A DNA stretch of 64,000 bases. Origin: Dyadobacter arcticus (GTDB lineage Bacteria > Bacteroidota > Bacteroidia > Cytophagales > Spirosomataceae). Positions 1-64,000 of this stretch are shown here, piece after piece. Every line of letters starts with the position of its first letter. The first letter of the stretch is position 1. The DNA is taken from contig NZ_JAASQJ010000003.1 of the NCBI RefSeq assembly GCF_011762185.1, positions 434,001 through 498,000 of the forward strand, read 5' to 3'. The translations under genes were made by a program, and so were the position numbers. Below the pieces are notes generated by a model. The model was not told where the DNA came from, did not search any database, and saw nothing but the letters and a program-made list of their open reading frames with translations.

Positions 1-1
1 A

Positions 2-244
2 AACAAAGGAGTAGCGCGGAGATTGGAATGGTCACAATTGCAAAAAATCATGGACACGGTTTACAAGGCAGAATTTGTTACAGATAACGCTTTTGAGGCA
101 AAACCATCCAAAAAAGGAAAGTACATTACAGCAGGGGATGGACTCTGGTATCAGCTGGGAGTTGCCGTGCTTGAAACAACCTCTAAGAGCAAAGACATTG
201 CTAAAATTGAGGCATTATTCAGTACGCTTGACGGTAAAATTTAG
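2..244 (+). CDS. C-terminal end of an unrecognised protein, cut by the window edge
   Basis: The reading frame is open from base 2 to a TAG stop at 242-244, so this is the last 80 or so codons of a gene that starts left of the window. An internal TTG at 23 could be mistaken for a start, but the frame continues upstream without a stop. The visible segment is soluble, mixed alpha/beta in character, with Lys-rich and Trp-containing stretches and no motif I recognise. It converges on the XRE regulator, whose stop lies 7 bp away. I assign no function. Confidence 0.5.
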   Translation, partial: NKGVARRLEWSQLQKIMDTVYKAEFVTDNAFEAKPSKKGKYITAGDGLWYQLGVAVLETTSKSKDIAKIEALFSTLDGKI

Positions 245-251
245 CGTTTTG

Positions 252-1307
252 CTACCGCTGCTTATATTGGCCAAGTTCCATCTGCAATTCATCAATCAAT
301 TGGGAAACCCGTTCGAGTGACGGCTGCGAAGTGGGCATTTGGGTGCTGATAAATGCCTTCACTTCCCAAACTTCCAGAACCTCCTGCAACGGAACTTCCA
401 AGGCAGAAACCGAGGGATTATCAGAAGTAAGCAATAGAATTCCAGCCTCTTTTACCTGGTTATATGCTTTCCGACAAACAAATCCCTGGCCGCGCAGCAC
501 AAATACATATTGCATTCCGTCTTTGATATCGTACCAGTTGCGGATAAAAGTGCCGACCAGCAATGCACCCGGATAAGTAAAATCCTCGCTGCTTTCGAAA
601 GCCCTGTAATAGCCCGACGGCAAATTAGGCAATTGAAATGAGGGTAAATTGGTCAGGTAAGAAGGATTTTGGAAGTTTGACAAATAATCGAACTGCAGGT
701 TGTTGGCAACCCATTGGATCGTCGGATAGTTGGTTGACCGTTCCTCGGGCTGATTATTGAATTGATTGGGTTGATATTGATTATTGAAAACCGGGATTTG
801 TGCCGAAGGCTGGTTCATCGCAGGTTGTGGTAATGGCGAAGGAACATTGGTGACTTGTCTGACGGGTGGTGTCTGCTGCGATTGCAGATCTCCATTGATC
901 GGTTTAAAATTCACCTGCCGGGAAACCATTCGAATCGCTGGCTCAGGTTGCTGATAGTTTTCAATAATTTTTGATAGAGGCTGAGGTTCGGCAAATGTAG
1001 GGGTGCGGGCAGGAACAGGCGGTGTCAGATTACCGGAATGCGAAACTGTCATCGGCCTGGGAGCCGACAAGGGCAATGACAAATCCGGTGTTTCCCTTAG
1101 TTTTCTGAGATCATTTTTTAGCAAATTATCGACGGTAATCCCGAAGGCGGCCGCCATGTTTTTGAGATTAGTAAGGTTAGGATTGGCCCGGGCTTCCTCA
1201 TAAGCGCCAAGCAGTGAGCGCTTAATGGCAATTTTCCTTGCAAACTGTTCCTGGGTCAGACCGTTAAGCCTTCTCAGGTATTTAATGTTGTTGCTTACAA
1301 TGCTCAT
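252..1307 (-). CDS. XRE-family transcriptional regulator with C-terminal S24/LexA-like domain
   Basis: Residues 1-65 form a classic Cro/C1-type helix-turn-helix (NIKYLRRLNGLTQEQFARKI, then ANPNLTNLKNMAAAFGI). Residues about 80-215 are a low-complexity Pro/Gln/Asn-rich linker. Residues about 225-325 resemble the peptidase S24/LexA C-terminal fold: a YPGALLVG strand, DIKDGMQYVFV, then a Lys-containing strand (VCRKAY). The expected GDSM serine box is not recognisable, although FESSED sits in its place, so self-cleavage is doubtful. A short helix rich in Glu/Gln ends the protein. The start is ATG at 1307. It is transcribed alone, 73 bp from folD. Such regulators are common in Cytophagales; its targets are unknown. 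Confidence 0.85.
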   Translation of the reverse strand: MSIVSNNIKYLRRLNGLTQEQFARKIAIKRSLLGAYEEARANPNLTNLKNMAAAFGITVDNLLKNDLRKLRETPDLSLPLSAPRPMTVSHSGNLTPPVPARTPTFAEPQPLSKIIENYQQPEPAIRMVSRQVNFKPINGDLQSQQTPPVRQVTNVPSPLPQPAMNQPSAQIPVFNNQYQPNQFNNQPEERSTNYPTIQWVANNLQFDYLSNFQNPSYLTNLPSFQLPNLPSGYYRAFESSEDFTYPGALLVGTFIRNWYDIKDGMQYVFVLRGQGFVCRKAYNQVKEAGILLLTSDNPSVSALEVPLQEVLEVWEVKAFISTQMPTSQPSLERVSQLIDELQMELGQYKQR

Positions 1308-1380
1308 GGTACAGCCGCTTTACAAAAGTTCTTGCTAATTGACAAATCTTTTAGCAAAAAAGCAAAAGCAGGCTATCGTA

Positions 1381-2262
1381 CTATTTATAAATCTCTTTCC
1401 TGGCCGCCTTAAATGTATTGGTAAGCAATCCGCAGATCGTCATCAAACCTACTCCGCCAGGAACGGGGGTGATATAGCTTGTCTTCGGAGCGACGTCATT
1501 GAAGTTAACGTCCCCTCTGATTGAGAATCCGCTTTTCTTTGTATCATCTGCCACCCGGGAAATGCCTACGTCAATCACGACTGCGCCTTCTTTCACATAA
1601 TCAGCTGTTACGAATTCGGGTCTTCCCAATGCGACAATGAGGATGTCGGCGGTTTGACAAATCTCCTTTAAATTTTGGGTTTTACTATGCGTTATCGTAA
1701 CCGTGCAATTGCCTGGATATTCGTTGCGCTGCATCAGAATGCTCATCGGTAAGCCCACGATCTGGCTACGGCCGATGACCACGCAATGCTTTCCATTGGT
1801 CTCAATTTTGGCACGGATTAGCATTTCGAGTATACCGAATGGGGTTGCTGAAATGTAGGAAGGAAGCCCTTTGCACATTTTCCCAACATTAACCGGATGA
1901 AATCCGTCGACATCTTTCGCCGGATCAACGGCTTCCATAACCGTGTTTTCAGTGATATGTTTAGGCAACGGCAGCTGTACAATAAATCCGTCGACATCAG
2001 GATCATTATTGAGAGATTGTACGGCTTCGAGTAATGCTGCTTCGGTAATGTCTGGCTCGAAGCGAAGTAGGGTAGAAGTGAAGCCGATCTCCTCACAGCT
2101 TCTGATTTTCGAGGCAACATAAGTTTCACTTGCGCCGTCCTGACCGACAAGAATCGCGGCCAGATGTGGTTTTTTACCGCCACCAGCAATCCATTGTTCT
2201 ACTTCCTCTTTTATTTCAGCTTTGATTTGGGATGAAATCGCTTTCCCGTCCAGTAATTGCAT
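1381..2262 (-). CDS. folD: Bifunctional methylenetetrahydrofolate dehydrogenase / methenyltetrahydrofolate cyclohydrolase
   Basis: FolD interconverts 5,10-methylene-THF and 10-formyl-THF in the cytoplasm, supplying one-carbon units for purines and formyl-Met. The 293 residues match the usual length. Visible signatures are the N-terminal catalytic segment with [14 protein letters not shown] (the Tyr and Lys are catalytic in the family), QLPLPKH, the [15 protein letters not shown] signature, [14 protein letters not shown] for NADP binding and [10 protein letters not shown] near the end. The usual PCTPxG segment reads SATPFG, so the Cys is replaced. Its ATG overlaps the TAA stop of the upstream sirtuin gene by one base (TAATG), so the two are translationally coupled and probably cotranscribed with topA. 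Confidence 0.96.
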
Positions 2263-2954
2263 TAGTTATCTGGTAATAAGTATTTTTTAATCAATGTTTC
2301 CATTCCGGTCGTTGCTTTTTCCTGAATGAATGTCATGTTCTTTTTCAGGTTAATTTCGGGTTGTGCCGGATCAATTATATAGATTGGTTTGCCCGCACCT
2401 ACGTAATGTACAAGTCCTGCCGCGGGATATACTGCCAGGGAAGTACCAATTACAATGAAAATATCTGCTTCTTCCGCTACCTCGACGGCCACTTCCATCA
2501 TGGGCACTTCTTCGCCAAACCATACGATATGTGGACGAAGCTGGCTGCCCAGTTCGCACAAATCACCGGTCTTTAATTCCCAGGAGGTCATTTCGTAAAC
2601 TAAATCGGGATTTTTTGTGCTGCGGGATTTGAATAGTTCGCCGTGGAGATGGATCACTTTGGAAGAACCAGCCACTTCATGCAGGTTATCGACATTCTGG
2701 GTGATGATCGCAACATCGAAATGTTTTTCCAACTCAACCAATGCATAATGTGCCGCATTGGGCTTGACACTGTCAGCTTGTTTACGGCGCTGGTTGTAGA
2801 AATCCAGGACAAGTTCCTGATCTTTAACCCAGCCCTCAAATGTCGCCACATCTTCAATGCGGTAATTGTCCCATAAACCGCCATTGTCGCGAAAGGTACT
2901 GATGCCACTTTCCGCACTAATTCCTGCTCCGGAGAGCACTACTAGTTTTTTCAT
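2262..2954 (-). CDS. cobB: SIR2-family NAD-dependent protein deacylase (sirtuin)
   Basis: Sirtuins remove acyl groups from lysines using NAD+. The 230-residue protein has the NAD-binding [14 protein letters not shown] block at residues 9-22, QNVDN at 86-90 and the catalytic His in HLHGE (His104). Tyr53 and Arg56 in YNQRRKQ correspond to the pair that binds succinyl or malonyl lysine in CobB and SIRT5 enzymes, so desuccinylase activity is likely. Only one Cys lies in the region that normally carries the four zinc ligands, so the structural zinc appears lost. It sits 29 bp downstream of topA and overlaps folD by one base. The gene symbol is by family membership. Confidence 0.92.
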
Positions 2955-2983
2955 ATTATGTGTGTTTTGAGGTTTTTTCTTGC

Positions 2984-5377
2984 CTATGCTTTCTTAACAA
3001 CCTTTCTCGCCGCAGGCTTTTTTGCCGCTGGGTTCTTCTCAGCCGCAGCTTTGGGCGCTGCTTTCTTGAATCCTCCTCTTCCCGCAGGTTTGTCAGGCGT
3101 TTCAGCAGCAAGCTTTACAATCTCCTCATAGGTTAATGCTGCCGGATCAGTGCCTTTTGGAATTTTCACATTCTTTTTCCCAAATGCGATGTATGGCCCG
3201 TACTTACCATTCAAAACCTTAGCATCTGCATCCTCACTGAATTCCTTTATTGTACGACTGCTATCCTGCATCCGCTTTTGAATGATGATCTCGATCAGCC
3301 GATCTTCCGTAACCGCCATCGGGTCATCGGTTTTCAATAAAGAAAAATATTTTCCGTCATGCTTCACATATGGGCCAAATTTCCCAATGTTTACAATCAA
3401 TTCTTTTTCCTCATATAAACCAACCTCACGGGGCAGTTTGAAAAGTTCAAACGCTTCGTCCAGCGTAATGCTTTCCATCAGCTGACCCTTCATCAAACTA
3501 GCAAACTTTGGTTTATCCTCATCCTCAGCATCGCCTATCTGAACATATGGGCCGTACTTTCCAATCCTGACAGATACTTTTTTGCCAGTCGATGGATCTT
3601 CGCCCAAATCACGGGAAGTAAGGCTGCGGTCGATTGCCTGCTCTTTTGCCTCGGCTACTTTTTTCTGAAATGGCGTATAAAAATCTTTGATCATCTGCCG
3701 CCAGGCCAACTGGCCATCAGCAATGTTGTCAAAGTCTTTTTCAACATTAGCAGTAAACGAGTAATCGATAATATCATTGAAATGACTTACCAGGAAGTCA
3801 TTAACAACCATTCCTGTGCTGGTAGGAAACAATTTCGATTTTTCGGAGCCGTAAATTTCTTTGTTAACCTTGCTCTTAATCTGATCGGCGGCCAAGGTGA
3901 ATTCCTTGAAATCCCTTTCAAATCCCTCACGATCTTCCTTAATGATATATTCTCTTTTAAGTATTGTAGAAATTGTGGGCGCGTAAGTGGACGGGCGACC
4001 AATGCCCATTTCTTCCAATTTTTTAACCAAACTCGCTTCCGTATAGCGGGGTGGGTTACGGGTGAAACGTTCTGTCGCTTTCATATCGGCAAGTTTCAGG
4101 ATCTGGCTGATATTTAAAGGAGGAAGCATTCCTTTTTGCTCCTCGTCTCCCTCCTCGTCGCTCGATTCCAGATAAACTTTTAAAAACCCTTCAAACTTGA
4201 TCACCTCACCCTGTGCAATCAATTCTTCCAAAGTAGTCGAAATCCCGATGGTTGCGATAGTGCGTTCCAATTGGGCGTCGGACATTTGCGATGCGATGGC
4301 CCGTTTCCAGATCAGTTCATACAAACGCTGCTCATTACGGTCACTGCTTCCCGAAAGTGTCGAAAAGTCGGTTGGGCGAATGGCTTCGTGGGCCTCCTGA
4401 GCCGATTCGTTTTTTGTTTTAAAAACCCTCTTATTATAATAATCCTGACCGTACTCGCTGGTAATCTGCACCCTGGCCTTTTCCAATGCTTCCTCGGAAA
4501 GATTGGTGGAGTCGGTACGCATATAGGATATTTTTCCTGCCTCGTACAAACGCTGGGCAACGGACATGGTTTGCAATACAGAAAAACTCAATTTTCTGGA
4601 TGCCTCTTGTTGTAATGTAGAAGTTGTGAATGGTGGTGCAGGTGTTTTTTTAGCCGGTTTTACTTCAAGATTTTTAATGGAGAACTGAGCTCCGACGCAT
4701 TTCTCAAGAAACTTTAATGCATCATCTTCATTGGAGAAATTTTTTGCCAATTCGGCATTCAGCACTTTTCCGTTGCCAAGATCAAAGCGGGCGGTTACCT
4801 TAAAGCTGCTTTTGCTTCTGAATGCGTCAATTTCCCTTTCTCTTTCTACCACAATGCGAACCGCTACCGATTGCACGCGGCCGGCAGAAAGGTTGGATTT
4901 CCCAATCCTGATTTTCTTCCAGAGTACAGGTGATAGTTCATATCCAACCAGGCGGTCAAGAATCCGGCGTGCTTGCTGGGCGTCCACCAGGTCAACATCG
5001 ATAATTCTCGGCTTAGCAATCGCGTTTTGTAAAGCCGTTTTGGTGATTTCACGAAATACAATGCGTTTGGTATCATCAGGTAGCCCAAGTGCTTCTTTCA
5101 AGTGCCATGAAATTGCCTCTCCTTCGCGGTCATCATCCGTCGCCAGCCACACTTCTGCATCTTTGGCCAGCTTTTTCAACTCAGAAATAACCTTTACTTT
5201 ATCAGAGGAAATTTCGTAAGACGGCTGGAAACCATGTTCAACATCAACGCCCATATCATGTTCAGGAAGGTCGCGGACGTGGCCAAAACTCGACTTTACC
5301 GTGAAATCCTGACCTAGATAACTTTCAATGGTTTTGGCCTTCGCCGGTGACTCTACGATCACCAGATTTTTTGACAT
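2984..5377 (-). CDS. topA: DNA topoisomerase I (type IA)
   Basis: TopA relaxes negative supercoils by single-strand passage. From ATG 5377 the product is 797 residues. The TOPRIM domain is at 1-115 with Glu9 in VIVES and the acidic motif DDDREGE at 81-87. The active-site Tyr285 is in GKISYMRTDST. The C-terminal part contains repeated GKYGPYV-type units (three or four), then an Ala/Lys/Pro-rich tail; there are no Cys4 zinc fingers, as in many Bacteroidota. A longer frame with start at 5560 exists, but a good promoter lies inside that extension (5417-5449) and homologues begin at MSKNLVIVESPAKAK. Followed closely by the sirtuin and folD genes. Confidence 0.97.
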   Translation of the reverse strand: MSKNLVIVESPAKAKTIESYLGQDFTVKSSFGHVRDLPEHDMGVDVEHGFQPSYEISSDKVKVISELKKLAKDAEVWLATDDDREGEAISWHLKEALGLPDDTKRIVFREITKTALQNAIAKPRIIDVDLVDAQQARRILDRLVGYELSPVLWKKIRIGKSNLSAGRVQSVAVRIVVEREREIDAFRSKSSFKVTARFDLGNGKVLNAELAKNFSNEDDALKFLEKCVGAQFSIKNLEVKPAKKTPAPPFTTSTLQQEASRKLSFSVLQTMSVAQRLYEAGKISYMRTDSTNLSEEALEKARVQITSEYGQDYYNKRVFKTKNESAQEAHEAIRPTDFSTLSGSSDRNEQRLYELIWKRAIASQMSDAQLERTIATIGISTTLEELIAQGEVIKFEGFLKVYLESSDEEGDEEQKGMLPPLNISQILKLADMKATERFTRNPPRYTEASLVKKLEEMGIGRPSTYAPTISTILKREYIIKEDREGFERDFKEFTLAADQIKSKVNKEIYGSEKSKLFPTSTGMVVNDFLVSHFNDIIDYSFTANVEKDFDNIADGQLAWRQMIKDFYTPFQKKVAEAKEQAIDRSLTSRDLGEDPSTGKKVSVRIGKYGPYVQIGDAEDEDKPKFASLMKGQLMESITLDEAFELFKLPREVGLYEEKELIVNIGKFGPYVKHDGKYFSLLKTDDPMAVTEDRLIEIIIQKRMQDSSRTIKEFSEDADAKVLNGKYGPYIAFGKKNVKIPKGTDPAALTYEEIVKLAAETPDKPAGRGGFKKAAPKAAAEKNPAAKKPAARKVVKKA

Positions 5378-5416
5378 AACTTTAAATTTAAGGGAATTTG
5401 GGGCACTACGAATGTT

Positions 5417-5449
5417 CAAATATAGGGTACAATAAAGCAAAAAATCAAA
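5417..5449 (-). promoter_or_regulatory. Bacteroidota-type promoter for topA
   Basis: Read on the minus strand, a TTTG element (5446-5449) is followed after 21 bases by TATATTTG (5417-5424), matching the TTTG-N19-21-TAnnTTTG consensus of the Bacteroidota primary sigma factor. It lies 40 bp upstream of the ATG at 5377, which supports that start over the longer in-frame one. Confidence 0.6.
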
Positions 5450-5711
5450 GCGGGACAAAAAAGGCCGGTTCCACAAGTTGGGACTCGGCTTGTTTGCAAT
5501 TGCTTGTTTGCAATTGATAGATTTTAAATAATACCTTAAATATCCGGGCCAGCAGAACAAAAAAAATTGGCGTCGGGTTATTTGAATGTGTCGGTATATA
5601 TAATGATGCTAAATAGTTGTGAAAATCTGGCGGATTCCCTTCGTATATTGGGTAAATTCGTACTTTCGCGTGTTTTAATGACAATAAATAATCCAATTAT
5701 AGCTAATTACT

Positions 5712-7979
5712 ATGGCTTTTGACTTAGACATGATTAAGGGTGTTTATGCCCGCATGCAGGAAAGAGTTGAAGCTGCTCGTAAAATAGAAGGGCGGCCTTT
5801 GACCTTGGCAGAGAAGATTTTATACTCTCATTTATGGGAAGGAACGCCTTCGCAAGTTTACGAACGCGGTAAATCATACGTTGACTTTGCTCCTGACCGT
5901 GTTGCCATGCAGGATGCTACTGCTCAAATGGCCCTTTTGCAATTCATGCAGGCCGGAAGGCCACAAGTTGCAGTTCCTTCTACTGTGCATTGCGATCACC
6001 TGATCCAGGCAGAAGTAGGTGCGACACAGGATTTGAAAAATGCTGTTGATAAAAATAGGGAAGTTTACGCATTCCTTTCTTCTGTTTCCAATAAATACGG
6101 ATTAGGTTTCTGGAAAGCAGGAGCGGGTATCATTCATCAGGTAGTACTTGAAAATTATGCATTTCCAGGCGGTATGATGATCGGTACCGATTCACATACT
6201 CCCAATGCGGGCGGACTTGGAATGGTTGCGATCGGTGTCGGCGGTGCCGATGCGAGCGACGTAATGTCAGGACTTGCCTGGGAATTGAAAATGCCAAGAT
6301 TGATAGGAGTAAAGCTTACTGGTAAACTAAGTGGCTGGACAGCTGCGAAAGACGTAATCCTTTGGGTTGCGGGCCAATTGACTGTCAAAGGCGGAACCGG
6401 ATATATTGTTGAGTATTTTGGGGAAGGTGCGGAAAGTATCTCTGCGACAGGAAAAGCGACAATCTGTAATATGGGCGCTGAAATTGGGGCTACTACCTCC
6501 ATTTTTGCATATGACGAAAGAAGCGCCGCATACTTGAGAACCACCGAACGTGCTGACATTGCAGATGCTGCCGACCAGGTGAAGGAATATCTTCGTTCTG
6601 ATAATGAAGTATACGCTGATCCGGCCACCTACTTTGATCAATTGATAGAATTAGACCTTTCAGGGCTGGAGCCGCATGTTAATGGTCCTTTCACACCGGA
6701 TTTGGCATGGCCACTATCCAAATTCGCAACTGCGGTTAGAGAAAATGGCTGGCCGGAAGTTCTTTCGGTGGGTTTGATTGGATCTTGCACCAATTCATCT
6801 TACGAAGACGTAAGCCGCGCAGCTTCACTTGCGCAGCAGGCGGTTGATAAAAAATTGAAAGTAAGTTCAGAATATACCATTACCCCAGGTTCTGAGCTGG
6901 TTAGGTACACAGTTGAGCGTGATGGCTTCCTGGATACTTTCGCACAAATCGGAGGAGTGGTTTTGGCAAATGCTTGCGGACCGTGTATAGGTCAATGGGC
7001 ACGTCATGGCGCTGAAAAAGGGGAGAAAAACTCAATCATTACATCTTTTAATCGTAATTTCTCGAAACGCGCTGATGGTAATCCGAACACCCATTCATTT
7101 GTAGCTTCCCCTGAAATTGTGACCGCAATGGCCATTGCAGGAAGGCTTACATTCGACCCGCGTTTTGATAAATTGGTGAATGTAAATGGAGAAGAAGTAA
7201 TGCTTGACGAACCGAGCGGCCTTGAATTGCCTACACTAGGATTTGCAGTGGAAGATGCTGGTTACCAGGCTCCTGCGACAGATCCAAGCCAGGTACAGGT
7301 CCTGGTAAGCCCTACCTCAGATCGTCTGCAATTGCTCGCACCGTTTGCTGAATGGGAAGGAACAGACCTGAATGGTTTGAAACTGCTTATCAAAGCAAAA
7401 GGAAAATGTACAACTGACCATATTTCAATGGCTGGCCCATGGTTGAAATACCGCGGACACCTTGACAATATCTCGAACAATATGTTGATCGGTGCGGTTA
7501 ATTTTTATAATGAGAAAACCAATACCGTAAAAAATCAATTGAGCAATCAATACAGCGAAGTGCCTGCAGTCCAGCGTGACTATAAGGCGCATGGAATTGG
7601 GACGATCGTGGTGGGCGATGAGAATTATGGGGAAGGGTCTTCCCGTGAGCATGCAGCCATGGAGCCACGCTTCCTGGGAGTGCGCGCGATCCTGACCAAA
7701 TCGTTCGCACGTATCCATGAGACCAACCTGAAAAAGCAGGGAATGCTGGCACTTACTTTCGCCAATAACGCTGATTACGATAAGATTCAGGAAGACGATA
7801 CAATTGACATTGTGGGTTTGAAAACCTTTGCAGAGGGAGTACCTCTGACCATTGTTTTACATCATATCGATGGTGTAAGTGAGGAATTCTCTGTAAATCA
7901 TACTTACAATAGCCAGCAAATCGAATGGTTCAAAGCTGGTTCAGCGTTGAATATCATTCGGAGGTCAGTAGGAGCGTAG
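5712..7979 (+). CDS. acnA: Aconitate hydratase, mitochondrial type
   Basis: Aconitase isomerises citrate to isocitrate in the TCA cycle using a [4Fe-4S] cluster. The 755-residue protein has the architecture of mitochondrial ACO2: [11 protein letters not shown] near residue 90, [14 protein letters not shown] at 158-171, cluster ligands Cys359 ([11 protein letters not shown]) and Cys422/Cys425 ([10 protein letters not shown]), and the swivelling C-terminal domain with [11 protein letters not shown]. It lacks the N-terminal HEAT-like domain of AcnB and is shorter than IRP1-type AcnA. It stands alone, converging on lspA with a shared terminator. The symbol acnA is used loosely for this Bacteroidota form. 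Confidence 0.95.
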
Positions 7980-7990
7980 ATTAAGCGCAA

Positions 7991-8036
7991 CCTTAAAAGC
8001 AAAAAACTCCTAATTAGGAGTTTTTTGCTTTTAAGG
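7991..8036. terminator. Bidirectional intrinsic terminator between aconitase and lspA
   Basis: A perfect 46-base palindrome (23-bp arms, no spacer) with A6 and T6 tracts inside the arms. It sits between the convergent aconitase and lspA genes. The central GGAG/CTCC core preceded by A-rich and followed by T-rich sequence works as a terminator in both directions. Confidence 0.85.
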
Positions 8037-8056
8037 CCTTCAGCTTATCGCACCAC

Positions 8057-8569
8057 TCACCGTATCATCCTCGCCTTCTGCCTGCTATACGATTGTATCA
8101 GAAAAATGAACATTCCTGTCATAATTGAAACGTCCGCCATGTTGAAGATTCCGGTTTGGAAAAAACCGAAATTGAGATGCATGAAATCGGTTACAGAACC
8201 GTGTACCAGGCGATCATAAATATTTCCAATGCCGCCTCCGATTGCGAAGCTCAGGGCAAGCGCGCTTAACAATGTCAGGTTCTTTTTGATAAGGATGTAT
8301 GCTACGCCGAAAAATAGCGCGATTAACGGAATAATGGAAAGGATAAGGATTTTAGCAGTTTCGGGAAGACCGCTGCCAATGCTCAGGAATGCCCCTGAAT
8401 TCTCAACATAAGTTAGCGTAAAGTAATCTTCGATCACGCTTCTGGTCTCATAAAACCCAATGTTTTGCCTGACCACTTTTTTGGATATCTGATCGCATCC
8501 AAAATTTGCGAGGAGGATCAGAATAATCACCCCGTTTCTAAAAACCCGGTCGGATTTAAATTTTGACAT
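8057..8569 (-). CDS. lspA: Lipoprotein signal peptidase (signal peptidase II)
   Basis: LspA cleaves the signal peptide of prolipoproteins after diacylglyceryl modification in the inner membrane. The 170-residue protein shows four hydrophobic helices, the NSGA box (YVENSGAF), GNIYDRLVHGSVTDF with the first catalytic Asp (128), and FNMADV with the second (146). The length is typical. Its ATG overlaps the TAA of the upstream DUF1080 gene by one base, so the two are coupled, although no functional link is obvious. Confidence 0.96.
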   Translation of the reverse strand: MSKFKSDRVFRNGVIILILLANFGCDQISKKVVRQNIGFYETRSVIEDYFTLTYVENSGAFLSIGSGLPETAKILILSIIPLIALFFGVAYILIKKNLTLLSALALSFAIGGGIGNIYDRLVHGSVTDFMHLNFGFFQTGIFNMADVSIMTGMFIFLIQSYSRQKARMIR

Positions 8570-9255
8570 TACTTTGATAATTCTTTGATAGGGGTCACTT
8601 TAATTTCCTTAAACTCAACCTCGGAGCCTTCGGATTGTAAGGCCAATTGTCCGGTTTCAGCAGTGGCATTGTAGCCATAATTAACCAGTTCTCCATTGAG
8701 CCAGACTTTAATAGTATTCTTAACACATTCAATTACCATTGAATTCCATTCGCCAAGTGGCTTCTCTGTTCCATCTGTCAGATTTGGGACCCTACGTAGC
8801 TTGTCGCCGTTTACACCCCATTTTTCTTTCGGGCCTCGCCTTTTCTCCATGTCAGGAACTGTAATATCTTCCTGGATACACCAAAAATCTCCTGCATTTT
8901 GGTTCATCATTTGCACTTCAATTGATTTTGGGAACATATCGTAAAGCGCCCTGGAAGTTGAAACGAAAACCAGCGCGCCGCAATTGCCAGGTTTTCCGGC
9001 AAACCGGTATTGGAACGTCCAGCGGAAATTGTTGTATTCTGTATCTGTGATCAAATGTCCTCCCGGTGACCCCAGACTTACCAATAACCCATTCCTGACT
9101 AAAAATGGACTTTTGACGGTCGCATCTTTGTCCATTTCAGGAACATCCACGTGCCAGCCTTTCAAGTCTTTTCTATTGAATAGCGATTTGGATTGGCTTT
9201 GAGCATATTGAATACTCAGGAGGTTGAGGCAGGCTAGCAGAATCAGCTTTTTCAT
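8569..9255 (-). CDS. DUF1080 protein (3-keto-disaccharide hydrolase family), secreted
   Basis: A signal peptide (MKKLILLACLNLLSIQYAQS) precedes a 205-residue LamG-like beta-sandwich. SLFNRKDLKGWH is the standard opening of DUF1080, and NFRWTFQYRF, GDKLRR, GEWNSMVIEC and the closing VEFKEIKV strand fit the family. Members include hydrolases of 3-keto-glycosides and many proteins of unknown substrate; they are very abundant in Cytophagales and Planctomycetes. Predicted location is periplasm or outer surface. It is the first gene of a two-gene unit with lspA (one-base overlap). Confidence 0.9.
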   Translation of the reverse strand: MKKLILLACLNLLSIQYAQSQSKSLFNRKDLKGWHVDVPEMDKDATVKSPFLVRNGLLVSLGSPGGHLITDTEYNNFRWTFQYRFAGKPGNCGALVFVSTSRALYDMFPKSIEVQMMNQNAGDFWCIQEDITVPDMEKRRGPKEKWGVNGDKLRRVPNLTDGTEKPLGEWNSMVIECVKNTIKVWLNGELVNYGYNATAETGQLALQSEGSEVEFKEIKVTPIKELSK

Positions 9256-9392
9256 TTTATACCGAGACTATTTTGAGTTTAATAGTATTTCAATTGGAAA
9301 AATTAAGTAATAATAACCTTAATACGGATGCTGTGGCGTGAAATATAAAAGATATGCTCTAAATTGAACCTGTACCTTATCCAAAGTTTTCA

Positions 9393-11219
9393 ATGATGTT
9401 ATTTAAAAGACTGCTTTTACTTTCGGTTTTTGCAACTGTCAGTAATTACGTAAATGGTCAGAAAATAAGTTATGAAGTTTCATTTCCAAATCTTGCGCAT
9501 CATGAAGCCAGCATCGCAATTACGGTTACTGAGGCGTCTCAAAAAGAGCTGACCTTTCGGATGAGCAGGTCTTCTCCCGGGCGTTATGCCACGCATGAAT
9601 ATGGTAAAAATATTTACGATGTGAGTGCCTCGGACAAATCGGGCAACCCGCTGCCAATCGAACGGACGGATGGAGACATTTACAAAGTTTCAGGAATCAA
9701 TGGTTTTGCCAAAGTGCAGTACACGCTTTACGCAAACCATGCCGACGGTACCTACGCCGGATTGGATCAAAATAGTGTGCATTTGAATATGCCCGCCACT
9801 TTTATGTGGGTTAGGGAGTTACAAAAAGCGCCGATGGAAGTAAAATTCAATTTGCCTGAAAATTCCAAATGGATCATTGCTACGCAGCTTAAAGCAACCA
9901 ATAAAGCAAATATTTTCACTGCACCTGATCTTCAATATTTCATGGATTCGCCTGTAAAGATTGGCAAGTTGATTGTTAAGGAATGGGCATTAGACAATCC
10001 CGGACAGAAAAAATCGCAATTCCGTATTGCACTTGAAGTGACTGCAAATGATTCACTGGCTGACAGTTTTGCATTAAAAGTGAAGCGGATCACGCAGGAA
10101 GCTCAGACGGTTTTTGGCGAATTTCCGGTATTTGAAACGGGGAACTACACTTTTCTTGCCAGTATTAATCCGTATGTCAAAGGGGATGGTATGGAACACC
10201 GAAACAGTACAATGATTTCCATTCCAGTCACTTTTAATGCTTCCAATAATCTCCTGGGCGTTTTTTCTCACGAATTTTTCCACACCTGGAATGTAGAGCG
10301 GATCAGGCCGAAGACGCTGGAACCTTTTAATTTTGAGAAAAGCAATATGAGTTTTGAATTGTGGTTTGCAGAGGGATTTACGCAATACTACGGCGAGTTA
10401 TTAATAGAGCGCGCCGGTTTTGACTCACCTGAGGGTTACTGCAATGAACTGACTGATTTGGTAAACACCAAAGAAAACACCGCTGGCGCCAGACGCATTT
10501 CGCCTGTTCAGGCAAGTTGCCAGGCGGTTTTTGTAGATGCTGGTGTGGCGATCGATAAAACGAATTATCCAAATACTTACACTTCTTACTATCCATATGG
10601 TGCCTCCATTGCATTGGCGCTTGATCTCGAACTTCGGAGGAAGGGGATGACCCTGGATGGATTTATGAAATTGCTTTGGCAAAAACATGGCAAAACGGAA
10701 GTAGCTTATCAGGTACCTGATTTACAAGCTATTCTGGAAATGTATTCAAAGGATAAACCGTTTGCCGAAGATTTTTTTAAAAAGTATATCAATGGTCACG
10801 AATCATTTGACTATGCCCCATTGCTTCAGATGGCAGGCCTAGCTTTAAAAAAACAGTTTGAAGGTCAGGCTTGGATTGGCGATATGCGTTACAAGGAAGG
10901 ATCGGAGCTTACGATTTTGAGCAACACGATCATGGGTTCTCCGCTTTATGCAGCAGGTTTAGATATTGATGATCAAATTTTGAAGGTTGACGGAAAAACG
11001 CTAGGGTCACAAGCGGAATTAATGGCAATTCTTAAATCACATAAGCCAGGTGAAAAAGTAACCGTCGATTATGTGCACCGTGGAAATGCCAAATCTGCCG
11101 AGATGACCCTAATTGAAAACCCAAGACTTTTAGTCGTTTTAAATGAAAATGCAAATCTGCCGGTCAGCGATGAGATGAAAAAGTTTAGAAAGGATTGGCT
11201 TGGTAGTAAGGTAAAATAG
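9393..11219 (+). CDS. M61-family metallopeptidase (glycyl aminopeptidase-like) with PDZ domain
   Basis: A signal peptide (residues 1-22) is followed by an M61 N-terminal beta domain, the catalytic zinc site HEFFH (293-297) in SHEFFHTWNVERIRP, the downstream Glu327 in WFAEGFTQYY, and a PDZ domain at about 505-585 (GSPLYAAGLDIDDQILKVDG). This is the standard layout of the family, which cleaves N-terminal Gly or Ala and may act in periplasmic protein turnover. The 608-residue length is typical. The start could equally be the second Met codon (9396). It is a single gene, divergent from DUF1080-lspA and followed by a strong terminator. Confidence 0.93.
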   Translation: MMLFKRLLLLSVFATVSNYVNGQKISYEVSFPNLAHHEASIAITVTEASQKELTFRMSRSSPGRYATHEYGKNIYDVSASDKSGNPLPIERTDGDIYKVSGINGFAKVQYTLYANHADGTYAGLDQNSVHLNMPATFMWVRELQKAPMEVKFNLPENSKWIIATQLKATNKANIFTAPDLQYFMDSPVKIGKLIVKEWALDNPGQKKSQFRIALEVTANDSLADSFALKVKRITQEAQTVFGEFPVFETGNYTFLASINPYVKGDGMEHRNSTMISIPVTFNASNNLLGVFSHEFFHTWNVERIRPKTLEPFNFEKSNMSFELWFAEGFTQYYGELLIERAGFDSPEGYCNELTDLVNTKENTAGARRISPVQASCQAVFVDAGVAIDKTNYPNTYTSYYPYGASIALALDLELRRKGMTLDGFMKLLWQKHGKTEVAYQVPDLQAILEMYSKDKPFAEDFFKKYINGHESFDYAPLLQMAGLALKKQFEGQAWIGDMRYKEGSELTILSNTIMGSPLYAAGLDIDDQILKVDGKTLGSQAELMAILKSHKPGEKVTVDYVHRGNAKSAEMTLIENPRLLVVLNENANLPVSDEMKKFRKDWLGSKVK

Positions 11220-11237
11220 TTGAGTGACTGTTAACGG

Positions 11238-11279
11238 AAGCGAGGCCGGATTTTCAAGTCCGGCCTCGCTTTTTTTTCT
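11238..11279. terminator. Intrinsic terminator after the M61 peptidase gene
   Basis: A 13-bp GC-rich stem (AAGCGAGGCCGGA and its complement) with an 8-base loop, followed by a T8 tract. It ends the M61 transcript; the A-rich left flank is short, so it acts mainly on the plus strand, although the minus-strand gene converging here may also use it. Confidence 0.85.
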
Positions 11280-11296
11280 TCAAGTCAATTCGCAAC

Positions 11297-14200
11297 TCAC
11301 TTTATAAGCAGCAATTTTTTCGTCTCGATCTGGTTGCCGTTTTTGATTTGTAAAAGGTAGATACCAGCCGGAGCGTCACTGATACGGATTTTCTCATGAT
11401 GGTCACCCTTGCCTTTTAGTTTCTGGGTGAACCAGTTTTTACCATGTAAATCGGTAACATTAATAGTCGTCTCATTTCCCGTTGAGATATTGAAATTGAC
11501 CTCGAAATCGGAAGAAGACGGGTTCGGAAATACGCGGAGCGCTTCTTTAAAAGTATTGCCATCCTTCACCGCTAACTCCGGCGCAGCCGTTCTTATGTTT
11601 GTTTGACCATTGCCCGTCACGCAGATTTTGTCCTGACGAACTGCGAAGCCTGGAAGTCCCTGGATCCGCACGATGTTGTTGCCCTGGCTTAGGGTAACAT
11701 TGATTGTTTCTTCCCTGTTAACAATGTTCCAGGAATGGGTTGACGGTAACTTCACAGATGGCTTAATGACATTTCCATTGGAAGAAATGCTGATAAAGGC
11801 GTCTTCATTTGAATAATACACGAGTTTGAGCTGATAATTTCCCGCGGATGGGACGCCATTAACGGCATAATCAACATAATGGTTATAATTGTTCTGGTCA
11901 CCACGCGTACGTCCTCCGGATGCATTCGGATCACTGCTTATTGGTCCGTTACCATTGGAATTTTCGGCTTCTTGGCAAATGCTGATCGGCTGGCCGGTCG
12001 TTGGCGGCTGGCAGGAGGTAACAGTAATGGCAGCAGACGCTGTTTTTGGGCTGCAACCTGCTTTGGAAGCAGTTACGGTATAGCTGAATGAGCCATTCGC
12101 AGCCGGTGCATTCGCATTCACCGATTTTCCTGAAAGGTTAATGCCGTTTCCGCTCCACTGATAAGCGACTGCAGCACAATCAGCGCCCGAGCAATCGGCT
12201 GTCAGGCTGAAAGTAGCAGAGCAGGCTGGTGTGGCATTGGACCGACTAGCCGTAACATTGAAATTGCAGGTTGCAGGGGTAGGATCATCAGCAACTACGC
12301 GGACCACCAAATTCGACGTTTTGTCTGCGCAACCTGCTTTCGAAGCAGTTAACGTGTAAGTATAGTCTCCCGGAGTAACTGGCGCATTGATGCTCACATT
12401 TGCACCAGTGTAGTTAATTGTATTCCCGGTCCATTTAAATGTGGCACCTCCACAATCAGCACCAGAGCAATTAGCTGCTAATGCGATTGTTTGCTGAGGC
12501 TTGTAGGACTGTGCGTTGGCGGAGGGTGCAATCGCGTAATTGCAGGTTATCGGTTGGGGATTGCCTGAACCTTGTCCCGTCACGCAAATCCGGTCCTGGC
12601 GGACAGGGGCGCCCGGTAAGCCCTGAATGCGTATAACATTGTTACCCTGGCTGAGTGTCACATTGATCGTTTCTTCCCGGTTAACGATGTTCCAAGAACT
12701 GGTGGCAGGCAATGTAACTGAAGAAATAATGGTATTCCCATTGGATGAAATAGCGACACGGGCGTTGTCATTTGCATAATACAGGATTTTAAGCTTGTAA
12801 GTCCCGGCCGAAGGAACGCCATTGACAGAATAATCAACATAGTGATTATAGTTATTCTGGTCACCACGCGTAAGTCCTCCCGATGCATTCGGATCACCGC
12901 TTATTGGCCCATTACCGTTTGAATTCTCCGCTTCCAGGCAAACGCTGATCGGTTGGCCGGTCGTTGGAGGCTGGCAGGAATTAACGTTAATGGATGCAGA
13001 CGCTGTTTTTGGGTTGCATCCTGCTTTGGAAGCAGTTACCGTATAGCTGAATGAGCCATTCGCAGCTGGTGCATTCACATTCACCGATTTCCCTGAAAGA
13101 TTAATACCGTTTCCGCTCCATTGGTAAGTTATCGCGTTACAATCGGCGCCGGAACATTCAGCTGTGAGACTGAAAGAAGCCGAGCAGGCTGGGGTAGCAT
13201 TCGAAGGGTTTGCGCTAACATTGAAATCACACGTTGCCGGGGTAGGGCCGTCAGCCACGATATGAACAATCACATTTGACGTTTTATCAGCGCAGCCTGC
13301 TTTGGAAGCAGATAATGTATAAGTGTAATCTCCCGGTGTTGCAGGTGCATTGATATTTGCAGAAGAACCAGAAACATTTGCTCCATTTCCTGTCCATTTA
13401 TAAGAAACACTTGCACAATCAGCACCGGAGCAGTTGGCGTTCAACGTCATGGACACATTTGGTTTATAAGACTGTGCGTTTGCAGAAGGTGCAATCGCGA
13501 AATTGCAGGTTACAGGTTGAGGGTTTCCTGAACCTTGTCCGGTTACGCAAATACGGTCCTGGCGAAGGGAAACGCCCGGTAAGCCCTGAATACGTATCAC
13601 ATTATTACCTTGGCTGAGCGTCACATTGATTGTTTCTTCCCGGTTAACGATGTTCCATGAACCGGTGGCAGGAAAGGTTACCGAAGAAATGATGGTATTT
13701 CCATTGGATGAGATTGTAGCTCTGGCGTTACTACTGGCGAAATACAGGAGTTTGAGTTGATATTGGCCCGAGGAAGGTACGCCGTTAACGGCATAATCAA
13801 CATAATGGTTATAGTTATTCTGGTCACCACGCGTAAGTCCGCCCGATGCATTCGGATCACCGCTTATGGGCCCGCTACCATTTGAATTTTCCGCTTCCAG
13901 GCAAATGCTGATCGGCTGGCCGGTTGTTGGAGGCTGGCAGGAGGTAACGGTTATGGAAGCAGACGCTGTTTTTGGATTGCACCCAGCTTTGGACGCTGTT
14001 ACCGTATAGCTGAATGATCCATTGGCAGTTGGTGCGTTCACATTCACCGATTTCCCTGACAGATTAATACCGTTTCCGCTCCATTGGTAAGTTACCGCGG
14101 CACAATCGGCGCCGGAACATTCAGCGGTGAGATTGAAAGACGCCGAGCATGTTGGGGTTGCATTGGAAGGGCTTGCGGCGATATTGAAATCGCAATTAGC

Positions 14201-15391
14201 AGAAACCGGAGGGACCGGAAGTGGAGGAACTTTGGCCATTAATGGCTCCGCATTTTTTAGAATATTCGTAGAAACATTCGTAATCGCGTCCCTCCAAAGC
14301 TCTGCTGCCCTTTGTTGACCATTCTCATTGAAATGAAGTCCGTCATACCGCCCTGAATCATCGATTGAATTTAGGTTTGCCCCTCGAAAAACATTAGGAA
14401 CTGTTGCAATCAAGGATTCCTGGCCGCTTGTGATTGAGAGATTAACTCCTTTATTATAACATGAAGTAGCAACCATCCAGGCAAGTTTTGAGAAGAAGGA
14501 TTCCTCCCTTGTCTTTTCGATGACTTTCTGATTTCTGAATTTAAATCCTTCCCCATCGGTATCTTGGTCATTAACGCCGTGCATGGACAAGATTGCCCTT
14601 AAGCCGGTTTGGGGAGCGTATTTACTTAGGGTGTTTCTGATGTTGACATAAGGCATCCTAATGTTGAAGTTAATAAATCCATGGTCGAAGGGAATATCAT
14701 ATGCTGCTTTGTAAGTTTGATCCATGCTACTTCCGCCAAAAGCTGCACTGTAAAATAGTACAGGAACATTCAATGCGCCTGGACTTACAAGCAAATCACC
14801 AAGTTTTGACCATAACCATGGATACCCCGCCATTGGTGCTATTCCACAAGTTTGACATAGTTGACTTGGCAGTAACGCTGGCAGGTCTTCGGGTTTGCCG
14901 CTACGTAAATATTTTTCGTGCAATGCATCATCACTTCTAATGTTGATCGAATTAACCAAATCACTGCCTGCCCCAGTCATTGGACTATTTGCGGCTTCGG
15001 CATTTGAATGCCCAACAATCAAAAAAACTTCGCCTACACCTACTTTTTCTACATTTGCTGTTGCGCCAACCTGCTTTCCATCTTTCATGCCCCGAACTTC
15101 GAGATCATAGCGACCACCGGTCGCGATGACGGATCCTGAAAAGACATTGCCGCTTACTGATCCGGATATTTGCGTCCAATTTACCTCAACGCCTGGTTCC
15201 CCTGGGCGGTTTTTCAAACGAGCCTCAACTTTGTCAATTGCTGCAGTGTATGTACCTGTGATGAAAACATTAGCATTACCCTCCGTGTTTCTTTGAAAAA
15301 CCATTCTTGAAGGTGGAAACTTAATGTCAATTTGAGCAAAGCCAGAAATCGAAGTGAAAACTAGCAATAGGAATGTAAAAGTTGAACGCAT
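11297..15391 (-). CDS. Secreted SGNH-type esterase with three CBM6 modules and T9SS tail
   Basis: This 1364-residue exported protein has a signal peptide (1-19), an N-terminal beta region (20-115), an SGNH/SASA-like esterase domain (about 118-385) with a GHSN block at 127-130 (Ser129) and YDGLHF (Asp350, His353), then repeats. The repeat unit is Ig/PKD-like domain A (about 400-485), a CBM6 carbohydrate-binding module (496-617) and Ig-like domain B (629-713), repeated every 321 residues (starts at 400, 721, 1042); the third copy lacks domain B. A T9SS type A sorting domain ends it (about 1275-1364, VFPNPSSSDFEV to ETKKLLLIK). It probably deacetylates plant or other polysaccharides at the cell surface. 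The catalytic activity is inferred from block I and V residues only. Confidence 0.85.
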   Translation of the reverse strand: MRSTFTFLLLVFTSISGFAQIDIKFPPSRMVFQRNTEGNANVFITGTYTAAIDKVEARLKNRPGEPGVEVNWTQISGSVSGNVFSGSVIATGGRYDLEVRGMKDGKQVGATANVEKVGVGEVFLIVGHSNAEAANSPMTGAGSDLVNSINIRSDDALHEKYLRSGKPEDLPALLPSQLCQTCGIAPMAGYPWLWSKLGDLLVSPGALNVPVLFYSAAFGGSSMDQTYKAAYDIPFDHGFINFNIRMPYVNIRNTLSKYAPQTGLRAILSMHGVNDQDTDGEGFKFRNQKVIEKTREESFFSKLAWMVATSCYNKGVNLSITSGQESLIATVPNVFRGANLNSIDDSGRYDGLHFNENGQQRAAELWRDAITNVSTNILKNAEPLMAKVPPLPVPPVSANCDFNIAASPSNATPTCSASFNLTAECSGADCAAVTYQWSGNGINLSGKSVNVNAPTANGSFSYTVTASKAGCNPKTASASITVTSCQPPTTGQPISICLEAENSNGSGPISGDPNASGGLTRGDQNNYNHYVDYAVNGVPSSGQYQLKLLYFASSNARATISSNGNTIISSVTFPATGSWNIVNREETINVTLSQGNNVIRIQGLPGVSLRQDRICVTGQGSGNPQPVTCNFAIAPSANAQSYKPNVSMTLNANCSGADCASVSYKWTGNGANVSGSSANINAPATPGDYTYTLSASKAGCADKTSNVIVHIVADGPTPATCDFNVSANPSNATPACSASFSLTAECSGADCNAITYQWSGNGINLSGKSVNVNAPAANGSFSYTVTASKAGCNPKTASASINVNSCQPPTTGQPISVCLEAENSNGNGPISGDPNASGGLTRGDQNNYNHYVDYSVNGVPSAGTYKLKILYYANDNARVAISSNGNTIISSVTLPATSSWNIVNREETINVTLSQGNNVIRIQGLPGAPVRQDRICVTGQGSGNPQPITCNYAIAPSANAQSYKPQQTIALAANCSGADCGGATFKWTGNTINYTGANVSINAPVTPGDYTYTLTASKAGCADKTSNLVVRVVADDPTPATCNFNVTASRSNATPACSATFSLTADCSGADCAAVAYQWSGNGINLSGKSVNANAPAANGSFSYTVTASKAGCSPKTASAAITVTSCQPPTTGQPISICQEAENSNGNGPISSDPNASGGRTRGDQNNYNHYVDYAVNGVPSAGNYQLKLVYYSNEDAFISISSNGNVIKPSVKLPSTHSWNIVNREETINVTLSQGNNIVRIQGLPGFAVRQDKICVTGNGQTNIRTAAPELAVKDGNTFKEALRVFPNPSSSDFEVNFNISTGNETTINVTDLHGKNWFTQKLKGKGDHHEKIRISDAPAGIYLLQIKNGNQIETKKLLLIK
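11614..14194 (-). repeat. 963-bp tandem coding repeat (2.7 copies)
   Basis: Within the SGNH/CBM6 gene, units begin at 14194, 13231 and 12268 (minus strand), exactly 963 bp apart; the third stops near 11614, where the sorting domain begins. Long stretches are identical or almost so at protein level (for example GDQNNYNHYVDY and WNIVNREETINVTLSQGNN in all three). This indicates recent duplication or ongoing homogenisation. Confidence 0.9.
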
Positions 15392-15595
15392 AAGACAGTT
15401 GGTTAGAATGCATGATGAAGTAAGATTCCATTTTCAAGAAACGATATTATCAGGAAATGATCGGGAGGGGTACTAAATCGGGAGGTGCCGTAAAATTATA
15501 ATATTTGACCAATCTTATGTAACCGTCAAGCAATTAAATTTATCCGCTGAATAAGAATTGGTCGACATTTGAGGTTATTAGGTGATCGAAACCTT

Positions 15596-16366
15596 TCAAC
15601 CTTGCTTTTCAGACAAGTATTTCCAGTATCGCCGTGGCACATGGCGGATGTGAAGTTTCATATTTTTTCGGGAAGGGATATTGGTGCTGCGGAAGTAGTC
15701 TTTCCAAAGAACGGAATACAGCTCTTCCTGTGGATCGAGAAATTGCTCCGGCAATGCATTTAGGTTAGACGACATTTCGGAAGAAAAATCAAAAGCAATT
15801 TCTTCTACTTTATCGAGGTCGTAAAACAGACCGTACTTCCTTTTTAAATCATAAATGATCCATTTTTGGTCGGCATACCGATTTTGGAAATGTTCGATTA
15901 AGAGGGGGAGTACATTATAATCAGGCTCAATGTGGGCGTAGAAAATGTCATCGGATGTTTTTTGAAAGCGGATGAAAGCTTCCATTCTGTGTTTTTCCCG
16001 ATGGACCTTATGGCTCATTTGTGAGATCGCCAATACATACTTATTTCCGTAATTTTCTTCCGCTCCCTCCGCATTATCAATAATGTATCGGGCGAATTCA
16101 AATAAATCCTGAAATATGTCCGGCTGCTCAGATAAAAAGGCTTTATAAAAATGCAGCATCCATTCTTTACCCAGCTTTTTCTTCAAGCCATTCCAAACTC
16201 TCCTGGCTTTTTCGTCCTCACTAACCACTGTAAAACAATTATTGAATACATCCGGCAGATAATGTTCCTTACTGACCAATTTTATGGATTTCGTTTTTCT
16301 CTGATAGAAATAGAAAACAGAAGTAAGCAAACCCTCCAATGTTCCGTCGAAAAGATACGTTTCCAT
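15596..16366 (-). CDS. TIGR03915-family DNA repair/metabolism protein (partner of radical SAM enzyme)
   Basis: The protein (256 residues) has the family's typical opening, YLFDGTLEGLLTSVF, and the core HKVHREKHRMEAFIRF, FYAHIEPDYNVLPLL, HF..RYADQKWIIYDLKRKYGLFYD. This family (also described with DUF4130) is almost always encoded beside the TIGR03916 radical SAM protein, as here: its ATG overlaps the upstream TAA by one base. The pair is predicted to act in DNA repair or modification; the chemistry is not established to my knowledge. The C-terminal part contains WKDYFRSTNIPSR, commonly seen in the family. Confidence 0.9.
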   Translation of the reverse strand: METYLFDGTLEGLLTSVFYFYQRKTKSIKLVSKEHYLPDVFNNCFTVVSEDEKARRVWNGLKKKLGKEWMLHFYKAFLSEQPDIFQDLFEFARYIIDNAEGAEENYGNKYVLAISQMSHKVHREKHRMEAFIRFQKTSDDIFYAHIEPDYNVLPLLIEHFQNRYADQKWIIYDLKRKYGLFYDLDKVEEIAFDFSSEMSSNLNALPEQFLDPQEELYSVLWKDYFRSTNIPSRKNMKLHIRHVPRRYWKYLSEKQG

Positions 16367-17622
16367 TAAAACAGTGAAAGTTGATTGAATGGATTTTTGA
16401 GGTATTTGCTTTGGCCGTCCGCCAGAATAACCCCTTTGATATGACCTGCTTCATGGTCTTTTAATTGCACCGGACTGTCGGCGTAGCGGATAAAATGCTT
16501 GGCTTTGTTAAAGGAAAGGCCGATTTTTTTCAAGTTATCCTGATAAAGCCTGCCGAATTTTCGCGCTTGTACGATTTTCAGCGCGGACGCGACGCCAATG
16601 CCAGGGACTCGCAGGATCATCCGATAATCGGCCGTATTGACATCCACAGGGAACTGATCAAGATTCCGAAGCGCCCAACTTAACTTTGGATCTACATCAA
16701 CTTCCAGGTTCGGATAAGTATCGTTCAGGATTTCCTGCACATTGAATCCATAAAAACGCAATAACCAATCGGCCTGGTAAAGTCGGTTTTCCCGGATCAA
16801 TGGCGGCTGAGTTCCAATGATCGGTAATCGTTCATCATAACTGATCGGAATGTAGCCTGAATAATAAACCCGTTTTAAAGAAAAGCTTTTATAGAAGGCA
16901 TTGGCGGTATGCATGATTTCCTGATCAGTATCTGGCGTCGCGCCGATCACGATCTGGGTACTCTGGCCCGCAGGAACGAATTTCGGGACACTTTTAATCA
17001 GCGCTTTTTCGTCAGAGAATTGGGTAATGCTTTCCTGAATGTATTGTAGCGGTTTCTTGACTTCTGCATGTGACTTTTCAGGCGCTAACAACTTCAACCC
17101 CGTCTCGGTCGGCATTTCCAAGTTAATGCTCATCCTGTCGGCATATAATCCAGCTTCTTTCAGCAATTCTTCACTCGCGCCGGGAATAGTCTTTAAATGG
17201 ATATAACCATTGAAACGCTCCTCATTTCGAAGCTTTTTAACAATCCGGACCAACCTTTCCATGGTATAATCGGCATTTTTAAAAATACCGGAACTCAGGA
17301 AAAGACCTTCAATGTAATTTCGTCGGTAGAAATTCATTGTCAATTCTACAACTTCTTCAACAGTGAATGCAGCCCGCTTGATGTCATTGCTACGGCGGGA
17401 GACACAAAAGGCGCAATCGAAAATGCAGTGATTGGTAAGCAGGATTTTGAGAAGGGAAACACATCTCCCATCTTCGGTATAGGTGTGACAAATTCCAGTT
17501 CCGTGCGCATCGCCCAAACCTTTGTTTTCATTTTTTCTATTGCTGCCACTGGAAGAACAGGACACATCATATTTGGCAGCATCTGCCAAAATCCCCAACT
17601 TTTCCCGAATCCTGTCAAACAT
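16366..17622 (-). CDS. TIGR03916-family putative DNA modification/repair radical SAM protein
   Basis: The cluster-binding motif CIFDCAFC (Cys66, Cys70, Cys73) gives a CX3CX2C radical SAM signature, placed after GTGICHTYTEDGRCVSLLKI. The TIM-barrel core continues to about residue 290. The C-terminal part has a helix-hairpin-helix DNA-binding motif (VDVNTADYRMILRVPGIG, then ASALKIVQARK), consistent with action on DNA. The 418-residue length fits the family. It is the first gene of a two-gene unit with the TIGR03915 partner and is divergently transcribed from the TlpA-like gene across about 140 bp. Confidence 0.93.
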   Translation of the reverse strand: MFDRIREKLGILADAAKYDVSCSSSGSNRKNENKGLGDAHGTGICHTYTEDGRCVSLLKILLTNHCIFDCAFCVSRRSNDIKRAAFTVEEVVELTMNFYRRNYIEGLFLSSGIFKNADYTMERLVRIVKKLRNEERFNGYIHLKTIPGASEELLKEAGLYADRMSINLEMPTETGLKLLAPEKSHAEVKKPLQYIQESITQFSDEKALIKSVPKFVPAGQSTQIVIGATPDTDQEIMHTANAFYKSFSLKRVYYSGYIPISYDERLPIIGTQPPLIRENRLYQADWLLRFYGFNVQEILNDTYPNLEVDVDPKLSWALRNLDQFPVDVNTADYRMILRVPGIGVASALKIVQARKFGRLYQDNLKKIGLSFNKAKHFIRYADSPVQLKDHEAGHIKGVILADGQSKYLKNPFNQLSLF

Positions 17623-17716
17623 ATAAATTCAACTTAGTTAATTTCACCTGAAATATTTTGGCTCGTTATACAGTTATTACAACGTCACAACGCCCTATTT
17701 GTGTTCTAAAATATCA

Positions 17717-17724
17717 TAAATTTG
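17717..17724 (+). promoter_or_regulatory. Candidate -7 element (TAAATTTG) for the TlpA-like gene
   Basis: A perfect TAnnTTTG element, with a TTTG 15 bases upstream (17698-17701), a shorter spacing than the usual 19-21. It overlaps the first possible ATG-like start at 17722, which argues for translation from 17764 instead. Confidence 0.35.
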
Positions 17725-17763
17725 ATACTGAAACAATCATTTTTTACATTAAAAGTGTTCCAG

Positions 17764-18513
17764 ATGAGAATTAGTAAGATTGAGATTTTTATATCGCTCA
17801 TATTCACAATCTTAACCCTCAACGCAAATTGTCAATCTTCAGAAGAAAAAGTGACCCGCTATAACGGAAAGATCAGTCAGCAGTTTGTAATTAATAGGGA
17901 AACCATCATAATTGAGCATGCCACGGGGAAAAGGATCAGCTATGAGACTTATGATCAGATTCTGAGAAGCAATCCAGGCGTATTCAAAACCCAGCCAATA
18001 TTTGATAAGTACGGCAAACCATCCTCGTTTGAATTAATTAAAAGGAGCCAGCTGCAAATCCAGGATAACGGATCGGTCATGCATAATGCAGACCTAATGC
18101 CGGAAGTTGGGGAACCGTTGCCTCCGTTTGTGATGAAGGGTTTGGACGGAAAAGAATATATCTCAGAAAAATTGAAGGGCAAATATATTCTGCTGGGATT
18201 TTGGGTAAAGTATGAAAAACCGCTTTACACTTTTGCAAGTACCAAGGTGATTTCCAGTTTTATTGAAGAAAACAAACACCGCGGCGTGGAGATCGTTTCG
18301 TTGGGAACGACATTAAATACCGAAGAAGAATGCATGGAAGCGATCCCGAAACGCAATTGCGGATTTATCCCCGTGCCCGAATCTTACGGATTTAACCATC
18401 GATACAAAATCAGCGAAACACCTTATTTTATTTTGGTTGACAAAAAAGGCATTATAAAAGCGATGGCCTCGCATACGGAATTTTCGCAGATCAGCGAACT
18501 GATGCTAAGGTAA
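17764..18513 (+). CDS. Secreted TlpA/AhpC-like thioredoxin-fold protein without the CxxC
   Basis: From ATG 17764 a signal peptide (MRISKIEIFISLIFTILTLNANC) is followed by an unassigned N-terminal region and, from about residue 120, a thioredoxin-fold domain: GEPLPPFVMKGLDGKEY, LKGKYILLGFWVKYEK, GVEIVSLGTTLNTEEEC, then TPYFILVDKKGIIKA with the conserved cis-Pro segment. The usual WCxxC after the first core strand is WVKYEK, so the redox Cys pair is missing. It may be a binding or structural member rather than an oxidoreductase. An in-frame start at 17722 would add 14 residues before the signal peptide and is less likely. Its stop abuts the stop of the convergent GNAT gene. Confidence 0.8.
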   Translation: MRISKIEIFISLIFTILTLNANCQSSEEKVTRYNGKISQQFVINRETIIIEHATGKRISYETYDQILRSNPGVFKTQPIFDKYGKPSSFELIKRSQLQIQDNGSVMHNADLMPEVGEPLPPFVMKGLDGKEYISEKLKGKYILLGFWVKYEKPLYTFASTKVISSFIEENKHRGVEIVSLGTTLNTEEECMEAIPKRNCGFIPVPESYGFNHRYKISETPYFILVDKKGIIKAMASHTEFSQISELMLR

Positions 18514-19314
18514 TTATCCCAGCTGTCCGCTAATCCGATTAAAAATTTTATCCTGTTTCCAGGGTCGCTCCGGCCCCAGGTACATTCTTCTGGAAAATCT
18601 TGCTTGTCGGAAGCCATTTTTTTCGAGCAACTCGATCGCCAGTGTATTTTCCAAAGGTAAAATCGCAGAATCGTTATCCTTTATCCTCAATTTCATCAGT
18701 TCCAGCCCAGCTGTATCATCGATAGCGATAATAGGGTTATCTCCCCAATCGGGGATATAATAGCCCAGCACCCTAGACTGATCGACATAAATCATAGAGG
18801 AGGAAATGAAATCACCCAATACGCCCCGCCGATCTTCCCCTGAAACCTCCCGATCTACGTGGTATACTTGTTCTCTGTAAGCGCGGGAAAACGGGATGAT
18901 TTTTCCGGAAATGGTATTGTCCAATGCTGATCCTTCTTTTATAAAATGACCATATACATTTTCCAATGTAAAACCCAGCTTAACGTAGACCGGAAAACCA
19001 AACTCGGTGGCATCCAGATAGATAGTCGGAAATTTCTGCCGGTCAATATCATTGATCAGGCTCACCGTCATTAAGTTACCTAATCCTTTCTTGCGATGTT
19101 CGGGATGTGTCACGATGCAGGCAAGCCAGGCCGTATCCTTATGCATCATTGTCGTTCCAATGGCTACCATTTGTTCATTCTCAATGATTTTGAGCGGTTT
19201 GCAGTAGATAGACCGGATAAAATATTCGAAACGGGGAACGAGGTTGCCCCAGGTTGGCGGTTGTAAAGCGGGCAGATGCCTCAAATCGTCAGTGGTGAAT
19301 TCAGTGCAAATCAT
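18514..19314 (-). CDS. GNAT-family N-acetyltransferase
   Basis: The acetyl-CoA binding motif is clear at CIVTHPEHRKKGLGNLM (about residues 66-82), followed by IYLDATEFGFPVYVKLGF, the usual GNAT motif B. A C-terminal half of about 130 residues (to 266) contains a second GNAT-like strand set with YVDQSRVLGYYIPDWGD and ends LLEKNGFRQARFSRRMYLG, typical of GNAT proteins with an extra C-terminal acetyltransferase-like domain. The substrate is unknown. It converges stop to stop on the TlpA-like gene and is transcribed away from the DUF4926 gene. Confidence 0.88.
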   Translation of the reverse strand: MICTEFTTDDLRHLPALQPPTWGNLVPRFEYFIRSIYCKPLKIIENEQMVAIGTTMMHKDTAWLACIVTHPEHRKKGLGNLMTVSLINDIDRQKFPTIYLDATEFGFPVYVKLGFTLENVYGHFIKEGSALDNTISGKIIPFSRAYREQVYHVDREVSGEDRRGVLGDFISSSMIYVDQSRVLGYYIPDWGDNPIIAIDDTAGLELMKLRIKDNDSAILPLENTLAIELLEKNGFRQARFSRRMYLGPERPWKQDKIFNRISGQLG

Positions 19315-19351
19315 TCAGCTTAATTCTTAAAATTCTCCTAATAGCTTACAG

Positions 19352-19588
19352 CTAACGACTAATTACCTGAACCTTTCGGACATGGGCTATCTCACCCTTT
19401 TTTACAGATCTAATTTGAATTGAGGAAAGGGTTTCGATAGCAATCGTTTCTCCGTCGAGCGTAGTAAATTCCACTTCATAGCCGGATTCACCCAGATGTT
19501 TCATCACAACCGTCCCAATATCGCCGACTTTCAGCCCTGCTGCATCAATATTTTCTTTGAGAATTACCTTGTCAAATTCTTCAATCAT
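19352..19588 (-). CDS. DUF4926 small protein
   Basis: A 78-residue, cytoplasmic, SH3-like beta-barrel protein: FDKVILKENIDAAGLKVGDI, GTVVMKH, YEVEFTTLDGETIAIET is the DUF4926 pattern. Members are frequent near toxin-antitoxin or nuclease-like genes, but here the neighbours are an acetyltransferase and a sulfurtransferase. It lies 37 bp upstream of the GNAT gene on the same strand, so the two could be one operon. Function unknown. Confidence 0.8.
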   Translation of the reverse strand: MIEEFDKVILKENIDAAGLKVGDIGTVVMKHLGESGYEVEFTTLDGETIAIETLSSIQIRSVKKGEIAHVRKVQVISR

Positions 19589-19934
19589 AATTGTTAGCAG
19601 GTATAACTGTGATTAATCTTGGAATCTGGTGTTCGTCATGTGAATCAAAAAACCAATCTCTCCTACACAAGCCAATTGGTAAAGGGAGAGCAGCAATTCG
19701 GAACTGTTGAACACTGAATAACCAAATTTACTAAAAAATATGGCTTTGTGCCTGCCTTCTGAATGGCCAAGGTTTAGTAGGCATATCTGTTCGTCTTATT
19801 ACATAACGGATTTCGGATGCATTTGGAAATGATCGCCTCGAGCGACAAATAATCCGAATGCGGGTTATTAGTTAGACGTCATATCTCACGAAAAGTCACT
19901 TTCTTTATAAATCAAAAAATAAAAGCTTCTGAAA
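19589..19934. other. 346-bp divergent intergenic region
   Basis: It separates the minus-strand DUF4926 gene from the plus-strand sulfurtransferase gene. The only element I can point to is a minus-strand TAAATTTG (19723-19730 on the plus strand as CAAATTTA), a possible -7 box for the DUF4926-GNAT unit, without a clear -33. No coding potential, RNA gene or strong hairpin was seen. Confidence 0.4.
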
Positions 19935-20774
19935 ATGAATATCATCACTGCGCAACAGCTAAAAACGATCATTGAAGACGAAAATCCGGTCATTGTAGAT
20001 GCAAGGGGAGGAGTGGACGCTTTTGAACGTTACAGCGCCGGGCACCTGGAAAACGCATCATATGTAGATCTGGAAACAAATCTTTCCGAGAAAGCGGATA
20101 ATGCAGCCGATGGAGGAAGACATCCGTTGCCGGAACCCGCGGAGTTTGGGCTTTTTCTTGGGGAACTCGGGATCGCACCAGAGTCCACGGTGGTTGCCTA
20201 TGATGATAAAAAAGGGGCCAATGCCGCAGCAAGATTCTGGTGGATGCTCAAAGCGGCAGGACATGAAAAAGTATATGTAGTTAGTGGCGGACTTGATTCG
20301 ATTTCAGCTGCCGGGCTACCCATTACCCAAGAAATTCCAGCCGCGCCAGTTGCGATAGATTATCCGATTTCGGACTGGATGTTGCCTGTTAAGGACATTG
20401 AAAATGTTTCGAAACTTTCAGCAGATGCCGATTATATGGTGATAGATGTTCGAGAGAATTATCGCTATATTGGTGAAAGTGAGCCGATTGATTTGGTTGC
20501 AGGACATATACCCGGCGCCGTAAACATTCCATATACTTCCAATCTCGATGAAAACGGCGAATTTCTTTCGGTCGAAGAGCTTGCCGCCAAATACAAGGAA
20601 GCATTGGGTGACCGCTCCCCTGAAAATATTATTGTGCATTGCGGCTCCGGGGTGACAGCCTGTCATACATTGCTTGCTCTACAGGCTGCCGGATTGGAAG
20701 GAGCTTCACTTTATGTCGGCTCGTGGAGCGAGTGGTCGAGAAATGATAAACCGATTGCAATAGGAAATAACTAA
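19935..20774 (+). CDS. Sulfurtransferase with two rhodanese domains (thiosulfate/3-mercaptopyruvate type)
   Basis: Two tandem rhodanese domains (about 1-130 and 150-275 of 279) are visible; each carries the VDAR/DVRENYRY strand and GHL/GHIPGAVNIPY motif. Only the second has an active-site Cys (Cys236) in the loop CGSGVTACH; this CGSGVT-type loop is characteristic of 3-mercaptopyruvate sulfurtransferases, while thiosulfate rhodaneses have CRKGVT. It transfers sulfane sulfur to cyanide or thiol acceptors in the cytoplasm. The YceI gene follows after 25 bp and may be cotranscribed. Confidence 0.92.
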   Translation: MNIITAQQLKTIIEDENPVIVDARGGVDAFERYSAGHLENASYVDLETNLSEKADNAADGGRHPLPEPAEFGLFLGELGIAPESTVVAYDDKKGANAAARFWWMLKAAGHEKVYVVSGGLDSISAAGLPITQEIPAAPVAIDYPISDWMLPVKDIENVSKLSADADYMVIDVRENYRYIGESEPIDLVAGHIPGAVNIPYTSNLDENGEFLSVEELAAKYKEALGDRSPENIIVHCGSGVTACHTLLALQAAGLEGASLYVGSWSEWSRNDKPIAIGNN

Positions 20775-20799
20775 AAATTGGGCCTGATCGGATCAATTC

Positions 20800-21327
20800 A
20801 TGACGAAATACCTAGCGCTCATCCTTTTCATCATTTTAAGCTCTTTTGCTTTCTTTGTCCTGAAAGACTGGGAAATAGTCAGTGGGTATACCATTAAGTT
20901 TGATGGAAAATATGCACGTGGCTCTTTTGAAAAATTAGCCGGAGCAATCAGTTTTGATCCTGAAAATCTTTCTACCGCAAAATTTGATGTTACCGTGGAT
21001 GTTGCTTCCATTAATACTGGCATTGATCTGAAAAACAAGCATGCGAAAAGTGATAAATGGTTTGACGCGGAGAAATTTCCAGTTATTCATTTCATTTCTT
21101 CTAAGGTCGAAAAATTGGATACAAGCTATGTGGTACACGGTGAATTGGAGCTGCGAGGTATCAAAAAGCAATTATCCATTCCTTTTTCTTTTCAAAAAAA
21201 TGAGACACAATCGTTGTTTTACGGAACCTTCAACGTCAACAGAGGAGATTTCGGAATCGGTAAGTCGACCGGCAAAGATTCGGATTCCACAAGTGTAGAA
21301 GTATACGTTCCAGTGCAAGGATTGTGA
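20800..21327 (+). CDS. YceI-family periplasmic lipid-binding-like protein
   Basis: An N-terminal hydrophobic segment (MTKYLALILFIILSSFAFFVL) is a signal peptide or anchor. The rest is the YceI lipocalin-like barrel: VSGYTIKFDGKYARGSFEKL, DLKNKHAKSDKWFDAEKFPVIHF, HGELELRGIKKQLSIPFSF, and VNRGDFGIG close to the end. Members bind isoprenoids or are polyisoprenoid-binding stress proteins. The 175-residue length is typical. It follows the sulfurtransferase gene by 25 bp. Confidence 0.9.
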   Translation: MTKYLALILFIILSSFAFFVLKDWEIVSGYTIKFDGKYARGSFEKLAGAISFDPENLSTAKFDVTVDVASINTGIDLKNKHAKSDKWFDAEKFPVIHFISSKVEKLDTSYVVHGELELRGIKKQLSIPFSFQKNETQSLFYGTFNVNRGDFGIGKSTGKDSDSTSVEVYVPVQGL

Positions 21328-21374
21328 GATCGTTCTTCTGGTATGATATTTTTTAATCGCGCTCAAACAACGCG

Positions 21375-21659
21375 ATGCCAGCCATGAAAAATATCGAATG
21401 CCATTACAAAGACGGGTCACTGATCTTTTGCACTACCCACAGTTATAACTACACTACAGCCCACAAAATCCTGGATGTATTTAATGTGCAAGGCCTCATT
21501 TCAGTGATGAGAAAAAAGTCTGGCGACTCGTTTCTTATTATAGGTAGCTTACCCGTCAACTACGATCCGTTCAACAATCATAATAATGATTGGAATGCTG
21601 TTATTTCAGAATTGAAACGAACTAAGGAAACGCTTGAACTGGAAGTTCAAGCGTTTTAG
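21375..21659 (+). CDS. Small hypothetical protein
   Basis: A 94-residue soluble protein (or 91 from the second ATG at 21384) with no family I recognise. It begins MKNIECHYKDGSLIFCTTHS and has a predicted alpha/beta pattern, ending with a charged helix. Its last codons form one arm of a hairpin, and its TAG overlaps the TAA of the convergent gene, so the end of the frame is shaped by a terminator. The coding bias resembles its neighbours, which suggests a real gene. Confidence 0.55.
   Translation: MPAMKNIECHYKDGSLIFCTTHSYNYTTAHKILDVFNVQGLISVMRKKSGDSFLIIGSLPVNYDPFNNHNNDWNAVISELKRTKETLELEVQAF
21628..21656. terminator. Hairpin terminator embedded in overlapping 3' ends
   Basis: A perfect 13-bp stem (AAACGCTTGAACT, loop GGA, complement) with T4 after it on the plus strand. 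It lies inside the last codons of the plus-strand small gene and reaches the stop of the convergent minus-strand gene. It can serve both transcripts. Confidence 0.65.
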
Positions 21660-21922
21660 TGTTGATCCAAACCTTTCAATTGGATGAGCAGTTCATTCAA
21701 CTCATTTTCTGCGATTTTCAGCGATTTTATTTCTGCGCTATCCACGACATTGTCTGCAGGATCGTCATAATTTTTAATTTCCTCCATCACATCCGGATTC
21801 TCGTTGTTCTCGCCCGAAAACTCCGTGATCTGATCAATATTCGTTTTTTCAAAATCTATCTGTTGACGTTTAGAAAGGATCTTCTCTTCCAGTTCTCTTC
21901 GTTTTTCTGAATTTAAGGACAT
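21656..21922 (-). CDS. Small coiled-coil hypothetical protein
   Basis: An 88-residue, highly charged, almost entirely helical protein (MSLNSEKRRELEEKILSKRQ, later LKIAENELNELLIQLKGL) with an acidic middle. Two helices separated by an Asn/Asp/Glu-rich loop suggest a helical hairpin. No family recognised. It overlaps the 3' end of the convergent small gene by 4 bp, and the ATG at 21922 is the first in frame. Confidence 0.6.
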   Translation of the reverse strand: MSLNSEKRRELEEKILSKRQQIDFEKTNIDQITEFSGENNENPDVMEEIKNYDDPADNVVDSAEIKSLKIAENELNELLIQLKGLDQH

Positions 21923-22123
21923 GCTATGTTTATCTGGTTTGAATGGTTCCGGAAAAAATTAAGCCAAGGTGTTAATGTCAGAAAATAAATATCACCTGCC
22001 TTTTAATCAATGAATTGGCCTCGTGATAATTGGTTCGTATGCTTGCCTCTGTAATTATTAAGATTTGCCAATAAAGCCCTAGGGCTTTTGGTCAATCATT
22101 TATTTACCCAAATAACTAATTAC

Positions 22124-22540
22124 ATGAGACAAACTTACAAGCTGGTAGTCTTGATGGTTACGGCAGTTACGCTATCCGTCGCTACGTGTGAACACAAAAG
22201 CAATGCGCCGGATCTCAAAGCGGATCGGCATTCAACAGTTACAAAAAGTCCGGTTAAAGGTGCAGATCCAACCAACATTCCGGAAAGCACAGTATCCCAA
22301 CTACAACAAGGTCTGGAAAAGCGGGAATACCATATTTCCTACGACGAGAAGAAGCATTCGCTCCAAAGCCCCAACCGCAAGCAAAATCTTCGGGCTTACT
22401 ACGAGCCGGGAAAGCTGACGGTCCAAAACCGCATAGACTCCGCAGGCCACAATTTTAAATTACAACTCATCAATGAAGGCATTTTGCGGACGGCAATAAG
22501 TTATACGTTCCGCAGTCCAAAGCTGAAATCGATCAGATAG
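22124..22540 (+). CDS. N-terminal fragment of the FG-GAP repeat lipoprotein (frameshifted)
   Basis: From ATG 22124 a signal peptide (MRQTYKLVVLMVTAVTLSVATC) ends in a Cys that could be lipid-modified, although the -1 Thr is unusual. The segment ..HISYDEKKHSL..NLRAYYEPGKLTVQNR..FKLQLINEGI is followed by nonsense residues and a stop at 22538-22540. The next frame continues the protein logically: reading from the T4 run at 22482-22485 with one more T gives GIFADGNKLYVPQSKAEIDQIGNKLELRSKGF, in line with the downstream gene. So this is the 5' part of one gene broken by a one-base loss in a homopolymer. An ATG at 22088 is also in frame but precedes the signal peptide. Confidence 0.75.
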   Translation: MRQTYKLVVLMVTAVTLSVATCEHKSNAPDLKADRHSTVTKSPVKGADPTNIPESTVSQLQQGLEKREYHISYDEKKHSLQSPNRKQNLRAYYEPGKLTVQNRIDSAGHNFKLQLINEGILRTAISYTFRSPKLKSIR

Positions 22541-22548
22541 GCAATAAG

Positions 22549-25500
22549 TTGGAGCTCCGCTCGAAAGGTTTTACCGAGCAGTACATGAATGACGATTCAG
22601 GTGTCAGGCAAAATTTTATCGTCAACGACGCGCCCGCAAATACCGAGCAATTGCAGGTGCGACTTTCCGCCAAAGGTTTGAAGGTGAATGATCTCCAATC
22701 CAACGAACTGCATTTTTATACTGAAAATGAGGATGGCAGCATTGAAAAGCAATTGGTATACAATGGCCTCAAATGCTGGGATGCTGACGGAAGAAACCTG
22801 ACAGCCCATCTTGGCTATCAAAATGAACAGATTTTGATCAGTGTCGATGTCAAAAATGCAACCTATCCAGTAACGATCGATCCGATTATCGCCAATGGCA
22901 ATCCAGGCAATGCGAATACGGTTTTGGAAAGTAATCAGGCAAATGCACAGTTTGGTTATTCGGTGAGCAGCGCTGGTGATGTGAACGGGGACGGTTACAG
23001 CGACGTATTGGTAAGCGCCCCAATGTATGATCAGGGGCAGGCTGATGAAGGTGCGGTGTTCGTTTACCACGGCTCGTCAACCGGTATAGGCAGCATTGCT
23101 AGTTTGATTTTGGAGGGTAACCAGGCGGGCGCTTCACTTGGATGGGCAGTATCCAATGCGGGGGACATTAATAAAGATGGATACGGCGATGTGGTGGTGG
23201 GAGTGCCGTTTTACGACAATGGTCAAATTGACGAAGGGGCAGTTTTTGCCTATTATGGTTCTGCTGGTGGCCTTAATAACCAGCCCGGCAAAATCCTGGA
23301 GGGCAACCAGACAGGCGGTCAAATGGGACAGGCGTTGGCACTAGCCGGGGACGTGAATGCGGATGGATATTCGGACGTGATCATTGGTGCGTACCAATAC
23401 GATAAAGGACAAATCAACGAAGGGGTCGCGGCAATTTATCACGGCTCGGCGCAGGGCATAGCTAATGCGGCAACTTCGGTGATGGAAAGTGATCAAGTAA
23501 ATGCCCAGATGGGTTACTCGGTACGGGGCGCAGGGGACGTAAATGGGGACGGGTATAGTGATGTGATCGTATCAGCACCTCTATATGACAAAGGTCAGAT
23601 CGACGAAGGAGTGGTGTTTGTATATCACGGCTCTGCTCTCGGAGTCAACATTAATGCCGTATCAATTTTTGAGTGTAACCAGGCCGGTGCACTACTTGGT
23701 TGGTCGGTATCAGGCGCTGGTGATGTGAATGGCGACGGTTATAGCGATGTGATCGTTGGTGCGCCCTTATACGACAATGGACAGACCAATGAGGGAGGTG
23801 TTTTTGTATATAATGGTTCAGCGGCAGGACTATCTCCTCAAATAGTGCTGAAATTGGAAAGTAACCAGGTTGGTGGACAAATGGGACATGCCCTTGCTTC
23901 GGCAGGCGATGTGAACGGCGATGGCTACGCGGATGTGGTGATCGGTGCATATCAATACGATAAAGGACAAACCAATGAAGGTGTCGGTGCAATATACCAG
24001 GGTTCTGCCCAGGGACTTGGCGGTAATGCATCTTCGGTATTAGATGGGGACCAGACAGAGGGGCGCATGAGTTTCAGTATTGCCAGTGCCGGTGATGTCA
24101 ACGGGGACGGTTATAGTGATATTATCGTTGGCGCACCGATGTTTGATAAGGGGGAGAATGATGAAGGGGCGGCATTTGTGTGGCATGGGATGGCATCAGG
24201 AGTAATGTCTCTTGCTGCACATACTTTGGAAGTTAACCAGCAAAATGCGTCGTTTGGCTTTTCTACTGCTAGTGCAGGCGACGTTAATGGTGATGGCTTT
24301 GGTGACGTAGTAATCGGCGCCTTTAATTTTGATAATGGCCAAATTAATTCTGGCGCAGCATTTATTTATTACGGTTCCCCTAATGGATTAAATTTTATCC
24401 AACCTACAAAATTAGGAAGCAATGTGCCTTTTGCACATTTTGGTTCATCAGTTTCTGGTGCAGGTGACATAAATGGAGATGGTTATGGTGATGTGATTGT
24501 TGGAGCTCCTTATTATGGAAATAATGAAGAAGACGAAGGCGCGGTATATGTATTCTATGGATCAGCCTTGGGGATTAATAGTGAAGTTGCTAAAATTATA
24601 GAAAGTAATCAGAAAGGAGCTCAGTTAGGATTTTCAATTGCAGGAGCAGGCGATGTAAACGGAGATAGTTTCTCAGATATAATAGCAGGCGCAATTTGGT
24701 ATAAGCATAATCAGTATAAGGAAGGAGCAGCTTTTGTTTATTTAGGTTCTCCGGATGGAATAAATATACTTAATACAATTCGAATTGAAAGTGGTCAGTC
24801 TTATTCAGAAATGGGCGCTTCAGTATCAGGTGCCGGTGATATTAATAATGATGGATTTGACGATATAGTTGTCGGTGCTATGCAATATACAAATTACGAG
24901 TCAAGTCAGATTCCCCAAGGAGCGGCCTTCGTTTTCAAAGGCTCCCCAACAGGGATTGATAAGAACACGTTTACAAAACTTAAAATGGATCAGAGCTACG
25001 CTTTTTTCGGAAATGATGTGTCGGCTGCTGGCGATGTGAATGGTGATGGATATGGCGACCTAATTGTGGGCGCATCAAAATACGAAAATCCAGAAATTGG
25101 AGAGGGTGCTGTTTTTGTTTACCATGGTTCGCCTCTGGGAGTAACATCTAATCCGTCCCTTCAGATTGAAAGCAATATTTCAAATGCAAATTTCGGGAGT
25201 TCCGTTGCAAGTATTGGCGATGCAAATGGTGATGGTTACAGTGATATTATTATCGGGTCACCAGGATTTGGAAACAATAATCAAACTGAAGAAGGTGCGG
25301 CTTACATTTATTACGGGTCTCTTTCTGGGCTTAACTTAGCGTCAAAACACATTTTAGGAGTTAACCAGAATGAAGCAGCATTTGGCTGGTCTGTTTCATC
25401 GGCAGGGGATGTAAATGGCGATGGTTTAAGTGACCTTATTGTTGGTGCCCCGTATTATTATAATGGCCAAAGTGATGAAGGTGCGGCTTTTTTCTACTAC

Positions 25501-26211
25501 GGCAACACCGGCACCATCCTCAAAAACAACCTTCGCCTCTACAATTCCAACCTAACCACAATCATTAACCAAACCCAATCTTCCAAGCCGGATTTCGGGG
25601 CTGGGCTTTATGCGAAATCGTTTCTTGGAAATAATAGAGGCAAGCTCGTGTGGGAAACGAAACCAAAAGGACAGGGCTTTTCAAAAGGTGGCAACAACGC
25701 CATTACCAACAGTACCCAGTCCAGTGGTTCGCAGAATGCTTACACTAGTCTCGGGTTGTTGGGTACAGAGCTGAAAAATGTGATTATGAAGCAAGGGCCA
25801 TCGACAAAAGTGTGTGTCAGGGTTAAGTATGATCCGACTCTCGCACTGACGGGACAAACGTATGGGCCTTGGCGTTACTTGCCAGCATATCTGGTTGGAA
25901 CCAGTATTGCGCCAGTGCCGGAGGAGGCAATGGTTGAGACGATTAGGCAAAAGGTAACTTCAAAAGCTCCGTCAGATTATCAAATCAAAGTCTATCCAAA
26001 TCCGGTATCCGATAGGTTGTTTGTGCATCAAAATGATTCAGAGCATATCAAAGGTTTGCAGCTTTTGACAACCATGGGAAAGTCGGTTTATAAGTCTGCA
26101 GGGGCTGCCAATGAAGTTGATGTAAAGGGTTTGCCATCTGGTGTTTATGTTCTTGTAATTACTCAATCGGACGGTTCGCAGAAATCTCAGAAAGTGGTTG
26201 TGAATAGATAG
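22549..26211 (+). CDS. FG-GAP (integrin alpha-like) repeat protein with T9SS tail, main part of a frameshifted gene
   Basis: The open frame of 1220 residues from TTG 22549 is the body of the gene that begins at 22124. After an N-terminal beta region (to about 115), fourteen FG-GAP repeats of about 60 residues follow, each with a calcium-binding-type core such as AGDVNGDGYSD then VGAPxYDxGQxxEGAVFVY. They should fold as two seven-bladed beta-propellers. After a spacer (RLYNSNLTTI..., about 990-1130) comes a T9SS sorting domain (about 1145-1220, VYPNPVSDRLFV to KSQKVVVNR). The protein is presumably a surface adhesin or carbohydrate-interacting protein. Repeats 8-13 are clearly more AT-rich than the rest. 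If the frameshift is real, the exported form is not made unless corrected. Confidence 0.85.
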   Translation: MELRSKGFTEQYMNDDSGVRQNFIVNDAPANTEQLQVRLSAKGLKVNDLQSNELHFYTENEDGSIEKQLVYNGLKCWDADGRNLTAHLGYQNEQILISVDVKNATYPVTIDPIIANGNPGNANTVLESNQANAQFGYSVSSAGDVNGDGYSDVLVSAPMYDQGQADEGAVFVYHGSSTGIGSIASLILEGNQAGASLGWAVSNAGDINKDGYGDVVVGVPFYDNGQIDEGAVFAYYGSAGGLNNQPGKILEGNQTGGQMGQALALAGDVNADGYSDVIIGAYQYDKGQINEGVAAIYHGSAQGIANAATSVMESDQVNAQMGYSVRGAGDVNGDGYSDVIVSAPLYDKGQIDEGVVFVYHGSALGVNINAVSIFECNQAGALLGWSVSGAGDVNGDGYSDVIVGAPLYDNGQTNEGGVFVYNGSAAGLSPQIVLKLESNQVGGQMGHALASAGDVNGDGYADVVIGAYQYDKGQTNEGVGAIYQGSAQGLGGNASSVLDGDQTEGRMSFSIASAGDVNGDGYSDIIVGAPMFDKGENDEGAAFVWHGMASGVMSLAAHTLEVNQQNASFGFSTASAGDVNGDGFGDVVIGAFNFDNGQINSGAAFIYYGSPNGLNFIQPTKLGSNVPFAHFGSSVSGAGDINGDGYGDVIVGAPYYGNNEEDEGAVYVFYGSALGINSEVAKIIESNQKGAQLGFSIAGAGDVNGDSFSDIIAGAIWYKHNQYKEGAAFVYLGSPDGINILNTIRIESGQSYSEMGASVSGAGDINNDGFDDIVVGAMQYTNYESSQIPQGAAFVFKGSPTGIDKNTFTKLKMDQSYAFFGNDVSAAGDVNGDGYGDLIVGASKYENPEIGEGAVFVYHGSPLGVTSNPSLQIESNISNANFGSSVASIGDANGDGYSDIIIGSPGFGNNNQTEEGAAYIYYGSLSGLNLASKHILGVNQNEAAFGWSVSSAGDVNGDGLSDLIVGAPYYYNGQSDEGAAFFYYGNTGTILKNNLRLYNSNLTTIINQTQSSKPDFGAGLYAKSFLGNNRGKLVWETKPKGQGFSKGGNNAITNSTQSSGSQNAYTSLGLLGTELKNVIMKQGPSTKVCVRVKYDPTLALTGQTYGPWRYLPAYLVGTSIAPVPEEAMVETIRQKVTSKAPSDYQIKVYPNPVSDRLFVHQNDSEHIKGLQLLTTMGKSVYKSAGAANEVDVKGLPSGVYVLVITQSDGSQKSQKVVVNR
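22905..25510 (+). repeat. Array of fourteen FG-GAP coding repeats
   Basis: Fourteen units of about 180-195 bp each encode GD(V/I/A)NxDG(Y/F)xD calcium-type loops. The DNA between 23000 and 24230 is GC-rich and highly similar between units (DKGQxxEG variants alternate with DNGQxxEG), while 24300-25480 is more diverged and AT-rich. Confidence 0.85.
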
Positions 26212-26236
26212 AGTACCGTAATTAGCAAATGTCAAG

Positions 26237-26275
26237 AAGGGCCTTTCCTAAAAAACTGCGGAGAGGCCCTTTCTT
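26237..26275. terminator. Intrinsic terminator between FG-GAP gene and phosphatase gene
   Basis: A 12-bp stem AAGGGCCTTTCC / GGAGAGGCCCTT with one mismatch and an 11-base loop, followed by a T-rich tract. It separates two convergent genes. Confidence 0.65.
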
Positions 26276-26290
26276 TCGTCAAAACCCGAC

Positions 26291-28384
26291 TCACTCAACT
26301 ACCAGCCTCTTCGTAATCACCTCGCCTTCAACTGAAATCTTCACAAGAAATATACCTGATGGAAGTTTGTTGGGAAAAGTAAGATGTTTGCTATTCATTA
26401 ACACAAAATCTTCCTCATGTAATGTCATTCCGGCGGCAGTATAAATTGCCAGCTTACCTTGCAGATTTTTTCCTTTTGTTACTTCTATTGTGAAGTCGTT
26501 TCCGTACGATGGGTTTGGAACAAGCTTTACATCAAATGAAGATAAAAGGACATTAAGCCTTACCGAGATCATACGGGAATATTCATAGCTTCCATCCTGA
26601 TCAACTTGTTTGAGCCGGTAGTAAAGCGTTTGGGAATGAAGATTGGTAGATGTGGTGTCCGCAAAGGTGTAATGCTGATTACTACTTGCATTTCCTATTG
26701 CGGGGATCTGTGAAACTTCGCGAAAAACCCGCCCATCCAGAGACCGTTCCAGCGCGAAAAATGAAGAGCGCTCTTCAAAGGTTGTTTCCCAATTCAGGTT
26801 AACCACATTGCTTTCGTCGGCCACTCCGTTGAATGAAATCAGTTTCACAGGAAGTGCCGGACTTACTTTTACATTGAAAGTATCGGCGATACAATTGAGG
26901 TTATCTCTAACAATGTAATCGGTGTCAACCGACGGAGATACTTGGATGGATTTGGTTTGAGCCCCGGTGTTCCAATTATAACTACCAATAAATGAAGCAT
27001 TTAGGATAGTGCTACTTCCTGCGACCATATTAATAGACGTTCGTTGATTTACATTCTTTTCCATTGTAAACTGGTCTCGGATCACGCCATCTGCGCAAAT
27101 CCACTTTGCATCCAGCCGATTTCCTTCCACTTCCAACAACATTGCCCCGCCGTTAGTAGCGTCTGAAAACGGCAGACCATCGTGGGGATACCCAGCCTGC
27201 ATTCCACCCAATTGACCCGCAGATCCGGCCACGACATATACTGTTCCCTGTTTTTTAATCGTGCTTTTTACATATGGACAGGATTCTCCAATCCCATCAT
27301 ATTTACCGGTTGAATTACTCAAATTATGAACTTGTGCATTGAATGTATTTTCTGTTCCGTAATGCCCCTTCATTAATTTTGAACGCTCATAATCGTGGCT
27401 GTGGCCGCACAAGATCAGATCGACGCCGTAGCGTTCCAGTATCCGGATAAAATTTTCCCTGATCTTGACTAATTGGGATTCGGTATCTGAGTTATGGGAC
27501 CCTTTTGTGTACGGCGGATGATGCCAGTAGGCGACAATCCAGTCTTTATTGGTATTGGCCGCAAGGTCCTGTTTGATCCAGGTTACCTGTTTTCCCAATG
27601 TATCATAAAGTCGCGTCGAGTTGTCTTCTTTTCCATAAGAATCAAGTGAAAGAAAATGGATATTACCGTAATCGAAAGAATAATAGGATTCGGTACCGGA
27701 TGCAACGCCACCCGCTTCGCCCTGCTTGGGCATGGTGAAATTGTCGTAATAATCAATGTTGTGATCATTTTGCCGGGTTGCATTATCCGCATAATCATGG
27801 TTGCCAGGGGACGGATATAGGGGACTTTTTTTGAGAAAATTATCTTTATAAATATTAAAGAAATTGGCCTGATACTCCACATCCGTGCCGTTCGCATAAG
27901 CATTGTCGCCCAGTAATATGAATGCGTTCATGTAGTTGTTTCCGAGATAGCTGATGAGCTGATTTCTCGAATTCAGTTGATTTACCGAATTATTCCCGCA
28001 ATCTCCCAATACGCCAATCCTGTATTTGCCAGCAGTGCCTGCCGGTGGAGGGGTTTCGAAGTAATTATTATTTCCACTCTGCAAAATGACGACCGAGGAC
28101 TGAATGGAATAATAATACCTGGTTTTAGGGCTCAATCCTGTTAATTTGATTTCATGATCGGTAACCAGCGCATTGTCGGAAACGGTTTTATTTAAATTAT
28201 TCGCGGCAGGACCAAAGCTAACCTTGCTGTCGCTGAGTTCGTCCGTCCGCCAGCGGATCACAATGCTCACCGGTGTGGCAGCCTGTAAATACGGGCCGCG
28301 AAGCAATGATGGGATAAAATTAGGAAGGGCCGAGACATTGCCGAGGCAAATAAGAAGTAGTGCGAAGCTGTAAAGTGTTTTCAT
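26291..28384 (-). CDS. Secreted purple-acid-phosphatase-like metallophosphoesterase with T9SS tail
   Basis: A signal peptide (MKTLYSFALLLICLGNVSA) is followed by an Fn3-like PAP N-terminal domain (about 25-110, LLRGPYLQAATP and RTDELSDSKVSFG) and a metallophosphoesterase domain with all expected blocks: GDCGNNS, GDNAY, GNHDY, HHPPYTKGSHN and CGHSHDYERS. A PKD-like spacer and a beta domain (ALPVKLISFNGV...) lead to a T9SS sorting domain (about 620-697, LVPNPSYGNDFTIEV to VITKRLVVE). It is a probable secreted phosphomonoesterase for phosphate scavenging. The 697-residue protein is monocistronic and converges on the FG-GAP gene. Confidence 0.93.
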   Translation of the reverse strand: MKTLYSFALLLICLGNVSALPNFIPSLLRGPYLQAATPVSIVIRWRTDELSDSKVSFGPAANNLNKTVSDNALVTDHEIKLTGLSPKTRYYYSIQSSVVILQSGNNNYFETPPPAGTAGKYRIGVLGDCGNNSVNQLNSRNQLISYLGNNYMNAFILLGDNAYANGTDVEYQANFFNIYKDNFLKKSPLYPSPGNHDYADNATRQNDHNIDYYDNFTMPKQGEAGGVASGTESYYSFDYGNIHFLSLDSYGKEDNSTRLYDTLGKQVTWIKQDLAANTNKDWIVAYWHHPPYTKGSHNSDTESQLVKIRENFIRILERYGVDLILCGHSHDYERSKLMKGHYGTENTFNAQVHNLSNSTGKYDGIGESCPYVKSTIKKQGTVYVVAGSAGQLGGMQAGYPHDGLPFSDATNGGAMLLEVEGNRLDAKWICADGVIRDQFTMEKNVNQRTSINMVAGSSTILNASFIGSYNWNTGAQTKSIQVSPSVDTDYIVRDNLNCIADTFNVKVSPALPVKLISFNGVADESNVVNLNWETTFEERSSFFALERSLDGRVFREVSQIPAIGNASSNQHYTFADTTSTNLHSQTLYYRLKQVDQDGSYEYSRMISVRLNVLLSSFDVKLVPNPSYGNDFTIEVTKGKNLQGKLAIYTAAGMTLHEEDFVLMNSKHLTFPNKLPSGIFLVKISVEGEVITKRLVVE

Positions 28385-28453
28385 GTAGTATCGTTTGAGA
28401 TTCCAAATTGATGTATTTTTCTGGCTTCTGAATAATGAATTACCAAGGGTATG

Positions 28454-29152
28454 TTATCGATGAATATTCGGTAAACCGATCTCATTTTCAGTAAGCGTTT
28501 TACTTTTTCCATTGATATATTGGTCAAACCGTGAGTTCTGCGGGTTCAGTGTGCGGATGTATGCGGCAATTGCCTTGTATATCTCCGCTTTTTTAATCTT
28601 GTCGTTGGGCTTTTTATGAAAGGCATTTCGAAATGAGTTGAAATAACCTTTATCCTTATTGTTTATGCACAATTGCGACTGTATTGCCCAACTTTACCTT
28701 TTGCTGAGAAGCACCTTTGTAGCCAGGAAATGCTTTTACATTGAATGGACTGGGACTGAAAATATGTGCCGCATTGTAATTGAGGACACCGTATTCATTG
28801 GTTTCGAGATTCAATTTTTTTATTAAAACCCCCAAATGCTGTTGTAATGGCAGCGCATGACTGACCAGGAAATTCATCCGGTCAAAAGAATCAAAATCAG
28901 GATGTTCGTTGAGGTATGTGATGGATTTTGTCAGTGTGTTTCTGCTGTTTTTATAGATTCAGGATTGGCATTTTCAATCTGATGTATTGCAGTTTCAAAA
29001 TCATGAATGCTGCTAACCAGTATTTTGGCATTGACTTGAAATTGGGCGATACTTTCAGATCTGATGTCAGGCATTTTGTTACGGGACGAAGCAGCTCCCA
29101 GGAAGCATATCAATGTAAACGCCAGCAGGATTGATTTATAAACACCCCTCAT
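28454..29152 (-). pseudogene. Remnant of a di-heme cytochrome c peroxidase-like gene
   Basis: Three pieces in minus-strand order correspond to one protein. Piece 1 (29152 down to about 28935) has a signal peptide, then FQVNAKILVSSIHDFETAI and NPESIKTAET. A one-base deletion near 28935 shifts the frame; piece 2 continues in the next frame with LTKSITYLNEHPDFDSFDR, NFLVSHALPLQQHLGVLI and AAHIFSPSPFNVKAFPG, up to KVKLG. Then a deletion of roughly 110 codons removes the first CxxCH heme segment. Piece 3 (from 28672) has KAEIYKAIAAYIRTLNPQNS, RFDQYING and TLTENEI, then stops, so the second heme domain is also absent. The order and motifs are those of Bacteroidota cytochrome c peroxidases. No function can remain. 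Confidence 0.7.
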
Positions 29153-29156
29153 ATCA

Positions 29157-29504
29157 TCACTTCATATTGAATGCACGCCGTAAGAAACCGCCTAGGAAAC
29201 TCGCTGCGAAAGTGAGGATAATCGAGCCGTATAAACTGAAATTTTCTAACTCTTGTTGCGCTTTACTTTCAGGTCTTTGGGTGAAAAGAAAATATCCAGC
29301 CATAATAAGGGCACATTGCATAATGGCCAGCATCCAGCCTTTCTGTGGTTCAGCGAATCCGATAGAAATGGCAGAAAAAACGGCAACAAGATAGGGAAGG
29401 TGTACGCTTTCAGCATCTTTGATTGCCGCAACCACGAGTGCACTTATGACGACTACAAGGATCGTGCTTATAAATAATCTTCTGCCCCAAAAAGTTGCTT
29501 TCAT
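29157..29504 (-). CDS. Small membrane protein of unknown function
   Basis: A 115-residue protein with an N-terminal hydrophobic helix (LFISTILVVVISALVVAAI), two further hydrophobic segments around residues 30-75 and a last one near 90-107 (GSIILTFAASFLGGFL). No family is recognised. It sits 4 bp upstream of the cytochrome c peroxidase remnant on the same strand, so it was probably part of that operon and may have lost its partner. Confidence 0.7.
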   Translation of the reverse strand: MKATFWGRRLFISTILVVVISALVVAAIKDAESVHLPYLVAVFSAISIGFAEPQKGWMLAIMQCALIMAGYFLFTQRPESKAQQELENFSLYGSIILTFAASFLGGFLRRAFNMK

Positions 29505-29574
29505 AGTTTCTCAGGTAGTATATCCGGAAAAGAAAACAATGGCGAGGTTCTCACTAAAATTAAACACTTAAAAC

Positions 29575-29608
29575 ACAAAAGCCGCTCCGGGTTACGGAAC
29601 GGCCTCAT
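29575..29608 (-). terminator. Terminator of the small hypothetical gene at 29627-29860
   Basis: On the minus strand a stem GCCGTTCCG / CGGAGCGGC with one mismatch and a 5-base loop is followed by CTTTTGTGTTTT. It lies 19 bp beyond the stop of the minus-strand gene. Confidence 0.55.
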
Positions 29609-29626
29609 ATATCTATAAAATTGCTC

Positions 29627-29860
29627 TCAAATTAAAACCGCCATATCTGGATCAGTGCGGCTGTCCTGGGAAATAGCGGAATAACCGAGAGCAATGCGTT
29701 TTCCTGTATTTTCTGCCTTTTCAAGCAAGTTAAAAATCTTTTCCTCACCCTCCAGCCTCAATGCCTGATACAAAATGTTCCCGTAATGAAACTCCTGGGA
29801 ACCTAAGCCCTTCGCCAGGGCAGCCAATTGATAACGGTCAAAAAGTTCCTTTCCTGTCAT
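29627..29860 (-). CDS. Small hypothetical protein
   Basis: From ATG 29860 the product is 77 residues: MTGKELFDRYQLAALAKGLG, then FHYGNILYQALRLEGEEKIF and a conserved-looking tail ending RTDPDMAVLI. It appears soluble, mainly helical. I recognise no named family. A TTG three codons earlier is the only alternative start. It is followed by a hairpin terminator, which supports a real transcription unit. Confidence 0.6.
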   Translation of the reverse strand: MTGKELFDRYQLAALAKGLGSQEFHYGNILYQALRLEGEEKIFNLLEKAENTGKRIALGYSAISQDSRTDPDMAVLI

Positions 29861-29939
29861 GAGGTGCAAAATTTGAATTAAATCTGGTATCCTGGGTTTG
29901 ACCGAAAGATGACGGATTTAATTGGAAGGTTGCATGACC

Positions 29940-30569
29940 TTATATTAAATGTTGGGGCAGCGGAATATTTTTGCTCCATTCGTCGGCAACAGGGGCAAGC
30001 CGTTGTGTTGGGATAGGAATTAGTCCCGACCAGATCGGTAATTCAAGGTCCTCTTTCTCATCATTAGGCATTCCAGACCGGGTTTTGGCAACTGCTTCTT
30101 CAAATGAGAAAGCAAGCGCGGTTGTTTTTTTTACTTCACTCTCCGTCATAGGCCGCAAATATTCCCAGCTATTGGGGACAATTTTATTGGTCAGCCATTC
30201 AAAGGCAGCCTTTTTGGTTTCGATATCTTCCATTTTTTCAGCCTGGGAAAAAATCGTAACCGAACGATAATTAACGGAATGGCTGAATGCGGATTTAGCT
30301 ACCACCAATTCATCCGTCAGCATGATCGAAATGCAAACCGTAATGCCTTTTTCAATTTCCCTTATAAAATGACTTCCCACCGAACCATGAATATAAATTT
30401 TGTCTTCGTAACGGACAAAAGAGGTGGGGATGGAAAACGGACGGTTATCTACCGAGTAGCTGATCGTGCAAAAAAGTGCTTCGTCCAGGATGGAGCAAAT
30501 GGTTTCGTGGTCATAATGTGACCGTTTCGCCAAACGGCTTGGAATAAGATTTGGGGGATGCGTTTGCAT
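29940..30569 (-). CDS. Pyridoxamine 5'-phosphate oxidase-like (nitroimidazole-reductase type) flavoprotein
   Basis: The 209-residue protein has the FMN-binding split-barrel pattern of PF12900-type proteins: LIPSRLAKRSHYDHETICSI, LFCTISYSVDNRPFSIPTSF, YIHGSVGSHFIREIE, KSAFSHSVNYRSVTIFS and a C-terminal PIPTQRLAP. These proteins are related to PNPOx and 5-nitroimidazole reductases; the real substrate is mostly unknown. It is divergent from a MocR-type regulator with 82 bp between the starts, an arrangement in which the regulator usually controls the divergent gene. Confidence 0.88.
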   Translation of the reverse strand: MQTHPPNLIPSRLAKRSHYDHETICSILDEALFCTISYSVDNRPFSIPTSFVRYEDKIYIHGSVGSHFIREIEKGITVCISIMLTDELVVAKSAFSHSVNYRSVTIFSQAEKMEDIETKKAAFEWLTNKIVPNSWEYLRPMTESEVKKTTALAFSFEEAVAKTRSGMPNDEKEDLELPIWSGLIPIPTQRLAPVADEWSKNIPLPQHLI

Positions 30570-30601
30570 GGCTCTTTGTTTTTCTTCAAAATTATTGGTT
30601 A

Positions 30602-30648
30602 ATTGGACTCTAATTATGATCCAATATTTAAAATTTTAGTAGTCCAAT
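30602..30648. promoter_or_regulatory. Inverted repeats in the PPOX-MocR divergent region (candidate operator)
   Basis: ATTGGACT (30602-30609) is repeated inverted as AGTCCAAT (30641-30648), and a nearer copy TCCAAT (30620-30625) gives ATTGGA-N12-TCCAAT. The last copy lies 3 bases before the mocR-type ATG. Placement between the two divergent starts fits autoregulation plus control of the PPOX-like gene. Confidence 0.5.
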
Positions 30649-30651
30649 CAA

Positions 30652-32115
30652 ATGCAGATACTTTCTGCTTTGTTAGCGGTGGCTAAATCGGAGCGGCAGC
30701 CGGTTTACCTGCAGATTGCAAACCAATTGATGACGCTTATCAAAGATGGTACGCTTCAACCGGGTTATCGGTTGCTGAGTACGAGGCAATTGGCTTCATC
30801 GATTAAGGTACACAGAAGAATGGTTGTTCAGGCTTACGACGAGCTTTTAGCGCAAGGCTGGCTGGAAAGCCACACCGGAAATGGAACATTTGTCGCTAAC
30901 AATCTTCCCGCAATAAGAAGGCAAGGCCCTGAAAACCAAGTGAAGGCTGACAGTGCTTTGAAAAAAGCAGGGTTCAGTTTTGAGAAATCGCAGCACTTAA
31001 ACCGGGCTGTTTTAAAGTCCGGTACCAGACTGCATCTTGATGATGGATTCCCGGACCCCCGACTGGCGCCGGTGGAGGAACTTTCCAGGGCTTACCGAAG
31101 CCAGTTGCTGCATGGAAATCCTTATATAAGGCTGGGTTATGGTGATACCAAGGGTGCAGCATGGCTCAGGCAGGAACTGGCATCTCACCTCAACGAAACG
31201 AGAGGTTTGAAAATCACAGCAGATAACGTACTGATTGTCAGGGGCGTCATTATGGGAATCCATTTAGTGAGCACGGGCCTTTTAAAGCCGGGTGACCATG
31301 TTGCTGTGGACTCTCCCGGCTGGTTCGGGGCCAATATGAATTTTATACGGGCAGGCGCACACATAGCCCAGATTCCTGTGGATGAGCATGGGATGATTGT
31401 TGATGAACTTGAAAAACTTTGCCAGCAGCAACCCGTCAGGCTCGTCTATGTCACTTCGCACCATCATTATCCTACTACCGTTGCACTTCGTGCCGACAGG
31501 CGCATCAGTCTGCTGAAACTGGCCGAGAAATATGGTTTCATCATATTCGAGGATGATTACGATTATGATTTCCATTATCTGAGTAAGCCTTTATTGCCAG
31601 TCGCGGGTGCTGACAAAGCCGGAATGGTGTTGTATTGCGGATCGTTTAGCAAGACCATTTCGCCCGCATTCAGGGTCGGTTATCTTGTCGGTCCGGAAGA
31701 TGCGATCACGCATCTTGCCCTTTTCAGACGCATTATTGACCGACAAGGGGATCAAATGTTGGAAAATGCAATCGCTGAATTATTGCAGACGGGCGTGGTA
31801 CAAAGGCATTTGCGTAAATCTGTTCGGGTTTATAAGCAGCGGCGGGATGTTTTTTGTGACCTGTTAAAAACGCAATTGGGAGATAAAGTCGAATTTGAAA
31901 TCCCGGATGGCGGTATGGCGGTTTGGGCCCGGTTCGATCCGAGCATTGACATAGAGAAGCTGGCTGCCAGGGCGTTACAGAAAGATTTATACTTTTCGGA
32001 CGGTAGTTTGCTTAAACGGCCCGGGGAAGGGAAGGACTCCATACGATTAGGATTTGCTTCTTCGGATTTGAGCGAACTGGAAGAAAGTGTAGGCATCATT
32101 AAAGATTTGTTGTGA
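30652..32115 (+). CDS. MocR-type regulator: GntR winged helix fused to class I aminotransferase fold
   Basis: Residues 1-85 form a GntR-type winged helix-turn-helix (PVYLQIANQLMTLIKDGTLQ, PGYRLLSTRQLASSIKVHRR, WLESHTGNGTFVAN). Residues about 125-480 form a fold-type I aminotransferase domain with PLP Lys334 in GSFSKTISPAFRVGY and DDYDYDF near 301. MocR proteins use PLP or its adducts as effector. It is divergent from a PPOX-family flavoprotein, so vitamin B6 or an amino-sugar metabolite may be the signal. The next gene, an MFS exporter, starts 28 bp downstream and is likely cotranscribed. Confidence 0.93.
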   Translation: MQILSALLAVAKSERQPVYLQIANQLMTLIKDGTLQPGYRLLSTRQLASSIKVHRRMVVQAYDELLAQGWLESHTGNGTFVANNLPAIRRQGPENQVKADSALKKAGFSFEKSQHLNRAVLKSGTRLHLDDGFPDPRLAPVEELSRAYRSQLLHGNPYIRLGYGDTKGAAWLRQELASHLNETRGLKITADNVLIVRGVIMGIHLVSTGLLKPGDHVAVDSPGWFGANMNFIRAGAHIAQIPVDEHGMIVDELEKLCQQQPVRLVYVTSHHHYPTTVALRADRRISLLKLAEKYGFIIFEDDYDYDFHYLSKPLLPVAGADKAGMVLYCGSFSKTISPAFRVGYLVGPEDAITHLALFRRIIDRQGDQMLENAIAELLQTGVVQRHLRKSVRVYKQRRDVFCDLLKTQLGDKVEFEIPDGGMAVWARFDPSIDIEKLAARALQKDLYFSDGSLLKRPGEGKDSIRLGFASSDLSELEESVGIIKDLL

Positions 32116-32143
32116 GATTTGTGCCCGCGAAAGCGAATTTCTT

Positions 32144-33358
32144 ATGATTCAAAAAGTTTTTAATAGTTACCGTCTTTCATTTAGTGGTTTAAGCCGCGAA
32201 ACCTGGTTGTTAAGCTTGGTCGTACTTGTTAACCGGTGTGGATATATGGCCGTGCCATTCATGAGTATGTACATTACCCAAAATCTGCATCGCAGCATTG
32301 CCGACGCGGGGTTAATGATCACGCTTTTTGGGGTTGGCTCTGTTTTCGGCGCAATGGCGGGAGGCTATTTTACGGATAAGTGGGGTTTTCGTCCGGTCCA
32401 AATTTTCAGTCTCATCCTGAGCGGCATTTTTTTCGTGCTTTTTGGTTTGGTAAATAATTTCATGGGACTTTGTGCACTCATTATTGTGCTCAGTTTTTTT
32501 GTAGAAGCATTCAAGCCGGCCAACTCCACAGCCATTGCAGCTTATTCCTCACCAGCCAATCTGACCAGGTCGTATGCACTTAACCGGTTAGCTACAAACG
32601 TTGGCTTTGGATTCGGTACATCCGTCGGCGGGATTCTGGCTTCCATCAATTATCATTTGCTGTTCTGGGTCGATGGCGTCATTTATGTGGCTGCGGGATT
32701 GCTGATCCTGGGGTTATTATCGAAAGGACGAATGATCAGACAGAGTTCAATGAATGTCACAGAGGAAGTCGTTGGAATGTCGCCGTGGAGAGATGCTTTT
32801 TTTGTGAAATTCCTGTCTATGGTGACAGTCTATATGGTTTGCTTTATCCTTCTTTTCAGGCTGGCGCCTGTTTATTGGAAGGAAGTAATGCGGATAGGGG
32901 AGTCTACCATCGGTATTTTGCTGGGTATGAACGGGTTGATTATTGCGGTTTTCGAAATGGTCCTGCTACAAAGGCTGGCAAACCGACGCCCCAATTCATT
33001 TTATATTGTTTCCGGAGTGGTTTTTTGCGGTCTGGCTTTTATGGCATTGGTACTGCCGCTAGGATTTCCGATTGTCCTTGCTGGTGCAGCAGTGCTGCTT
33101 TTCACGATTGGCGAAATGCTGGCGATACCTTATATCAGCACATTTGTGATGAACCGGGCCAGTGAATTGAACAGGGGAAAGTATTCGGCGGCTTATTCCG
33201 TTTCTCAATCCGTCGCGCAAATCATTGGCCCGGCTGTTGGAGGTTACCTGGCAGCAAAATGGAGCTACGATTTGCTTTGGCTTTCTCTGGTTATTTTAAG
33301 CTTTGCCTGTGCTGCCGGGTTCCGGATGCTATTCAGACGTAATGTCGGGCTGGGATAA
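32144..33358 (+). CDS. MFS transporter (exporter-like)
   Basis: 404 residues with about 12 hydrophobic segments. The MFS loop motif appears as GGYFTDKWGFRPVQI after helix 2, and a second-half counterpart follows near helix 8. It is cotranscribed with the MocR-type regulator (28 bp gap), so its substrate is probably linked to that regulator's ligand. The 3' end overlaps the convergent XRE gene by 30 bp. Confidence 0.9.
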   Translation: MIQKVFNSYRLSFSGLSRETWLLSLVVLVNRCGYMAVPFMSMYITQNLHRSIADAGLMITLFGVGSVFGAMAGGYFTDKWGFRPVQIFSLILSGIFFVLFGLVNNFMGLCALIIVLSFFVEAFKPANSTAIAAYSSPANLTRSYALNRLATNVGFGFGTSVGGILASINYHLLFWVDGVIYVAAGLLILGLLSKGRMIRQSSMNVTEEVVGMSPWRDAFFVKFLSMVTVYMVCFILLFRLAPVYWKEVMRIGESTIGILLGMNGLIIAVFEMVLLQRLANRRPNSFYIVSGVVFCGLAFMALVLPLGFPIVLAGAAVLLFTIGEMLAIPYISTFVMNRASELNRGKYSAAYSVSQSVAQIIGPAVGGYLAAKWSYDLLWLSLVILSFACAAGFRMLFRRNVGLG

Positions 33359-33718
33359 TTCAGTTGCTTCATTTTCGTCGGATCCAAGCGCTTTTTCAAG
33401 TTGCTCTGTCAGGCTTTTGACCCGCTCTTCTTCCGCGTCCAGCGCTTTTCTCTGTAATTCGATCAGGTCATCCTTTTTGACCATGATATAATTTTCTCTC
33501 GGCTCTTCAAACATGGGTGCTTCGCCAACAAGCTGGGCCACAGTGGTATTAAGAACTTCCGCCAGTTTTCTAACTTCTGAGAGGGAAGGATCATGCCTGC
33601 CGGTTTCCCAATGCGAGATAGTTTGCTTACTTGCCTTCTCAATATTTTTGGCAAGTGTTTCCTGATTCCATCCCATCAGTTCGCGATATTTTCTTATTCT
33701 TTGGCCTGTGATTGACAT
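33329..33718 (-). CDS. Small XRE-family regulator
   Basis: A 129-residue protein with a Cro/C1-type helix-turn-helix in residues 5-62 (GQRIRKYRELMGWNQETLAK, QTISHWETGRHDPSLSEVRK) and a Glu/Lys-rich coiled-coil C-terminus (LIELQRKALDAEEERVKSLT). This is typical of phage-like or mobile-element repressors. It is divergent from two small ORFs across 118 bp with promoter-like elements, and its 3' end overlaps the MFS gene by 30 bp. Confidence 0.88.
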   Translation of the reverse strand: MSITGQRIRKYRELMGWNQETLAKNIEKASKQTISHWETGRHDPSLSEVRKLAEVLNTTVAQLVGEAPMFEEPRENYIMVKKDDLIELQRKALDAEEERVKSLTEQLEKALGSDENEATELSQPDITSE

Positions 33719-33743
33719 CGTGTGTAGTTAAAAACTAGTTATA

Positions 33744-33775
33744 TTTGATTTTGTTAAAACTAAACTATATATTTG
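33744..33775 (+). promoter_or_regulatory. Promoter for the small-ORF pair divergent from the XRE gene
   Basis: TTTG (33744-33747), N20, TATATTTG (33768-33775): a full match to the Bacteroidota promoter consensus. The upstream TTTG is itself the end of another TATATTTG (33740-33747), so two tandem -7 boxes exist. Similar CTA-GTTATATTTG and CTATATATTTG repeats may be the regulator's operators. Confidence 0.5.
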
Positions 33776-33836
33776 TATAGAGTAGTTTCCGTAATACGCA
33801 AATTACAAAAAACATGCACACTTATCCAATTCATAT

Positions 33837-34115
33837 ATGCGAGAGCTACATGCACGAGTATCAGAGTACGGCGGGTTATCTATCCAGGAACGCCTTCTAG
33901 TCAGGTTTATCCGTTCAAGAAAAATTGTAGGAAAAAACTGGCGCAGTGTCCTGGCTGAGAAAGACCCATTTTTTAATACCAAACTTGGGCAAGATTACCT
34001 TACCTCAGTTGCACAGGCTGTTTCCGATAGCAGCCGTGGCAATGTCGATCGCATTGAACGTGTGACGATCGCGCTAGAAAAAGCGGCAGGACTTTCATCC
34101 GTTCCAATTGTTTAG
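33837..34115 (+). CDS. Small hypothetical protein next to XRE regulator
   Basis: A 92-residue, positively charged, probably helical protein (MRELHARVSEYGGLSIQERL, then RFIRSRKIVGKNWRSVLAEK) with a Ser/Arg-rich segment later. No family recognised. It is divergent from the XRE repressor and 4 bp upstream of a 46-residue membrane ORF, so the two form an operon controlled by the repressor. The frame shift between the two possible starts (33773 and 33837) is real: the 33773 frame is a different one and is not the gene. Confidence 0.6.
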   Translation: MRELHARVSEYGGLSIQERLLVRFIRSRKIVGKNWRSVLAEKDPFFNTKLGQDYLTSVAQAVSDSSRGNVDRIERVTIALEKAAGLSSVPIV

Positions 34116-34119
34116 CGCG

Positions 34120-34260
34120 ATGAAATACTTCTCCGATTTCGCATTGTTCATCACGGGTGAGGGAGCAGTGCGGCTATTCGCCAGTTTTGGAAATGTTTTC
34201 CTGCTATTTATCGTCTTCTTTTTAATCTGTATGGTGATTAAATTCATGCATCAGGATTAA
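34120..34260 (+). CDS. 46-residue single-pass membrane protein
   Basis: ATG 34120 to TAA 34258-34260 encodes MKYFSDFALFITGEGAVRLF followed by one hydrophobic helix (NVFLLFIVFFLICMVIKF) and a short tail (MHQD). It starts 4 bp after the preceding gene, which suggests cotranscription. Size and shape match small toxins or membrane regulators, but no family is recognised. Confidence 0.5.
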   Translation: MKYFSDFALFITGEGAVRLFASFGNVFLLFIVFFLICMVIKFMHQD

Positions 34261-34268
34261 AACGATTA

Positions 34269-34814
34269 TTAGAATGGGCTGATTCCGGTTTCCAGACCGT
34301 CAAGGCTTTTTATGTTTTTCTGTTCCCAGTATTCCCTGATCCCGTGGTCGCCTTTTTTGTGCGCCCATTTGTTCAGTTCATCACGTTCATGGTTATAATC
34401 CATGAAAGGAACGGCCATTCCGCAGGAGGTCTGAACGGTATGAACGGCGATATCAATGAGCTGCCTGGCGCCTTCGAGTTTCGGGAAAAGTGAAATGTAA
34501 TCGTTCCAGGCTTCGTCTCTTGGATGATAAGCCTTTCCTTGTCCGTACAACCTCAGAATGAGGGGTTTGCCTTCAAATGCACAGAACATGACGGTAATCC
34601 GGTCGTTCTCAAGTAAATGTGCGGCGGTTTCGTTTCCGCTGCCAGTCACATTAAGCCACATCACCCGGTTCGGACTAAGGATTCTAAAAGAGTCCATTCC
34701 TTTGGGAGATAGGTTTATTGTTCCAGCGCTGGCGGCAGTAGCGACAAAATAGATTTTTTGCGCCTCCATAAAAAGTTGAAGTTCTGGCGTGATTGATCCG
34801 ATTCTCTTGCTCAT
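34269..34814 (-). CDS. Pyridoxamine 5'-phosphate oxidase-family protein
   Basis: From ATG 34814 the 181-residue protein begins MSKRIGSITPELQLFMEAQK, then IYFVATAASAGTINLSPKGM, a classic PNPOx-like split-barrel start, with RILSPNRVMWLNVTGSGNET and ITVMFCAFEGKPLILRLYG. Proteins of this kind bind FMN or heme; the substrate is not known. An in-frame start at 34943 would overlap the P-type ATPase gene and add 43 residues that look like read-through of that gene, so it is rejected. It lies 22 bp after the ATPase stop on the same strand and may be cotranscribed. Confidence 0.85.
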   Translation of the reverse strand: MSKRIGSITPELQLFMEAQKIYFVATAASAGTINLSPKGMDSFRILSPNRVMWLNVTGSGNETAAHLLENDRITVMFCAFEGKPLILRLYGQGKAYHPRDEAWNDYISLFPKLEGARQLIDIAVHTVQTSCGMAVPFMDYNHERDELNKWAHKKGDHGIREYWEQKNIKSLDGLETGISPF

Positions 34815-34836
34815 TTTGTTTTTTGAATAATGGCTC

Positions 34837-36867
34837 CTAAATTTTTTTTCCCTGGATCCGGAATGCGTTGAGTATTGCCAGTAGCGCAACACCGACGTCG
34901 GCAAAAACGGCTTCCCAAAGGGTTGCAATGCCGCCTGCGCCAAGTATCATTACGGCCAGTTTGACGCCCATTGCGAGGGAAATGTTTTGGTATACAATGG
35001 ACCGGGTGATTTTACCGGCGTTAATGGCTGACACAATTTTGGATGGCTGGTCGTTTTGAATGACGATGTCTGCTGTTTCGATGGTCGCATCGGAGCCGAG
35101 GGCGCCCATCGCAATGCCGGCGTCGGCCAGGGCAATCACGGGCGCATCGTTAACACCGTCACCGACGAAGGCAATTCGTTTGCCTTCGTCTTTTAATTTT
35201 TGGACCAGATTTACCTTATCTTCAGGCAGCAAGTTGCCATAACTTTTGGTAATGTTTAGCTGCTTTGCAACCTGAGAAACGACTTCGGTTTTATCCCCGG
35301 ATAGCATGATGGTTTCTATTCCCATGTTTTTGAGGTCAGTAACAACCTGAGCAGCATCTTCTTTCACCTCGTCGGCAATGGTAATGTAACCTGCAAACTG
35401 TTCATTTACACTTACTGCTACGATGGTTTCGGGAATTTCGGATAATGATGCGGGATAACCGATGTCGAATTTTTCGAGCAGTTTAAGATTACCCGCAAGC
35501 ATTCTTTTTCCATGTACAATGCCTTTTAATCCGTGTCCGGAAATTTCTTCAACTTCTTGTGGCTTTGCTAATGTTAATTCCTGGGCGTGTCCAACGACTG
35601 CTTTAGCAACCGGGTGCGTTGAGTAACTTTCCAGCGATGCGGTTAATGTCAGAAATTCATTGGGTTCCAAACTGGTTTCGACTTTCTGCACTTTGAAAAC
35701 GCCTTTGGTAAGGGTTCCCGTTTTATCTGAAACAACTGTGTCGATTTTTGTCATCACGTCTAGAAAATTCGCTCCTTTGATCAGGATACCGTTTCTGGAC
35801 GCCAATCCGATCCCGCCGAAATAACCCAAGGGTATAGAGATCGTTAAGGCGCATGGACAGGCTATAACCAGGAAAACCATCCCGCGGTAAAGCCATTGAT
35901 TAAAATCGTAATGTTCAACGAACAGCATTGGACCGAGGATGATCAGAACGGCCAACAAGAAAACGATTGGGGTATAAATCTTAGCCAGTTTGCTGATCAT
36001 CAGCTGTGTAGGAGCTTTGCGGGCCGTCGCTTCCTGCACCATTTCAAGGATCCTGGAAAGTTTTGAATCTTTAAACAATGATCTTACCTCAATTTCAACC
36101 GTTTTCTCGGTGTTGATCATTCCTGCAAGTACGGCCTCATGCTGCTTGATCTCGTCGGGACGGGATTCGCCCGTTAATGCCGCGGTATTGAAGGTTCCCG
36201 ATAAGGATGTTAATACGCCATCCAATGCAACTTTTTCACCTGCTTTTACCAAAATAGTTTCCCCAATCTGAACCAACGCAGGGGCGATCTGAATGTCCTG
36301 ATGGTCGCGGATTACTGTCACACTTTCGGGACGCACGTCCAGTAATGCTTTGATGGATCGTTTGGAACGGCTCACGGCCAGGTCCTGGAACAATTCGCCG
36401 ATCTCATAAAAAATCATCACTGCCACACCTTCACTAAATTCACCGATGTAAAATGCGCCGAAAGTGGCGATTGTCATTAATGTAAATTCGTTGAAAAAGT
36501 CACCGCGACTGGCTTTTCTGAATGCCATTGCGATGGTTTTATTGCCAGCCAACAGGTAAGCCGCGACCATCCATGCGATTTCGAGGTATAGGTTAACCTC
36601 AATTTTTGATATAAAAGTGGCAATCAAAAATGCCGCCAGAATGCCTAGGCTAAGCCAGAGCATCCATTTGCTTCTCAAAATTCCTGCTTCACCCTCTGAG
36701 CCATGGTCATGCGCGTGGTCGTCGTGATCGTGATTGTCGTGATCATGATCTTGACTATGTTTGTGATTTTCTTTTAGGGAATGGTTGTGAGCATGTGCAG
36801 CGTGCGTTGCTTCTCCATGGGAGCAGCAGTCATCAACTTTGGGAGCGGTTTTCCTTTTATCTTCCAT
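34837..36867 (-). CDS. zntA: Heavy-metal P1B-type ATPase with His-rich N-terminus
   Basis: The 676-residue pump has a long His/Asp-rich N-terminal segment (about residues 17-55, no HMA CxxC domain), eight predicted helices, CPC in VIACPCALTIS (337-339), phosphorylated Asp381 in DKTGTLTKG, the TGES actuator loop (LTGESRPDE) and GDGVNDAPVIALADAGIAMG. The SIPLGYF after CPC fits Zn/Cd/Co-type ATPases. Substrate is probably Zn2+ or Cd2+ export. The start at ATG 36867 is preferred over a TTG four codons upstream. The symbol is by analogy. Confidence 0.93.
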   Translation of the reverse strand: MEDKRKTAPKVDDCCSHGEATHAAHAHNHSLKENHKHSQDHDHDNHDHDDHAHDHGSEGEAGILRSKWMLWLSLGILAAFLIATFISKIEVNLYLEIAWMVAAYLLAGNKTIAMAFRKASRGDFFNEFTLMTIATFGAFYIGEFSEGVAVMIFYEIGELFQDLAVSRSKRSIKALLDVRPESVTVIRDHQDIQIAPALVQIGETILVKAGEKVALDGVLTSLSGTFNTAALTGESRPDEIKQHEAVLAGMINTEKTVEIEVRSLFKDSKLSRILEMVQEATARKAPTQLMISKLAKIYTPIVFLLAVLIILGPMLFVEHYDFNQWLYRGMVFLVIACPCALTISIPLGYFGGIGLASRNGILIKGANFLDVMTKIDTVVSDKTGTLTKGVFKVQKVETSLEPNEFLTLTASLESYSTHPVAKAVVGHAQELTLAKPQEVEEISGHGLKGIVHGKRMLAGNLKLLEKFDIGYPASLSEIPETIVAVSVNEQFAGYITIADEVKEDAAQVVTDLKNMGIETIMLSGDKTEVVSQVAKQLNITKSYGNLLPEDKVNLVQKLKDEGKRIAFVGDGVNDAPVIALADAGIAMGALGSDATIETADIVIQNDQPSKIVSAINAGKITRSIVYQNISLAMGVKLAVMILGAGGIATLWEAVFADVGVALLAILNAFRIQGKKI

Positions 36868-36892
36868 TTTATAAATCAAGATTCAACATGCA

Positions 36893-36928
36893 CAAATGTA
36901 ACCCACAATAGCGTGCAACAGGGTTACA
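36893..36928 (-). promoter_or_regulatory. Promoter and candidate metal-regulator operator of the P1B-ATPase
   Basis: On the minus strand TACATTTG (36893-36900) is a full -7 box 26 bp from the ATG. It overlaps an 8-bp perfect inverted repeat TGTAACCC-N16-GGGTTACA (36897-36928). A dyad of this size over a promoter, upstream of a metal pump, is the expected place for a MerR- or ArsR-type sensor. No regulator gene is adjacent. Confidence 0.6.
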
Positions 36929-36946
36929 AGTGCTGAAAATCAATTA

Positions 36947-36965
36947 CTTGCAATGATGTTGCAAG
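36947..36965. promoter_or_regulatory. Second inverted repeat upstream of P1B-ATPase and mazE
   Basis: CTTGCAA-N5-TTGCAAG, a perfect 7-bp dyad in the region between the divergent ATPase and mazE genes. Possible operator; no assignment. Confidence 0.35.
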
Positions 36966-37036
36966 GAGTATCCCTGAGGTCAGATTACCAATAGAAATTT
37001 ATTTTTCACAAAAATGGTTTAAAAGATCTGTGAGTT

Positions 37037-37055
37037 GTTATAACATTATTATAAC
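37037..37055 (+). promoter_or_regulatory. Direct repeats upstream of mazEF
   Basis: TTATAAC occurs at 37038-37044 (inside the palindrome GTTATAAC) and again at 37049-37055, spaced 11 bp apart, about one helical turn. Located 10 bp before the mazE ATG, it is a plausible binding site for MazE-MazF autoregulation. Confidence 0.4.
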
Positions 37056-37064
37056 TTTATTGCT

Positions 37065-37313
37065 ATGCTAGTACGTGTTAGACGGATTGGAAATTCCCAG
37101 GGAGTAATTCTATCCAAAACAATGATGGACCAATGTGATATCAAGGATATGGTGAATGTAGAAGTGAAGGGAAATGCTATTGTTATTGAACCGGTAACTC
37201 ACAAACCACGGGAAGGTTGGGCAAAACAATTTCAGATAGCTGGGCCCGATTCAAATGAAGATCTGATGGGCAATATTTCCAATGAATTTGATGATTCAGA
37301 CTGGACATGGTAG
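37065..37313 (+). CDS. mazE: MazE-type antitoxin (AbrB/SpoVT fold)
   Basis: An 82-residue protein beginning MLVRVRRIGNSQGVILSKTM, the swapped-hairpin AbrB DNA-binding signature of MazE antitoxins, then VNVEVKGNAIVIEPV and an acidic C-terminal tail (DSNEDLMGNISNEFDDSDWT) that wraps the toxin. The stop overlaps the toxin ATG by 7 bp, giving translational coupling. Family identification is firm; the antitoxin role is inferred from the adjacent toxin. Confidence 0.9.
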   Translation: MLVRVRRIGNSQGVILSKTMMDQCDIKDMVNVEVKGNAIVIEPVTHKPREGWAKQFQIAGPDSNEDLMGNISNEFDDSDWTW

Positions 37314-37627
37314 TAAAGCGATTTGAAATTTACTATGTCAACTTGAATCCCATCGTGGGAAGTGAGATTAAAAAGATACGACCTTGTTTAGTTATATCTC
37401 CGGATGACGTCAACAAATTTATCAACACAGTCATTGTTGCTCCGCTTACTTCCACATTCAAAAGTTATCCCACCAGAATAAATTGCCAGGTTGATGGGAA
37501 AGCCGGGCAAATAGCCATCGACCAAATGCGTGCGGTAGATAAGGTTCGACTTATTAAAAAGATCGGCATACTTGATGAGGAAACATCGGGAACTGTTTTG
37601 AAAGTCATAAATGAATTTTTCGCTTAA
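37307..37627 (+). CDS. mazF: MazF/PemK-family mRNA interferase toxin
   Basis: A 106-residue toxin: MVVKRFEIYYVNLNPIVGSE, IKKIRPCLVISPDDVN, NTVIVAPLTSTF and GQIAIDQMRAVDKVRLIKK are the canonical MazF beta-barrel elements; Arg and Thr of the catalytic pocket are in place (RPCLVIS, LTST). It cleaves RNA at short sequences when freed from MazE. It is cotranscribed with mazE (7-bp overlap). The unit lies 185 bp from the divergent metal ATPase. Confidence 0.93.
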   Translation: MVVKRFEIYYVNLNPIVGSEIKKIRPCLVISPDDVNKFINTVIVAPLTSTFKSYPTRINCQVDGKAGQIAIDQMRAVDKVRLIKKIGILDEETSGTVLKVINEFFA

Positions 37628-37659
37628 AAAAAATTTCACGAATTATCATCCCATTAGCC

Positions 37660-38127
37660 ATGAATAAAGAATTGTTGATAATCCTGTACACAAGGGATTT
37701 AAAGAAACTTCGTGTTGAAATCGAGGCTTACCCAAGTGAGGAGTCTTTATGGGTGCAGTTGCCGGGAACCATTAACCCGGGCGGAAACCTCGGACAGCAT
37801 TTGGTAGGTAACCTCAGAACTTACATTGGTCTTACCCTCGGCAGCATCGCGTATGTACGTAACCGTGATGCAGAGTTTGCAGAACGTGTTTTTTCTAAAT
37901 CCCAATTATTGGAAGAAATAGATTTACTGCTAAAAATTATTCCAGAAACACTTGGCGACCTAACTGACCAGGATTTGGGACAAGAATATCCAAGAGAAGT
38001 ACTGGACATGTTTACCGAGCAGCGCACTGATCTGATCCTGCCTCATTTACTTGCGCACCTGTCATATCATACAGGACAAATCAATTATCACAGAAGGTGG
38101 ATTTCCAAAGCTTCAAAAGAAATGTAA
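37660..38127 (+). CDS. DinB-family protein
   Basis: A 155-residue, four-helix protein with the DinB/DUF1572-like metal triad arrangement: His in GGNLGQHLVGNLRTY near residue 47, and HLLAHLSYHTGQINYHRR near residue 130. The family includes thiol-dependent transferases (bacillithiol or mycothiol type); the exact role is unknown. It lies 33 bp after mazF on the same strand. Confidence 0.85.
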   Translation: MNKELLIILYTRDLKKLRVEIEAYPSEESLWVQLPGTINPGGNLGQHLVGNLRTYIGLTLGSIAYVRNRDAEFAERVFSKSQLLEEIDLLLKIIPETLGDLTDQDLGQEYPREVLDMFTEQRTDLILPHLLAHLSYHTGQINYHRRWISKASKEM

Positions 38128-38155
38128 TTTTACGGCAACATAATTACTTCATCAC

Positions 38156-38656
38156 ATGCACACACTCCGGAATTGTTTATTGTTAATGCTCGTAGGCGTA
38201 AACTTCCTGAATTGTAGTTCCGGTGAGTCCCTTTTGACAATCAATGAAATTTTCGGTTACAGTAAAGACGCCAAGGATCACATTATTTTTCTCAATTTCA
38301 AGATCACGGAACTGGGACCGGGCAAAAATGAAAGAGTTCGCCTGGTCAAAGCTGCTTCGGGTGCCGGCCGGACAAAGAATCTAAATGCGCCGGTCCATTC
38401 TCCTCACTATATTGAAGTAGTTCCACGATACAAAACCGGCCGTATAGAGGTCGGGATGGCTTTTGAACATCCGTTGTACAGATCTGTGGAAGTTCCGGGC
38501 CACGATGGTACGATCATCAAGCAATCTGTTATTGCAAAAGAAGGGATTCTCCATGTACGATTTCAGGAAGACAGGAACATGGATCGGATCGAGTTATATA
38601 GCATTACCCCCGATCGCGGATCAGTCAAAATTTATACACTTAATCTGAAACCATGA
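38156..38656 (+). CDS. Probable lipoprotein of unknown function
   Basis: 166 residues with a hydrophobic start (MHTLRNCLLLMLVGVNFLNC); the Cys20 after FLN could be a lipobox (Leu-2, Asn-1 unusual). The mature part is beta-rich and contains HIIFLNFKITELGPGKNERV. It overlaps the M64 peptidase gene by 4 bp (ATGA), so the two are coupled, and the homologue of this arrangement suggests that it is an accessory to the peptidase. No family recognised. Confidence 0.7.
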   Translation: MHTLRNCLLLMLVGVNFLNCSSGESLLTINEIFGYSKDAKDHIIFLNFKITELGPGKNERVRLVKAASGAGRTKNLNAPVHSPHYIEVVPRYKTGRIEVGMAFEHPLYRSVEVPGHDGTIIKQSVIAKEGILHVRFQEDRNMDRIELYSITPDRGSVKIYTLNLKP

Positions 38657-40464
38657 AAAAAATATTTACCACACTATTTTTTCTGTATTCTATTTGCGGA
38701 AGCTTCGCCCAGACATTTCCTGTTGATACTATTTATAAAACAGGCTCGCAAGACAATCGCATTAATGTGGTCATTCTAGGGGACGGATTTACAGAGGCCG
38801 AAATGCCGAAATTCAAGGCTGAGGCGGCAAAGTTTGCGGATTTCTTTCTGTCCTATGCGCCTTATGATATCTACAAAAGCTATTTCAATTTCTTTTCCAT
38901 ATCAACCCCATCCAAAGAAAGCGGCGCAGACAATCCTGGAACCGCCCCTGATGTTTATAAGGATCAGCCAATTGGGGATAAGAACACGTTTTACAATGCA
39001 ACTTTTGGATCATCCATCCACAGATTGGTAACCATAGATTATACAATGGTTTTCAATGTACTGTCAACCAACCTTCCGCAGTACGACCTGGCAGTCGTTT
39101 TGGTTAATACAAAATTTTACGGCGGTTCCGGCGGATCCATCGCTGTGCATACTTTGCACGAGCTGGCCGACCTGATTGGCGCACACGAAATCGGGCACAC
39201 TTTTGCGCATTTGAATGACGAATACTGGGCAGGTGTGGGTTATGGATGGGAGTCGCCCAATATGTCTGCGGACAACAATCCGGCAACGATCCGATGGCGG
39301 AATTGGCTCAATTCCAATGGTATAGGCATTCATAAACATGGGACAGATTCGGAGGCGTCCAAATGGTTCAAGCCAACTGAGAGCTCGTGCCTGATGCAAT
39401 TATTAAATCAGCAATTTTGCGCAGTTTGCCGGGAGGCGACTACCGAGATGATTTTGTCACTGGTCAATCCGGTTGAAAGGGTGGAGCCTGATGCAGAGGG
39501 AATTATCGCGGTGGGAACAGGAAAAGAATTTAAGCTGGACCTTGTCAAGCCAGAGCCTAACTCCCTTCACGTGGAATGGATGCTCAACAACAAGCCTTTT
39601 GCCAGCGGACCAGATCATGTTACCGTTACGGGTGATGATGTCGGGGATTATGCAACACTTACCGCAACAGTTTTTGACTCGACGCTCCTTAGTCGCAGAG
39701 ATAGCACCAGGGAACAGCGGTCCTGGAAGACCGAATGGAATCTGGAATCAAATGCTCCGAAAGTTTTCAGGGTGCGACCATCGGCAGATAGTGTTTGTGT
39801 AGGGCGGGAGGTAAGATTAACAGCCACAGGTTGCCCTGGTGCCGTAAGCTGGTCAACCGGTGAGAATGGCAATAGCATTACTTTCAGGCCTAGCCAGACT
39901 TCAACGTACGAAGCAACATGTAAGGTCGAAGGGAAAAAAGATTCAATAATCAAATCAACAATTAGCGTACTTCCACCTCCGGATGCAACAGCGTCCAATA
40001 CGGGTCCTTATTTTGTAGGATCTACTATTGAAGTAAACGGAAAAGGCGGCATTGGTTACAGCTGGAAGGGGCCAGGAGATTTCAGTGCTCATACGCAGAT
40101 TGCGTTAATTCCCAATGCAACGATTAGCCAGGCAGGACAATATGAAGTTACTGTCACGGATCTTAACGGCTGTTCGGCAATCGCGACCACGGAGGTAAAG
40201 GTGGATCCAATTTTGGCAGTAGTAAATGAGCCCAATGAATGGGTGCAGGTGTCACCAAATCCCGCGAAGGAATATGTAAAGGTAAAGACAAAGCTCCCGG
40301 GCGAGTCAGCCTTTACTATTTATGATATGACCGGCAAAAAGCGTGCGGTAACATTATTTGAAAAGGAGACAGAGATAAAGCTGGATTTTCCGATTGGCAT
40401 GTATCTGTATCGATTTACAAACGGTAAAAAGGAGGTTTCGGGAAAAATACTGGTTAATCGTTAG
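38653..40464 (+). CDS. M64-family metallopeptidase with T9SS sorting domain
   Basis: A signal peptide (1-19) is followed by the M64 domain: NRINVVILGDGFTEAEM at about 35-51 and the zinc site HEIGHTFAHLNDEY (His178, Glu179, His182). Members include the IgA-cleaving peptidase of Clostridium ramosum. An Ig/PKD-like stretch (about 270-510) leads to a T9SS sorting domain (about 530-603, VSPNPAKEYVKV to EVSGKILVNR). The 603-residue protein is secreted and probably attached to or released from the surface. It is coupled to the upstream lipoprotein gene by a 4-bp overlap and converges (11-bp overlap) with the ParA partner gene. Confidence 0.92.
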   Translation: MKKIFTTLFFLYSICGSFAQTFPVDTIYKTGSQDNRINVVILGDGFTEAEMPKFKAEAAKFADFFLSYAPYDIYKSYFNFFSISTPSKESGADNPGTAPDVYKDQPIGDKNTFYNATFGSSIHRLVTIDYTMVFNVLSTNLPQYDLAVVLVNTKFYGGSGGSIAVHTLHELADLIGAHEIGHTFAHLNDEYWAGVGYGWESPNMSADNNPATIRWRNWLNSNGIGIHKHGTDSEASKWFKPTESSCLMQLLNQQFCAVCREATTEMILSLVNPVERVEPDAEGIIAVGTGKEFKLDLVKPEPNSLHVEWMLNNKPFASGPDHVTVTGDDVGDYATLTATVFDSTLLSRRDSTREQRSWKTEWNLESNAPKVFRVRPSADSVCVGREVRLTATGCPGAVSWSTGENGNSITFRPSQTSTYEATCKVEGKKDSIIKSTISVLPPPDATASNTGPYFVGSTIEVNGKGGIGYSWKGPGDFSAHTQIALIPNATISQAGQYEVTVTDLNGCSAIATTEVKVDPILAVVNEPNEWVQVSPNPAKEYVKVKTKLPGESAFTIYDMTGKKRAVTLFEKETEIKLDFPIGMYLYRFTNGKKEVSGKILVNR

Positions 40465-40753
40465 CTGATTTTGGCTTGCGGCCGACTTTCGTCCGGTTTC
40501 GGATCTTGTCAGGGCGCGGCCTGATTTCTTTATCCTGAAAATATAGCTTCAAGGATTCTAAAATGATGTCTTTTTGCGTCAGGCCCTCCCAATAACCATA
40601 ATCTTTCATGTTTTCCATCGAAATGTAATCACAATCAAAGGTTACCTTGGTGGGCGCTCCATCCTGGATATCTCCTGGTTTGGTAGCTGGCTCATCCTCT
40701 ACATCGGTAACCAGGGGCAGGGGTGCAAATTCAAACTTCCTTTCCTTCGCCAT
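40454..40753 (-). CDS. Small basic protein downstream of parA (candidate partition adaptor)
   Basis: 99 residues; the C-terminal half (YWEGLTQKDIILESLKLYFQ) resembles a ribbon-helix-helix or short helical DNA-binding segment followed by a basic tail (RPRPDKIRNRTKVGRKPKS). The N-terminus is acidic. It starts 4 bp after the parA stop, so the pair forms an operon. It occupies the place of ParB/ParG-like partners, but identity is not proven. Confidence 0.6.
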   Translation of the reverse strand: MAKERKFEFAPLPLVTDVEDEPATKPGDIQDGAPTKVTFDCDYISMENMKDYGYWEGLTQKDIILESLKLYFQDKEIRPRPDKIRNRTKVGRKPKSAND

Positions 40754-40757
40754 AGTG

Positions 40758-41522
40758 TCAGTTATTTATTCGTTCCAGTATTTCTTTTGTTAACTTATAA
40801 TAATCCTCAGCGCCATTGCTGTCGGGTGCGTAATCAAAAATCGTCATCCCGTTGGCCTGTGCTTCCGACAATGCAATGTTATCGCGAATGTACGAAGCCA
40901 TGAATACTTCACCAAGTTGTTCCCGGGTGGCGGCAACCAGTTCGTGGCTGATCTTTTTCCGGATCTTCGGGTTATAGCGTGTTGCAAAAACGCCTCCCAA
41001 ATTTGTACTCGGACTTATTTTTTTGATCTCCGCCGAGTAAACCAAAAAGTTGCGAAGACCTTCATAACTCAAAAATTCAGCTTGTAATGGAACATAGTAC
41101 TGATGACAGGATACCAATGCCAAACGAGTGTTTCCATATAATGCCGGCGGGCAATCGATGATAACGAAATCATACCGGTCTTTCACTTTTTCCAAGGCAA
41201 TCTTTAGATTGAAAGGAAAGATAGGCGCAGACTTAATGGTGTCTTCTCTGTGGATCATCTCCGCCGATCCGGGCAGTAAATCAATGTCGCCAACATGCTT
41301 CACAATCTCATCAAATTCGTATTCGCCTGTGATAAACGAGCCGCTGTCTTTTTTTAGTCCGGCATGTGTGATTCCAAAACTTTTGGTTAGACTGGCTTGC
41401 GCATCAAGGTCGATAACGAGCACTCTTGCATTGGCAAATTTGCTGAGACCGGCAGCAATGCTTTGGGCAGAAGTAGTCTTTCCTACACCGCCTTTGTTGT
41501 TGACAATACTGATGATTTTCAT
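40758..41522 (-). CDS. parA: ParA-family ATPase
   Basis: A 254-residue deviant Walker ATPase: MKIISIVNNKGGVGKTTSAQ at the N-terminus (P-loop KGGVGKTT), VLVIDLDAQASLT (A-prime), DFVIIDCPPAL (switch) and GGVFATRYNP. The ATG at 41522 is used rather than the TTG two codons upstream. The protein groups with plasmid and integrative element ParA, and its small partner follows directly. The role of this pair on the chromosome is unclear: segregation of an integrated element or positioning of a protein. Confidence 0.88.
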   Translation of the reverse strand: MKIISIVNNKGGVGKTTSAQSIAAGLSKFANARVLVIDLDAQASLTKSFGITHAGLKKDSGSFITGEYEFDEIVKHVGDIDLLPGSAEMIHREDTIKSAPIFPFNLKIALEKVKDRYDFVIIDCPPALYGNTRLALVSCHQYYVPLQAEFLSYEGLRNFLVYSAEIKKISPSTNLGGVFATRYNPKIRKKISHELVAATREQLGEVFMASYIRDNIALSEAQANGMTIFDYAPDSNGAEDYYKLTKEILERINN

Positions 41523-41736
41523 TGACAAATATTATATGTATAAAAAGTAATGGTTTATCCTACGTTCCGTACGTAAATAAACATAAAATATTTTTATCAC
41601 TAATATTTATAATAGAAAGCCACAAAAGTTTTTGTCTTCGTAAATGTATAAAACTTTTTAAAAGAATAATAAGTATAAAATGATTTTATTTTCAGAAAAT
41701 CCTTAATGTATTCAAAGTCAATCCATTAAAAACAAC

Positions 41737-41776
41737 ATTGCCAAAATAGTTGAGCTTTGCTCACTATTCTGGCAAT
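41737..41776. terminator. Long imperfect hairpin downstream of the MFS gene
   Basis: ATTGCCAAAATAGT-GAGC type arm (41737-41755) pairs with 41756-41776 with a few mismatches (CTCACTATTCTGGCAAT). The stem of about 17 pairs has a very small loop. It lacks a clear T tract, so it may be a structural repeat rather than a terminator. Confidence 0.4.
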
Positions 41777-41783
41777 TCAATTG

Positions 41784-41803
41784 CCCTGGGCTTCAACCCG
41801 GGG
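41784..41803. repeat. Short REP-like palindrome GGGCTTCAACCC
   Basis: CCCTGGG-CTTCAA-CCCGGGG is a GC-rich 7-bp stem with a 6-base loop set in AT-rich DNA. Similar GGG-CTTCAA-CCC units are known as dispersed extragenic palindromes in Bacteroidota; whether this one is repeated in the genome cannot be seen here. Confidence 0.35.
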
Positions 41804-41822
41804 ACTATAAGAAGAAGAGATT

Positions 41823-43079
41823 TTAAACAGCAGTATTTTGTGGGGCAGGGGAAGCTGCAAGTTTTGCAGTTACATATTTGTGGATCCGATACATTAATAA
41901 TGCAGTAATAATTACTGCGAATATCACTACATTTCCCAATGTTGGATAATTTTCGAGGAAACCAGTGCTGGTCTCAGAAACGATGAAACCAGCCAGCAGC
42001 GATGCTATTCCTCCGGCGATCTGCTGAATAGATGAATTAATTCCCATGAATGCGCCACGGTCCTTCGCTTCGGGTACTGCTGTCATCAGCGCGGAGGCTG
42101 AGATCATTCTAGCTGTGATCCCTACAAAAAGCGACACATTTAAGATGATGATAATCCAAAGAGGAGTTACGCTCAGGTTACAGTAGATGAGCGTCATGAC
42201 GCAGGTGATGATAGAGCCGGCAAGGAATACTTTGTACTTGCCAATCTTGTCGCTAATTTTTCCAATGAGCGGACTAAATACCAGCATACTTATACCGGTA
42301 ATCATGTAGAGCGTGGGAAGCTGTGCCTCTCTGATTCCTAAATTATTTACACCATAAGCTGTACCAAAAGGCATTAACATAAAACCGCCGGTCGCCAATA
42401 AGGTAGTTGCCGCAAATGCCTGAAGGTATTCGGGTCTTGCCAATGTTTTCCCAAGATGTGCGAAGGCATTTCCACCGGTCTGAAGTTTTAAATGCGCATT
42501 AATGGGTTTCATATAAGTGAGGATAAAAAATCCGACAACAATGCTCAGCCCGACGATCATCAGAAATGGCGCATGCCAGCTGAATTCTTTGGCAAGATAA
42601 AGTCCGATCGGTATGCCCAAAACCTGGCTGCTTGCGAAAGCCATTTGCACAAATCCCATCACGCGACCACGTACCTGAATGGGAAATAGATCCGTGATGA
42701 TCGCAAAGCTAATGGACCCAATTACACCGCCAAATAACCCGGTGAAGATTCTTGCCATCAGCAAAAAATGGTAAGTGGGGGCTATCCCACAAAGAAATGT
42801 TCCCACAATAAAGCCACAATAAAAAAACAATAGCAGCTTTTTGCGGTCGAATTTGTCGGCAAAACCGGCTGTAAGCAACCCCGCTGCTCCCGCGCTAAAT
42901 GCATATGCGGAAACGACAAGCCCAAATTGACTTGTACTGATCGAAAGCTTGTCCAAAAGGATGTACCCTAAGGGAGAAAGTACCATAAAATCCAGCACAA
43001 CCGTGAACTGGAGGGTGGCAAGAATGGCAATGATGAATTTTTCATAGCCCGAAAAAGTAGCTGTTTTTTGTTCTGACAT
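41823..43079 (-). CDS. MFS efflux transporter
   Basis: 418 residues with 12 predicted helices. The loop motif GFADKFDRKKLLLF after helix 2 and the second-half copy GKISDKIGKYKVFL are standard MFS signatures of the DHA1 type drug exporters. It is the last gene of the operon TetR - HMA-like protein - MFS, so a toxic small molecule is the likely cargo. Gaps are 17 bp to the upstream small gene. Confidence 0.92.
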   Translation of the reverse strand: MSEQKTATFSGYEKFIIAILATLQFTVVLDFMVLSPLGYILLDKLSISTSQFGLVVSAYAFSAGAAGLLTAGFADKFDRKKLLLFFYCGFIVGTFLCGIAPTYHFLLMARIFTGLFGGVIGSISFAIITDLFPIQVRGRVMGFVQMAFASSQVLGIPIGLYLAKEFSWHAPFLMIVGLSIVVGFFILTYMKPINAHLKLQTGGNAFAHLGKTLARPEYLQAFAATTLLATGGFMLMPFGTAYGVNNLGIREAQLPTLYMITGISMLVFSPLIGKISDKIGKYKVFLAGSIITCVMTLIYCNLSVTPLWIIIILNVSLFVGITARMISASALMTAVPEAKDRGAFMGINSSIQQIAGGIASLLAGFIVSETSTGFLENYPTLGNVVIFAVIITALLMYRIHKYVTAKLAASPAPQNTAV

Positions 43080-43096
43080 ACTGGTTAAGTTGGGTT

Positions 43097-43336
43097 TTAG
43101 TCTGTTAATTCTTCACACGCGTATCCTGCCTGAGTTACGAGTTGTATCACAGGCGTACAGTCTGGATGGGTTGCTTCGATCCGCAATACATTGTCAATAT
43201 CAGATAGGTCCACGTTCCATCTGATAATTTCCTTTCTCGAATCAAGCAAATGTGAAACCGATCGTACGTGTTTTTTTCTGTTGATATTGGTCCTGAAAAT
43301 CAGTACAAATTCTGCTGTGGTGTAGTTATCTTTCAT
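43097..43336 (-). CDS. Small HMA-like (ferredoxin-fold) protein without metal-binding cysteines
   Basis: 79 residues following the beta-alpha-beta-beta-alpha-beta pattern of HMA domains: AEFVLIFRTNINRKKHVRSV, SHLLDSRKEIIRWNVDLSD, DNVLRIEATHP, VIQLVTQAGYACEELTD. The CxxC loop after the first strand is replaced by TNINRKK, so it cannot bind metal in the usual way. It lies between the TetR and MFS genes (17 bp to MFS, 45 bp from TetR). A regulator or accessory of the efflux pump is an inference. Confidence 0.7.
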   Translation of the reverse strand: MKDNYTTAEFVLIFRTNINRKKHVRSVSHLLDSRKEIIRWNVDLSDIDNVLRIEATHPDCTPVIQLVTQAGYACEELTD

Positions 43337-43380
43337 GGCGGTTCAAGTTAGATGAGAACAAATCTTTGTTATTTTAATTC

Positions 43381-43968
43381 CTACGGTTTTAAGGCTTTTA
43401 AAACCAATTCGAGCGTTTGGTTAATTTTTGGCTCATCGAATATGAACGGCGGTCGGCCAGGCATTGAACTTTTGGAAATATGAAATTTCACCAGTTGGTA
43501 TAAAGGAGCAAACGCAATAGACCAGTAAATTTCGACAGGTAAAGGCACTATTTCGTTCCGTTCAATGGCTTTATGCACGAACCTGGACATTGCGTGCAGG
43601 AAACGCATATCAATGGTTGACCGGTCGACCAATGGTGAATGTTTTAACTGTTCCATGAAAGTTATGCTATATGGATTTTCCAAACAATACGTCATCCGAT
43701 TCATCCATTGCACTTTCAACCCTTCATCAAAATGAGACTCCGGGTCGAAGTTGCGCAATGTAGCATCCGACATTTTCTTGGTTTCTTCGCTATACAGCTG
43801 TTGTATCAAATCCTCACGGTCTTTGAAATAGATATAAATAGTAGCAACCGATACACCGGCAGATTTAGCCAGCTTATGCATGCTCAGCCCGTCAAATCCA
43901 TCGTTGACAATGATTTCTATGGCTTTTTCCCGGATCAGCGCTTCCTTATTGATGTCCCTAGTCCTCAA
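43381..43968 (-). CDS. TetR/AcrR-family repressor
   Basis: 195 residues if started at TTG 43968. The N-terminal HTH is clear: IREKAIEIIVNDGFDGLSMH, KLAKSAGVSVATIYIYFKDR, EDLIQQLY; the rest is the ligand-binding domain. The frame has no ATG before the HTH. The longer possible start (TTG 44028) would place a perfect -7 box and a dyad operator inside the coding sequence, so 43968 is preferred. It probably controls the HMA-like and MFS genes downstream and itself. Confidence 0.88.
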   Translation of the reverse strand: MRTRDINKEALIREKAIEIIVNDGFDGLSMHKLAKSAGVSVATIYIYFKDREDLIQQLYSEETKKMSDATLRNFDPESHFDEGLKVQWMNRMTYCLENPYSITFMEQLKHSPLVDRSTIDMRFLHAMSRFVHKAIERNEIVPLPVEIYWSIAFAPLYQLVKFHISKSSMPGRPPFIFDEPKINQTLELVLKALKP

Positions 43969-43984
43969 CTGTGCTCTCTTTTTA

Positions 43985-44009
43985 CAAATATAAATGAACG
44001 TTCGTTTAT
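43985..44009 (-). promoter_or_regulatory. Autoregulated promoter/operator of the TetR-MFS operon
   Basis: A 20-bp dyad ATAAATGAAC-GTTCGTTTAT (43990-44009, one mismatch) overlaps the minus-strand -7 box TATATTTG (43985-43992). This is the usual geometry of a TetR-family operator: occupancy blocks the promoter. It lies 17 bp upstream of the TTG start at 43968. Confidence 0.65.
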
Positions 44010-44319
44010 TTATAAGGCGGTAGCTCAAGGAAATCGTATTCTTTGCTATAATTATCGAAACTGTTTTGCTCCGTCAGAAATGACTGTCCAGAACCCTGGC
44101 TCCATACGGAATGTACGCCCAAGCTAAACTGTTTAGGTTTTATGATTACGACGATCGAGGATTGGTTTTACTTTAAGTAACTTGCCAAAGTTTTGAATAA
44201 TCTGTTCAGAATGTATTGAGTACGAGTGGCCTTATCTTTTCGCAAAGCCAAACAAGGTGTACCGTGCCTTTAACTAGGCGCAACAGCAGAAATTCTCATT
44301 ATAATGAGTAGAATAGCTT
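44010..44319. other. 310-bp non-coding region between TetR and the HNH gene
   Basis: No coding signal in either direction. It contains a 14-bp perfect palindrome CTCATTATAATGAG (44295-44308) about 12 bp beyond the HNH stop, which could be part of the terminator of the island operon or its boundary. I saw no tRNA, IS end or direct repeat here. Confidence 0.35.
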
Positions 44320-44880
44320 CTAATGTACCGCCTTTAAATATGCTTTGTAATCCATGTATTTGAAGCTAATTTGAATAAACAAGTCCTTGGCCTCTAAGTC
44401 ACTAGTTGACTCTATCAATACTCGAAGTTCACTCATCTTTTCATCCAATTGTTCAAGCATCCAGATTATGCTATATCTCCTGAGATATAACTTCAGTTTT
44501 TTATACATATATTTTGCAGTTTCTGAATCACCTTTCGGAAATATAAAACCTTGCTCGTCTCGGTAAAAGTGTAAATTATAATCTACATCACATGGGTCAA
44601 GGAAATCGCCTAAATCATTGCTTTTTGCTCTATTAACATAGGAACAGGAATAAACTAGATTGTGATATTTAGTCTTTAATTCAGGATGATGACTTATTGG
44701 CTTAAAATGGTCGATCTGAAAAGTCCTCTTTCCTCCAAACCAAAAGTGACCACAGTTTGTGTAGCCACATTTTTCACCGAAATCTTTTGCTAAGTGCTCT
44801 TTATATCGTCTATAGTCGCTATACTCGACGCCCGTATAGTTTCTCTTTGGGAAGGCATTTCTAAATGCTATCTGAATCAT
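44320..44880 (-). CDS. HNH endonuclease
   Basis: 186 residues. The HNH fold is visible: FGEKCGYTNCGHF (Cys38, Cys43), RTFQIDHFKPISHHPEL (Asp57, His58) and YHNLVYSCSYVNRAKSNDLG (Asn74, Asn83). A C-terminal helical domain (about 110-186) of unknown type follows. The family includes restriction and phage-defence nucleases. Its ATG lies 20 bp inside the end of the receiver gene, so the two are coupled. As the last gene of the island operon it is the best candidate effector. Confidence 0.85.
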   Translation of the reverse strand: MIQIAFRNAFPKRNYTGVEYSDYRRYKEHLAKDFGEKCGYTNCGHFWFGGKRTFQIDHFKPISHHPELKTKYHNLVYSCSYVNRAKSNDLGDFLDPCDVDYNLHFYRDEQGFIFPKGDSETAKYMYKKLKLYLRRYSIIWMLEQLDEKMSELRVLIESTSDLEAKDLFIQISFKYMDYKAYLKAVH

Positions 44881-45502
44881 GAGATTTACGTAATTTTTGT
44901 GCTAGCATATCGACTTTTGTTAATAGTTCAGAAAGTTTCCTAGTGTCTTTTGATTGCCTTAATTCGTTTGGGATTCTACTTTCACCATCAAGAGCCTTTT
45001 CAATTCTTTGATCTAGTTCAGCTATCTCTTCTATTTCGAAGGCATTCAGATTTCTGTTCTGACCGTCCAGTAAGAGTTCTAATAGCCTATTTTCGTCTCT
45101 TTCAAGTTTATGCTTATATTTATCTATTTGAATTCTTATTCGATCAAGAAGTTTTTCACCCTGATCCATTTCCTTTTTTTCATAAACAATGTTAACGTCC
45201 TCCCCCTTGCTAATGGCATCATCTTCAAAAGAAGTCAATATAAAAACTGGAAAACCTTCCATCTTGCCTAAAATAGAACTTACCAAATCTGTGCCGTTAT
45301 AGTGAATGGCTGAATTCTGCTCAGATAGATCAAAATCAGCAACTAGTGCATCAACATGACTTTCAATTACAAGATCACTCGTGTCTTCTAGTAAAGGAAG
45401 TGGTGGGATTATAGTTACGTCAAAATGGTTGTAGGAAAATCTCTGGAACCGACGCACATCAATATCAGACTCGTCAACGTAAGCGACTTTATATTTCGTC
45501 AT
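44861..45502 (-). CDS. CheY-like receiver protein with a helical C-terminus
   Basis: 213 residues. The receiver pattern is present: VAYVDESDIDVRRFQ (acidic Asp10), DALVADFDLS with phospho-accepting Asp56, FPVFILTSFEDDA (Thr90) and IVYEKKE (Lys109). After about residue 115 the protein is a long, highly charged helical region, with no DNA-binding domain. It resembles response regulators with a protein-binding output. It is 12 bp downstream of the dual-GHKL gene and overlaps the HNH gene by 20 bp, which suggests that it links the kinase-like ATPase to the nuclease. Confidence 0.78.
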   Translation of the reverse strand: MTKYKVAYVDESDIDVRRFQRFSYNHFDVTIIPPLPLLEDTSDLVIESHVDALVADFDLSEQNSAIHYNGTDLVSSILGKMEGFPVFILTSFEDDAISKGEDVNIVYEKKEMDQGEKLLDRIRIQIDKYKHKLERDENRLLELLLDGQNRNLNAFEIEEIAELDQRIEKALDGESRIPNELRQSKDTRKLSELLTKVDMLAQKLRKSHDSDSI

Positions 45503-45514
45503 AACTAAATTGAG

Positions 45515-47989
45515 TTAGTAGTGAGGCAAGGTTATTTTTATCTTGAAGCCAGGGCGTGGTCTAAGTATTTCGAGATCACCACTGTATTCATCAATTGTCG
45601 ATTTAACAATCCACATCCCTAATCCGGTACCTATTGCTTCACCAGTCTTTTCATCCCTTTTAGTGGTATAAAAAGGCTGAAAGATTTTGTTCGGATCTGA
45701 TATTTCTTCCAATAATCCCGGTCCAAAATCTTCATATATGGCGCTAATTCCTTTGAGATTATTGGGATCGAAGGAAAAGCTCAATTTGATCTGTCTGTCG
45801 TCACCTGCATCATTCCTTTTAAACGCGTCTACCGAATTTGTGATCAAATTATTAAATATACCATCTAAGTCGATTTCATACCCCTTAAAATTTACTTCAA
45901 TAAAATTCCCTTTATCTATTTTCAGAGTGGTGTGTCTTCTTGACAATAGTGGATTCCATATTTTTTCCAAAGCTTCAATGTAGGTAACCATGTTAATTAT
46001 ACGCCGTGATCGCTTATCTTTTCGGACAGAAGATATAGAAAAGTCAAGCCATGATTTCAGCCTTTCATCCTGTTTCCTCATATCAGCAAGCATCAAATAT
46101 GGATCAAAGAATTGAGGTAGGACTTTTAGCTTTTCAGGATCAATACTTTGTAAAAGGACCTTTCTCAGCTCCTCCGTTCGTGGCAATATAGTATCAGTAT
46201 GGTTTCTAAATTCATGTGCAAAAGATGTTACAATTAATCCAGCACTCGCCAAAACTCGTAATATTTTTTGCTCATCTTGGAGTTCCTCAATATCTTCTTT
46301 ATATGCTTGTATTGCAGTAATCAACGTTTCCTTTTCTTGACTCTCTGTCTCTATGCTTGCTGTTTCTAACTTTGATTTCTTGTCCCATATAATTTTTTCA
46401 GCATCTTCTTGCGCTTTACGTTTTTTGTTATTCTCATCGTATATTCGTTTTAAGGTCATCATAATTTGGTTCCTGTCATTTTCAAAAACCTCAATTATTG
46501 ACTTCAATATTTCCTTGAAAAGAATAAAAGCATCATTTTCTTGAAGACCTTCTCTACTTGATTTGTCTTCGAAATTTATATTTCCTATTCTCGAAATGTT
46601 TACAACTCCGTAGACTTGTTGAGGCCTAACCCTATACCCCGGCCGAGTTACAGTAGGATTACTAAGAGCGCGTTTCCCAAGATCTAGCCAGTCAAAAGAA
46701 CTGCTTTTTGGTTCGCCGTAGGGACGCACTCTAAAATTGTCTCTGAAAATTTTTATACCGCCGAATTTGTCTAACCAAGAAGTTCGTGAACTGTAGTTAA
46801 CGGACTTATATGGATATTTACTCATCTCCTCATCCTTTTCCTGTCCCCCGCCTCTTTTCATAAAATAGAATGAAAAAGAAAAGGAACCAATTTTTTCGAG
46901 GTTATTGTTGACATCAACTTCTTTGAAGCCGGCTAGCAGATTTGTCAAATTAGTATTAATGAGGAAATGACCGTCTTGAAATGAATTTTGTAGATATCGG
47001 AGCTGATTCAATTTTGATTTATTGAAAAAGTCATTTCTTAAAAGTTCAGAATAGTTTAGTTCATTTCGAAATACTGTTATTGAAACGTCTTGCTCGTCAC
47101 TAACATAAGCATTTAATTTGTAGTCATAATCGTCACATATAGTAGGAAGAATCCTTCCATAGGCTGCTGGTTCCAGCGTGCTGTAAAGAAAGATTTCAAA
47201 AATATTAGTTTCTAGAGGCGGTACTAAAATCTCGAGATTGGAATACAATGATTGAACAGCCTTCTTGTCCCAAATATCTCTAAGATTATCAATCGATATT
47301 AGTGTTCCTTTACTATCAGTCCAATGCTCAATAAATGTCTGGTTAATTTCTAGACTCGATTGGATGCTATTAAGTTCATCGGAGAAAGCGGCTACTCCAA
47401 CTTCAACGGTTGCTTTAATATCCGAGATAATCGCACCCGTGGTATCAAATTGATCCCAATCGACATTCCAAGACACGCAGTCCGACGTTAGTGTTTTCGT
47501 AATAAGGATGCTTGAGTTGCCTAGTCTGTCGAGAGCAAAACGTCCGATTCCTTTTGCTCCTGTTTTAATTCGACTTCGAGTTCTGAAATTTGTTTTCTTG
47601 TCATCGGTTCCAATTGTCATCCAGCTTTCTCTAATCGTCTCCTTCGACATTCCATCGCCATTGTCTAGGATTCTGATTTGGTTGTTTAATGGATCAATTA
47701 TTACAACGCAAACAGAGGCTTCCGCATCGTAACTATTTTTAACTAATTCTATTATAGCTCCCTCTGCGTTTGAAAAATTCTCCTGTCCTATTAATCGAGC
47801 AGTTCTTGCCGAAACGGTGAATGGGATCTGAGTTGATTCAAGGTCTTTAATTCGTGAAGAGAGATCTAGAATCGATTGTTCGTCCTTTGGTAGCTTAGAG
47901 GTTTCAATTTCTAACAAACTTTTGAGTTCGTATAGCTGCGCTTTTGCACTCATTTGATGGAATTGTTTAGAACATTGCCACATACCCAT
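45515..47989 (-). CDS. Dual-GHKL ATPase: Hsp90/MORC-like N-domain and histidine-kinase-like C-domain
   Basis: About 820 residues. The N-terminal GHKL domain has IIELVKNSYDA (Glu82, Asn86), DNGDGM (110-115) and TGAKGIGRFALD (144-155), followed by an S5-like region. After a coiled coil (about 520-575) comes FAHEFRNHTD with candidate phospho-His593, then a second GHKL domain: NLITNSVDAF (N box), YEDFGPGL, IFQPFYTT and GTGLGMWIVKS. So the protein joins an Hsp90/MutL/MORC-type sensor ATPase with a HisKA/HATPase kinase core (numbering from the TTG at 47992). ATG at 47953 (MSAKAQLYEL) is also a possible start. Its stop lies 12 bp before the receiver gene. No transmembrane helices, so signals are cytoplasmic. 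Confidence 0.82.
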   Translation of the reverse strand: MGMWQCSKQFHQMSAKAQLYELKSLLEIETSKLPKDEQSILDLSSRIKDLESTQIPFTVSARTARLIGQENFSNAEGAIIELVKNSYDAEASVCVVIIDPLNNQIRILDNGDGMSKETIRESWMTIGTDDKKTNFRTRSRIKTGAKGIGRFALDRLGNSSILITKTLTSDCVSWNVDWDQFDTTGAIISDIKATVEVGVAAFSDELNSIQSSLEINQTFIEHWTDSKGTLISIDNLRDIWDKKAVQSLYSNLEILVPPLETNIFEIFLYSTLEPAAYGRILPTICDDYDYKLNAYVSDEQDVSITVFRNELNYSELLRNDFFNKSKLNQLRYLQNSFQDGHFLINTNLTNLLAGFKEVDVNNNLEKIGSFSFSFYFMKRGGGQEKDEEMSKYPYKSVNYSSRTSWLDKFGGIKIFRDNFRVRPYGEPKSSSFDWLDLGKRALSNPTVTRPGYRVRPQQVYGVVNISRIGNINFEDKSSREGLQENDAFILFKEILKSIIEVFENDRNQIMMTLKRIYDENNKKRKAQEDAEKIIWDKKSKLETASIETESQEKETLITAIQAYKEDIEELQDEQKILRVLASAGLIVTSFAHEFRNHTDTILPRTEELRKVLLQSIDPEKLKVLPQFFDPYLMLADMRKQDERLKSWLDFSISSVRKDKRSRRIINMVTYIEALEKIWNPLLSRRHTTLKIDKGNFIEVNFKGYEIDLDGIFNNLITNSVDAFKRNDAGDDRQIKLSFSFDPNNLKGISAIYEDFGPGLLEEISDPNKIFQPFYTTKRDEKTGEAIGTGLGMWIVKSTIDEYSGDLEILRPRPGFKIKITLPHY

Positions 47990-48042
47990 CAAGATTCCAT
48001 AATACAGTAATTCTCAAGAGTACTTTTTGTAATTTGACAATT

Positions 48043-49518
48043 TTACAAGGGTATTATAAAGTCTTCTAAAATGCGCTTCGTAAGTCCTCGCCACCCATGA
48101 CCAAAATACCTTCCTGTAACATTTATGTAATCTTCCATTTCGACAGAATTTAGAATTTCGACTAGCCATTCGAAATTTCCAGCATACTTAATATAATATC
48201 CTGAGTAGACCAATGCTTCCGGGTTTTTTGAAATAATAAAATTAGGTTTTTTTTTCATTGGTGAGAATACAATTTTTTCTCCAATAGAAGTGTCCATGCT
48301 CTGACTCCTTCCAAATGCATACCAAGCAACCGGATTCGGTTTTTTTTTGTCTCTTTGGTCAAGCAAGGTGCGTATGCTAGTCAAATATGTGTAGGAAAAT
48401 GGAAAACGTGCTTTGAAAATATCTTCTGGGATTATCTCAGTTCTGTTGTTTTGATTTTTTTGGTATGGGTATATTATGTACTCCGAAATAGAATTGTCTG
48501 AGGGTTTCAATCTTGAAGCCTTGATAATTGGCTTTAAAATGTCCTTCTCAATGCTAAATATATTTCCATGTTTGTTCTGGACTTTTATTATCGTTGGCTC
48601 TGGTTTGCCGATTATCTTAACAATGTAGGCCCAATCGGCTAATGTTGCAATGCCAACAGAGATCTGGCAAATATCACCTAACCTTTGCCCTATTTTAACT
48701 TCTAAGAATTTATTTGATAGCGTAAGGAACCAAAATTTTCGCCCGTTTAAGTGATTGAATGCAATCCGTTTCCCTAGATAGCTATGACCGTTAAATTCCT
48801 GATACAAAAAATTTTCGTGCGGCCTCGCATCAAAAATCGTAATTGCCGAATATGTCGAAGCATCTCCAAAAATCAGCTCGTCTTTGAAGTTTGTTATTTG
48901 AAGTAAGTTTCGTTTTGTCTCGAAATACAAGCGTAATAAATAAGCGTTGTCAGAAACGAAATATGAGTTAGGAGTGATGTAGCCGCACTTTCCTTGGTCT
49001 GTCAAGAGTCTGGAAGCAAGTTCAAAAAACGCGATATAAATGTCTGTTGAACCTTTAACACAAAAATCGTAGTTTATTTTTAGAAATTGTCTAACTTCTG
49101 GTGCCAAGTTCTGTATGCGAATATACGGCGGATTTCCAACAACGTAGTCAAATCTATGGTGTAAGAGATGGTCAAGAGAGTTACCGACGCTTATGTTCCA
49201 CTCAACATGAACATCATATTGTTTAATTAGGCGGTTTAAGAGAATTCTGCATTTTTGTACAGCCTCTTTATCAATGTCCCATCCATATACGTTTTCTAGT
49301 GCCTCTTTAAGTCTGCTAGGCCTAGTATTGGCGAGTATTCGTTCTACGATTTGCTTTAAAAATTGACCATCACCACATGCGGGATCTACTATTGTCTTCT
49401 CCGGTACCAAGCCGCTGAATTCTATGTCGTCCAGTATTTTCGTAACTATATAATCAGGGGTGTAGACTCGGCCAAACAGTTTTTTCTCTTGGAAAACTTG
49501 TATTTGTAGGCTATTCAA
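48043..49518 (-). CDS. Eco57I/TaqI-class N6-adenine DNA methyltransferase
   Basis: 491 residues. Motif X-like GRVYTPDYIVTKIL (16-29), SAM motif DPACGDGQFLKQI (45-57), VYGWDIDKEAV, and catalytic NPPY in VVGNPPYIRIQ (129-132) place it in the gamma N6-adenine MTases. The C-terminal half (about 270-491) resembles a TaqI_C target-recognition region (GRSQSMDTSIGEKIVFSP). No nuclease domain is present in the chain, so a separate nuclease would be needed for restriction. The start is TTG 49518; there is a stop two codons upstream and no later ATG. It is the first gene of the island, 50 bp before the dual-GHKL gene. Confidence 0.88.
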   Translation of the reverse strand: MNSLQIQVFQEKKLFGRVYTPDYIVTKILDDIEFSGLVPEKTIVDPACGDGQFLKQIVERILANTRPSRLKEALENVYGWDIDKEAVQKCRILLNRLIKQYDVHVEWNISVGNSLDHLLHHRFDYVVGNPPYIRIQNLAPEVRQFLKINYDFCVKGSTDIYIAFFELASRLLTDQGKCGYITPNSYFVSDNAYLLRLYFETKRNLLQITNFKDELIFGDASTYSAITIFDARPHENFLYQEFNGHSYLGKRIAFNHLNGRKFWFLTLSNKFLEVKIGQRLGDICQISVGIATLADWAYIVKIIGKPEPTIIKVQNKHGNIFSIEKDILKPIIKASRLKPSDNSISEYIIYPYQKNQNNRTEIIPEDIFKARFPFSYTYLTSIRTLLDQRDKKKPNPVAWYAFGRSQSMDTSIGEKIVFSPMKKKPNFIISKNPEALVYSGYYIKYAGNFEWLVEILNSVEMEDYINVTGRYFGHGWRGLTKRILEDFIIPL

Positions 49519-49586
49519 TTGGATTCAAGTATTAAATTGACAACTATTCTTCGACCATAAAAAGGAACTAAATAGCCAGAGCCGGA

Positions 49587-49769
49587 TTATTCATGACTCT
49601 GGCCTTGTTCAAAGTAAGGTTCGAAAAGCCAGCCATTTTTTTTCATAAAATCCTTGTAACGTTCGTATTTTATTTCTTCATCTGTCATGTTTGATAGTGG
49701 GCCGTCTTTTGCGCATCCCATCAGCTCATTAGCGATCAAGAGCCTCGTTTCTACTTTCTTTTGCTTCAT
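49587..49769 (-). CDS. Small hypothetical protein
   Basis: 60 residues (MKQKKVETRLLIANELMGCA start; ERYKDFMKKNGWLFEPYFEQ near the end), ATG 49769. Charged, with no motif I recognise. It lies between the PD-(D/E)XK-like gene (36 bp upstream) and the MTase gene (69 bp downstream), all minus strand, so it could belong to either unit. Coding status is uncertain because of size. Confidence 0.4.
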   Translation of the reverse strand: MKQKKVETRLLIANELMGCAKDGPLSNMTDEEIKYERYKDFMKKNGWLFEPYFEQGQSHE

Positions 49770-49804
49770 AGCTTACGGCATTTGTGATTAGTTACCAAGT
49801 TTAA

Positions 49805-50467
49805 TCATTTCAATTCACAAATACGAAACCCTTTGAGCTTTTTGACATAGTCAGTAACCACCGGCGGATCGATATCTCCAAATAAAACTTCATAAGTACT
49901 TTCATAAAAAGTAAAACTACTCCCATCTGCCCTGACACGTTTCGTCCCAAATTTGTAAAGCTGCCCGATCGTCCCTTTTTCCAAGGCAAACTTATCGATG
50001 ATACCGATCAATGAAGCGACGGTACCTTCCGTTTCTGACTGATGGAATGAAATGCAGAAATAATGGGAGGTCTTGGAATTGGGTTTGTGAAGTTGGGAGG
50101 AAGGGATGTTTATTACGTAGTCACCCGCCAACATTCCGGACTTGCGTTTCATGGATTTGATGTCCACAGAAAAAGTTTGTTCCTCGGACTGGATCAGGAA
50201 ATCTTGCCCCCAATCCTGGCCGTCGACAGCCCCGAAGGATCGGGTAGGGCGGGGCAGGTGATAGCAGTCTGCAAAAACAATTTCACCAAGGCTGCCGGTG
50301 AAACGCATCATTCGGGTTTGGGAAAGCTTGTCGTCGTGGCGGTCCCAAATATTGGATACGAGGTGGTGACGAAGTGCATGTTCGACCAATTCGCGCGCAA
50401 AAAGCTTCTGTTCATCGCTCACTGAGATTTGTATGTACCACCCGTTGTTCAAAACAGTTTGCTCCAT
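49805..50467 (-). CDS. Predicted PD-(D/E)XK nuclease-like protein
   Basis: 220 residues. The order GSLGEIVFADCY (Glu in an early helix), DGQDWGQDFLI, then FSVDIKSMKRK matches the nuclease core pattern E...D...(D/E)xK, with catalytic Asp in GQDF and the DIK pair. The C-terminal part (ASLIGIIDKFALEKGTIGQL onward) is beta-rich. No named family recognised. It overlaps the upstream membrane protein gene by 19 bp. It could be a restriction enzyme or a defence nuclease; whether it belongs with the MTase island is open, as its composition is closer to the flanking chromosome. Confidence 0.6.
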   Translation of the reverse strand: MEQTVLNNGWYIQISVSDEQKLFARELVEHALRHHLVSNIWDRHDDKLSQTRMMRFTGSLGEIVFADCYHLPRPTRSFGAVDGQDWGQDFLIQSEEQTFSVDIKSMKRKSGMLAGDYVINIPSSQLHKPNSKTSHYFCISFHQSETEGTVASLIGIIDKFALEKGTIGQLYKFGTKRVRADGSSFTFYESTYEVLFGDIDPPVVTDYVKKLKGFRICELK

Positions 50468-50949
50468 GCAAATCTGATGGCAAGCAAAGTGAGCACAAAT
50501 CCGACTAAAATAACGGTGAAGGGAACGTAAGTCAATGCTACTAAGTGGATTCTGTCAAAAAACCACATGATGCCGATAAGCGCGGCGATCAATGTGAGAA
50601 AACCAGATAATTTGCCAAAACCGGGGATAAGGGAAAAAGGGATTTTGCTTTTGATCAAAATGAGCGTAATTCCCATGGAGATGATCGGCAAAAATTGTAA
50701 TACTATGTTTGCTTGCCAAATGCTCTGGCGTTCGAAGAGAAAAAGGTAGATATTGAGTGTGACAGCGAAGATGCCGGGAATGCAAACCGCGTAGACCAGG
50801 ATTGCATAAATGTAACTCCAGAATTTAACATCACGACTTCCATCCGCTGCCATTCCTACTACCCAGGCTGTAAATGGTAGGATAAGAAAGTAAACCACCG
50901 AAGGCCAGGGGTTTTGTGAAATTGCATTGAAGAATTGGGATAACGTCAT
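50449..50949 (-). CDS. Membrane protein of unknown function
   Basis: 166 residues from ATG 50949 (a TTG two codons earlier is less likely). Five hydrophobic segments: VVYFLILPFTAWVVG, YIYAILVYAVCIPGIFAVTL, VLQFLPIISMGITLIL, LTLIAALIGIMWFF and VPFTVILVGFVLTLLAI. No family recognised. Its 3' end overlaps the nuclease-like gene by 19 bp, so the two are coupled. A membrane effector or anchor is an inference. Confidence 0.7.
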   Translation of the reverse strand: MTLSQFFNAISQNPWPSVVYFLILPFTAWVVGMAADGSRDVKFWSYIYAILVYAVCIPGIFAVTLNIYLFLFERQSIWQANIVLQFLPIISMGITLILIKSKIPFSLIPGFGKLSGFLTLIAALIGIMWFFDRIHLVALTYVPFTVILVGFVLTLLAIRFAWSKLF

Positions 50950-50975
50950 TTTCAAAAGCGAGGATAGGAAAACAA

Positions 50976-51016
50976 GAACGCGAAAAAGGAAAGTACTGCT
51001 TCCCTTTTTCGCGTTC
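50976..51016. terminator. Terminator of the ASKHA-like/coiled-coil operon
   Basis: A 17-bp stem GAACGCGAAAAAGGAAA / TTCCCTTTTTCGCGTTC with one mismatch and a small loop. On the minus strand it is followed by TTGTTTTCC, so it should end the three-gene operon at 51026-53806. Confidence 0.75.
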
Positions 51017-51025
51017 AGAAATTTT

Positions 51026-52048
51026 TTACAGACCTAATAAAAAGCCAATTGTAAAGTTGGCATCCCAGTCAAATACAAATTGTTTGCAACCTGTGGCATC
51101 TGTCAATGCTTTATAAATGTTAACCCCTGCTTTGGTTTTCGCATTTGTTAATTTAGAATATGCAAGTGGGGCGCTCAGGGTTGTGTAACGTTCTTTTCCC
51201 TTACGCACTTCCTTGGCCATTTCAAAAGGAACACCTCCAATGATAAAACACGTTCTTCTAAGATCCGCAGGGATTTGCTTTGCTTTGGCACTGACTTCTT
51301 CATATACCTTCGAATCGTCTGTTTTGTCCTGGTAGTATTTAGCGCCATAGGTTTCCAAAGCGTCTGCTTTACCGTCGCCCATCCAGGATATCTTGGTATT
51401 TCCCGAGCCTATGTCTGCTACGAATGATTTATCGGCATATTCAGCTGGTAAAACGGATTTCAATGCCAGCTGACCTTCCTGTTCTGGCGTTACCTGGTTC
51501 ACCACATATCCCAGTGATTTCAGGGCCTTTGTGATCTTTAAGGTAACATCTGCCTTCGCAGCGCCCGAGCTCACTACGAAGTGAATATCCTTGCTGCCCA
51601 CACCGTAATCCAGCATATTTCCGATATACTTTTTTAGCCCGATCCTGATATCTTCGTCGGTAGCCATATTTTCGGTTACTAAGCTATTTCCGAACTCCGA
51701 TTTTTCAAGATCCCACCGCTTTTGGGCGTCAACTTTAATGATAAAAGAGTTGAATCCGCTGGCGCCGAGCTCGACCACACCTTTCAACTTACCGTCAACA
51801 GGGGCCGGAGGTGTATAACTGAACGAGGAAGCTTCAGAAGTTGTCGCTTCTGGGTTGGAAGGGGTAGTTTCATTGGCCGAGGATTCTGCACCAGCCACGC
51901 TGCCTGTGTCCGTTTCAGCATTTTTTGCCTGCTCCTGGGACATCTGATTCAGGGCTTTTTCACCGCCCAAATATTTGTAGCCTAAAAACAAGGCCCCTAA
52001 AATAATGGCCGTAATGATGAGGCGGCCAGCAACAGTTAGTCTTTTCAT
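51026..52048 (-). CDS. Membrane-anchored ASKHA (actin/Hsp70/Ppx-like) fold protein
   Basis: 340 residues. One N-terminal helix (LIITAIILGALFLGYKYLG) anchors the protein; a Ser/Thr/Ala/Pro-rich linker (about 35-82) follows. From residue 88 two phosphate-binding-like strands are visible: GVVELGASGFNSFIIKVD (phosphate 1) and SFVADIGSGNTKISWMG (phosphate 2), with GGVPFEMA as a later glycine-rich segment. The order suits an ASKHA fold (exopolyphosphatase or actin-like). It is the third gene of the operon, 49 bp after the coiled-coil membrane protein. Function unknown. Confidence 0.65.
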   Translation of the reverse strand: MKRLTVAGRLIITAIILGALFLGYKYLGGEKALNQMSQEQAKNAETDTGSVAGAESSANETTPSNPEATTSEASSFSYTPPAPVDGKLKGVVELGASGFNSFIIKVDAQKRWDLEKSEFGNSLVTENMATDEDIRIGLKKYIGNMLDYGVGSKDIHFVVSSGAAKADVTLKITKALKSLGYVVNQVTPEQEGQLALKSVLPAEYADKSFVADIGSGNTKISWMGDGKADALETYGAKYYQDKTDDSKVYEEVSAKAKQIPADLRRTCFIIGGVPFEMAKEVRKGKERYTTLSAPLAYSKLTNAKTKAGVNIYKALTDATGCKQFVFDWDANFTIGFLLGL

Positions 52049-52097
52049 TGGTATGGATTAAATATTGAACAATGTAAAATGAATTAACAAAAGAAAT

Positions 52098-53111
52098 CTA
52101 GTCTAAAAGTCCCTTATAACTGGAATCTTTGGGCGCTTCTATTGGCCGGTTCGAGGTTTGCGGTGCATCCAACTGGATGAATTTGAACTGATTGGAATTA
52201 TAAGCTTCCAACATTGCCTGTCCTTTGTCAGATAACAAGCCGTTTTGTACATCCACTCCATTGATAAAGTCCAGGGAAAGGTCCATTGCACGTTTCATCT
52301 CGCCCAATTTCTGGCTCATATCGTCCTGAATGTATTCCATCGACTCGTCGAAATAGAACTTCTTGTCAGGATTACCTTTGAAAATGCTGACAGCGGTACG
52401 CAAAGCATTGGAGCTTTCTTTCACGATCCGATATTCCGCTTCTTTCAGTTTGACCTTAATCTCGGTTTCCTTAATAATATAGTCGGCGCTTTTGTTCACT
52501 TTTTCCATGAATTCCAGCACCGTTTTCATGTTCCGCTGCAAAGGAAAAAGTTTTTCGTTCATTTCCTGCAATCCGGCCCCTTCGATTGTCGCCAATGAAG
52601 CTGTTTCCTTCATTCCGGGGCGGTCCAGCATGGTGCTTGCCTTATTAGCTTCTGCAAATTTCTGCTTGATTTGCTCATTATTTTCATTGATATTTTTGTT
52701 GAGCTTCACTAATTGGCCTGCCAGGGTGTTAATCTGCCCCTGCATTTTTTCACGCTTTTCTTTCAGGTCATCGATGTAGATCTTCATGATTGCGATCGGG
52801 TCCAGCTTGATGATCAGGCCTGTAATGTTGCGCATCAATGTTTTGAAAAGAAAGAAAACAGCGGTACGGACATCCTTGCTGGTAACCAAAAAGATAACCA
52901 GCGCCAGTGCTGCCATCAGGAATCCGAGATACAATGTATTTTTAGTTACTTCGATCAGAAATGCAGCTATTCTATTCCAAAAATATAGTCCAACCGCGCC
53001 TAACCCTCCCAGGAAAAGAAGGGAGGTGATGCCTTCGGGTTTGCTCCAATACGAACGCTTGGATACGTCATCTTGTGAGCCGCCGATTTGAGAGAAATCT
53101 GGTGTTGCCAT
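52098..53111 (-). CDS. Membrane-anchored coiled-coil protein (PspA-like helix pattern)
   Basis: 337 residues. Two hydrophobic helices (ITSLLFLGGLGAVGLYFW and NTLYLGFLMAALALVIFLVT) lie in the first 80 residues. After DPIAIMKIYIDDLKEKREKM a continuous coiled coil runs to about 230 (INTLAGQLVKLNKNINENNE, LNEKLFPLQRNMKTVLEFME), then a helical region and a disordered tail. The heptad-rich helices that follow DP recall PspA/ESCRT-III proteins but I cannot prove homology. It is the middle gene of the operon. Confidence 0.6.
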   Translation of the reverse strand: MATPDFSQIGGSQDDVSKRSYWSKPEGITSLLFLGGLGAVGLYFWNRIAAFLIEVTKNTLYLGFLMAALALVIFLVTSKDVRTAVFFLFKTLMRNITGLIIKLDPIAIMKIYIDDLKEKREKMQGQINTLAGQLVKLNKNINENNEQIKQKFAEANKASTMLDRPGMKETASLATIEGAGLQEMNEKLFPLQRNMKTVLEFMEKVNKSADYIIKETEIKVKLKEAEYRIVKESSNALRTAVSIFKGNPDKKFYFDESMEYIQDDMSQKLGEMKRAMDLSLDFINGVDVQNGLLSDKGQAMLEAYNSNQFKFIQLDAPQTSNRPIEAPKDSSYKGLLD

Positions 53112-53128
53112 TGTTTCGAAGTGTTAGG

Positions 53129-53806
53129 TTATTTTAAATGTTGATTTATTTTATTCAGGTCCGATTTGATCTGATCTACAAAACTCATGTAAGTGGTCTC
53201 AAAGCTATCTTTATTAGCATTGATTTTCGCACTTTGCTCCGTCACTTCACCAGAAATCTGGCCCAGACGGTTTTTATTTTCATCCATTTTTTTCTGTATG
53301 TCAGCAATTTGCTGCGCAAAGGCTGTATTGGCATCTTCCAGCTTTCTTTGCTCTTCCTGCAAAGAACCCACCCGGTCCTTAATGGCTTTTTCCACATCTG
53401 TCAGAAACGACACCCGGTCCTTGTCCAAAATAGCCAGGTACTGGTCGGCAGAAGTTTTCAAAATGCTATGATCTTTAACCCCACCCATCGCTTTGAAGCT
53501 GGCCCAGGCAGCCTGAAACTGCTTTTCTTCGCCCAGTCCAAGCCCTTCCATGTTTTGAAGCGCCTGCTTGTATTCAAAATAATCGGGTCCGGGCAGGTTT
53601 GCTTTTTCCAGGAGGCTTACAAAATGCTCCACAAATTTCCGGTCCACATTAGCGGTTCCTGCCACGTTAGGGACAGTGGTTGCCACGTATGGCTTTGGCT
53701 GTTCGGAAGTCGGATTGGTGACTGCGGCCGGTTTAGCCGTTTCGTCATTTTCCTTTATGAAAAAGCTGAGTATTTTTTTGCCAATACCCGGTTCTGAGTC
53801 TGCCAT
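53129..53806 (-). CDS. Soluble coiled-coil protein
   Basis: 225 residues. A short N-terminal basic/hydrophobic patch (GKKILSFFIKENDE), a Pro/Thr-rich segment, then a compact helical domain (VDRKFVEHFVSLLEKANLPG, ALQNMEGLGLGEEKQFQAAW) and a long coiled coil to the C-terminus (EKAIKDRVGSLQEEQRKLED...). No enzymatic motif. It starts the operon, 17 bp before the membrane coiled-coil gene. Possibly a membrane-stress or scaffold component. Confidence 0.6.
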   Translation of the reverse strand: MADSEPGIGKKILSFFIKENDETAKPAAVTNPTSEQPKPYVATTVPNVAGTANVDRKFVEHFVSLLEKANLPGPDYFEYKQALQNMEGLGLGEEKQFQAAWASFKAMGGVKDHSILKTSADQYLAILDKDRVSFLTDVEKAIKDRVGSLQEEQRKLEDANTAFAQQIADIQKKMDENKNRLGQISGEVTEQSAKINANKDSFETTYMSFVDQIKSDLNKINQHLK

Positions 53807-53996
53807 AATTGTCTAAAGTGTTAAGATTCATTTGGTTTTCAGGTCAATATTACTAAAATTAAAAGGATTTAGTACCCGGTGATAATTACCAATGGTGACC
53901 TGAATTGATGAAGCCTCGGAAAATTTGGATGGAATTTGGGACAATTGTTGAATGCCGGAAGATTTTTACAGAAGTTTGCCTCAAAAAGCAAATCTT

Positions 53997-54917
53997 ATGC
54001 TCCAATTAGGTTTTAACAGTGCAATTCTTTCGGATTTCGGGTTTGATCATGTCGTTCAATTTGCATCAAATAACGGTTTTTCGTGCGTGGAAATGATGTG
54101 CTGGCCTGCTGACAATGCCGACAGCCGCAGATATGCAGGGGTCACACACATTGATGTTAACAGCCTGAGCAGTGAAAAGGTAGCGTCCATCAAATACGTA
54201 TTAAAGGAAGCAAATATATTTGTCTCCGCATTAGGCTATTACCCAAACCCGCTCGATCCGGACCCGAGCCGTTCCGAATATTTTATTGAACACATTAAAC
54301 AAGTAATAAGGGGTGCTGCCAAACTGGGTATTCCGGTGGTTACCACATTCATAGGACGCGATCCTGCCAAAAGTATTAAGGATAATCTGGCGCTTTTTGC
54401 AGACGTCTGGCCTTCGATAGTGAAAGTTGCCGAGGAGAATGACATTAAGATTGGGATTGAGAATTGCCCAATGTTTTTCACGGATGATGAATGGCCAGGG
54501 GGTAAAAACCTGGCGATCAGCCCTGCGGTTTGGGACAGAATGTTTGAGATTATCCCAAGCCCGATATTCGGCTTAAATTACGATCCGTCCCATATGATCT
54601 GGCAAATGATGGATGAAACTTATCCAATTTATAATTATAAATCACGATTGCATCATATACATTTAAAGGACGCGAAAGTTTACAAAAATAAACTTAATAG
54701 GGTAGGCATCATGGCCAATCCGCTGGAATATCATTCACCAAAATTGCCTGGATTGGGAGATGTTAACTGGCGTGCATTCTTTGCAGCCTTAACAGACGTG
54801 CGGTATCGGGGTCCTGTTGTGATTGAGGTAGAGGATAAGGCCTACGAAGGCAGTATCGCGGATGTACAAAGCGCTATTCTCACCAGCAGAAACTATTTAA
54901 AACAGTTTCTTAGCTAG
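53997..54917 (+). CDS. Sugar phosphate isomerase/epimerase-like TIM-barrel protein
   Basis: 306 residues from ATG 53997 (MLQLGFNSAILSDFGFDHVV). The xylose-isomerase-like TIM barrel is recognised from CVEMMCWPADNAD, GIPVVTTFIGRD, IKIGIENCPMFFTDDEWPGG, FGLNYDPSHMIWQ, LHHIHLKDAK and VVIEVEDKAYEG; the metal ligands Glu (ENC), Asp (NYDPSH), His (HIHLKD) and Glu (IEVED) are present. A longer start at 53952 is in frame, but homologues begin near MLQLGFNSAI. It is followed by a shared terminator. The substrate is unknown. Confidence 0.9.
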   Translation: MLQLGFNSAILSDFGFDHVVQFASNNGFSCVEMMCWPADNADSRRYAGVTHIDVNSLSSEKVASIKYVLKEANIFVSALGYYPNPLDPDPSRSEYFIEHIKQVIRGAAKLGIPVVTTFIGRDPAKSIKDNLALFADVWPSIVKVAEENDIKIGIENCPMFFTDDEWPGGKNLAISPAVWDRMFEIIPSPIFGLNYDPSHMIWQMMDETYPIYNYKSRLHHIHLKDAKVYKNKLNRVGIMANPLEYHSPKLPGLGDVNWRAFFAALTDVRYRGPVVIEVEDKAYEGSIADVQSAILTSRNYLKQFLS

Positions 54918-54963
54918 GGAGTTTAGAATCGGATAATCGGCTTATTCACTTCTTGATTGAGCA

Positions 54964-55008
54964 TTAATGCAAAGAGGGAAGCCGAAATAGCTTCCCTCTT
55001 TGCATTAA
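54964..55008. terminator. Bidirectional terminator between isomerase-like and MFS genes
   Basis: A perfect 18-bp stem (TTAATGCAAAGAGGGAAG and its complement) around a 9-base loop, located between convergent genes, with T-rich sequence on both sides of the stem. Confidence 0.85.
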
Positions 55009-55020
55009 GTAGGATGCTTA

Positions 55021-56184
55021 TTATTGGATCAAACGTGCTTTTGTTGACAGGAAAGCAGTTAGTGAAGCCAGTACCCCAACAATTGCAAATGACCAGCGAA
55101 GATCAGCAAACTGTGCAACGATCCCAATCAACGGAGGACCGATCAGAAAACCGACGAAACTAATGGAAGAAACGGCCGCTAATGCCATACCGGCTGACAT
55201 TGTTCTGGATCGTCCGGCCGCGCTATAAACCAGCGGAACGACCGAAGAAACGCCAAATCCTACAAGTAAGAAGCCAAGCGTGGCGGAAATAATGTTCGGG
55301 AAAATAACCGCAATTGCAAGCCCAGTTCCCATCAGTGTACCGCTGATCTGCAACATTTTCATGCGTCCTAAGCGGTTTGCAAGCCAGTCACCTGCGAAAC
55401 GTCCACCAGTCATGGTACCCATAAAAGCAACATATCCCAATGTGGTCAGGGTTGCCGGAACCTCTACAACTTCCTGAAAATAAACGCCACTCCAGTCGAA
55501 CATGGCGCCTTCGCAAACCATTGCACAAAAGCCGATCAGACCTAGTGTTAAGAGGTCGCGGTCGGGTTTAACGAACATGGGCTGTGCTTCGCCTCCATTT
55601 TTATCACCGTCGGGCATCGTATGCTTGTAGGCGGAAAAAGTGATCGCGAAGGCAGCCAATGCAATGATAATAAAGTGAATATGAGGAGGAATACTGGTCG
55701 AAATGAAAAATGAACCAATCATTGCGCTGACAAATCCGGCCAGGCTCCACAATCCGTGGAAGGACGCCATAATCGATTTCCCGTAAACTTGTTCTACTGC
55801 GACTGCCTGGGTATTGATCGCAATGTTTGTGAGGTTTCCCCATAGCCCGAAGGCAAAGAGCGCAATAACGAGCTGTTCAGTTCTGGTCACAAATCCGATG
55901 AACATTAAAGTAGTGGCATAAAGGATAGCACCAATCAGGACCATCTTTTTGCTGCCATAATGGGTAACCATCCAACCTGATATTGGTAAGCTGGCCATTA
56001 AACCAATAGGCAAGGCGAGCAAAACGGTACCCAATCCACCCTCGGTCAGGTGAAGCATATTTTTAATATCCGGAATCCGGCTGGCCCAGGCCGCGAAGCT
56101 CAATCCCTGCACAAAAAAGAATGCTGCTACCGCGAGGCGAAGGTACTTTCGGGAGTCGGATGGGGCGAAAATTGAATAATTCAT
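55021..56184 (-). CDS. MFS transporter (FucP/YbjJ-like)
   Basis: 387 residues and 12 hydrophobic segments. The N-terminal AAFFFVQGLSFAAWASRIPD and MASLPISGWMVTHYGSKKMV are typical of the YbjJ/FucP-like MFS subfamily of predicted sugar or multi-solute permeases. The gene is single, minus strand, converging on the sugar isomerase-like gene, which suggests a possible shared sugar pathway. Upstream is the 290-bp region with the 36-bp inverted repeat. Confidence 0.88.
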   Translation of the reverse strand: MNYSIFAPSDSRKYLRLAVAAFFFVQGLSFAAWASRIPDIKNMLHLTEGGLGTVLLALPIGLMASLPISGWMVTHYGSKKMVLIGAILYATTLMFIGFVTRTEQLVIALFAFGLWGNLTNIAINTQAVAVEQVYGKSIMASFHGLWSLAGFVSAMIGSFFISTSIPPHIHFIIIALAAFAITFSAYKHTMPDGDKNGGEAQPMFVKPDRDLLTLGLIGFCAMVCEGAMFDWSGVYFQEVVEVPATLTTLGYVAFMGTMTGGRFAGDWLANRLGRMKMLQISGTLMGTGLAIAVIFPNIISATLGFLLVGFGVSSVVPLVYSAAGRSRTMSAGMALAAVSSISFVGFLIGPPLIGIVAQFADLRWSFAIVGVLASLTAFLSTKARLIQ

Positions 56185-56474
56185 AGGAGTGAAAATTTGG
56201 TGGCCTTCTTATAACCACTGATTAAAAATATATTTCTAATGTAATTTTTTTAATATTTAATATTTGAGAAGAAAATCAGATCCGCAGACTGATAATGAGA
56301 AAACCTTCTTCTCAATGCAAATTTAACGTATTGAACGTCGAATAGTTTCAGAATACACATACTTTTTAAATAAAATTAAAAAGTATGTGTTGTACAAAAA
56401 CTAGAAAGTGGATTTTAAGAATAGTTTGTTGAAGCTTGTTGTGACGATATTACGGCAAATAGTAGTATAATCAG
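56185..56474. other. 290-bp AT-rich divergent intergenic region
   Basis: Between the MFS gene (minus) and the serine hydrolase gene (plus). It contains a 15-bp perfect inverted repeat, listed separately. Otherwise AT-rich with no coding signal. Confidence 0.4.
56355..56390. repeat. 36-base perfect inverted repeat in intergenic DNA
   Basis: ACACATACTTTTTAA and its perfect complement with a 6-base spacer (ATAAAA), 85 bp upstream of the serine hydrolase ATG. It could be an operator, a terminator-like hairpin or a remnant of a mobile element end. No T tract follows. Confidence 0.55.
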
Positions 56475-58031
56475 ATGGGATTATTTAAATTCATCCGTTC
56501 ACCTAATCTTACTGGCCTCATGCTGAGATTGACTTTTACATTTTTATTGCTGTTGACCAGCCTTGCAATGCAAGCCCAGCCCATTTCATCAGCCGAGAGA
56601 ATTGAGAAAATAAAAGCCACACTGCCGGTTATTGAGAAGCTGTATAAGGAATATGCCGAAAAGAATCATTTCCCCGGACTTGCATTTGGGCTGGTCGTAG
56701 ACGGGAAGTTATTACTTTCCGGTGGGCAGGGGTTTTCGGAAATTGCAACCTCAACCAAAGCGACTCCCCAATCACTTTTCCGTATTGCGTCGATGTCCAA
56801 GAGCGTGACCGCAATGGGCATTATGGCTTTAAAAAAAGAGGGAAAGCTCAGGATTGACGATCCTGCCTACTTATATATACCCGAATTGAAAAATATGCCC
56901 GGGCTCACGAAGGATGCGCCTCCGATAACGATCAGGCATTTGCTGACGCATGCGGCTGGTTTTCCGGAAGATAACCCATGGGGCGACCGCCAGCTCGATA
57001 CCAATGATGAAGATCTGATTAACCTGATTAAGAAAGGGATTTCGTTCTCTAATGTTCCTGGAGTTACCTATGAATATGCCAATCTGGGTTTTGCAATGCT
57101 TGGTAAGATCATCGGAAATGTGTCGGGAAAGCCTTATCAGCAATATATCAATGAAACGATTTTCAAGCCGCTGGGCATGAACAGTACAATCTGGGAGTAT
57201 ACCGAAGCACCAAAACCATTGCTTGCCCATGGTTATCGCTACGAGGATGACGTTTGGAAAGAGGAGGAATTGGAACACGACGGTACTTACGGCGCCATGG
57301 GCGGATTAATCACATCCATCGACGATTTCAGCAAATATGTAGGTTTCCATTTGTCAGCCTGGCCACCCAGTTCGGCCCCGGAAACCGGCCCGATTTTGAG
57401 AAGCGACGTGCGGGAAATGCAAATGCCCTGGAATTTTAATAGCATCATGGGGAATTTCAAATATCCCAGCGGCCGGATCTGCGCAATGACAACTGCCTAT
57501 GGGTATGGTTTGCGGTGGAGCAGGGATTGTGAAGGCAGAACTGGGATCGGGCACACAGGCGGCTTACCAGGTTTTGGAAGCCAATGGCAAATTTTACCGG
57601 AATATGGCATTGGCATCATTGCCCACGCCAATCGAACTTACGCAGGAATGGCGACAATCAACACGGCTGTATTGGATACCATCATTGCGCTTGCTGGGTT
57701 GAAACCGCTTCCAATAGGGGTTTCAAATATATTAAAGCAAAGAAAACAGGAACTGGTCAAGTTGCTTCCAGATTGGAAAAATGTGGAGCAGAGCGGCATT
57801 TTCGCTGAAAATTTCTTTCCTGATCGGTCGGTATTGCATAGGAAAAAAGAGTTGGATGTACTGCTGGCTAAAACGGGAGCAATCACCGGATCTACGGATA
57901 TGATGGCTGAAAACCAATTGCGCGGTACTTTTCTGCTGAAAGGAAGCAATGGTGACATTAAGGTATATTTCACATTGTCCCCCGAAAATCCTGCATTGAT
58001 CCAACAGCTTGATTTTTCTTTGGCCAAATAA
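56475..58031 (+). CDS. Secreted serine hydrolase (beta-lactamase/class C-like)
   Basis: 518 residues. The signal peptide is best seen from the internal ATG (56520, MLRLTFTFLLLLTSLAMQAQ); the longer start at 56475 adds 15 residues. The catalytic SMSK (Ser106, Lys109), YEYANLGF (Tyr and Asn of YxN) and GHTGGLPGFG (HTG) define a penicillin-binding-protein/class C hydrolase. The C-terminal ~100 residues form a separate beta-rich domain. It is likely a periplasmic esterase or D-amino-peptidase; true lactamase activity cannot be claimed. Confidence 0.9.
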   Translation: MGLFKFIRSPNLTGLMLRLTFTFLLLLTSLAMQAQPISSAERIEKIKATLPVIEKLYKEYAEKNHFPGLAFGLVVDGKLLLSGGQGFSEIATSTKATPQSLFRIASMSKSVTAMGIMALKKEGKLRIDDPAYLYIPELKNMPGLTKDAPPITIRHLLTHAAGFPEDNPWGDRQLDTNDEDLINLIKKGISFSNVPGVTYEYANLGFAMLGKIIGNVSGKPYQQYINETIFKPLGMNSTIWEYTEAPKPLLAHGYRYEDDVWKEEELEHDGTYGAMGGLITSIDDFSKYVGFHLSAWPPSSAPETGPILRSDVREMQMPWNFNSIMGNFKYPSGRICAMTTAYGYGLRWSRDCEGRTGIGHTGGLPGFGSQWQILPEYGIGIIAHANRTYAGMATINTAVLDTIIALAGLKPLPIGVSNILKQRKQELVKLLPDWKNVEQSGIFAENFFPDRSVLHRKKELDVLLAKTGAITGSTDMMAENQLRGTFLLKGSNGDIKVYFTLSPENPALIQQLDFSLAK

Positions 58032-58276
58032 CAAAGTTTGAAAGTGGAAAGAGGGACTATTTTCTGGATTGTCTGAAAGTCTGGATGTGTCTTATCGCAA
58101 AGCATTTGATGCGATGTATTGGGATGTAAACCGTGTCATTCAGTCCCCAGTTTTATTCTTTCAATTTTAGTCTGGCTTATCCAACTGGCCAAAGTACCGA
58201 TAATCATCATAGAGGGGCAATAGGAATAAAAGTTATACTGTTATATAAAAATTGCACGCTATTCTGGCCACACCTT

Positions 58277-58891
58277 ATGAGGATGAGAGTTTCGGGTTTT
58301 GCTGTTATTGCCTTCTTTTTCTGCTATTCGTTGGCAGAGGGTCAACATGTGTATGATGTGATTGTCGCAGGTCGTACCATTGGTTCGCTGAAAGTTTTTG
58401 ATGATAAAGGAAAAGACAATATGGAAACACACCGCATTGAATCCGACTTCAAAATCATGTTTTATAAAGGGAAGTATAGCACGCAAACCAACTATGTACA
58501 GGGGAAGCTGGTTTCTGCAACTTGTTCGCACCATGTCAATGGTGATCTGAAAGAAAAAACTTTGACAAAAAGCAGCACAAAATCACTTTACGAAGTTTTC
58601 TTCTCAGGTGAGGACGCTGAGGACAAGCCGAAGCTGGAATTGAATTCACCGATCAACAGCACCATTACGGGACTGTATTATAAAGAACCTATCAACATTC
58701 ATGAGGTTTATTCGGAGCGTTACGGCAAGATGTGCAGTGTAAAAAAGCTTTCTGAGGGAAAATATGGTGTCTTACTTCCCGATGGTAAGCAAGGAATATA
58801 TTCCTACAAAAATGGCCTTTGCCAGGAAGTGAAAACGGATTTAGCAGGTTTTAAACTTCGAATTGTTCTGGCCGGCGGCAAGAGGCTTTAA
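58277..58891 (+). CDS. DUF6134-family secreted protein
   Basis: 204 residues from ATG 58277; a signal peptide (MRMRVSGFAVIAFFFCYSLA) is followed by a beta-rich DUF6134-type domain: YDVIVAGRTIGSLKVFDDKG, DFKIMFYKGKYSTQTNYVQG, KKLSEGKYGVLLPDGKQGIY. Function unknown, common in Bacteroidota. The frame is open upstream to ATG 58133, but that region has no signal peptide and different composition. It is followed by a strong terminator. Confidence 0.8.
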   Translation: MRMRVSGFAVIAFFFCYSLAEGQHVYDVIVAGRTIGSLKVFDDKGKDNMETHRIESDFKIMFYKGKYSTQTNYVQGKLVSATCSHHVNGDLKEKTLTKSSTKSLYEVFFSGEDAEDKPKLELNSPINSTITGLYYKEPINIHEVYSERYGKMCSVKKLSEGKYGVLLPDGKQGIYSYKNGLCQEVKTDLAGFKLRIVLAGGKRL

Positions 58892-58910
58892 ATAAAATAA
58901 CTAAAGCTTC

Positions 58911-58948
58911 TTCAACGAAAAACCGGCCTGAGCCGGTTTTTCGTTGAA
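58911..58948. terminator. Bidirectional intrinsic terminator after the DUF6134 gene
   Basis: A perfect 17-bp stem TTCAACGAAAAACCGGC with a 4-base loop (CTGA), between the plus-strand DUF6134 gene and the convergent minus-strand bestrophin gene. Confidence 0.85.
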
Positions 58949-58979
58949 TAGTGATATGCTCAATCCGCTGTCGGATATA

Positions 58980-59861
58980 CTATCCTAGTAAAGCATTGGC
59001 CGAAGACTTAATCCCTTTACATATCCGCTCGATGGGTAAATCATTGCTATCGTCCCCAAACGGATCTTCGATTTCCTCCGCAATGACTTCCAGGCTGGCC
59101 AGGATGTAGAACACAAACATCACAAAAGGAATAACCAGAAAATGAAGGCTGAAAACATAGCCTATCGGCATCGTAAGGCAATAAGTGAAAATAAATTTCT
59201 TGATAAAAGAACTGTAGGAAAGTGGGATGGGGGTATTTTTGATGCGTTCACAAGCGCCGCAAACGTCTGTAAATGATTCTAGTTCGCTGTTTAGCAAAAT
59301 GATGTGCTCTGGAAGGAGTATTCCTGCTTTCTGCAATTCAATCACTTTGGCAAAAATGGCGGAGGCAATTTGACTGGGAATATGCTCCTGCGATTTAATG
59401 GAGGTTTTTTTGAAAAGTTCTGAGTCTTCAAATTCCTCTGGCAGGTATTGGTTCCGCAGGTGATTTTTTAATGCAAATGCGTAATTCGGGATCATTCTCT
59501 GGAAAAACAGCCGCTCCTCAAAATGGGCGTTTCCTAAAAGCCCGTTTATCTTGATGGATAAATTTCGGCTGCTATTCATCAGCGAGCCCCATTGCTTGCG
59601 GCCTTCCCACCATCTATCGTAGGCCGTATTGGTACGGAATACCAACAACATTGAAATCACAAACCCAAGCAGGGAGTGCATGAGCGATACATTTTTAAGG
59701 TCAGTATTTGCGCCGACTTTCCAATATATCAGAATGAGATAAGCTACTACCCCGGTATAAACGCCAATGGTAATGATCAGCGGGGTTAGTTTGCGGACGG
59801 TATCTGCCTTTTGAAAATAGAAAATATAGCGGAACCATTCTTTTGGATTATAGTCTATCAT
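58980..59861 (-). CDS. Bestrophin-family ion channel protein
   Basis: 293 residues with N-terminal helices and the family core: MIDYNPKEWFRYIFYFQKAD, LLGFVISMLLVFRTNTAYDR, WWEGRKQWGSLMNSSRNLSI. FRTNTAYDRWWEGR is the bestrophin selectivity/neck region. Prokaryotic members form pentameric cation-selective channels. Its ATG overlaps the upstream exonuclease gene by 4 bp, so both are cotranscribed; a functional link is not evident. Confidence 0.92.
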   Translation of the reverse strand: MIDYNPKEWFRYIFYFQKADTVRKLTPLIITIGVYTGVVAYLILIYWKVGANTDLKNVSLMHSLLGFVISMLLVFRTNTAYDRWWEGRKQWGSLMNSSRNLSIKINGLLGNAHFEERLFFQRMIPNYAFALKNHLRNQYLPEEFEDSELFKKTSIKSQEHIPSQIASAIFAKVIELQKAGILLPEHIILLNSELESFTDVCGACERIKNTPIPLSYSSFIKKFIFTYCLTMPIGYVFSLHFLVIPFVMFVFYILASLEVIAEEIEDPFGDDSNDLPIERICKGIKSSANALLG

Positions 59862-60445
59862 ATAAGCTTTACCTGATCAATAAGCTTGAAAAATTCTTTA
59901 AAACATTTAGCGGTAAGCCGGGCGTCTTCCAAGGCATTGTGTGTGTCTTCTTCCCGCTCAAAACCAAAATAGCTTGCAACGGAACCCAGGCTGAGTGAAC
60001 GAGGGACAGCTTTTCCGTTCTTTTCCAGGATCTGAAAGAACAGGTAGGAGACAGTGTGAAGGTCTAGCAACTTGTTGGAGAACGACCATTTCATCTTCTC
60101 GCTCCGATAGGCAAATCGCAAAAAATTAATATCATTAATGACACTTTGGCCGCAGATAATCACATTAGACAGCCCTTGTTTGCCGACATTGAGCTTTTTG
60201 ATCCACTTTTCGAATTCGAGCAGCACGTCATATATCATTGGAGCGTCTTCCAGGTCGGTCATGGAAAGACCATGTACTTCCTCGGATTTGACTGAAAACG
60301 CCTCTTCATTCTCGGGGTAAACGTTTTGCAAATAGGTCCCCAACGTGCGCCAGTTATCATCGAAAATTTCTGCCCCGATCTGGATGATTTCATTCCAGCC
60401 AGGTTCCGGCCCGGTCATTTCAATATCTAATACAAGGAAGGCCAT
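59858..60445 (-). CDS. DEDDh 3'-5' exonuclease (DnaQ-like)
   Basis: 195 residues from ATG 60445. Exo I DIEMTGPEPGW, the GLS/LEDA region, Exo II NDINFLRFA and Exo III HNALEDARLTA give the DEDDh set. The length fits single-domain exonucleases related to oligoribonuclease or the DnaQ/ERI family. The in-frame start at 60484 would precede the first beta strand and is less likely. It is the first gene of the unit with the bestrophin gene (4-bp overlap). Confidence 0.88.
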   Translation of the reverse strand: MAFLVLDIEMTGPEPGWNEIIQIGAEIFDDNWRTLGTYLQNVYPENEEAFSVKSEEVHGLSMTDLEDAPMIYDVLLEFEKWIKKLNVGKQGLSNVIICGQSVINDINFLRFAYRSEKMKWSFSNKLLDLHTVSYLFFQILEKNGKAVPRSLSLGSVASYFGFEREEDTHNALEDARLTAKCFKEFFKLIDQVKLI

Positions 60446-60555
60446 GGAATGGATTGGGAAAAAATGGTCGTTTTGGAAACTCAAACTTATACTTTTGCGT
60501 ACAAAATTAGAGAAACATTACATTCAAGCTGATCCACCACATTCATTTATAACAA

Positions 60556-61713
60556 ATGCCTATCAATTATAGTCAAATACCATCCCCATGTTTCGTACTG
60601 GAAGAAGAGCTTCTCCGTAAGAACCTGCAACTCATCGATTCCGTACAACAAGCTGCGGGCTGCAAGATTATTCTCGCATTGAAGGGATTTTCCATGTACA
60701 GCGTTTTCCCGATCGTAAAAGAATACCTGAGCGGGGCCACTGCCAGTTCGTTAAATGAGGTTAAGCTGATCAACGATTTCATGGGCTACCAGGCCCACAC
60801 TTACATGCCGGCTTATCTTGATCAGGAATTTGACGAGATCCTGATACGGAGCAGCCACATTACATTTAATTCGCTGAGCCAGTGGGAGCGGTTTAAGGGA
60901 AGAGTGGAGGATTTTAAAGCTGCAAATGCGGAGCACAAGCTTTCCTGTGGGATAAGGGTTAATCCTCAATATTCAGAAGTTACCACAGATATGTATAATC
61001 CCTGCGTCCCCGGAAGCAGGCTGGGTGTCACCAGGGACAAGCTGCCCGACCAGCTGCCAGAAGGAATCGACGGAATTCATTTCCATACGCTCTGCGAAAA
61101 TGGATCTGATACCCTGGAACGAACGCTGGAAGCTTTGGAGTCTCGCTTTGAAGGCTTGCTCCATCAGGCCAAATGGCTGAACATGGGAGGAGGGCACTTG
61201 ATGACAAGAAAAGGGTATGATATTAAAAAACTAATTATTTTAGTTAGTAATATCAAAGAGAAGTACAATTTGGAGGTGATACTGGAACCAGGTTCTGCCA
61301 TAGCCTGGCGCACCGGTGAATTGGTTACTACTGTACTGGATGTGATGGATAGTCAGGGCGTGAATGTTGCGATACTTGACACCTCGTTTGCAGCCCATAT
61401 GCCTGACACATTGGAGATGCCATACAAGCCTTCCATAGTTGGCTCACATCATGAGGCAGCAGAGAATAAGCCGACTTACAGAATGGGTGGAATGACGTGC
61501 CTGGCAGGCGATTTTATAGGGGATTATTCATTCGATCGGCCGCTGCAAATTGGCGATAAAATTATATTTGAGGACATGATTCATTATACGATGGTGAAGA
61601 CCAGTACATTTAACGGTGTTAATTTACCTTCCATCGGTATATGGAAAATGGGTGGCGATTTTCAGCTTGTTCGCTCCTTTGGGTATGAGAGTTTCAAGGA
61701 ACGGTTATCTTAG
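60556..61713 (+). CDS. nspC: Carboxynorspermidine/carboxyspermidine decarboxylase
   Basis: 385 residues, a PLP-dependent fold III decarboxylase of the alanine racemase type: PLP Lys43 in LALKGFSMYS, CGIRVNPQYSEV, HFHTLCENGSD, MGGGHLMTRKGYD, LEPGSAIAWRTGEL and GMTCLAGDFIGDYSFDR. NspC makes norspermidine or spermidine from the carboxylated precursors in the alternative polyamine route. The partner carboxynorspermidine dehydrogenase is not encoded next to it in this window. A strong terminator follows. Confidence 0.95.
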   Translation: MPINYSQIPSPCFVLEEELLRKNLQLIDSVQQAAGCKIILALKGFSMYSVFPIVKEYLSGATASSLNEVKLINDFMGYQAHTYMPAYLDQEFDEILIRSSHITFNSLSQWERFKGRVEDFKAANAEHKLSCGIRVNPQYSEVTTDMYNPCVPGSRLGVTRDKLPDQLPEGIDGIHFHTLCENGSDTLERTLEALESRFEGLLHQAKWLNMGGGHLMTRKGYDIKKLIILVSNIKEKYNLEVILEPGSAIAWRTGELVTTVLDVMDSQGVNVAILDTSFAAHMPDTLEMPYKPSIVGSHHEAAENKPTYRMGGMTCLAGDFIGDYSFDRPLQIGDKIIFEDMIHYTMVKTSTFNGVNLPSIGIWKMGGDFQLVRSFGYESFKERLS

Positions 61714-61754
61714 TGATTTTGTAACTATTCCGAGAAAGGCGTGAAAATGAGAAA

Positions 61755-61800
61755 AGGCCGGATGTTGAAAACATTATAATTTTGTTTCAACATCCGGCCT
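61755..61800. terminator. Bidirectional intrinsic terminator after nspC
   Basis: A perfect 16-bp stem AGGCCGGATGTTGAAA with a 14-base loop, followed by CTGTTTTT. It separates nspC from the convergent PIG-L gene. Confidence 0.85.
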
Positions 61801-61832
61801 CTGTTTTTGCTATCATCCTCACACTTTTGAGA

Positions 61833-62729
61833 TTATGGCAGCATTGGAAATAATCTTCTTATATCCTCAGGTGTCGGTTGTTTTCCATACTCACAAATCT
61901 CGAATACCTCGACGAATCTGATCTGCTCGGCCTTGTCTTTTCCATACCACTTTTCCAATGCCAGTTTGATTTCCGGAGTGACTGAGGAACGCCTTTCCAT
62001 AGAGGTTGCGAGCCATTTTTTTCGTTCGATAAGGTCTTTGGGAACATTAGCAAGATCCTGATTTGTCCACGGAAGCCACTCGTAAAATTGGGAAACATGA
62101 GCATCCAATCCCTCAACTTTTTTAGCAAGTGCGGTAGTAATGTCAATGGCAATATCTGGGCGGAATGGGTTAGGACGTTGGAAACGATCGCGGAAGTAGA
62201 GAAAAACAGGGTTTTTGGTGAGTGGAGGCACACTACTAAGAATGTTGGGCACAATAACCAGGTATGCTGCGTCTTGTACCACTACACCTGTATTGCGATG
62301 ATCGGGATGGTAATCGTTTGTTCTTGGAGCGATAACCACGTCTGCGTTCCATTCCCGGATTTTACGGATCACTGCTAGCCGATTTTCGAGGGTGGGGAAG
62401 AGTTCGCCGTCGTGATTGTCGAGGACATCGTATTCAATGCCGAGCCTTTTGGCAACTTCTTTGGTTTCTTTCAGCCTGCGCACGGCAAGCTCGCCGCCCC
62501 CAATATCCTGATGCCCCGCGTCACCGTTGGTAAGCGAGACGAATTTGACTTTGTGGCCCATGGAGGAATAAATAGACGCAATACCGCCAGCGCCCAAGTC
62601 GCAATCATCGGGGTGAGCGCCAAATACAATTATTTTAAGAGGTGCTTTTAGCGGCTGCGGGTTGTTTTGGGCAAATGCACCTGACATGCCGGCGGCCAAA
62701 AGAAACTGGAACAGAAGTTTTTTCATCAT
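61833..62729 (-). CDS. Secreted PIG-L-family deacetylase
   Basis: 298 residues. A signal peptide (MMKKLLFQFLLAAGMSGAFA) is followed by FGAHPDDCDLGAGG (His39, Asp41, Asp42), a zinc-binding motif of LmbE/PIG-L N-acetylglucosaminyl deacetylases, and NDYHPDHRNTG with the third zinc ligand. The C-terminal part (DAHVSQFYEWLPW, ERKKWLATSMERRSSV) fits secreted Bacteroidota members. It probably deacetylates an amino sugar conjugate. Its signal peptide argues against a bacillithiol role. Confidence 0.9.
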   Translation of the reverse strand: MMKKLLFQFLLAAGMSGAFAQNNPQPLKAPLKIIVFGAHPDDCDLGAGGIASIYSSMGHKVKFVSLTNGDAGHQDIGGGELAVRRLKETKEVAKRLGIEYDVLDNHDGELFPTLENRLAVIRKIREWNADVVIAPRTNDYHPDHRNTGVVVQDAAYLVIVPNILSSVPPLTKNPVFLYFRDRFQRPNPFRPDIAIDITTALAKKVEGLDAHVSQFYEWLPWTNQDLANVPKDLIERKKWLATSMERRSSVTPEIKLALEKWYGKDKAEQIRFVEVFEICEYGKQPTPEDIRRLFPMLP

Positions 62730-62882
62730 TTTGCGGGTTTGAAGGTTTGGAATAGCTGCAAAAAGGGAATTTATGAATTTGTCGGGATTATTTGCGACCG
62801 TTAACGGAACAGAGTGACAATGCCTTAACCGCCTGGCGGCAAATATTAAATAGCGTCCGCTAAGATTCCTCCAACATTCCTG

Positions 62883-62890
62883 TATCTTTG
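62883..62890 (+). promoter_or_regulatory. Candidate -7 element (TATCTTTG) of pyrG
   Basis: A perfect TAnnTTTG box 33 bp before the pyrG ATG. No TTTG or TTG at the expected distance upstream, so the -33 part is not confirmed. Confidence 0.45.
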
Positions 62891-62923
62891 TATCCCGTAA
62901 TCATAGAAAAAAAGCAACGTCTT

Positions 62924-64000
62924 ATGGCTTCCAAAGCACAAAAGACCGCGAAGTACATTTTCGTTACGGGCGGTGTTACATCTTCACTTGGCAAGGGAAT
63001 AATTGCCTCCTCATTAGCTAAACTACTGCAAGCCAGAGGACTTTCCGTTACGATTCAAAAGTTTGATCCTTATTTAAATATTGATCCTGGTACCATGAAC
63101 CCTTATGAGCATGGAGAATGCTATGTGACGGATGATGGAGCTGAGACGGACTTGGATCTTGGGCATTATGAACGGTTTTTAAACGTTCGCACTTCACAGG
63201 CTAACAACGTCACAACAGGCAGGGTTTACCATAATGTTATCACAGCCGAACGTCGCGGCGACTTCCTAGGAAAAACGGTCCAGGTTATTCCTCACATTAC
63301 CGATGAACTTAAAAGAAATATGCTTCTGCTTGGTCAAACAGGCGATTATGACATCGTAATCACAGAAATCGGTGGATGCGTGGGAGATATTGAATCCCTG
63401 CCTTTCCTTGAAGCGGTGCGGCAAGTAAAATTTGAGATGGAGGAACATGATACACTGGTGATCCACCTCACACTAATTCCTTATTTGAACTCCGCGGGTG
63501 AACTTAAAACCAAACCTACTCAGCATTCCGTGCGAATGTTGCAGGAATCGGGTATTCAGCCTGACATTCTGGTTTGTCGTTCTGAGCATCCGCTACCCTA
63601 TGATATTCGTAAAAAGATCGCGCTGTTTTGCAATGTGCAGGTGAATTCGGTGATAGAAGCCATGGACGCAGACACGATTTATGCAGTTCCTTTGCTGATG
63701 TTGAAAGAGCGACTGGACCAGCGCGCATTGTATATGCTGGATATTTATAATGATAAAGATGTAGACCTGGATTCCTGGAAAACCTTTTTATCAAGATTAA
63801 AAAATCCGATGGATTCTATCCGGATCGGATTGGTTGGGAAGTATGTCGAATTGCATGATGCTTACAAGTCCATTGTGGAGTCTTTCATCCATGCCGGTGC
63901 AGCCAATGAATGCAAAGTAAACATTGAGTGGATCCATTCAGAAAGCCTTACTTCGGATAATGTGGTTGAAAAGCTTGAAAACCTGGACGGCGTATTAGTT
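62924..64000 (+). CDS. pyrG: CTP synthase, cut by the right window edge
   Basis: From ATG 62924 (MASKAQKTAKYIFVTGGVTS) 359 codons are visible and the frame runs off the window. The amidoligase domain is almost complete: FVTGGVTSSLGKGI P-loop, KFDPYLNIDPGTMNPYEHGE, EIGGCVGDIESLPF and KTKPTQHSVRMLQESG. The glutaminase domain begins after IRIGLVGKYVELHDAYKSI. The usual EIGGTVGDIE reads Cys instead of Thr. CTP synthase converts UTP, ATP and glutamine to CTP. Confidence 0.96.
   Translation, partial: MASKAQKTAKYIFVTGGVTSSLGKGIIASSLAKLLQARGLSVTIQKFDPYLNIDPGTMNPYEHGECYVTDDGAETDLDLGHYERFLNVRTSQANNVTTGRVYHNVITAERRGDFLGKTVQVIPHITDELKRNMLLLGQTGDYDIVITEIGGCVGDIESLPFLEAVRQVKFEMEEHDTLVIHLTLIPYLNSAGELKTKPTQHSVRMLQESGIQPDILVCRSEHPLPYDIRKKIALFCNVQVNSVIEAMDADTIYAVPLLMLKERLDQRALYMLDIYNDKDVDLDSWKTFLSRLKNPMDSIRIGLVGKYVELHDAYKSIVESFIHAGAANECKVNIEWIHSESLTSDNVVEKLENLDGVLV

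Follow-up and report, generated by a model that had tools for sequence, protein, structure and literature searches.

A kinase-receiver-HNH nuclease module with exchangeable DNA methyltransferases in Dyadobacter arcticus: a candidate phosphorelay-gated defence system

Described relatives of the cassette

In most descriptions restriction enzymes are controlled by methylation, ATP-driven translocation or transcription, and we know of no earlier restriction system in which cutting is placed under two-component signalling. Detocs consists of three proteins, has its own response-regulator effector and is not known to include a methyltransferase. The locus analyzed here lies in a 64-kb stretch of Dyadobacter arcticus DNA (the window) and encodes a predicted methyltransferase (MTase), a dual-GHKL sensor-kinase-like protein (HK), a receiver-like response regulator (RR) and an HNH nuclease; its likeness to Detocs would lie in two-component logic serving defence.

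Systems of this general kind have been predicted before. The accessible text of a 2008 study places methylases and HNH nucleases in the surroundings of paraMORC genes (PMC2292703). In 2021, dual-GHKL kinases and receivers were reported near restriction-modification genes, some of the surrounding genes encoding HNH domains; HNH_2 is the best-represented endonuclease domain in these HEF_HK/Response_reg_2 restriction-modification neighbourhoods, and C5 methylases are conspicuous there (PMC8011034). The earlier note on this DNA had called the four-gene combination new, a claim that these two predictions narrow: the part that looks undescribed is the HNH clade together with its exchangeable MTase. 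Our literature search, made in a collection with few subscription journals and without bioRxiv preprints, returned the general kind only in these two papers and no experiment on such a cassette. The accessible text of PMC12839542, PMC7824862 and PMC7159879 holds nothing on the four-part composition.

The cassette resembles the HEF_HK/Response_reg_2 systems in its kinase architecture, in which HATPase_c_3, a DHp-like helix with a phospho-acceptor histidine and HATPase_c follow one another, and in the adjoining receiver and MTase genes, the published context of such two-component-like pairs; the published kinases are soluble (PMC8011034). It differs in carrying an N6 rather than a C5 MTase and in having a PtuB-like HNH protein fixed in place; no C5 methylase or Vsr was found among eight proteins scanned (four of the cassette and four nearby). 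Membership was rejected, since both family models fail at the locus. HEF_HK (PF19191, cut-off 24.1 bits) gave no match there at E ≤ 10 and five sub-threshold matches elsewhere in the genome, and was not found by hmmscan of the HK at E ≤ 0.1. Response_reg_2 (PF19192, cut-off 27 bits) had no match in the genome at E ≤ 10, and hhalign of the RR family against two PF19192-type receivers, with a shallow two-row profile, gave a probability of 0.5%.

With the paraMORC/MORC GHKL ATPases, as the accessible text of PMC2292703 presents them beside methylases and HNH nucleases, the HK has in common the GHKL+S5 module, a MORC-like fold and adjoining restriction-modification genes, whereas in the cassette the protein that bears this module continues into a complete histidine-kinase core and has a receiver as its partner. 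No helicase family scored over the Pfam cut-off in the four proteins. The HNH protein belongs to the sequence family of PtuB from Septu PtuAB and retron Ec78 (PADLOC PtuB model, 48 bits; NCBIfam PtuB, 24.7 bits against a cut-off of 150), but it is coupled to a receiver, and among the matches that Pfam and PADLOC listed for the cassette proteins none was of PtuA type, which speaks against Septu. The BbrUII/HgiDII type II restriction enzymes were also considered: the N-terminal GHKL region of the HK resembles them at 49.5 bits, far under the model cut-off of 550, and the cassette nuclease is a separate gene.

The four-gene locus and its predicted proteins

All four open reading frames lie on the minus strand where the earlier note had placed them (Table 1), with the spacing it gave: gaps of 50 bp (MTase-HK) and 12 bp (HK-RR) and a 20-bp overlap (RR-HNH). 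Its remark on low GC was also borne out. The G/C counts of 22, 17 and 28 made by hand in three 60-base lines were exact on recount, and the block from 44320 to 49518 has 36.5% GC, a value matched by 1.2% of sliding 5.2-kb segments of the 64 kb, with the lowest GC among such segments outside the block being at least 41.5%. Every checked detail of that observation was correct. The HK more probably starts at the ATG at 47953 than at the TTG of the 825-aa frame, because the closest relatives (L023-L025) align only from residue 13 or 14.

Table 1. Features of the cassette and its flanks (positions in the window)
Feature	Coordinates	Strand	Product	GC (%)	Description
TetR-type regulator	43381..44028	-		41.4	Conserved chromosomal flank; Pfam TetR_N
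HNH nuclease	44320..44880	-	186 aa	35.1	
RR	44861..45502	-	213 aa	35.7	Receiver fold at about residues 1-115, then a helical tail
HK	45515..47992	-	825 aa from TTG	36.9	N to C: GHKL+S5 (Hsp90/MORC-like), long helices, DHp-like helix with His593, HATPase_c
MTase	48043..49518	-	491 aa, TTG start	37.1	
60-aa ORF	49587..49769	-	60 aa		Resembles the C-terminal part of a DUF6364 (antitoxin-like) protein
220-aa ORF	49805..50467	-	220 aa	46.5	Conserved chromosomal flank; no Pfam family

Profile searches that the earlier note had proposed matched Eco57I, HATPase_c_3, HATPase_c and HNH, while the receiver had no Pfam family over cut-off. The MTase is predicted to be an N6-adenine DNA methyltransferase of the Eco57I type with an NPPY motif (Pfam Eco57I 83.9 bits and N6_Mtase 54.6 bits; PADLOC MTase_II 441 bits), and phmmer matched it to PDB 7lni (59 bits) and BseCI (54 bits). 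The HK matches HATPase_c_3 (62 bits) and HATPase_c (64 bits). Foldseek comparison of its AlphaFold model supports the proposed union of an Hsp90/MORC-like module and a histidine-kinase core in one protein: the N-terminal part is predicted to resemble Hsp90, MORC2 and MORC3 (E about 5e-10 to 8e-10 for MORC2 with DNA and MORC3), and the C-terminal part matches the DHp-CA fold of CckA, ZraS and HK853.

The assignment of the third gene as a receiver is backed by its AlphaFold model (pLDDT 88.6), whose Foldseek matches are receiver-containing chains such as PorX, PhyR and KdpE. TM-scores normalised to query length are 0.33-0.49 among the 50 matches listed; normalised to target length, they reach 0.73 for an isolated receiver. 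We therefore rejected a non-receiver identity for the 213-aa protein despite the Pfam miss. Pfam and the model revealed no recognised DNA-binding or other output domain. The HNH protein scores 22 bits with Pfam HNH (cut-off 21.4).

The active-site residues of kinase, receiver and nuclease are retained across relatives. Conservation was calculated over 98 HK, 93 RR and 94 HNH relatives within length and score limits (L007-L010 left out), with the window row counted in and percentages rounded down. His593, N715, N719, G757, G788, G790 and G792 of the HK are 100% conserved, and the residue after His593 is Glu or Asp in 98 of the 99 rows (H-E-F in the window). The RR retains the acidic residue, Asp, Thr and Lys expected of a receiver fold (D10 96%, D56 100%, T90 100%, K109 98%). 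His593 and Asp56, the relay residues named in the earlier note, are identical in every aligned row, as are His58, Asn74, Asn83 and Lys86 of the HNH protein (D57 98%). Two of the four zinc-type cysteines are missing from some HNH rows, that of the window included.

The best reading of this predicted function is phosphorelay-gated, MTase-dependent restriction or abortive defence. We give a probability of about 0.5 to a mobile restriction-type defence with a soluble His-Asp phosphorelay as the switch for DNA cleavage; that the cassette serves defence, and in which direction the relay runs, we infer. The MTase would mark self DNA and supply sequence specificity. The MORC/Hsp90-like GHKL+S5 module of the HK would close, in an ATP-dependent manner, on either DNA or an MTase-DNA complex when the modification is absent or the MTase is blocked. 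Closure would lead to autophosphorylation of His593 and transfer of the phosphate to Asp56 of the RR, and the phosphorylated RR would bind or release the neighbouring HNH nuclease, which would then cut either phage DNA (restriction) or all DNA (abortive defence).

The same domains might instead belong to a MutL/MORC-like DNA-processing restriction system with no working phosphorelay, where both GHKL domains serve as structural ATPases and the receiver as no more than a scaffold, and the HNH protein cuts as in BbrUII/HgiDII-like type II systems. The N-terminal resemblance to the BbrUII/HgiDII model, itself far under its cut-off, and the DNA looping proposed for paraMORCs in the accessible text of PMC2292703 are in keeping with this. 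Invariant His593, Asp56 and Thr90, with Lys109 at 98%, go beyond what a mere scaffold would need, and we consider this explanation improbable.

Recurrence of the module and exchange of the methyltransferase

The earlier note had expected co-occurrence in unrelated genomes to support the system, and such co-occurrence was found. Among the best 80 of 474 HK relatives, from nine named phyla, HK, RR and HNH genes are consecutive in all 77 uncut loci, contig ends cutting the other three before a whole HNH gene. The survey is biased by its HK anchor, by seed kinases that all had HNH neighbours, by the restriction to the best 80 of 474 and by retained near-duplicates (L097/L098, L058/L061/L062, L114-L116, L031/L033 and L008/L050). 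A predicted MTase adjoins the module in 77/77 uncut loci (75 called by motif and length; L051, with PF01555, and L075, with M_Eco57I_C, by Pfam, which was applied to few of the MTases). Median gaps are +1 bp for HK-RR and -4 bp for RR-HNH (98 sets) and -4 bp for HNH-MTase (81 sets), and no RR-HNH fusion occurs among the listed sets. Across 395 genomes of the window's phylum, strong HK, RR and HNH matches share the same five genomes and are co-located in them.

Mobility is indicated by occurrence on plasmids, by 14 of 19 viral-contig loci that carry HK-RR-HNH and by the site of the window, where seven same-genus genomes did not show the module. In one viral contig, L107, no MTase was seen adjacent to HK-RR-HNH in the neighbourhood listing (which omits L006 and L011-L017), so the MTase may be dispensable or may act in trans. 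PADLOC applied to 126 of 263 neighbour genes matched 81 families at E ≤ 1e-15, with at most two genes each among the 25 families listed; hits were tallied by family, from which the number of genes does not follow. The control, 36 genes of the window, gave two families, and the comparison did not demonstrate enrichment next to known defence genes.

Pairwise identities were compared over 99 sets including the window, of which 91 have an MTase under the motif-and-length criterion and eight (L007-L010, L051, L075, L106 and L107) do not. The stretches of L007-L010 are too short; in the longer stretches L129-L131, three of these four loci have an ORF that resembles an MTase by motif. The HK, RR and HNH of L008 are identical to those of L050, which has an MTase, and the contig of L106 stops after the HNH gene. 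Identities correlate at 0.67 (HK-RR), 0.67 (RR-HNH) and 0.62 (HK-HNH), against 0.42, 0.32 and 0.37 for HK, RR and HNH with the MTase. On the strength of recurrence, co-location in five genomes and these correlated identities we rejected a chance cluster of four genes. The sequences show HK, RR and HNH to be inherited together as one compact module.

On a FastTree phylogeny of 91 HKs, which carries warnings for some of its long branches (L109, L101, L104 and L110), the MTase family changes at least 15 times, where the minimum possible is 3; counting only strongly supported branches still requires 10 changes for the largest MTase family and 12 for the next largest. The window illustrates this in both directions. 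Against L064 (Dyadobacter frigoris), which has an MTase beside a distant HK-RR-HNH at the same site, identities are 68% (MTase), 40% (HK), 27% (RR) and 34% (HNH); against L024 they are 31, 73, 62 and 62%, respectively. As judged from these comparisons, HK-RR-HNH travels as a unit while MTases of several different families are swapped.

This constancy of three genes suggests, together with MTase swapping, an immune system with a phosphate-switched DNA cutter. If the MTase is the source of specificity, its exchange without nuclease exchange would be accounted for. Tentatively, and at somewhat less than even odds, the module would be an exchangeable chassis in which a MORC/Hsp90-type kinase acts through a stand-alone receiver to gate a PtuB-like HNH nuclease, with a plug-in MTase setting the target through many re-targetings. 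Convergence may have given the exchanged MTases a common target, and the specificity argument would then be weaker.

Exchange of the MTase alone would also suit a guard that watches any MTase. Here, in healthy cells, the HK would keep the RR phosphorylated and the RR would restrain the HNH protein. Once methylation is lost, or the MTase is inhibited by, say, a phage anti-restriction protein, the HNH protein would be set free to destroy host DNA or RNA; the MTase would be guarded bait and not a specificity subunit. The PtuB-like character of the HNH protein (the NCBIfam name makes PtuB the effector of a retron anti-phage system) and RR and HNH genes that touch or overlap are consistent with such abortive defence, but the MORC/Hsp90-like module may point to direct DNA contact, and we regard this guard as rather unlikely.

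The chromosomal site was compared within the genus. Synteny of the TetR-type gene extends to L064 and to seven same-genus genomes, and the 220-aa ORF was found in 13 of 19 genomes searched, its own included, all of the window's genus. In the seven genomes the site showed an MTase (45-47% identical to that of the window) without HK-RR-HNH. The 60-aa ORF, which has no Pfam match, aligns with three sibling ORFs by tblastn (50-65% identity, E 5e-10 to 2e-8); in same-genus genomes a DUF6364 protein occupies the site next to a PIN-domain gene, with DUF6364 and PIN_3 matches on the one sibling pair tested (L157). The 60-aa ORF is probably a remnant of an earlier occupant.

The MTase that stands at this site without the other three genes in the same-genus genomes, and the resemblance of HK and RR to a two-component pair, could suggest an ordinary regulatory system next to an orphan MTase, with the RR controlling transcription and the HNH protein a passenger. 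We consider this highly improbable: the RR has no recognised output domain, the HNH gene is present in 77/77 uncut loci, and HK, RR and HNH move jointly between lineages.

If the phosphorelay-gated reading is true, a phosphorelay linking DNA sensing to a nuclease would add a layer of control to restriction, and the kinase-receiver pairs reported near restriction-modification genes would gain a function. A conserved signalling-nuclease module used with many MTases would amount to natural retargetable restriction. The window site and its L064 counterpart form a natural swap, with the same MTase type and a different module, which bears on which part sets specificity.

Distant relatives and minor observations

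The HK profile of the clade matches the kinases of two distant relatives, L126 (222 bits) and L127 (238 bits), both of which pass PF19191; in L126, an HNH_2 domain follows the PF19192 receiver. In the neighbourhood listing, L084 has a C5-like ORF, by motif, three genes upstream. Distant HK relatives also have long proteins at the receiver position. Pfam applied to ten such proteins found a receiver over cut-off in L126, L127 and L128, under cut-off in L134, L117 and L120 and unseen in four, and no nuclease domain over cut-off in any of the ten. In L132, the partner of the kinase is an MBL-fold hydrolase, the only protein with a PADLOC match better than E 0.001 among ten receiver-position proteins and neighbours.

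Composition of the cassette and predicted folds

The four genes described in the earlier note, encoding a methyltransferase (MTase), a dual-GHKL sensor-kinase-like protein (HK), a receiver-like protein (RR) and a nuclease (HNH), were re-derived from the window sequence with the same order and spacing. The hand counts of G/C were exact on recount, and the low GC was confirmed, with 36.5% for the cassette block versus 43.4% for the whole window. The family searches suggested for the four proteins gave Eco57I and N6_Mtase for the MTase, HATPase_c_3 and HATPase_c for the HK, and HNH for the nuclease in Pfam, but the RR (213 aa) had no Pfam family above cut-off. PADLOC classified the MTase as MTase_II (441 bits) and the HNH as PtuB (48 bits), while NCBIfam readings of the HNH and the kinase pointed in the same direction with scores far below its cut-offs.

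Features of the cassette, its surroundings and compared loci (window positions unless a locus is named)
Feature	Position	Strand	Description
MTase	48043-49518	minus	N6-adenine, Eco57I type
HK	45515-47992	minus	825 aa
RR	44861-45502	minus	213 aa
HNH	44320-44880	minus	PtuB-like
220-aa ORF	49805-50467		conserved flank
TetR	43381-44028		conserved flank
DUF6364 tail, putative	49587-49769		between MTase and 220-aa ORF
ParA-like ATPase and 99-aa partner	40454-41528		near the cassette
DUF6364/PIN pair	L157:1120-1847		beside MTase, same-genus genome
MBL-fold hydrolase	L132:8761-9843		Hymenobacter plasmid

Folds were predicted using alignments of relatives (A4, 54 sequences; A5, 45 sequences). The HK model (pLDDT 80.5) matched two groups of structures, each at E of about 1e-11 to 1e-9: histidine-kinase DHp-CA cores (ZraS, CckA, HK853, CpxA), and Hsp90, TRAP1, MORC2 with DNA, and MORC3. 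The listed PDB matches of the RR model (pLDDT 88.6), at E of about 1e-5 to 5e-4, were response regulators and further chains that we take to contain receivers, with PorX, PhyR and KdpE among them; the first listed was a dual-sensor histidine kinase chain. A long helical tail kept the TM-scores by query length down to 0.33-0.49, and by target length they reached 0.73, for an isolated receiver. The domain reading first made by eye, a kinase core with an Hsp90/MORC-like part and a receiver protein, therefore stands.

Co-occurrence and conservation of the module

Scanning genome contigs with the HK alignment gave 474 relatives, of which the best 80 were analyzed. Among these loci, which are anchored on the HK and whose seed kinases all had an HNH neighbor, the HK was followed directly by RR and HNH in 77; the other three (L040, L045, L063) were interrupted by contig ends. 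A predicted DNA MTase adjoins the module in all 77 uncut loci, called by motif and length in 75 and by Pfam in L051 (PF01555) and L075 (M_Eco57I_C); Pfam was also run on the MTases of L024, L028 and L074, and confirmed them. Over 98 sets, the median spacing was +1 bp between HK and RR and -4 bp between RR and HNH; between HNH and MTase, measured in 81 sets, it was -4 bp. Phylum counts taken from record titles, covering 76 of the 80 loci, many of them metagenome bins, were Bacteroidota 58, Pseudomonadota 7, Campylobacterota 4 and Bacillota 2, with one locus each from Thermodesulfobacteriota, Verrucomicrobiota, Kiritimatiellota, Auribacterota and Methanobacteriota. Co-occurrence of the four genes in other genomes, a check named in the earlier note, is seen across several phyla.

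Across 395 Bacteroidota genomes, the HK matched 12 at E<=1e-20, five of them strongly (at least 435 bits) and seven at 110 bits at most. HNH matches at E<=1e-8 fell in exactly the five strong-HK genomes, and the RR profile, at the same threshold, matched 11 genomes: the same five with scores of at least 125 bits, and six more that reached no more than 39.4 bits. Viral contigs carried HK-RR-HNH in 14 of 19 loci, with an MTase by motif and length in 12 of the 14; no adjoining MTase was seen beside the set on viral contig L107. L046, L059 and L060 retain HK and MTase, and one other member in each is possibly damaged: RR is just 70 aa in L046 and short in L060, and HNH is split over two ORFs in L059.

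Residue conservation was calculated for the window together with those relatives that passed length and score limits (98 for HK, 93 for RR and 94 for HNH). In the HK, His593, N715, N719, G757, G788, G790 and G792 were at 100%, 98 of the 99 rows had Glu or Asp directly after His593, and the first GHKL domain kept N86 (97%), D110 (98%), and K147 and G148 (100%). The RR kept Asp56 and Thr90 (100%), Lys109 (98%) and Asp10 (96%), and the HNH kept His58, Asn74, Asn83 and Lys86 (100%) and Asp57 (98%). With respect to the zinc-type cysteines of the HNH (window residues 38, 41, 79 and 82), all four were present in 58 of 95 rows, the second and fourth were jointly missing in 37, including the window, and neither was lost singly in any row. 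The nuclease seems to occur in a zinc form and a zinc-less form.

MTase exchange and the chromosomal site

MTases were compared in 91 sets, 81 with the gene downstream of HNH and 10 that, like the window, have it upstream of HK. BLAST linkage gave four families (42, 41, 6 and 2 members), and the L051 MTase is a fifth type. Placed on the HK tree (FastTree, which starred 53 of the 87 inner branches and gave warnings for some long ones), the families required at least 15 changes, versus a minimum of 3. Identity correlations were 0.62-0.67 among HK, RR and HNH, and 0.32-0.42 with the MTase. The exchange is plain in the window itself. The window and L024 (Algoriphagus) share 73% (HK), 62% (RR) and 62% (HNH) identity, and the L024 MTase, in the downstream position, is just 31% identical. 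With L064 (Dyadobacter frigoris), the MTase is 68% identical, and HK, RR and HNH just 40, 27 and 34%. On this comparative evidence, METHYLTRANSFERASE is a predicted plug-in of the HK-RR-HNH module.

The L064 set occupies the same chromosomal site as the window cassette: gene order is collinear for the 220-aa ORF, TetR and additional flanking genes, and for the ParA-like pair. This collinearity also suggests that the window genome is related to Dyadobacter. Both flanks were found in seven of 12 other same-genus genomes. None of these seven has HK-RR-HNH at the site; each carries an MTase related to that of the window (45-47% identity), and some also have a DUF6364/PIN pair there. The window looks to have retained the tail of a DUF6364 gene. 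The stretch between the flanks is a turnover spot, where sibling MTases are Eco57I-type.

These sequence comparisons show HK-RR-HNH plus MTase as a single unit with catalytic residues kept, horizontal spread and a modular MTase. The MORC/Hsp90-like part of the HK would sense, phosphotransfer to the RR would follow, and the HNH would be gated, with the MTase as a specificity or self-marking subunit and phage as the presumed target. MTase exchange argues against an HNH that recognizes a fixed site of its own, because a swapped-in MTase would fail to protect unless the site were shared; exchange favors neither an MTase-guided nuclease nor a guard watching the MTase.

Earlier predictions and distant kinase relatives

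The cassette is a real, widespread, under-described variant of an earlier-predicted kind. The claim of a new system is not supported as stated, since the general kind had been predicted; no description of a fixed HK-RR-HNH module or of MTase exchange was found in the partially covered literature. A dual-GHKL kinase with a receiver next to restriction-modification genes, with HNH domains in the neighborhood, is described in PMC8011034. ParaMORCs are defined in restriction-modification operons with HNH mentioned (PMC2292703), a GHKL-nuclease protein acts in phage defense (PMC12137116), and HATPase and REC are among the abbreviations of a predicted-systems figure (PMC13092281), whose systems may overlap with this cassette. 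In PMC13373217, single-stranded DNA activates a GHKL kinase that controls immune operons, which sets a precedent for such kinases in immunity, with a different substrate.

Distant HK relatives keep the kinase and differ in their partners. A Deinococcus plasmid has MTase-HK-RR-HNH in the window's order, and a Campylobacter plasmid pairs an HK relative with a C5 MTase and a response regulator. In L126 and L127, C5-like MTases (by motif) stand beside kinases that pass PF19191 and 528- and 544-aa proteins that pass PF19192, with HNH_2 directly after the receiver gene in L126. In L132, MTase-HK-RR is followed by the MBL-fold hydrolase where HNH would otherwise stand, and the RR there is receiver-like. 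Because partners vary behind a constant kinase-receiver pair, the position after it would fit an effector slot. Proteins of 345-544 aa occupy the receiver position in L122, L123, L126, L127, L128 and L134, and may be fused effectors; a receiver passes the Pfam cut-off in L126, L127 and L128, and the remaining sequence of these proteins has no family above it.
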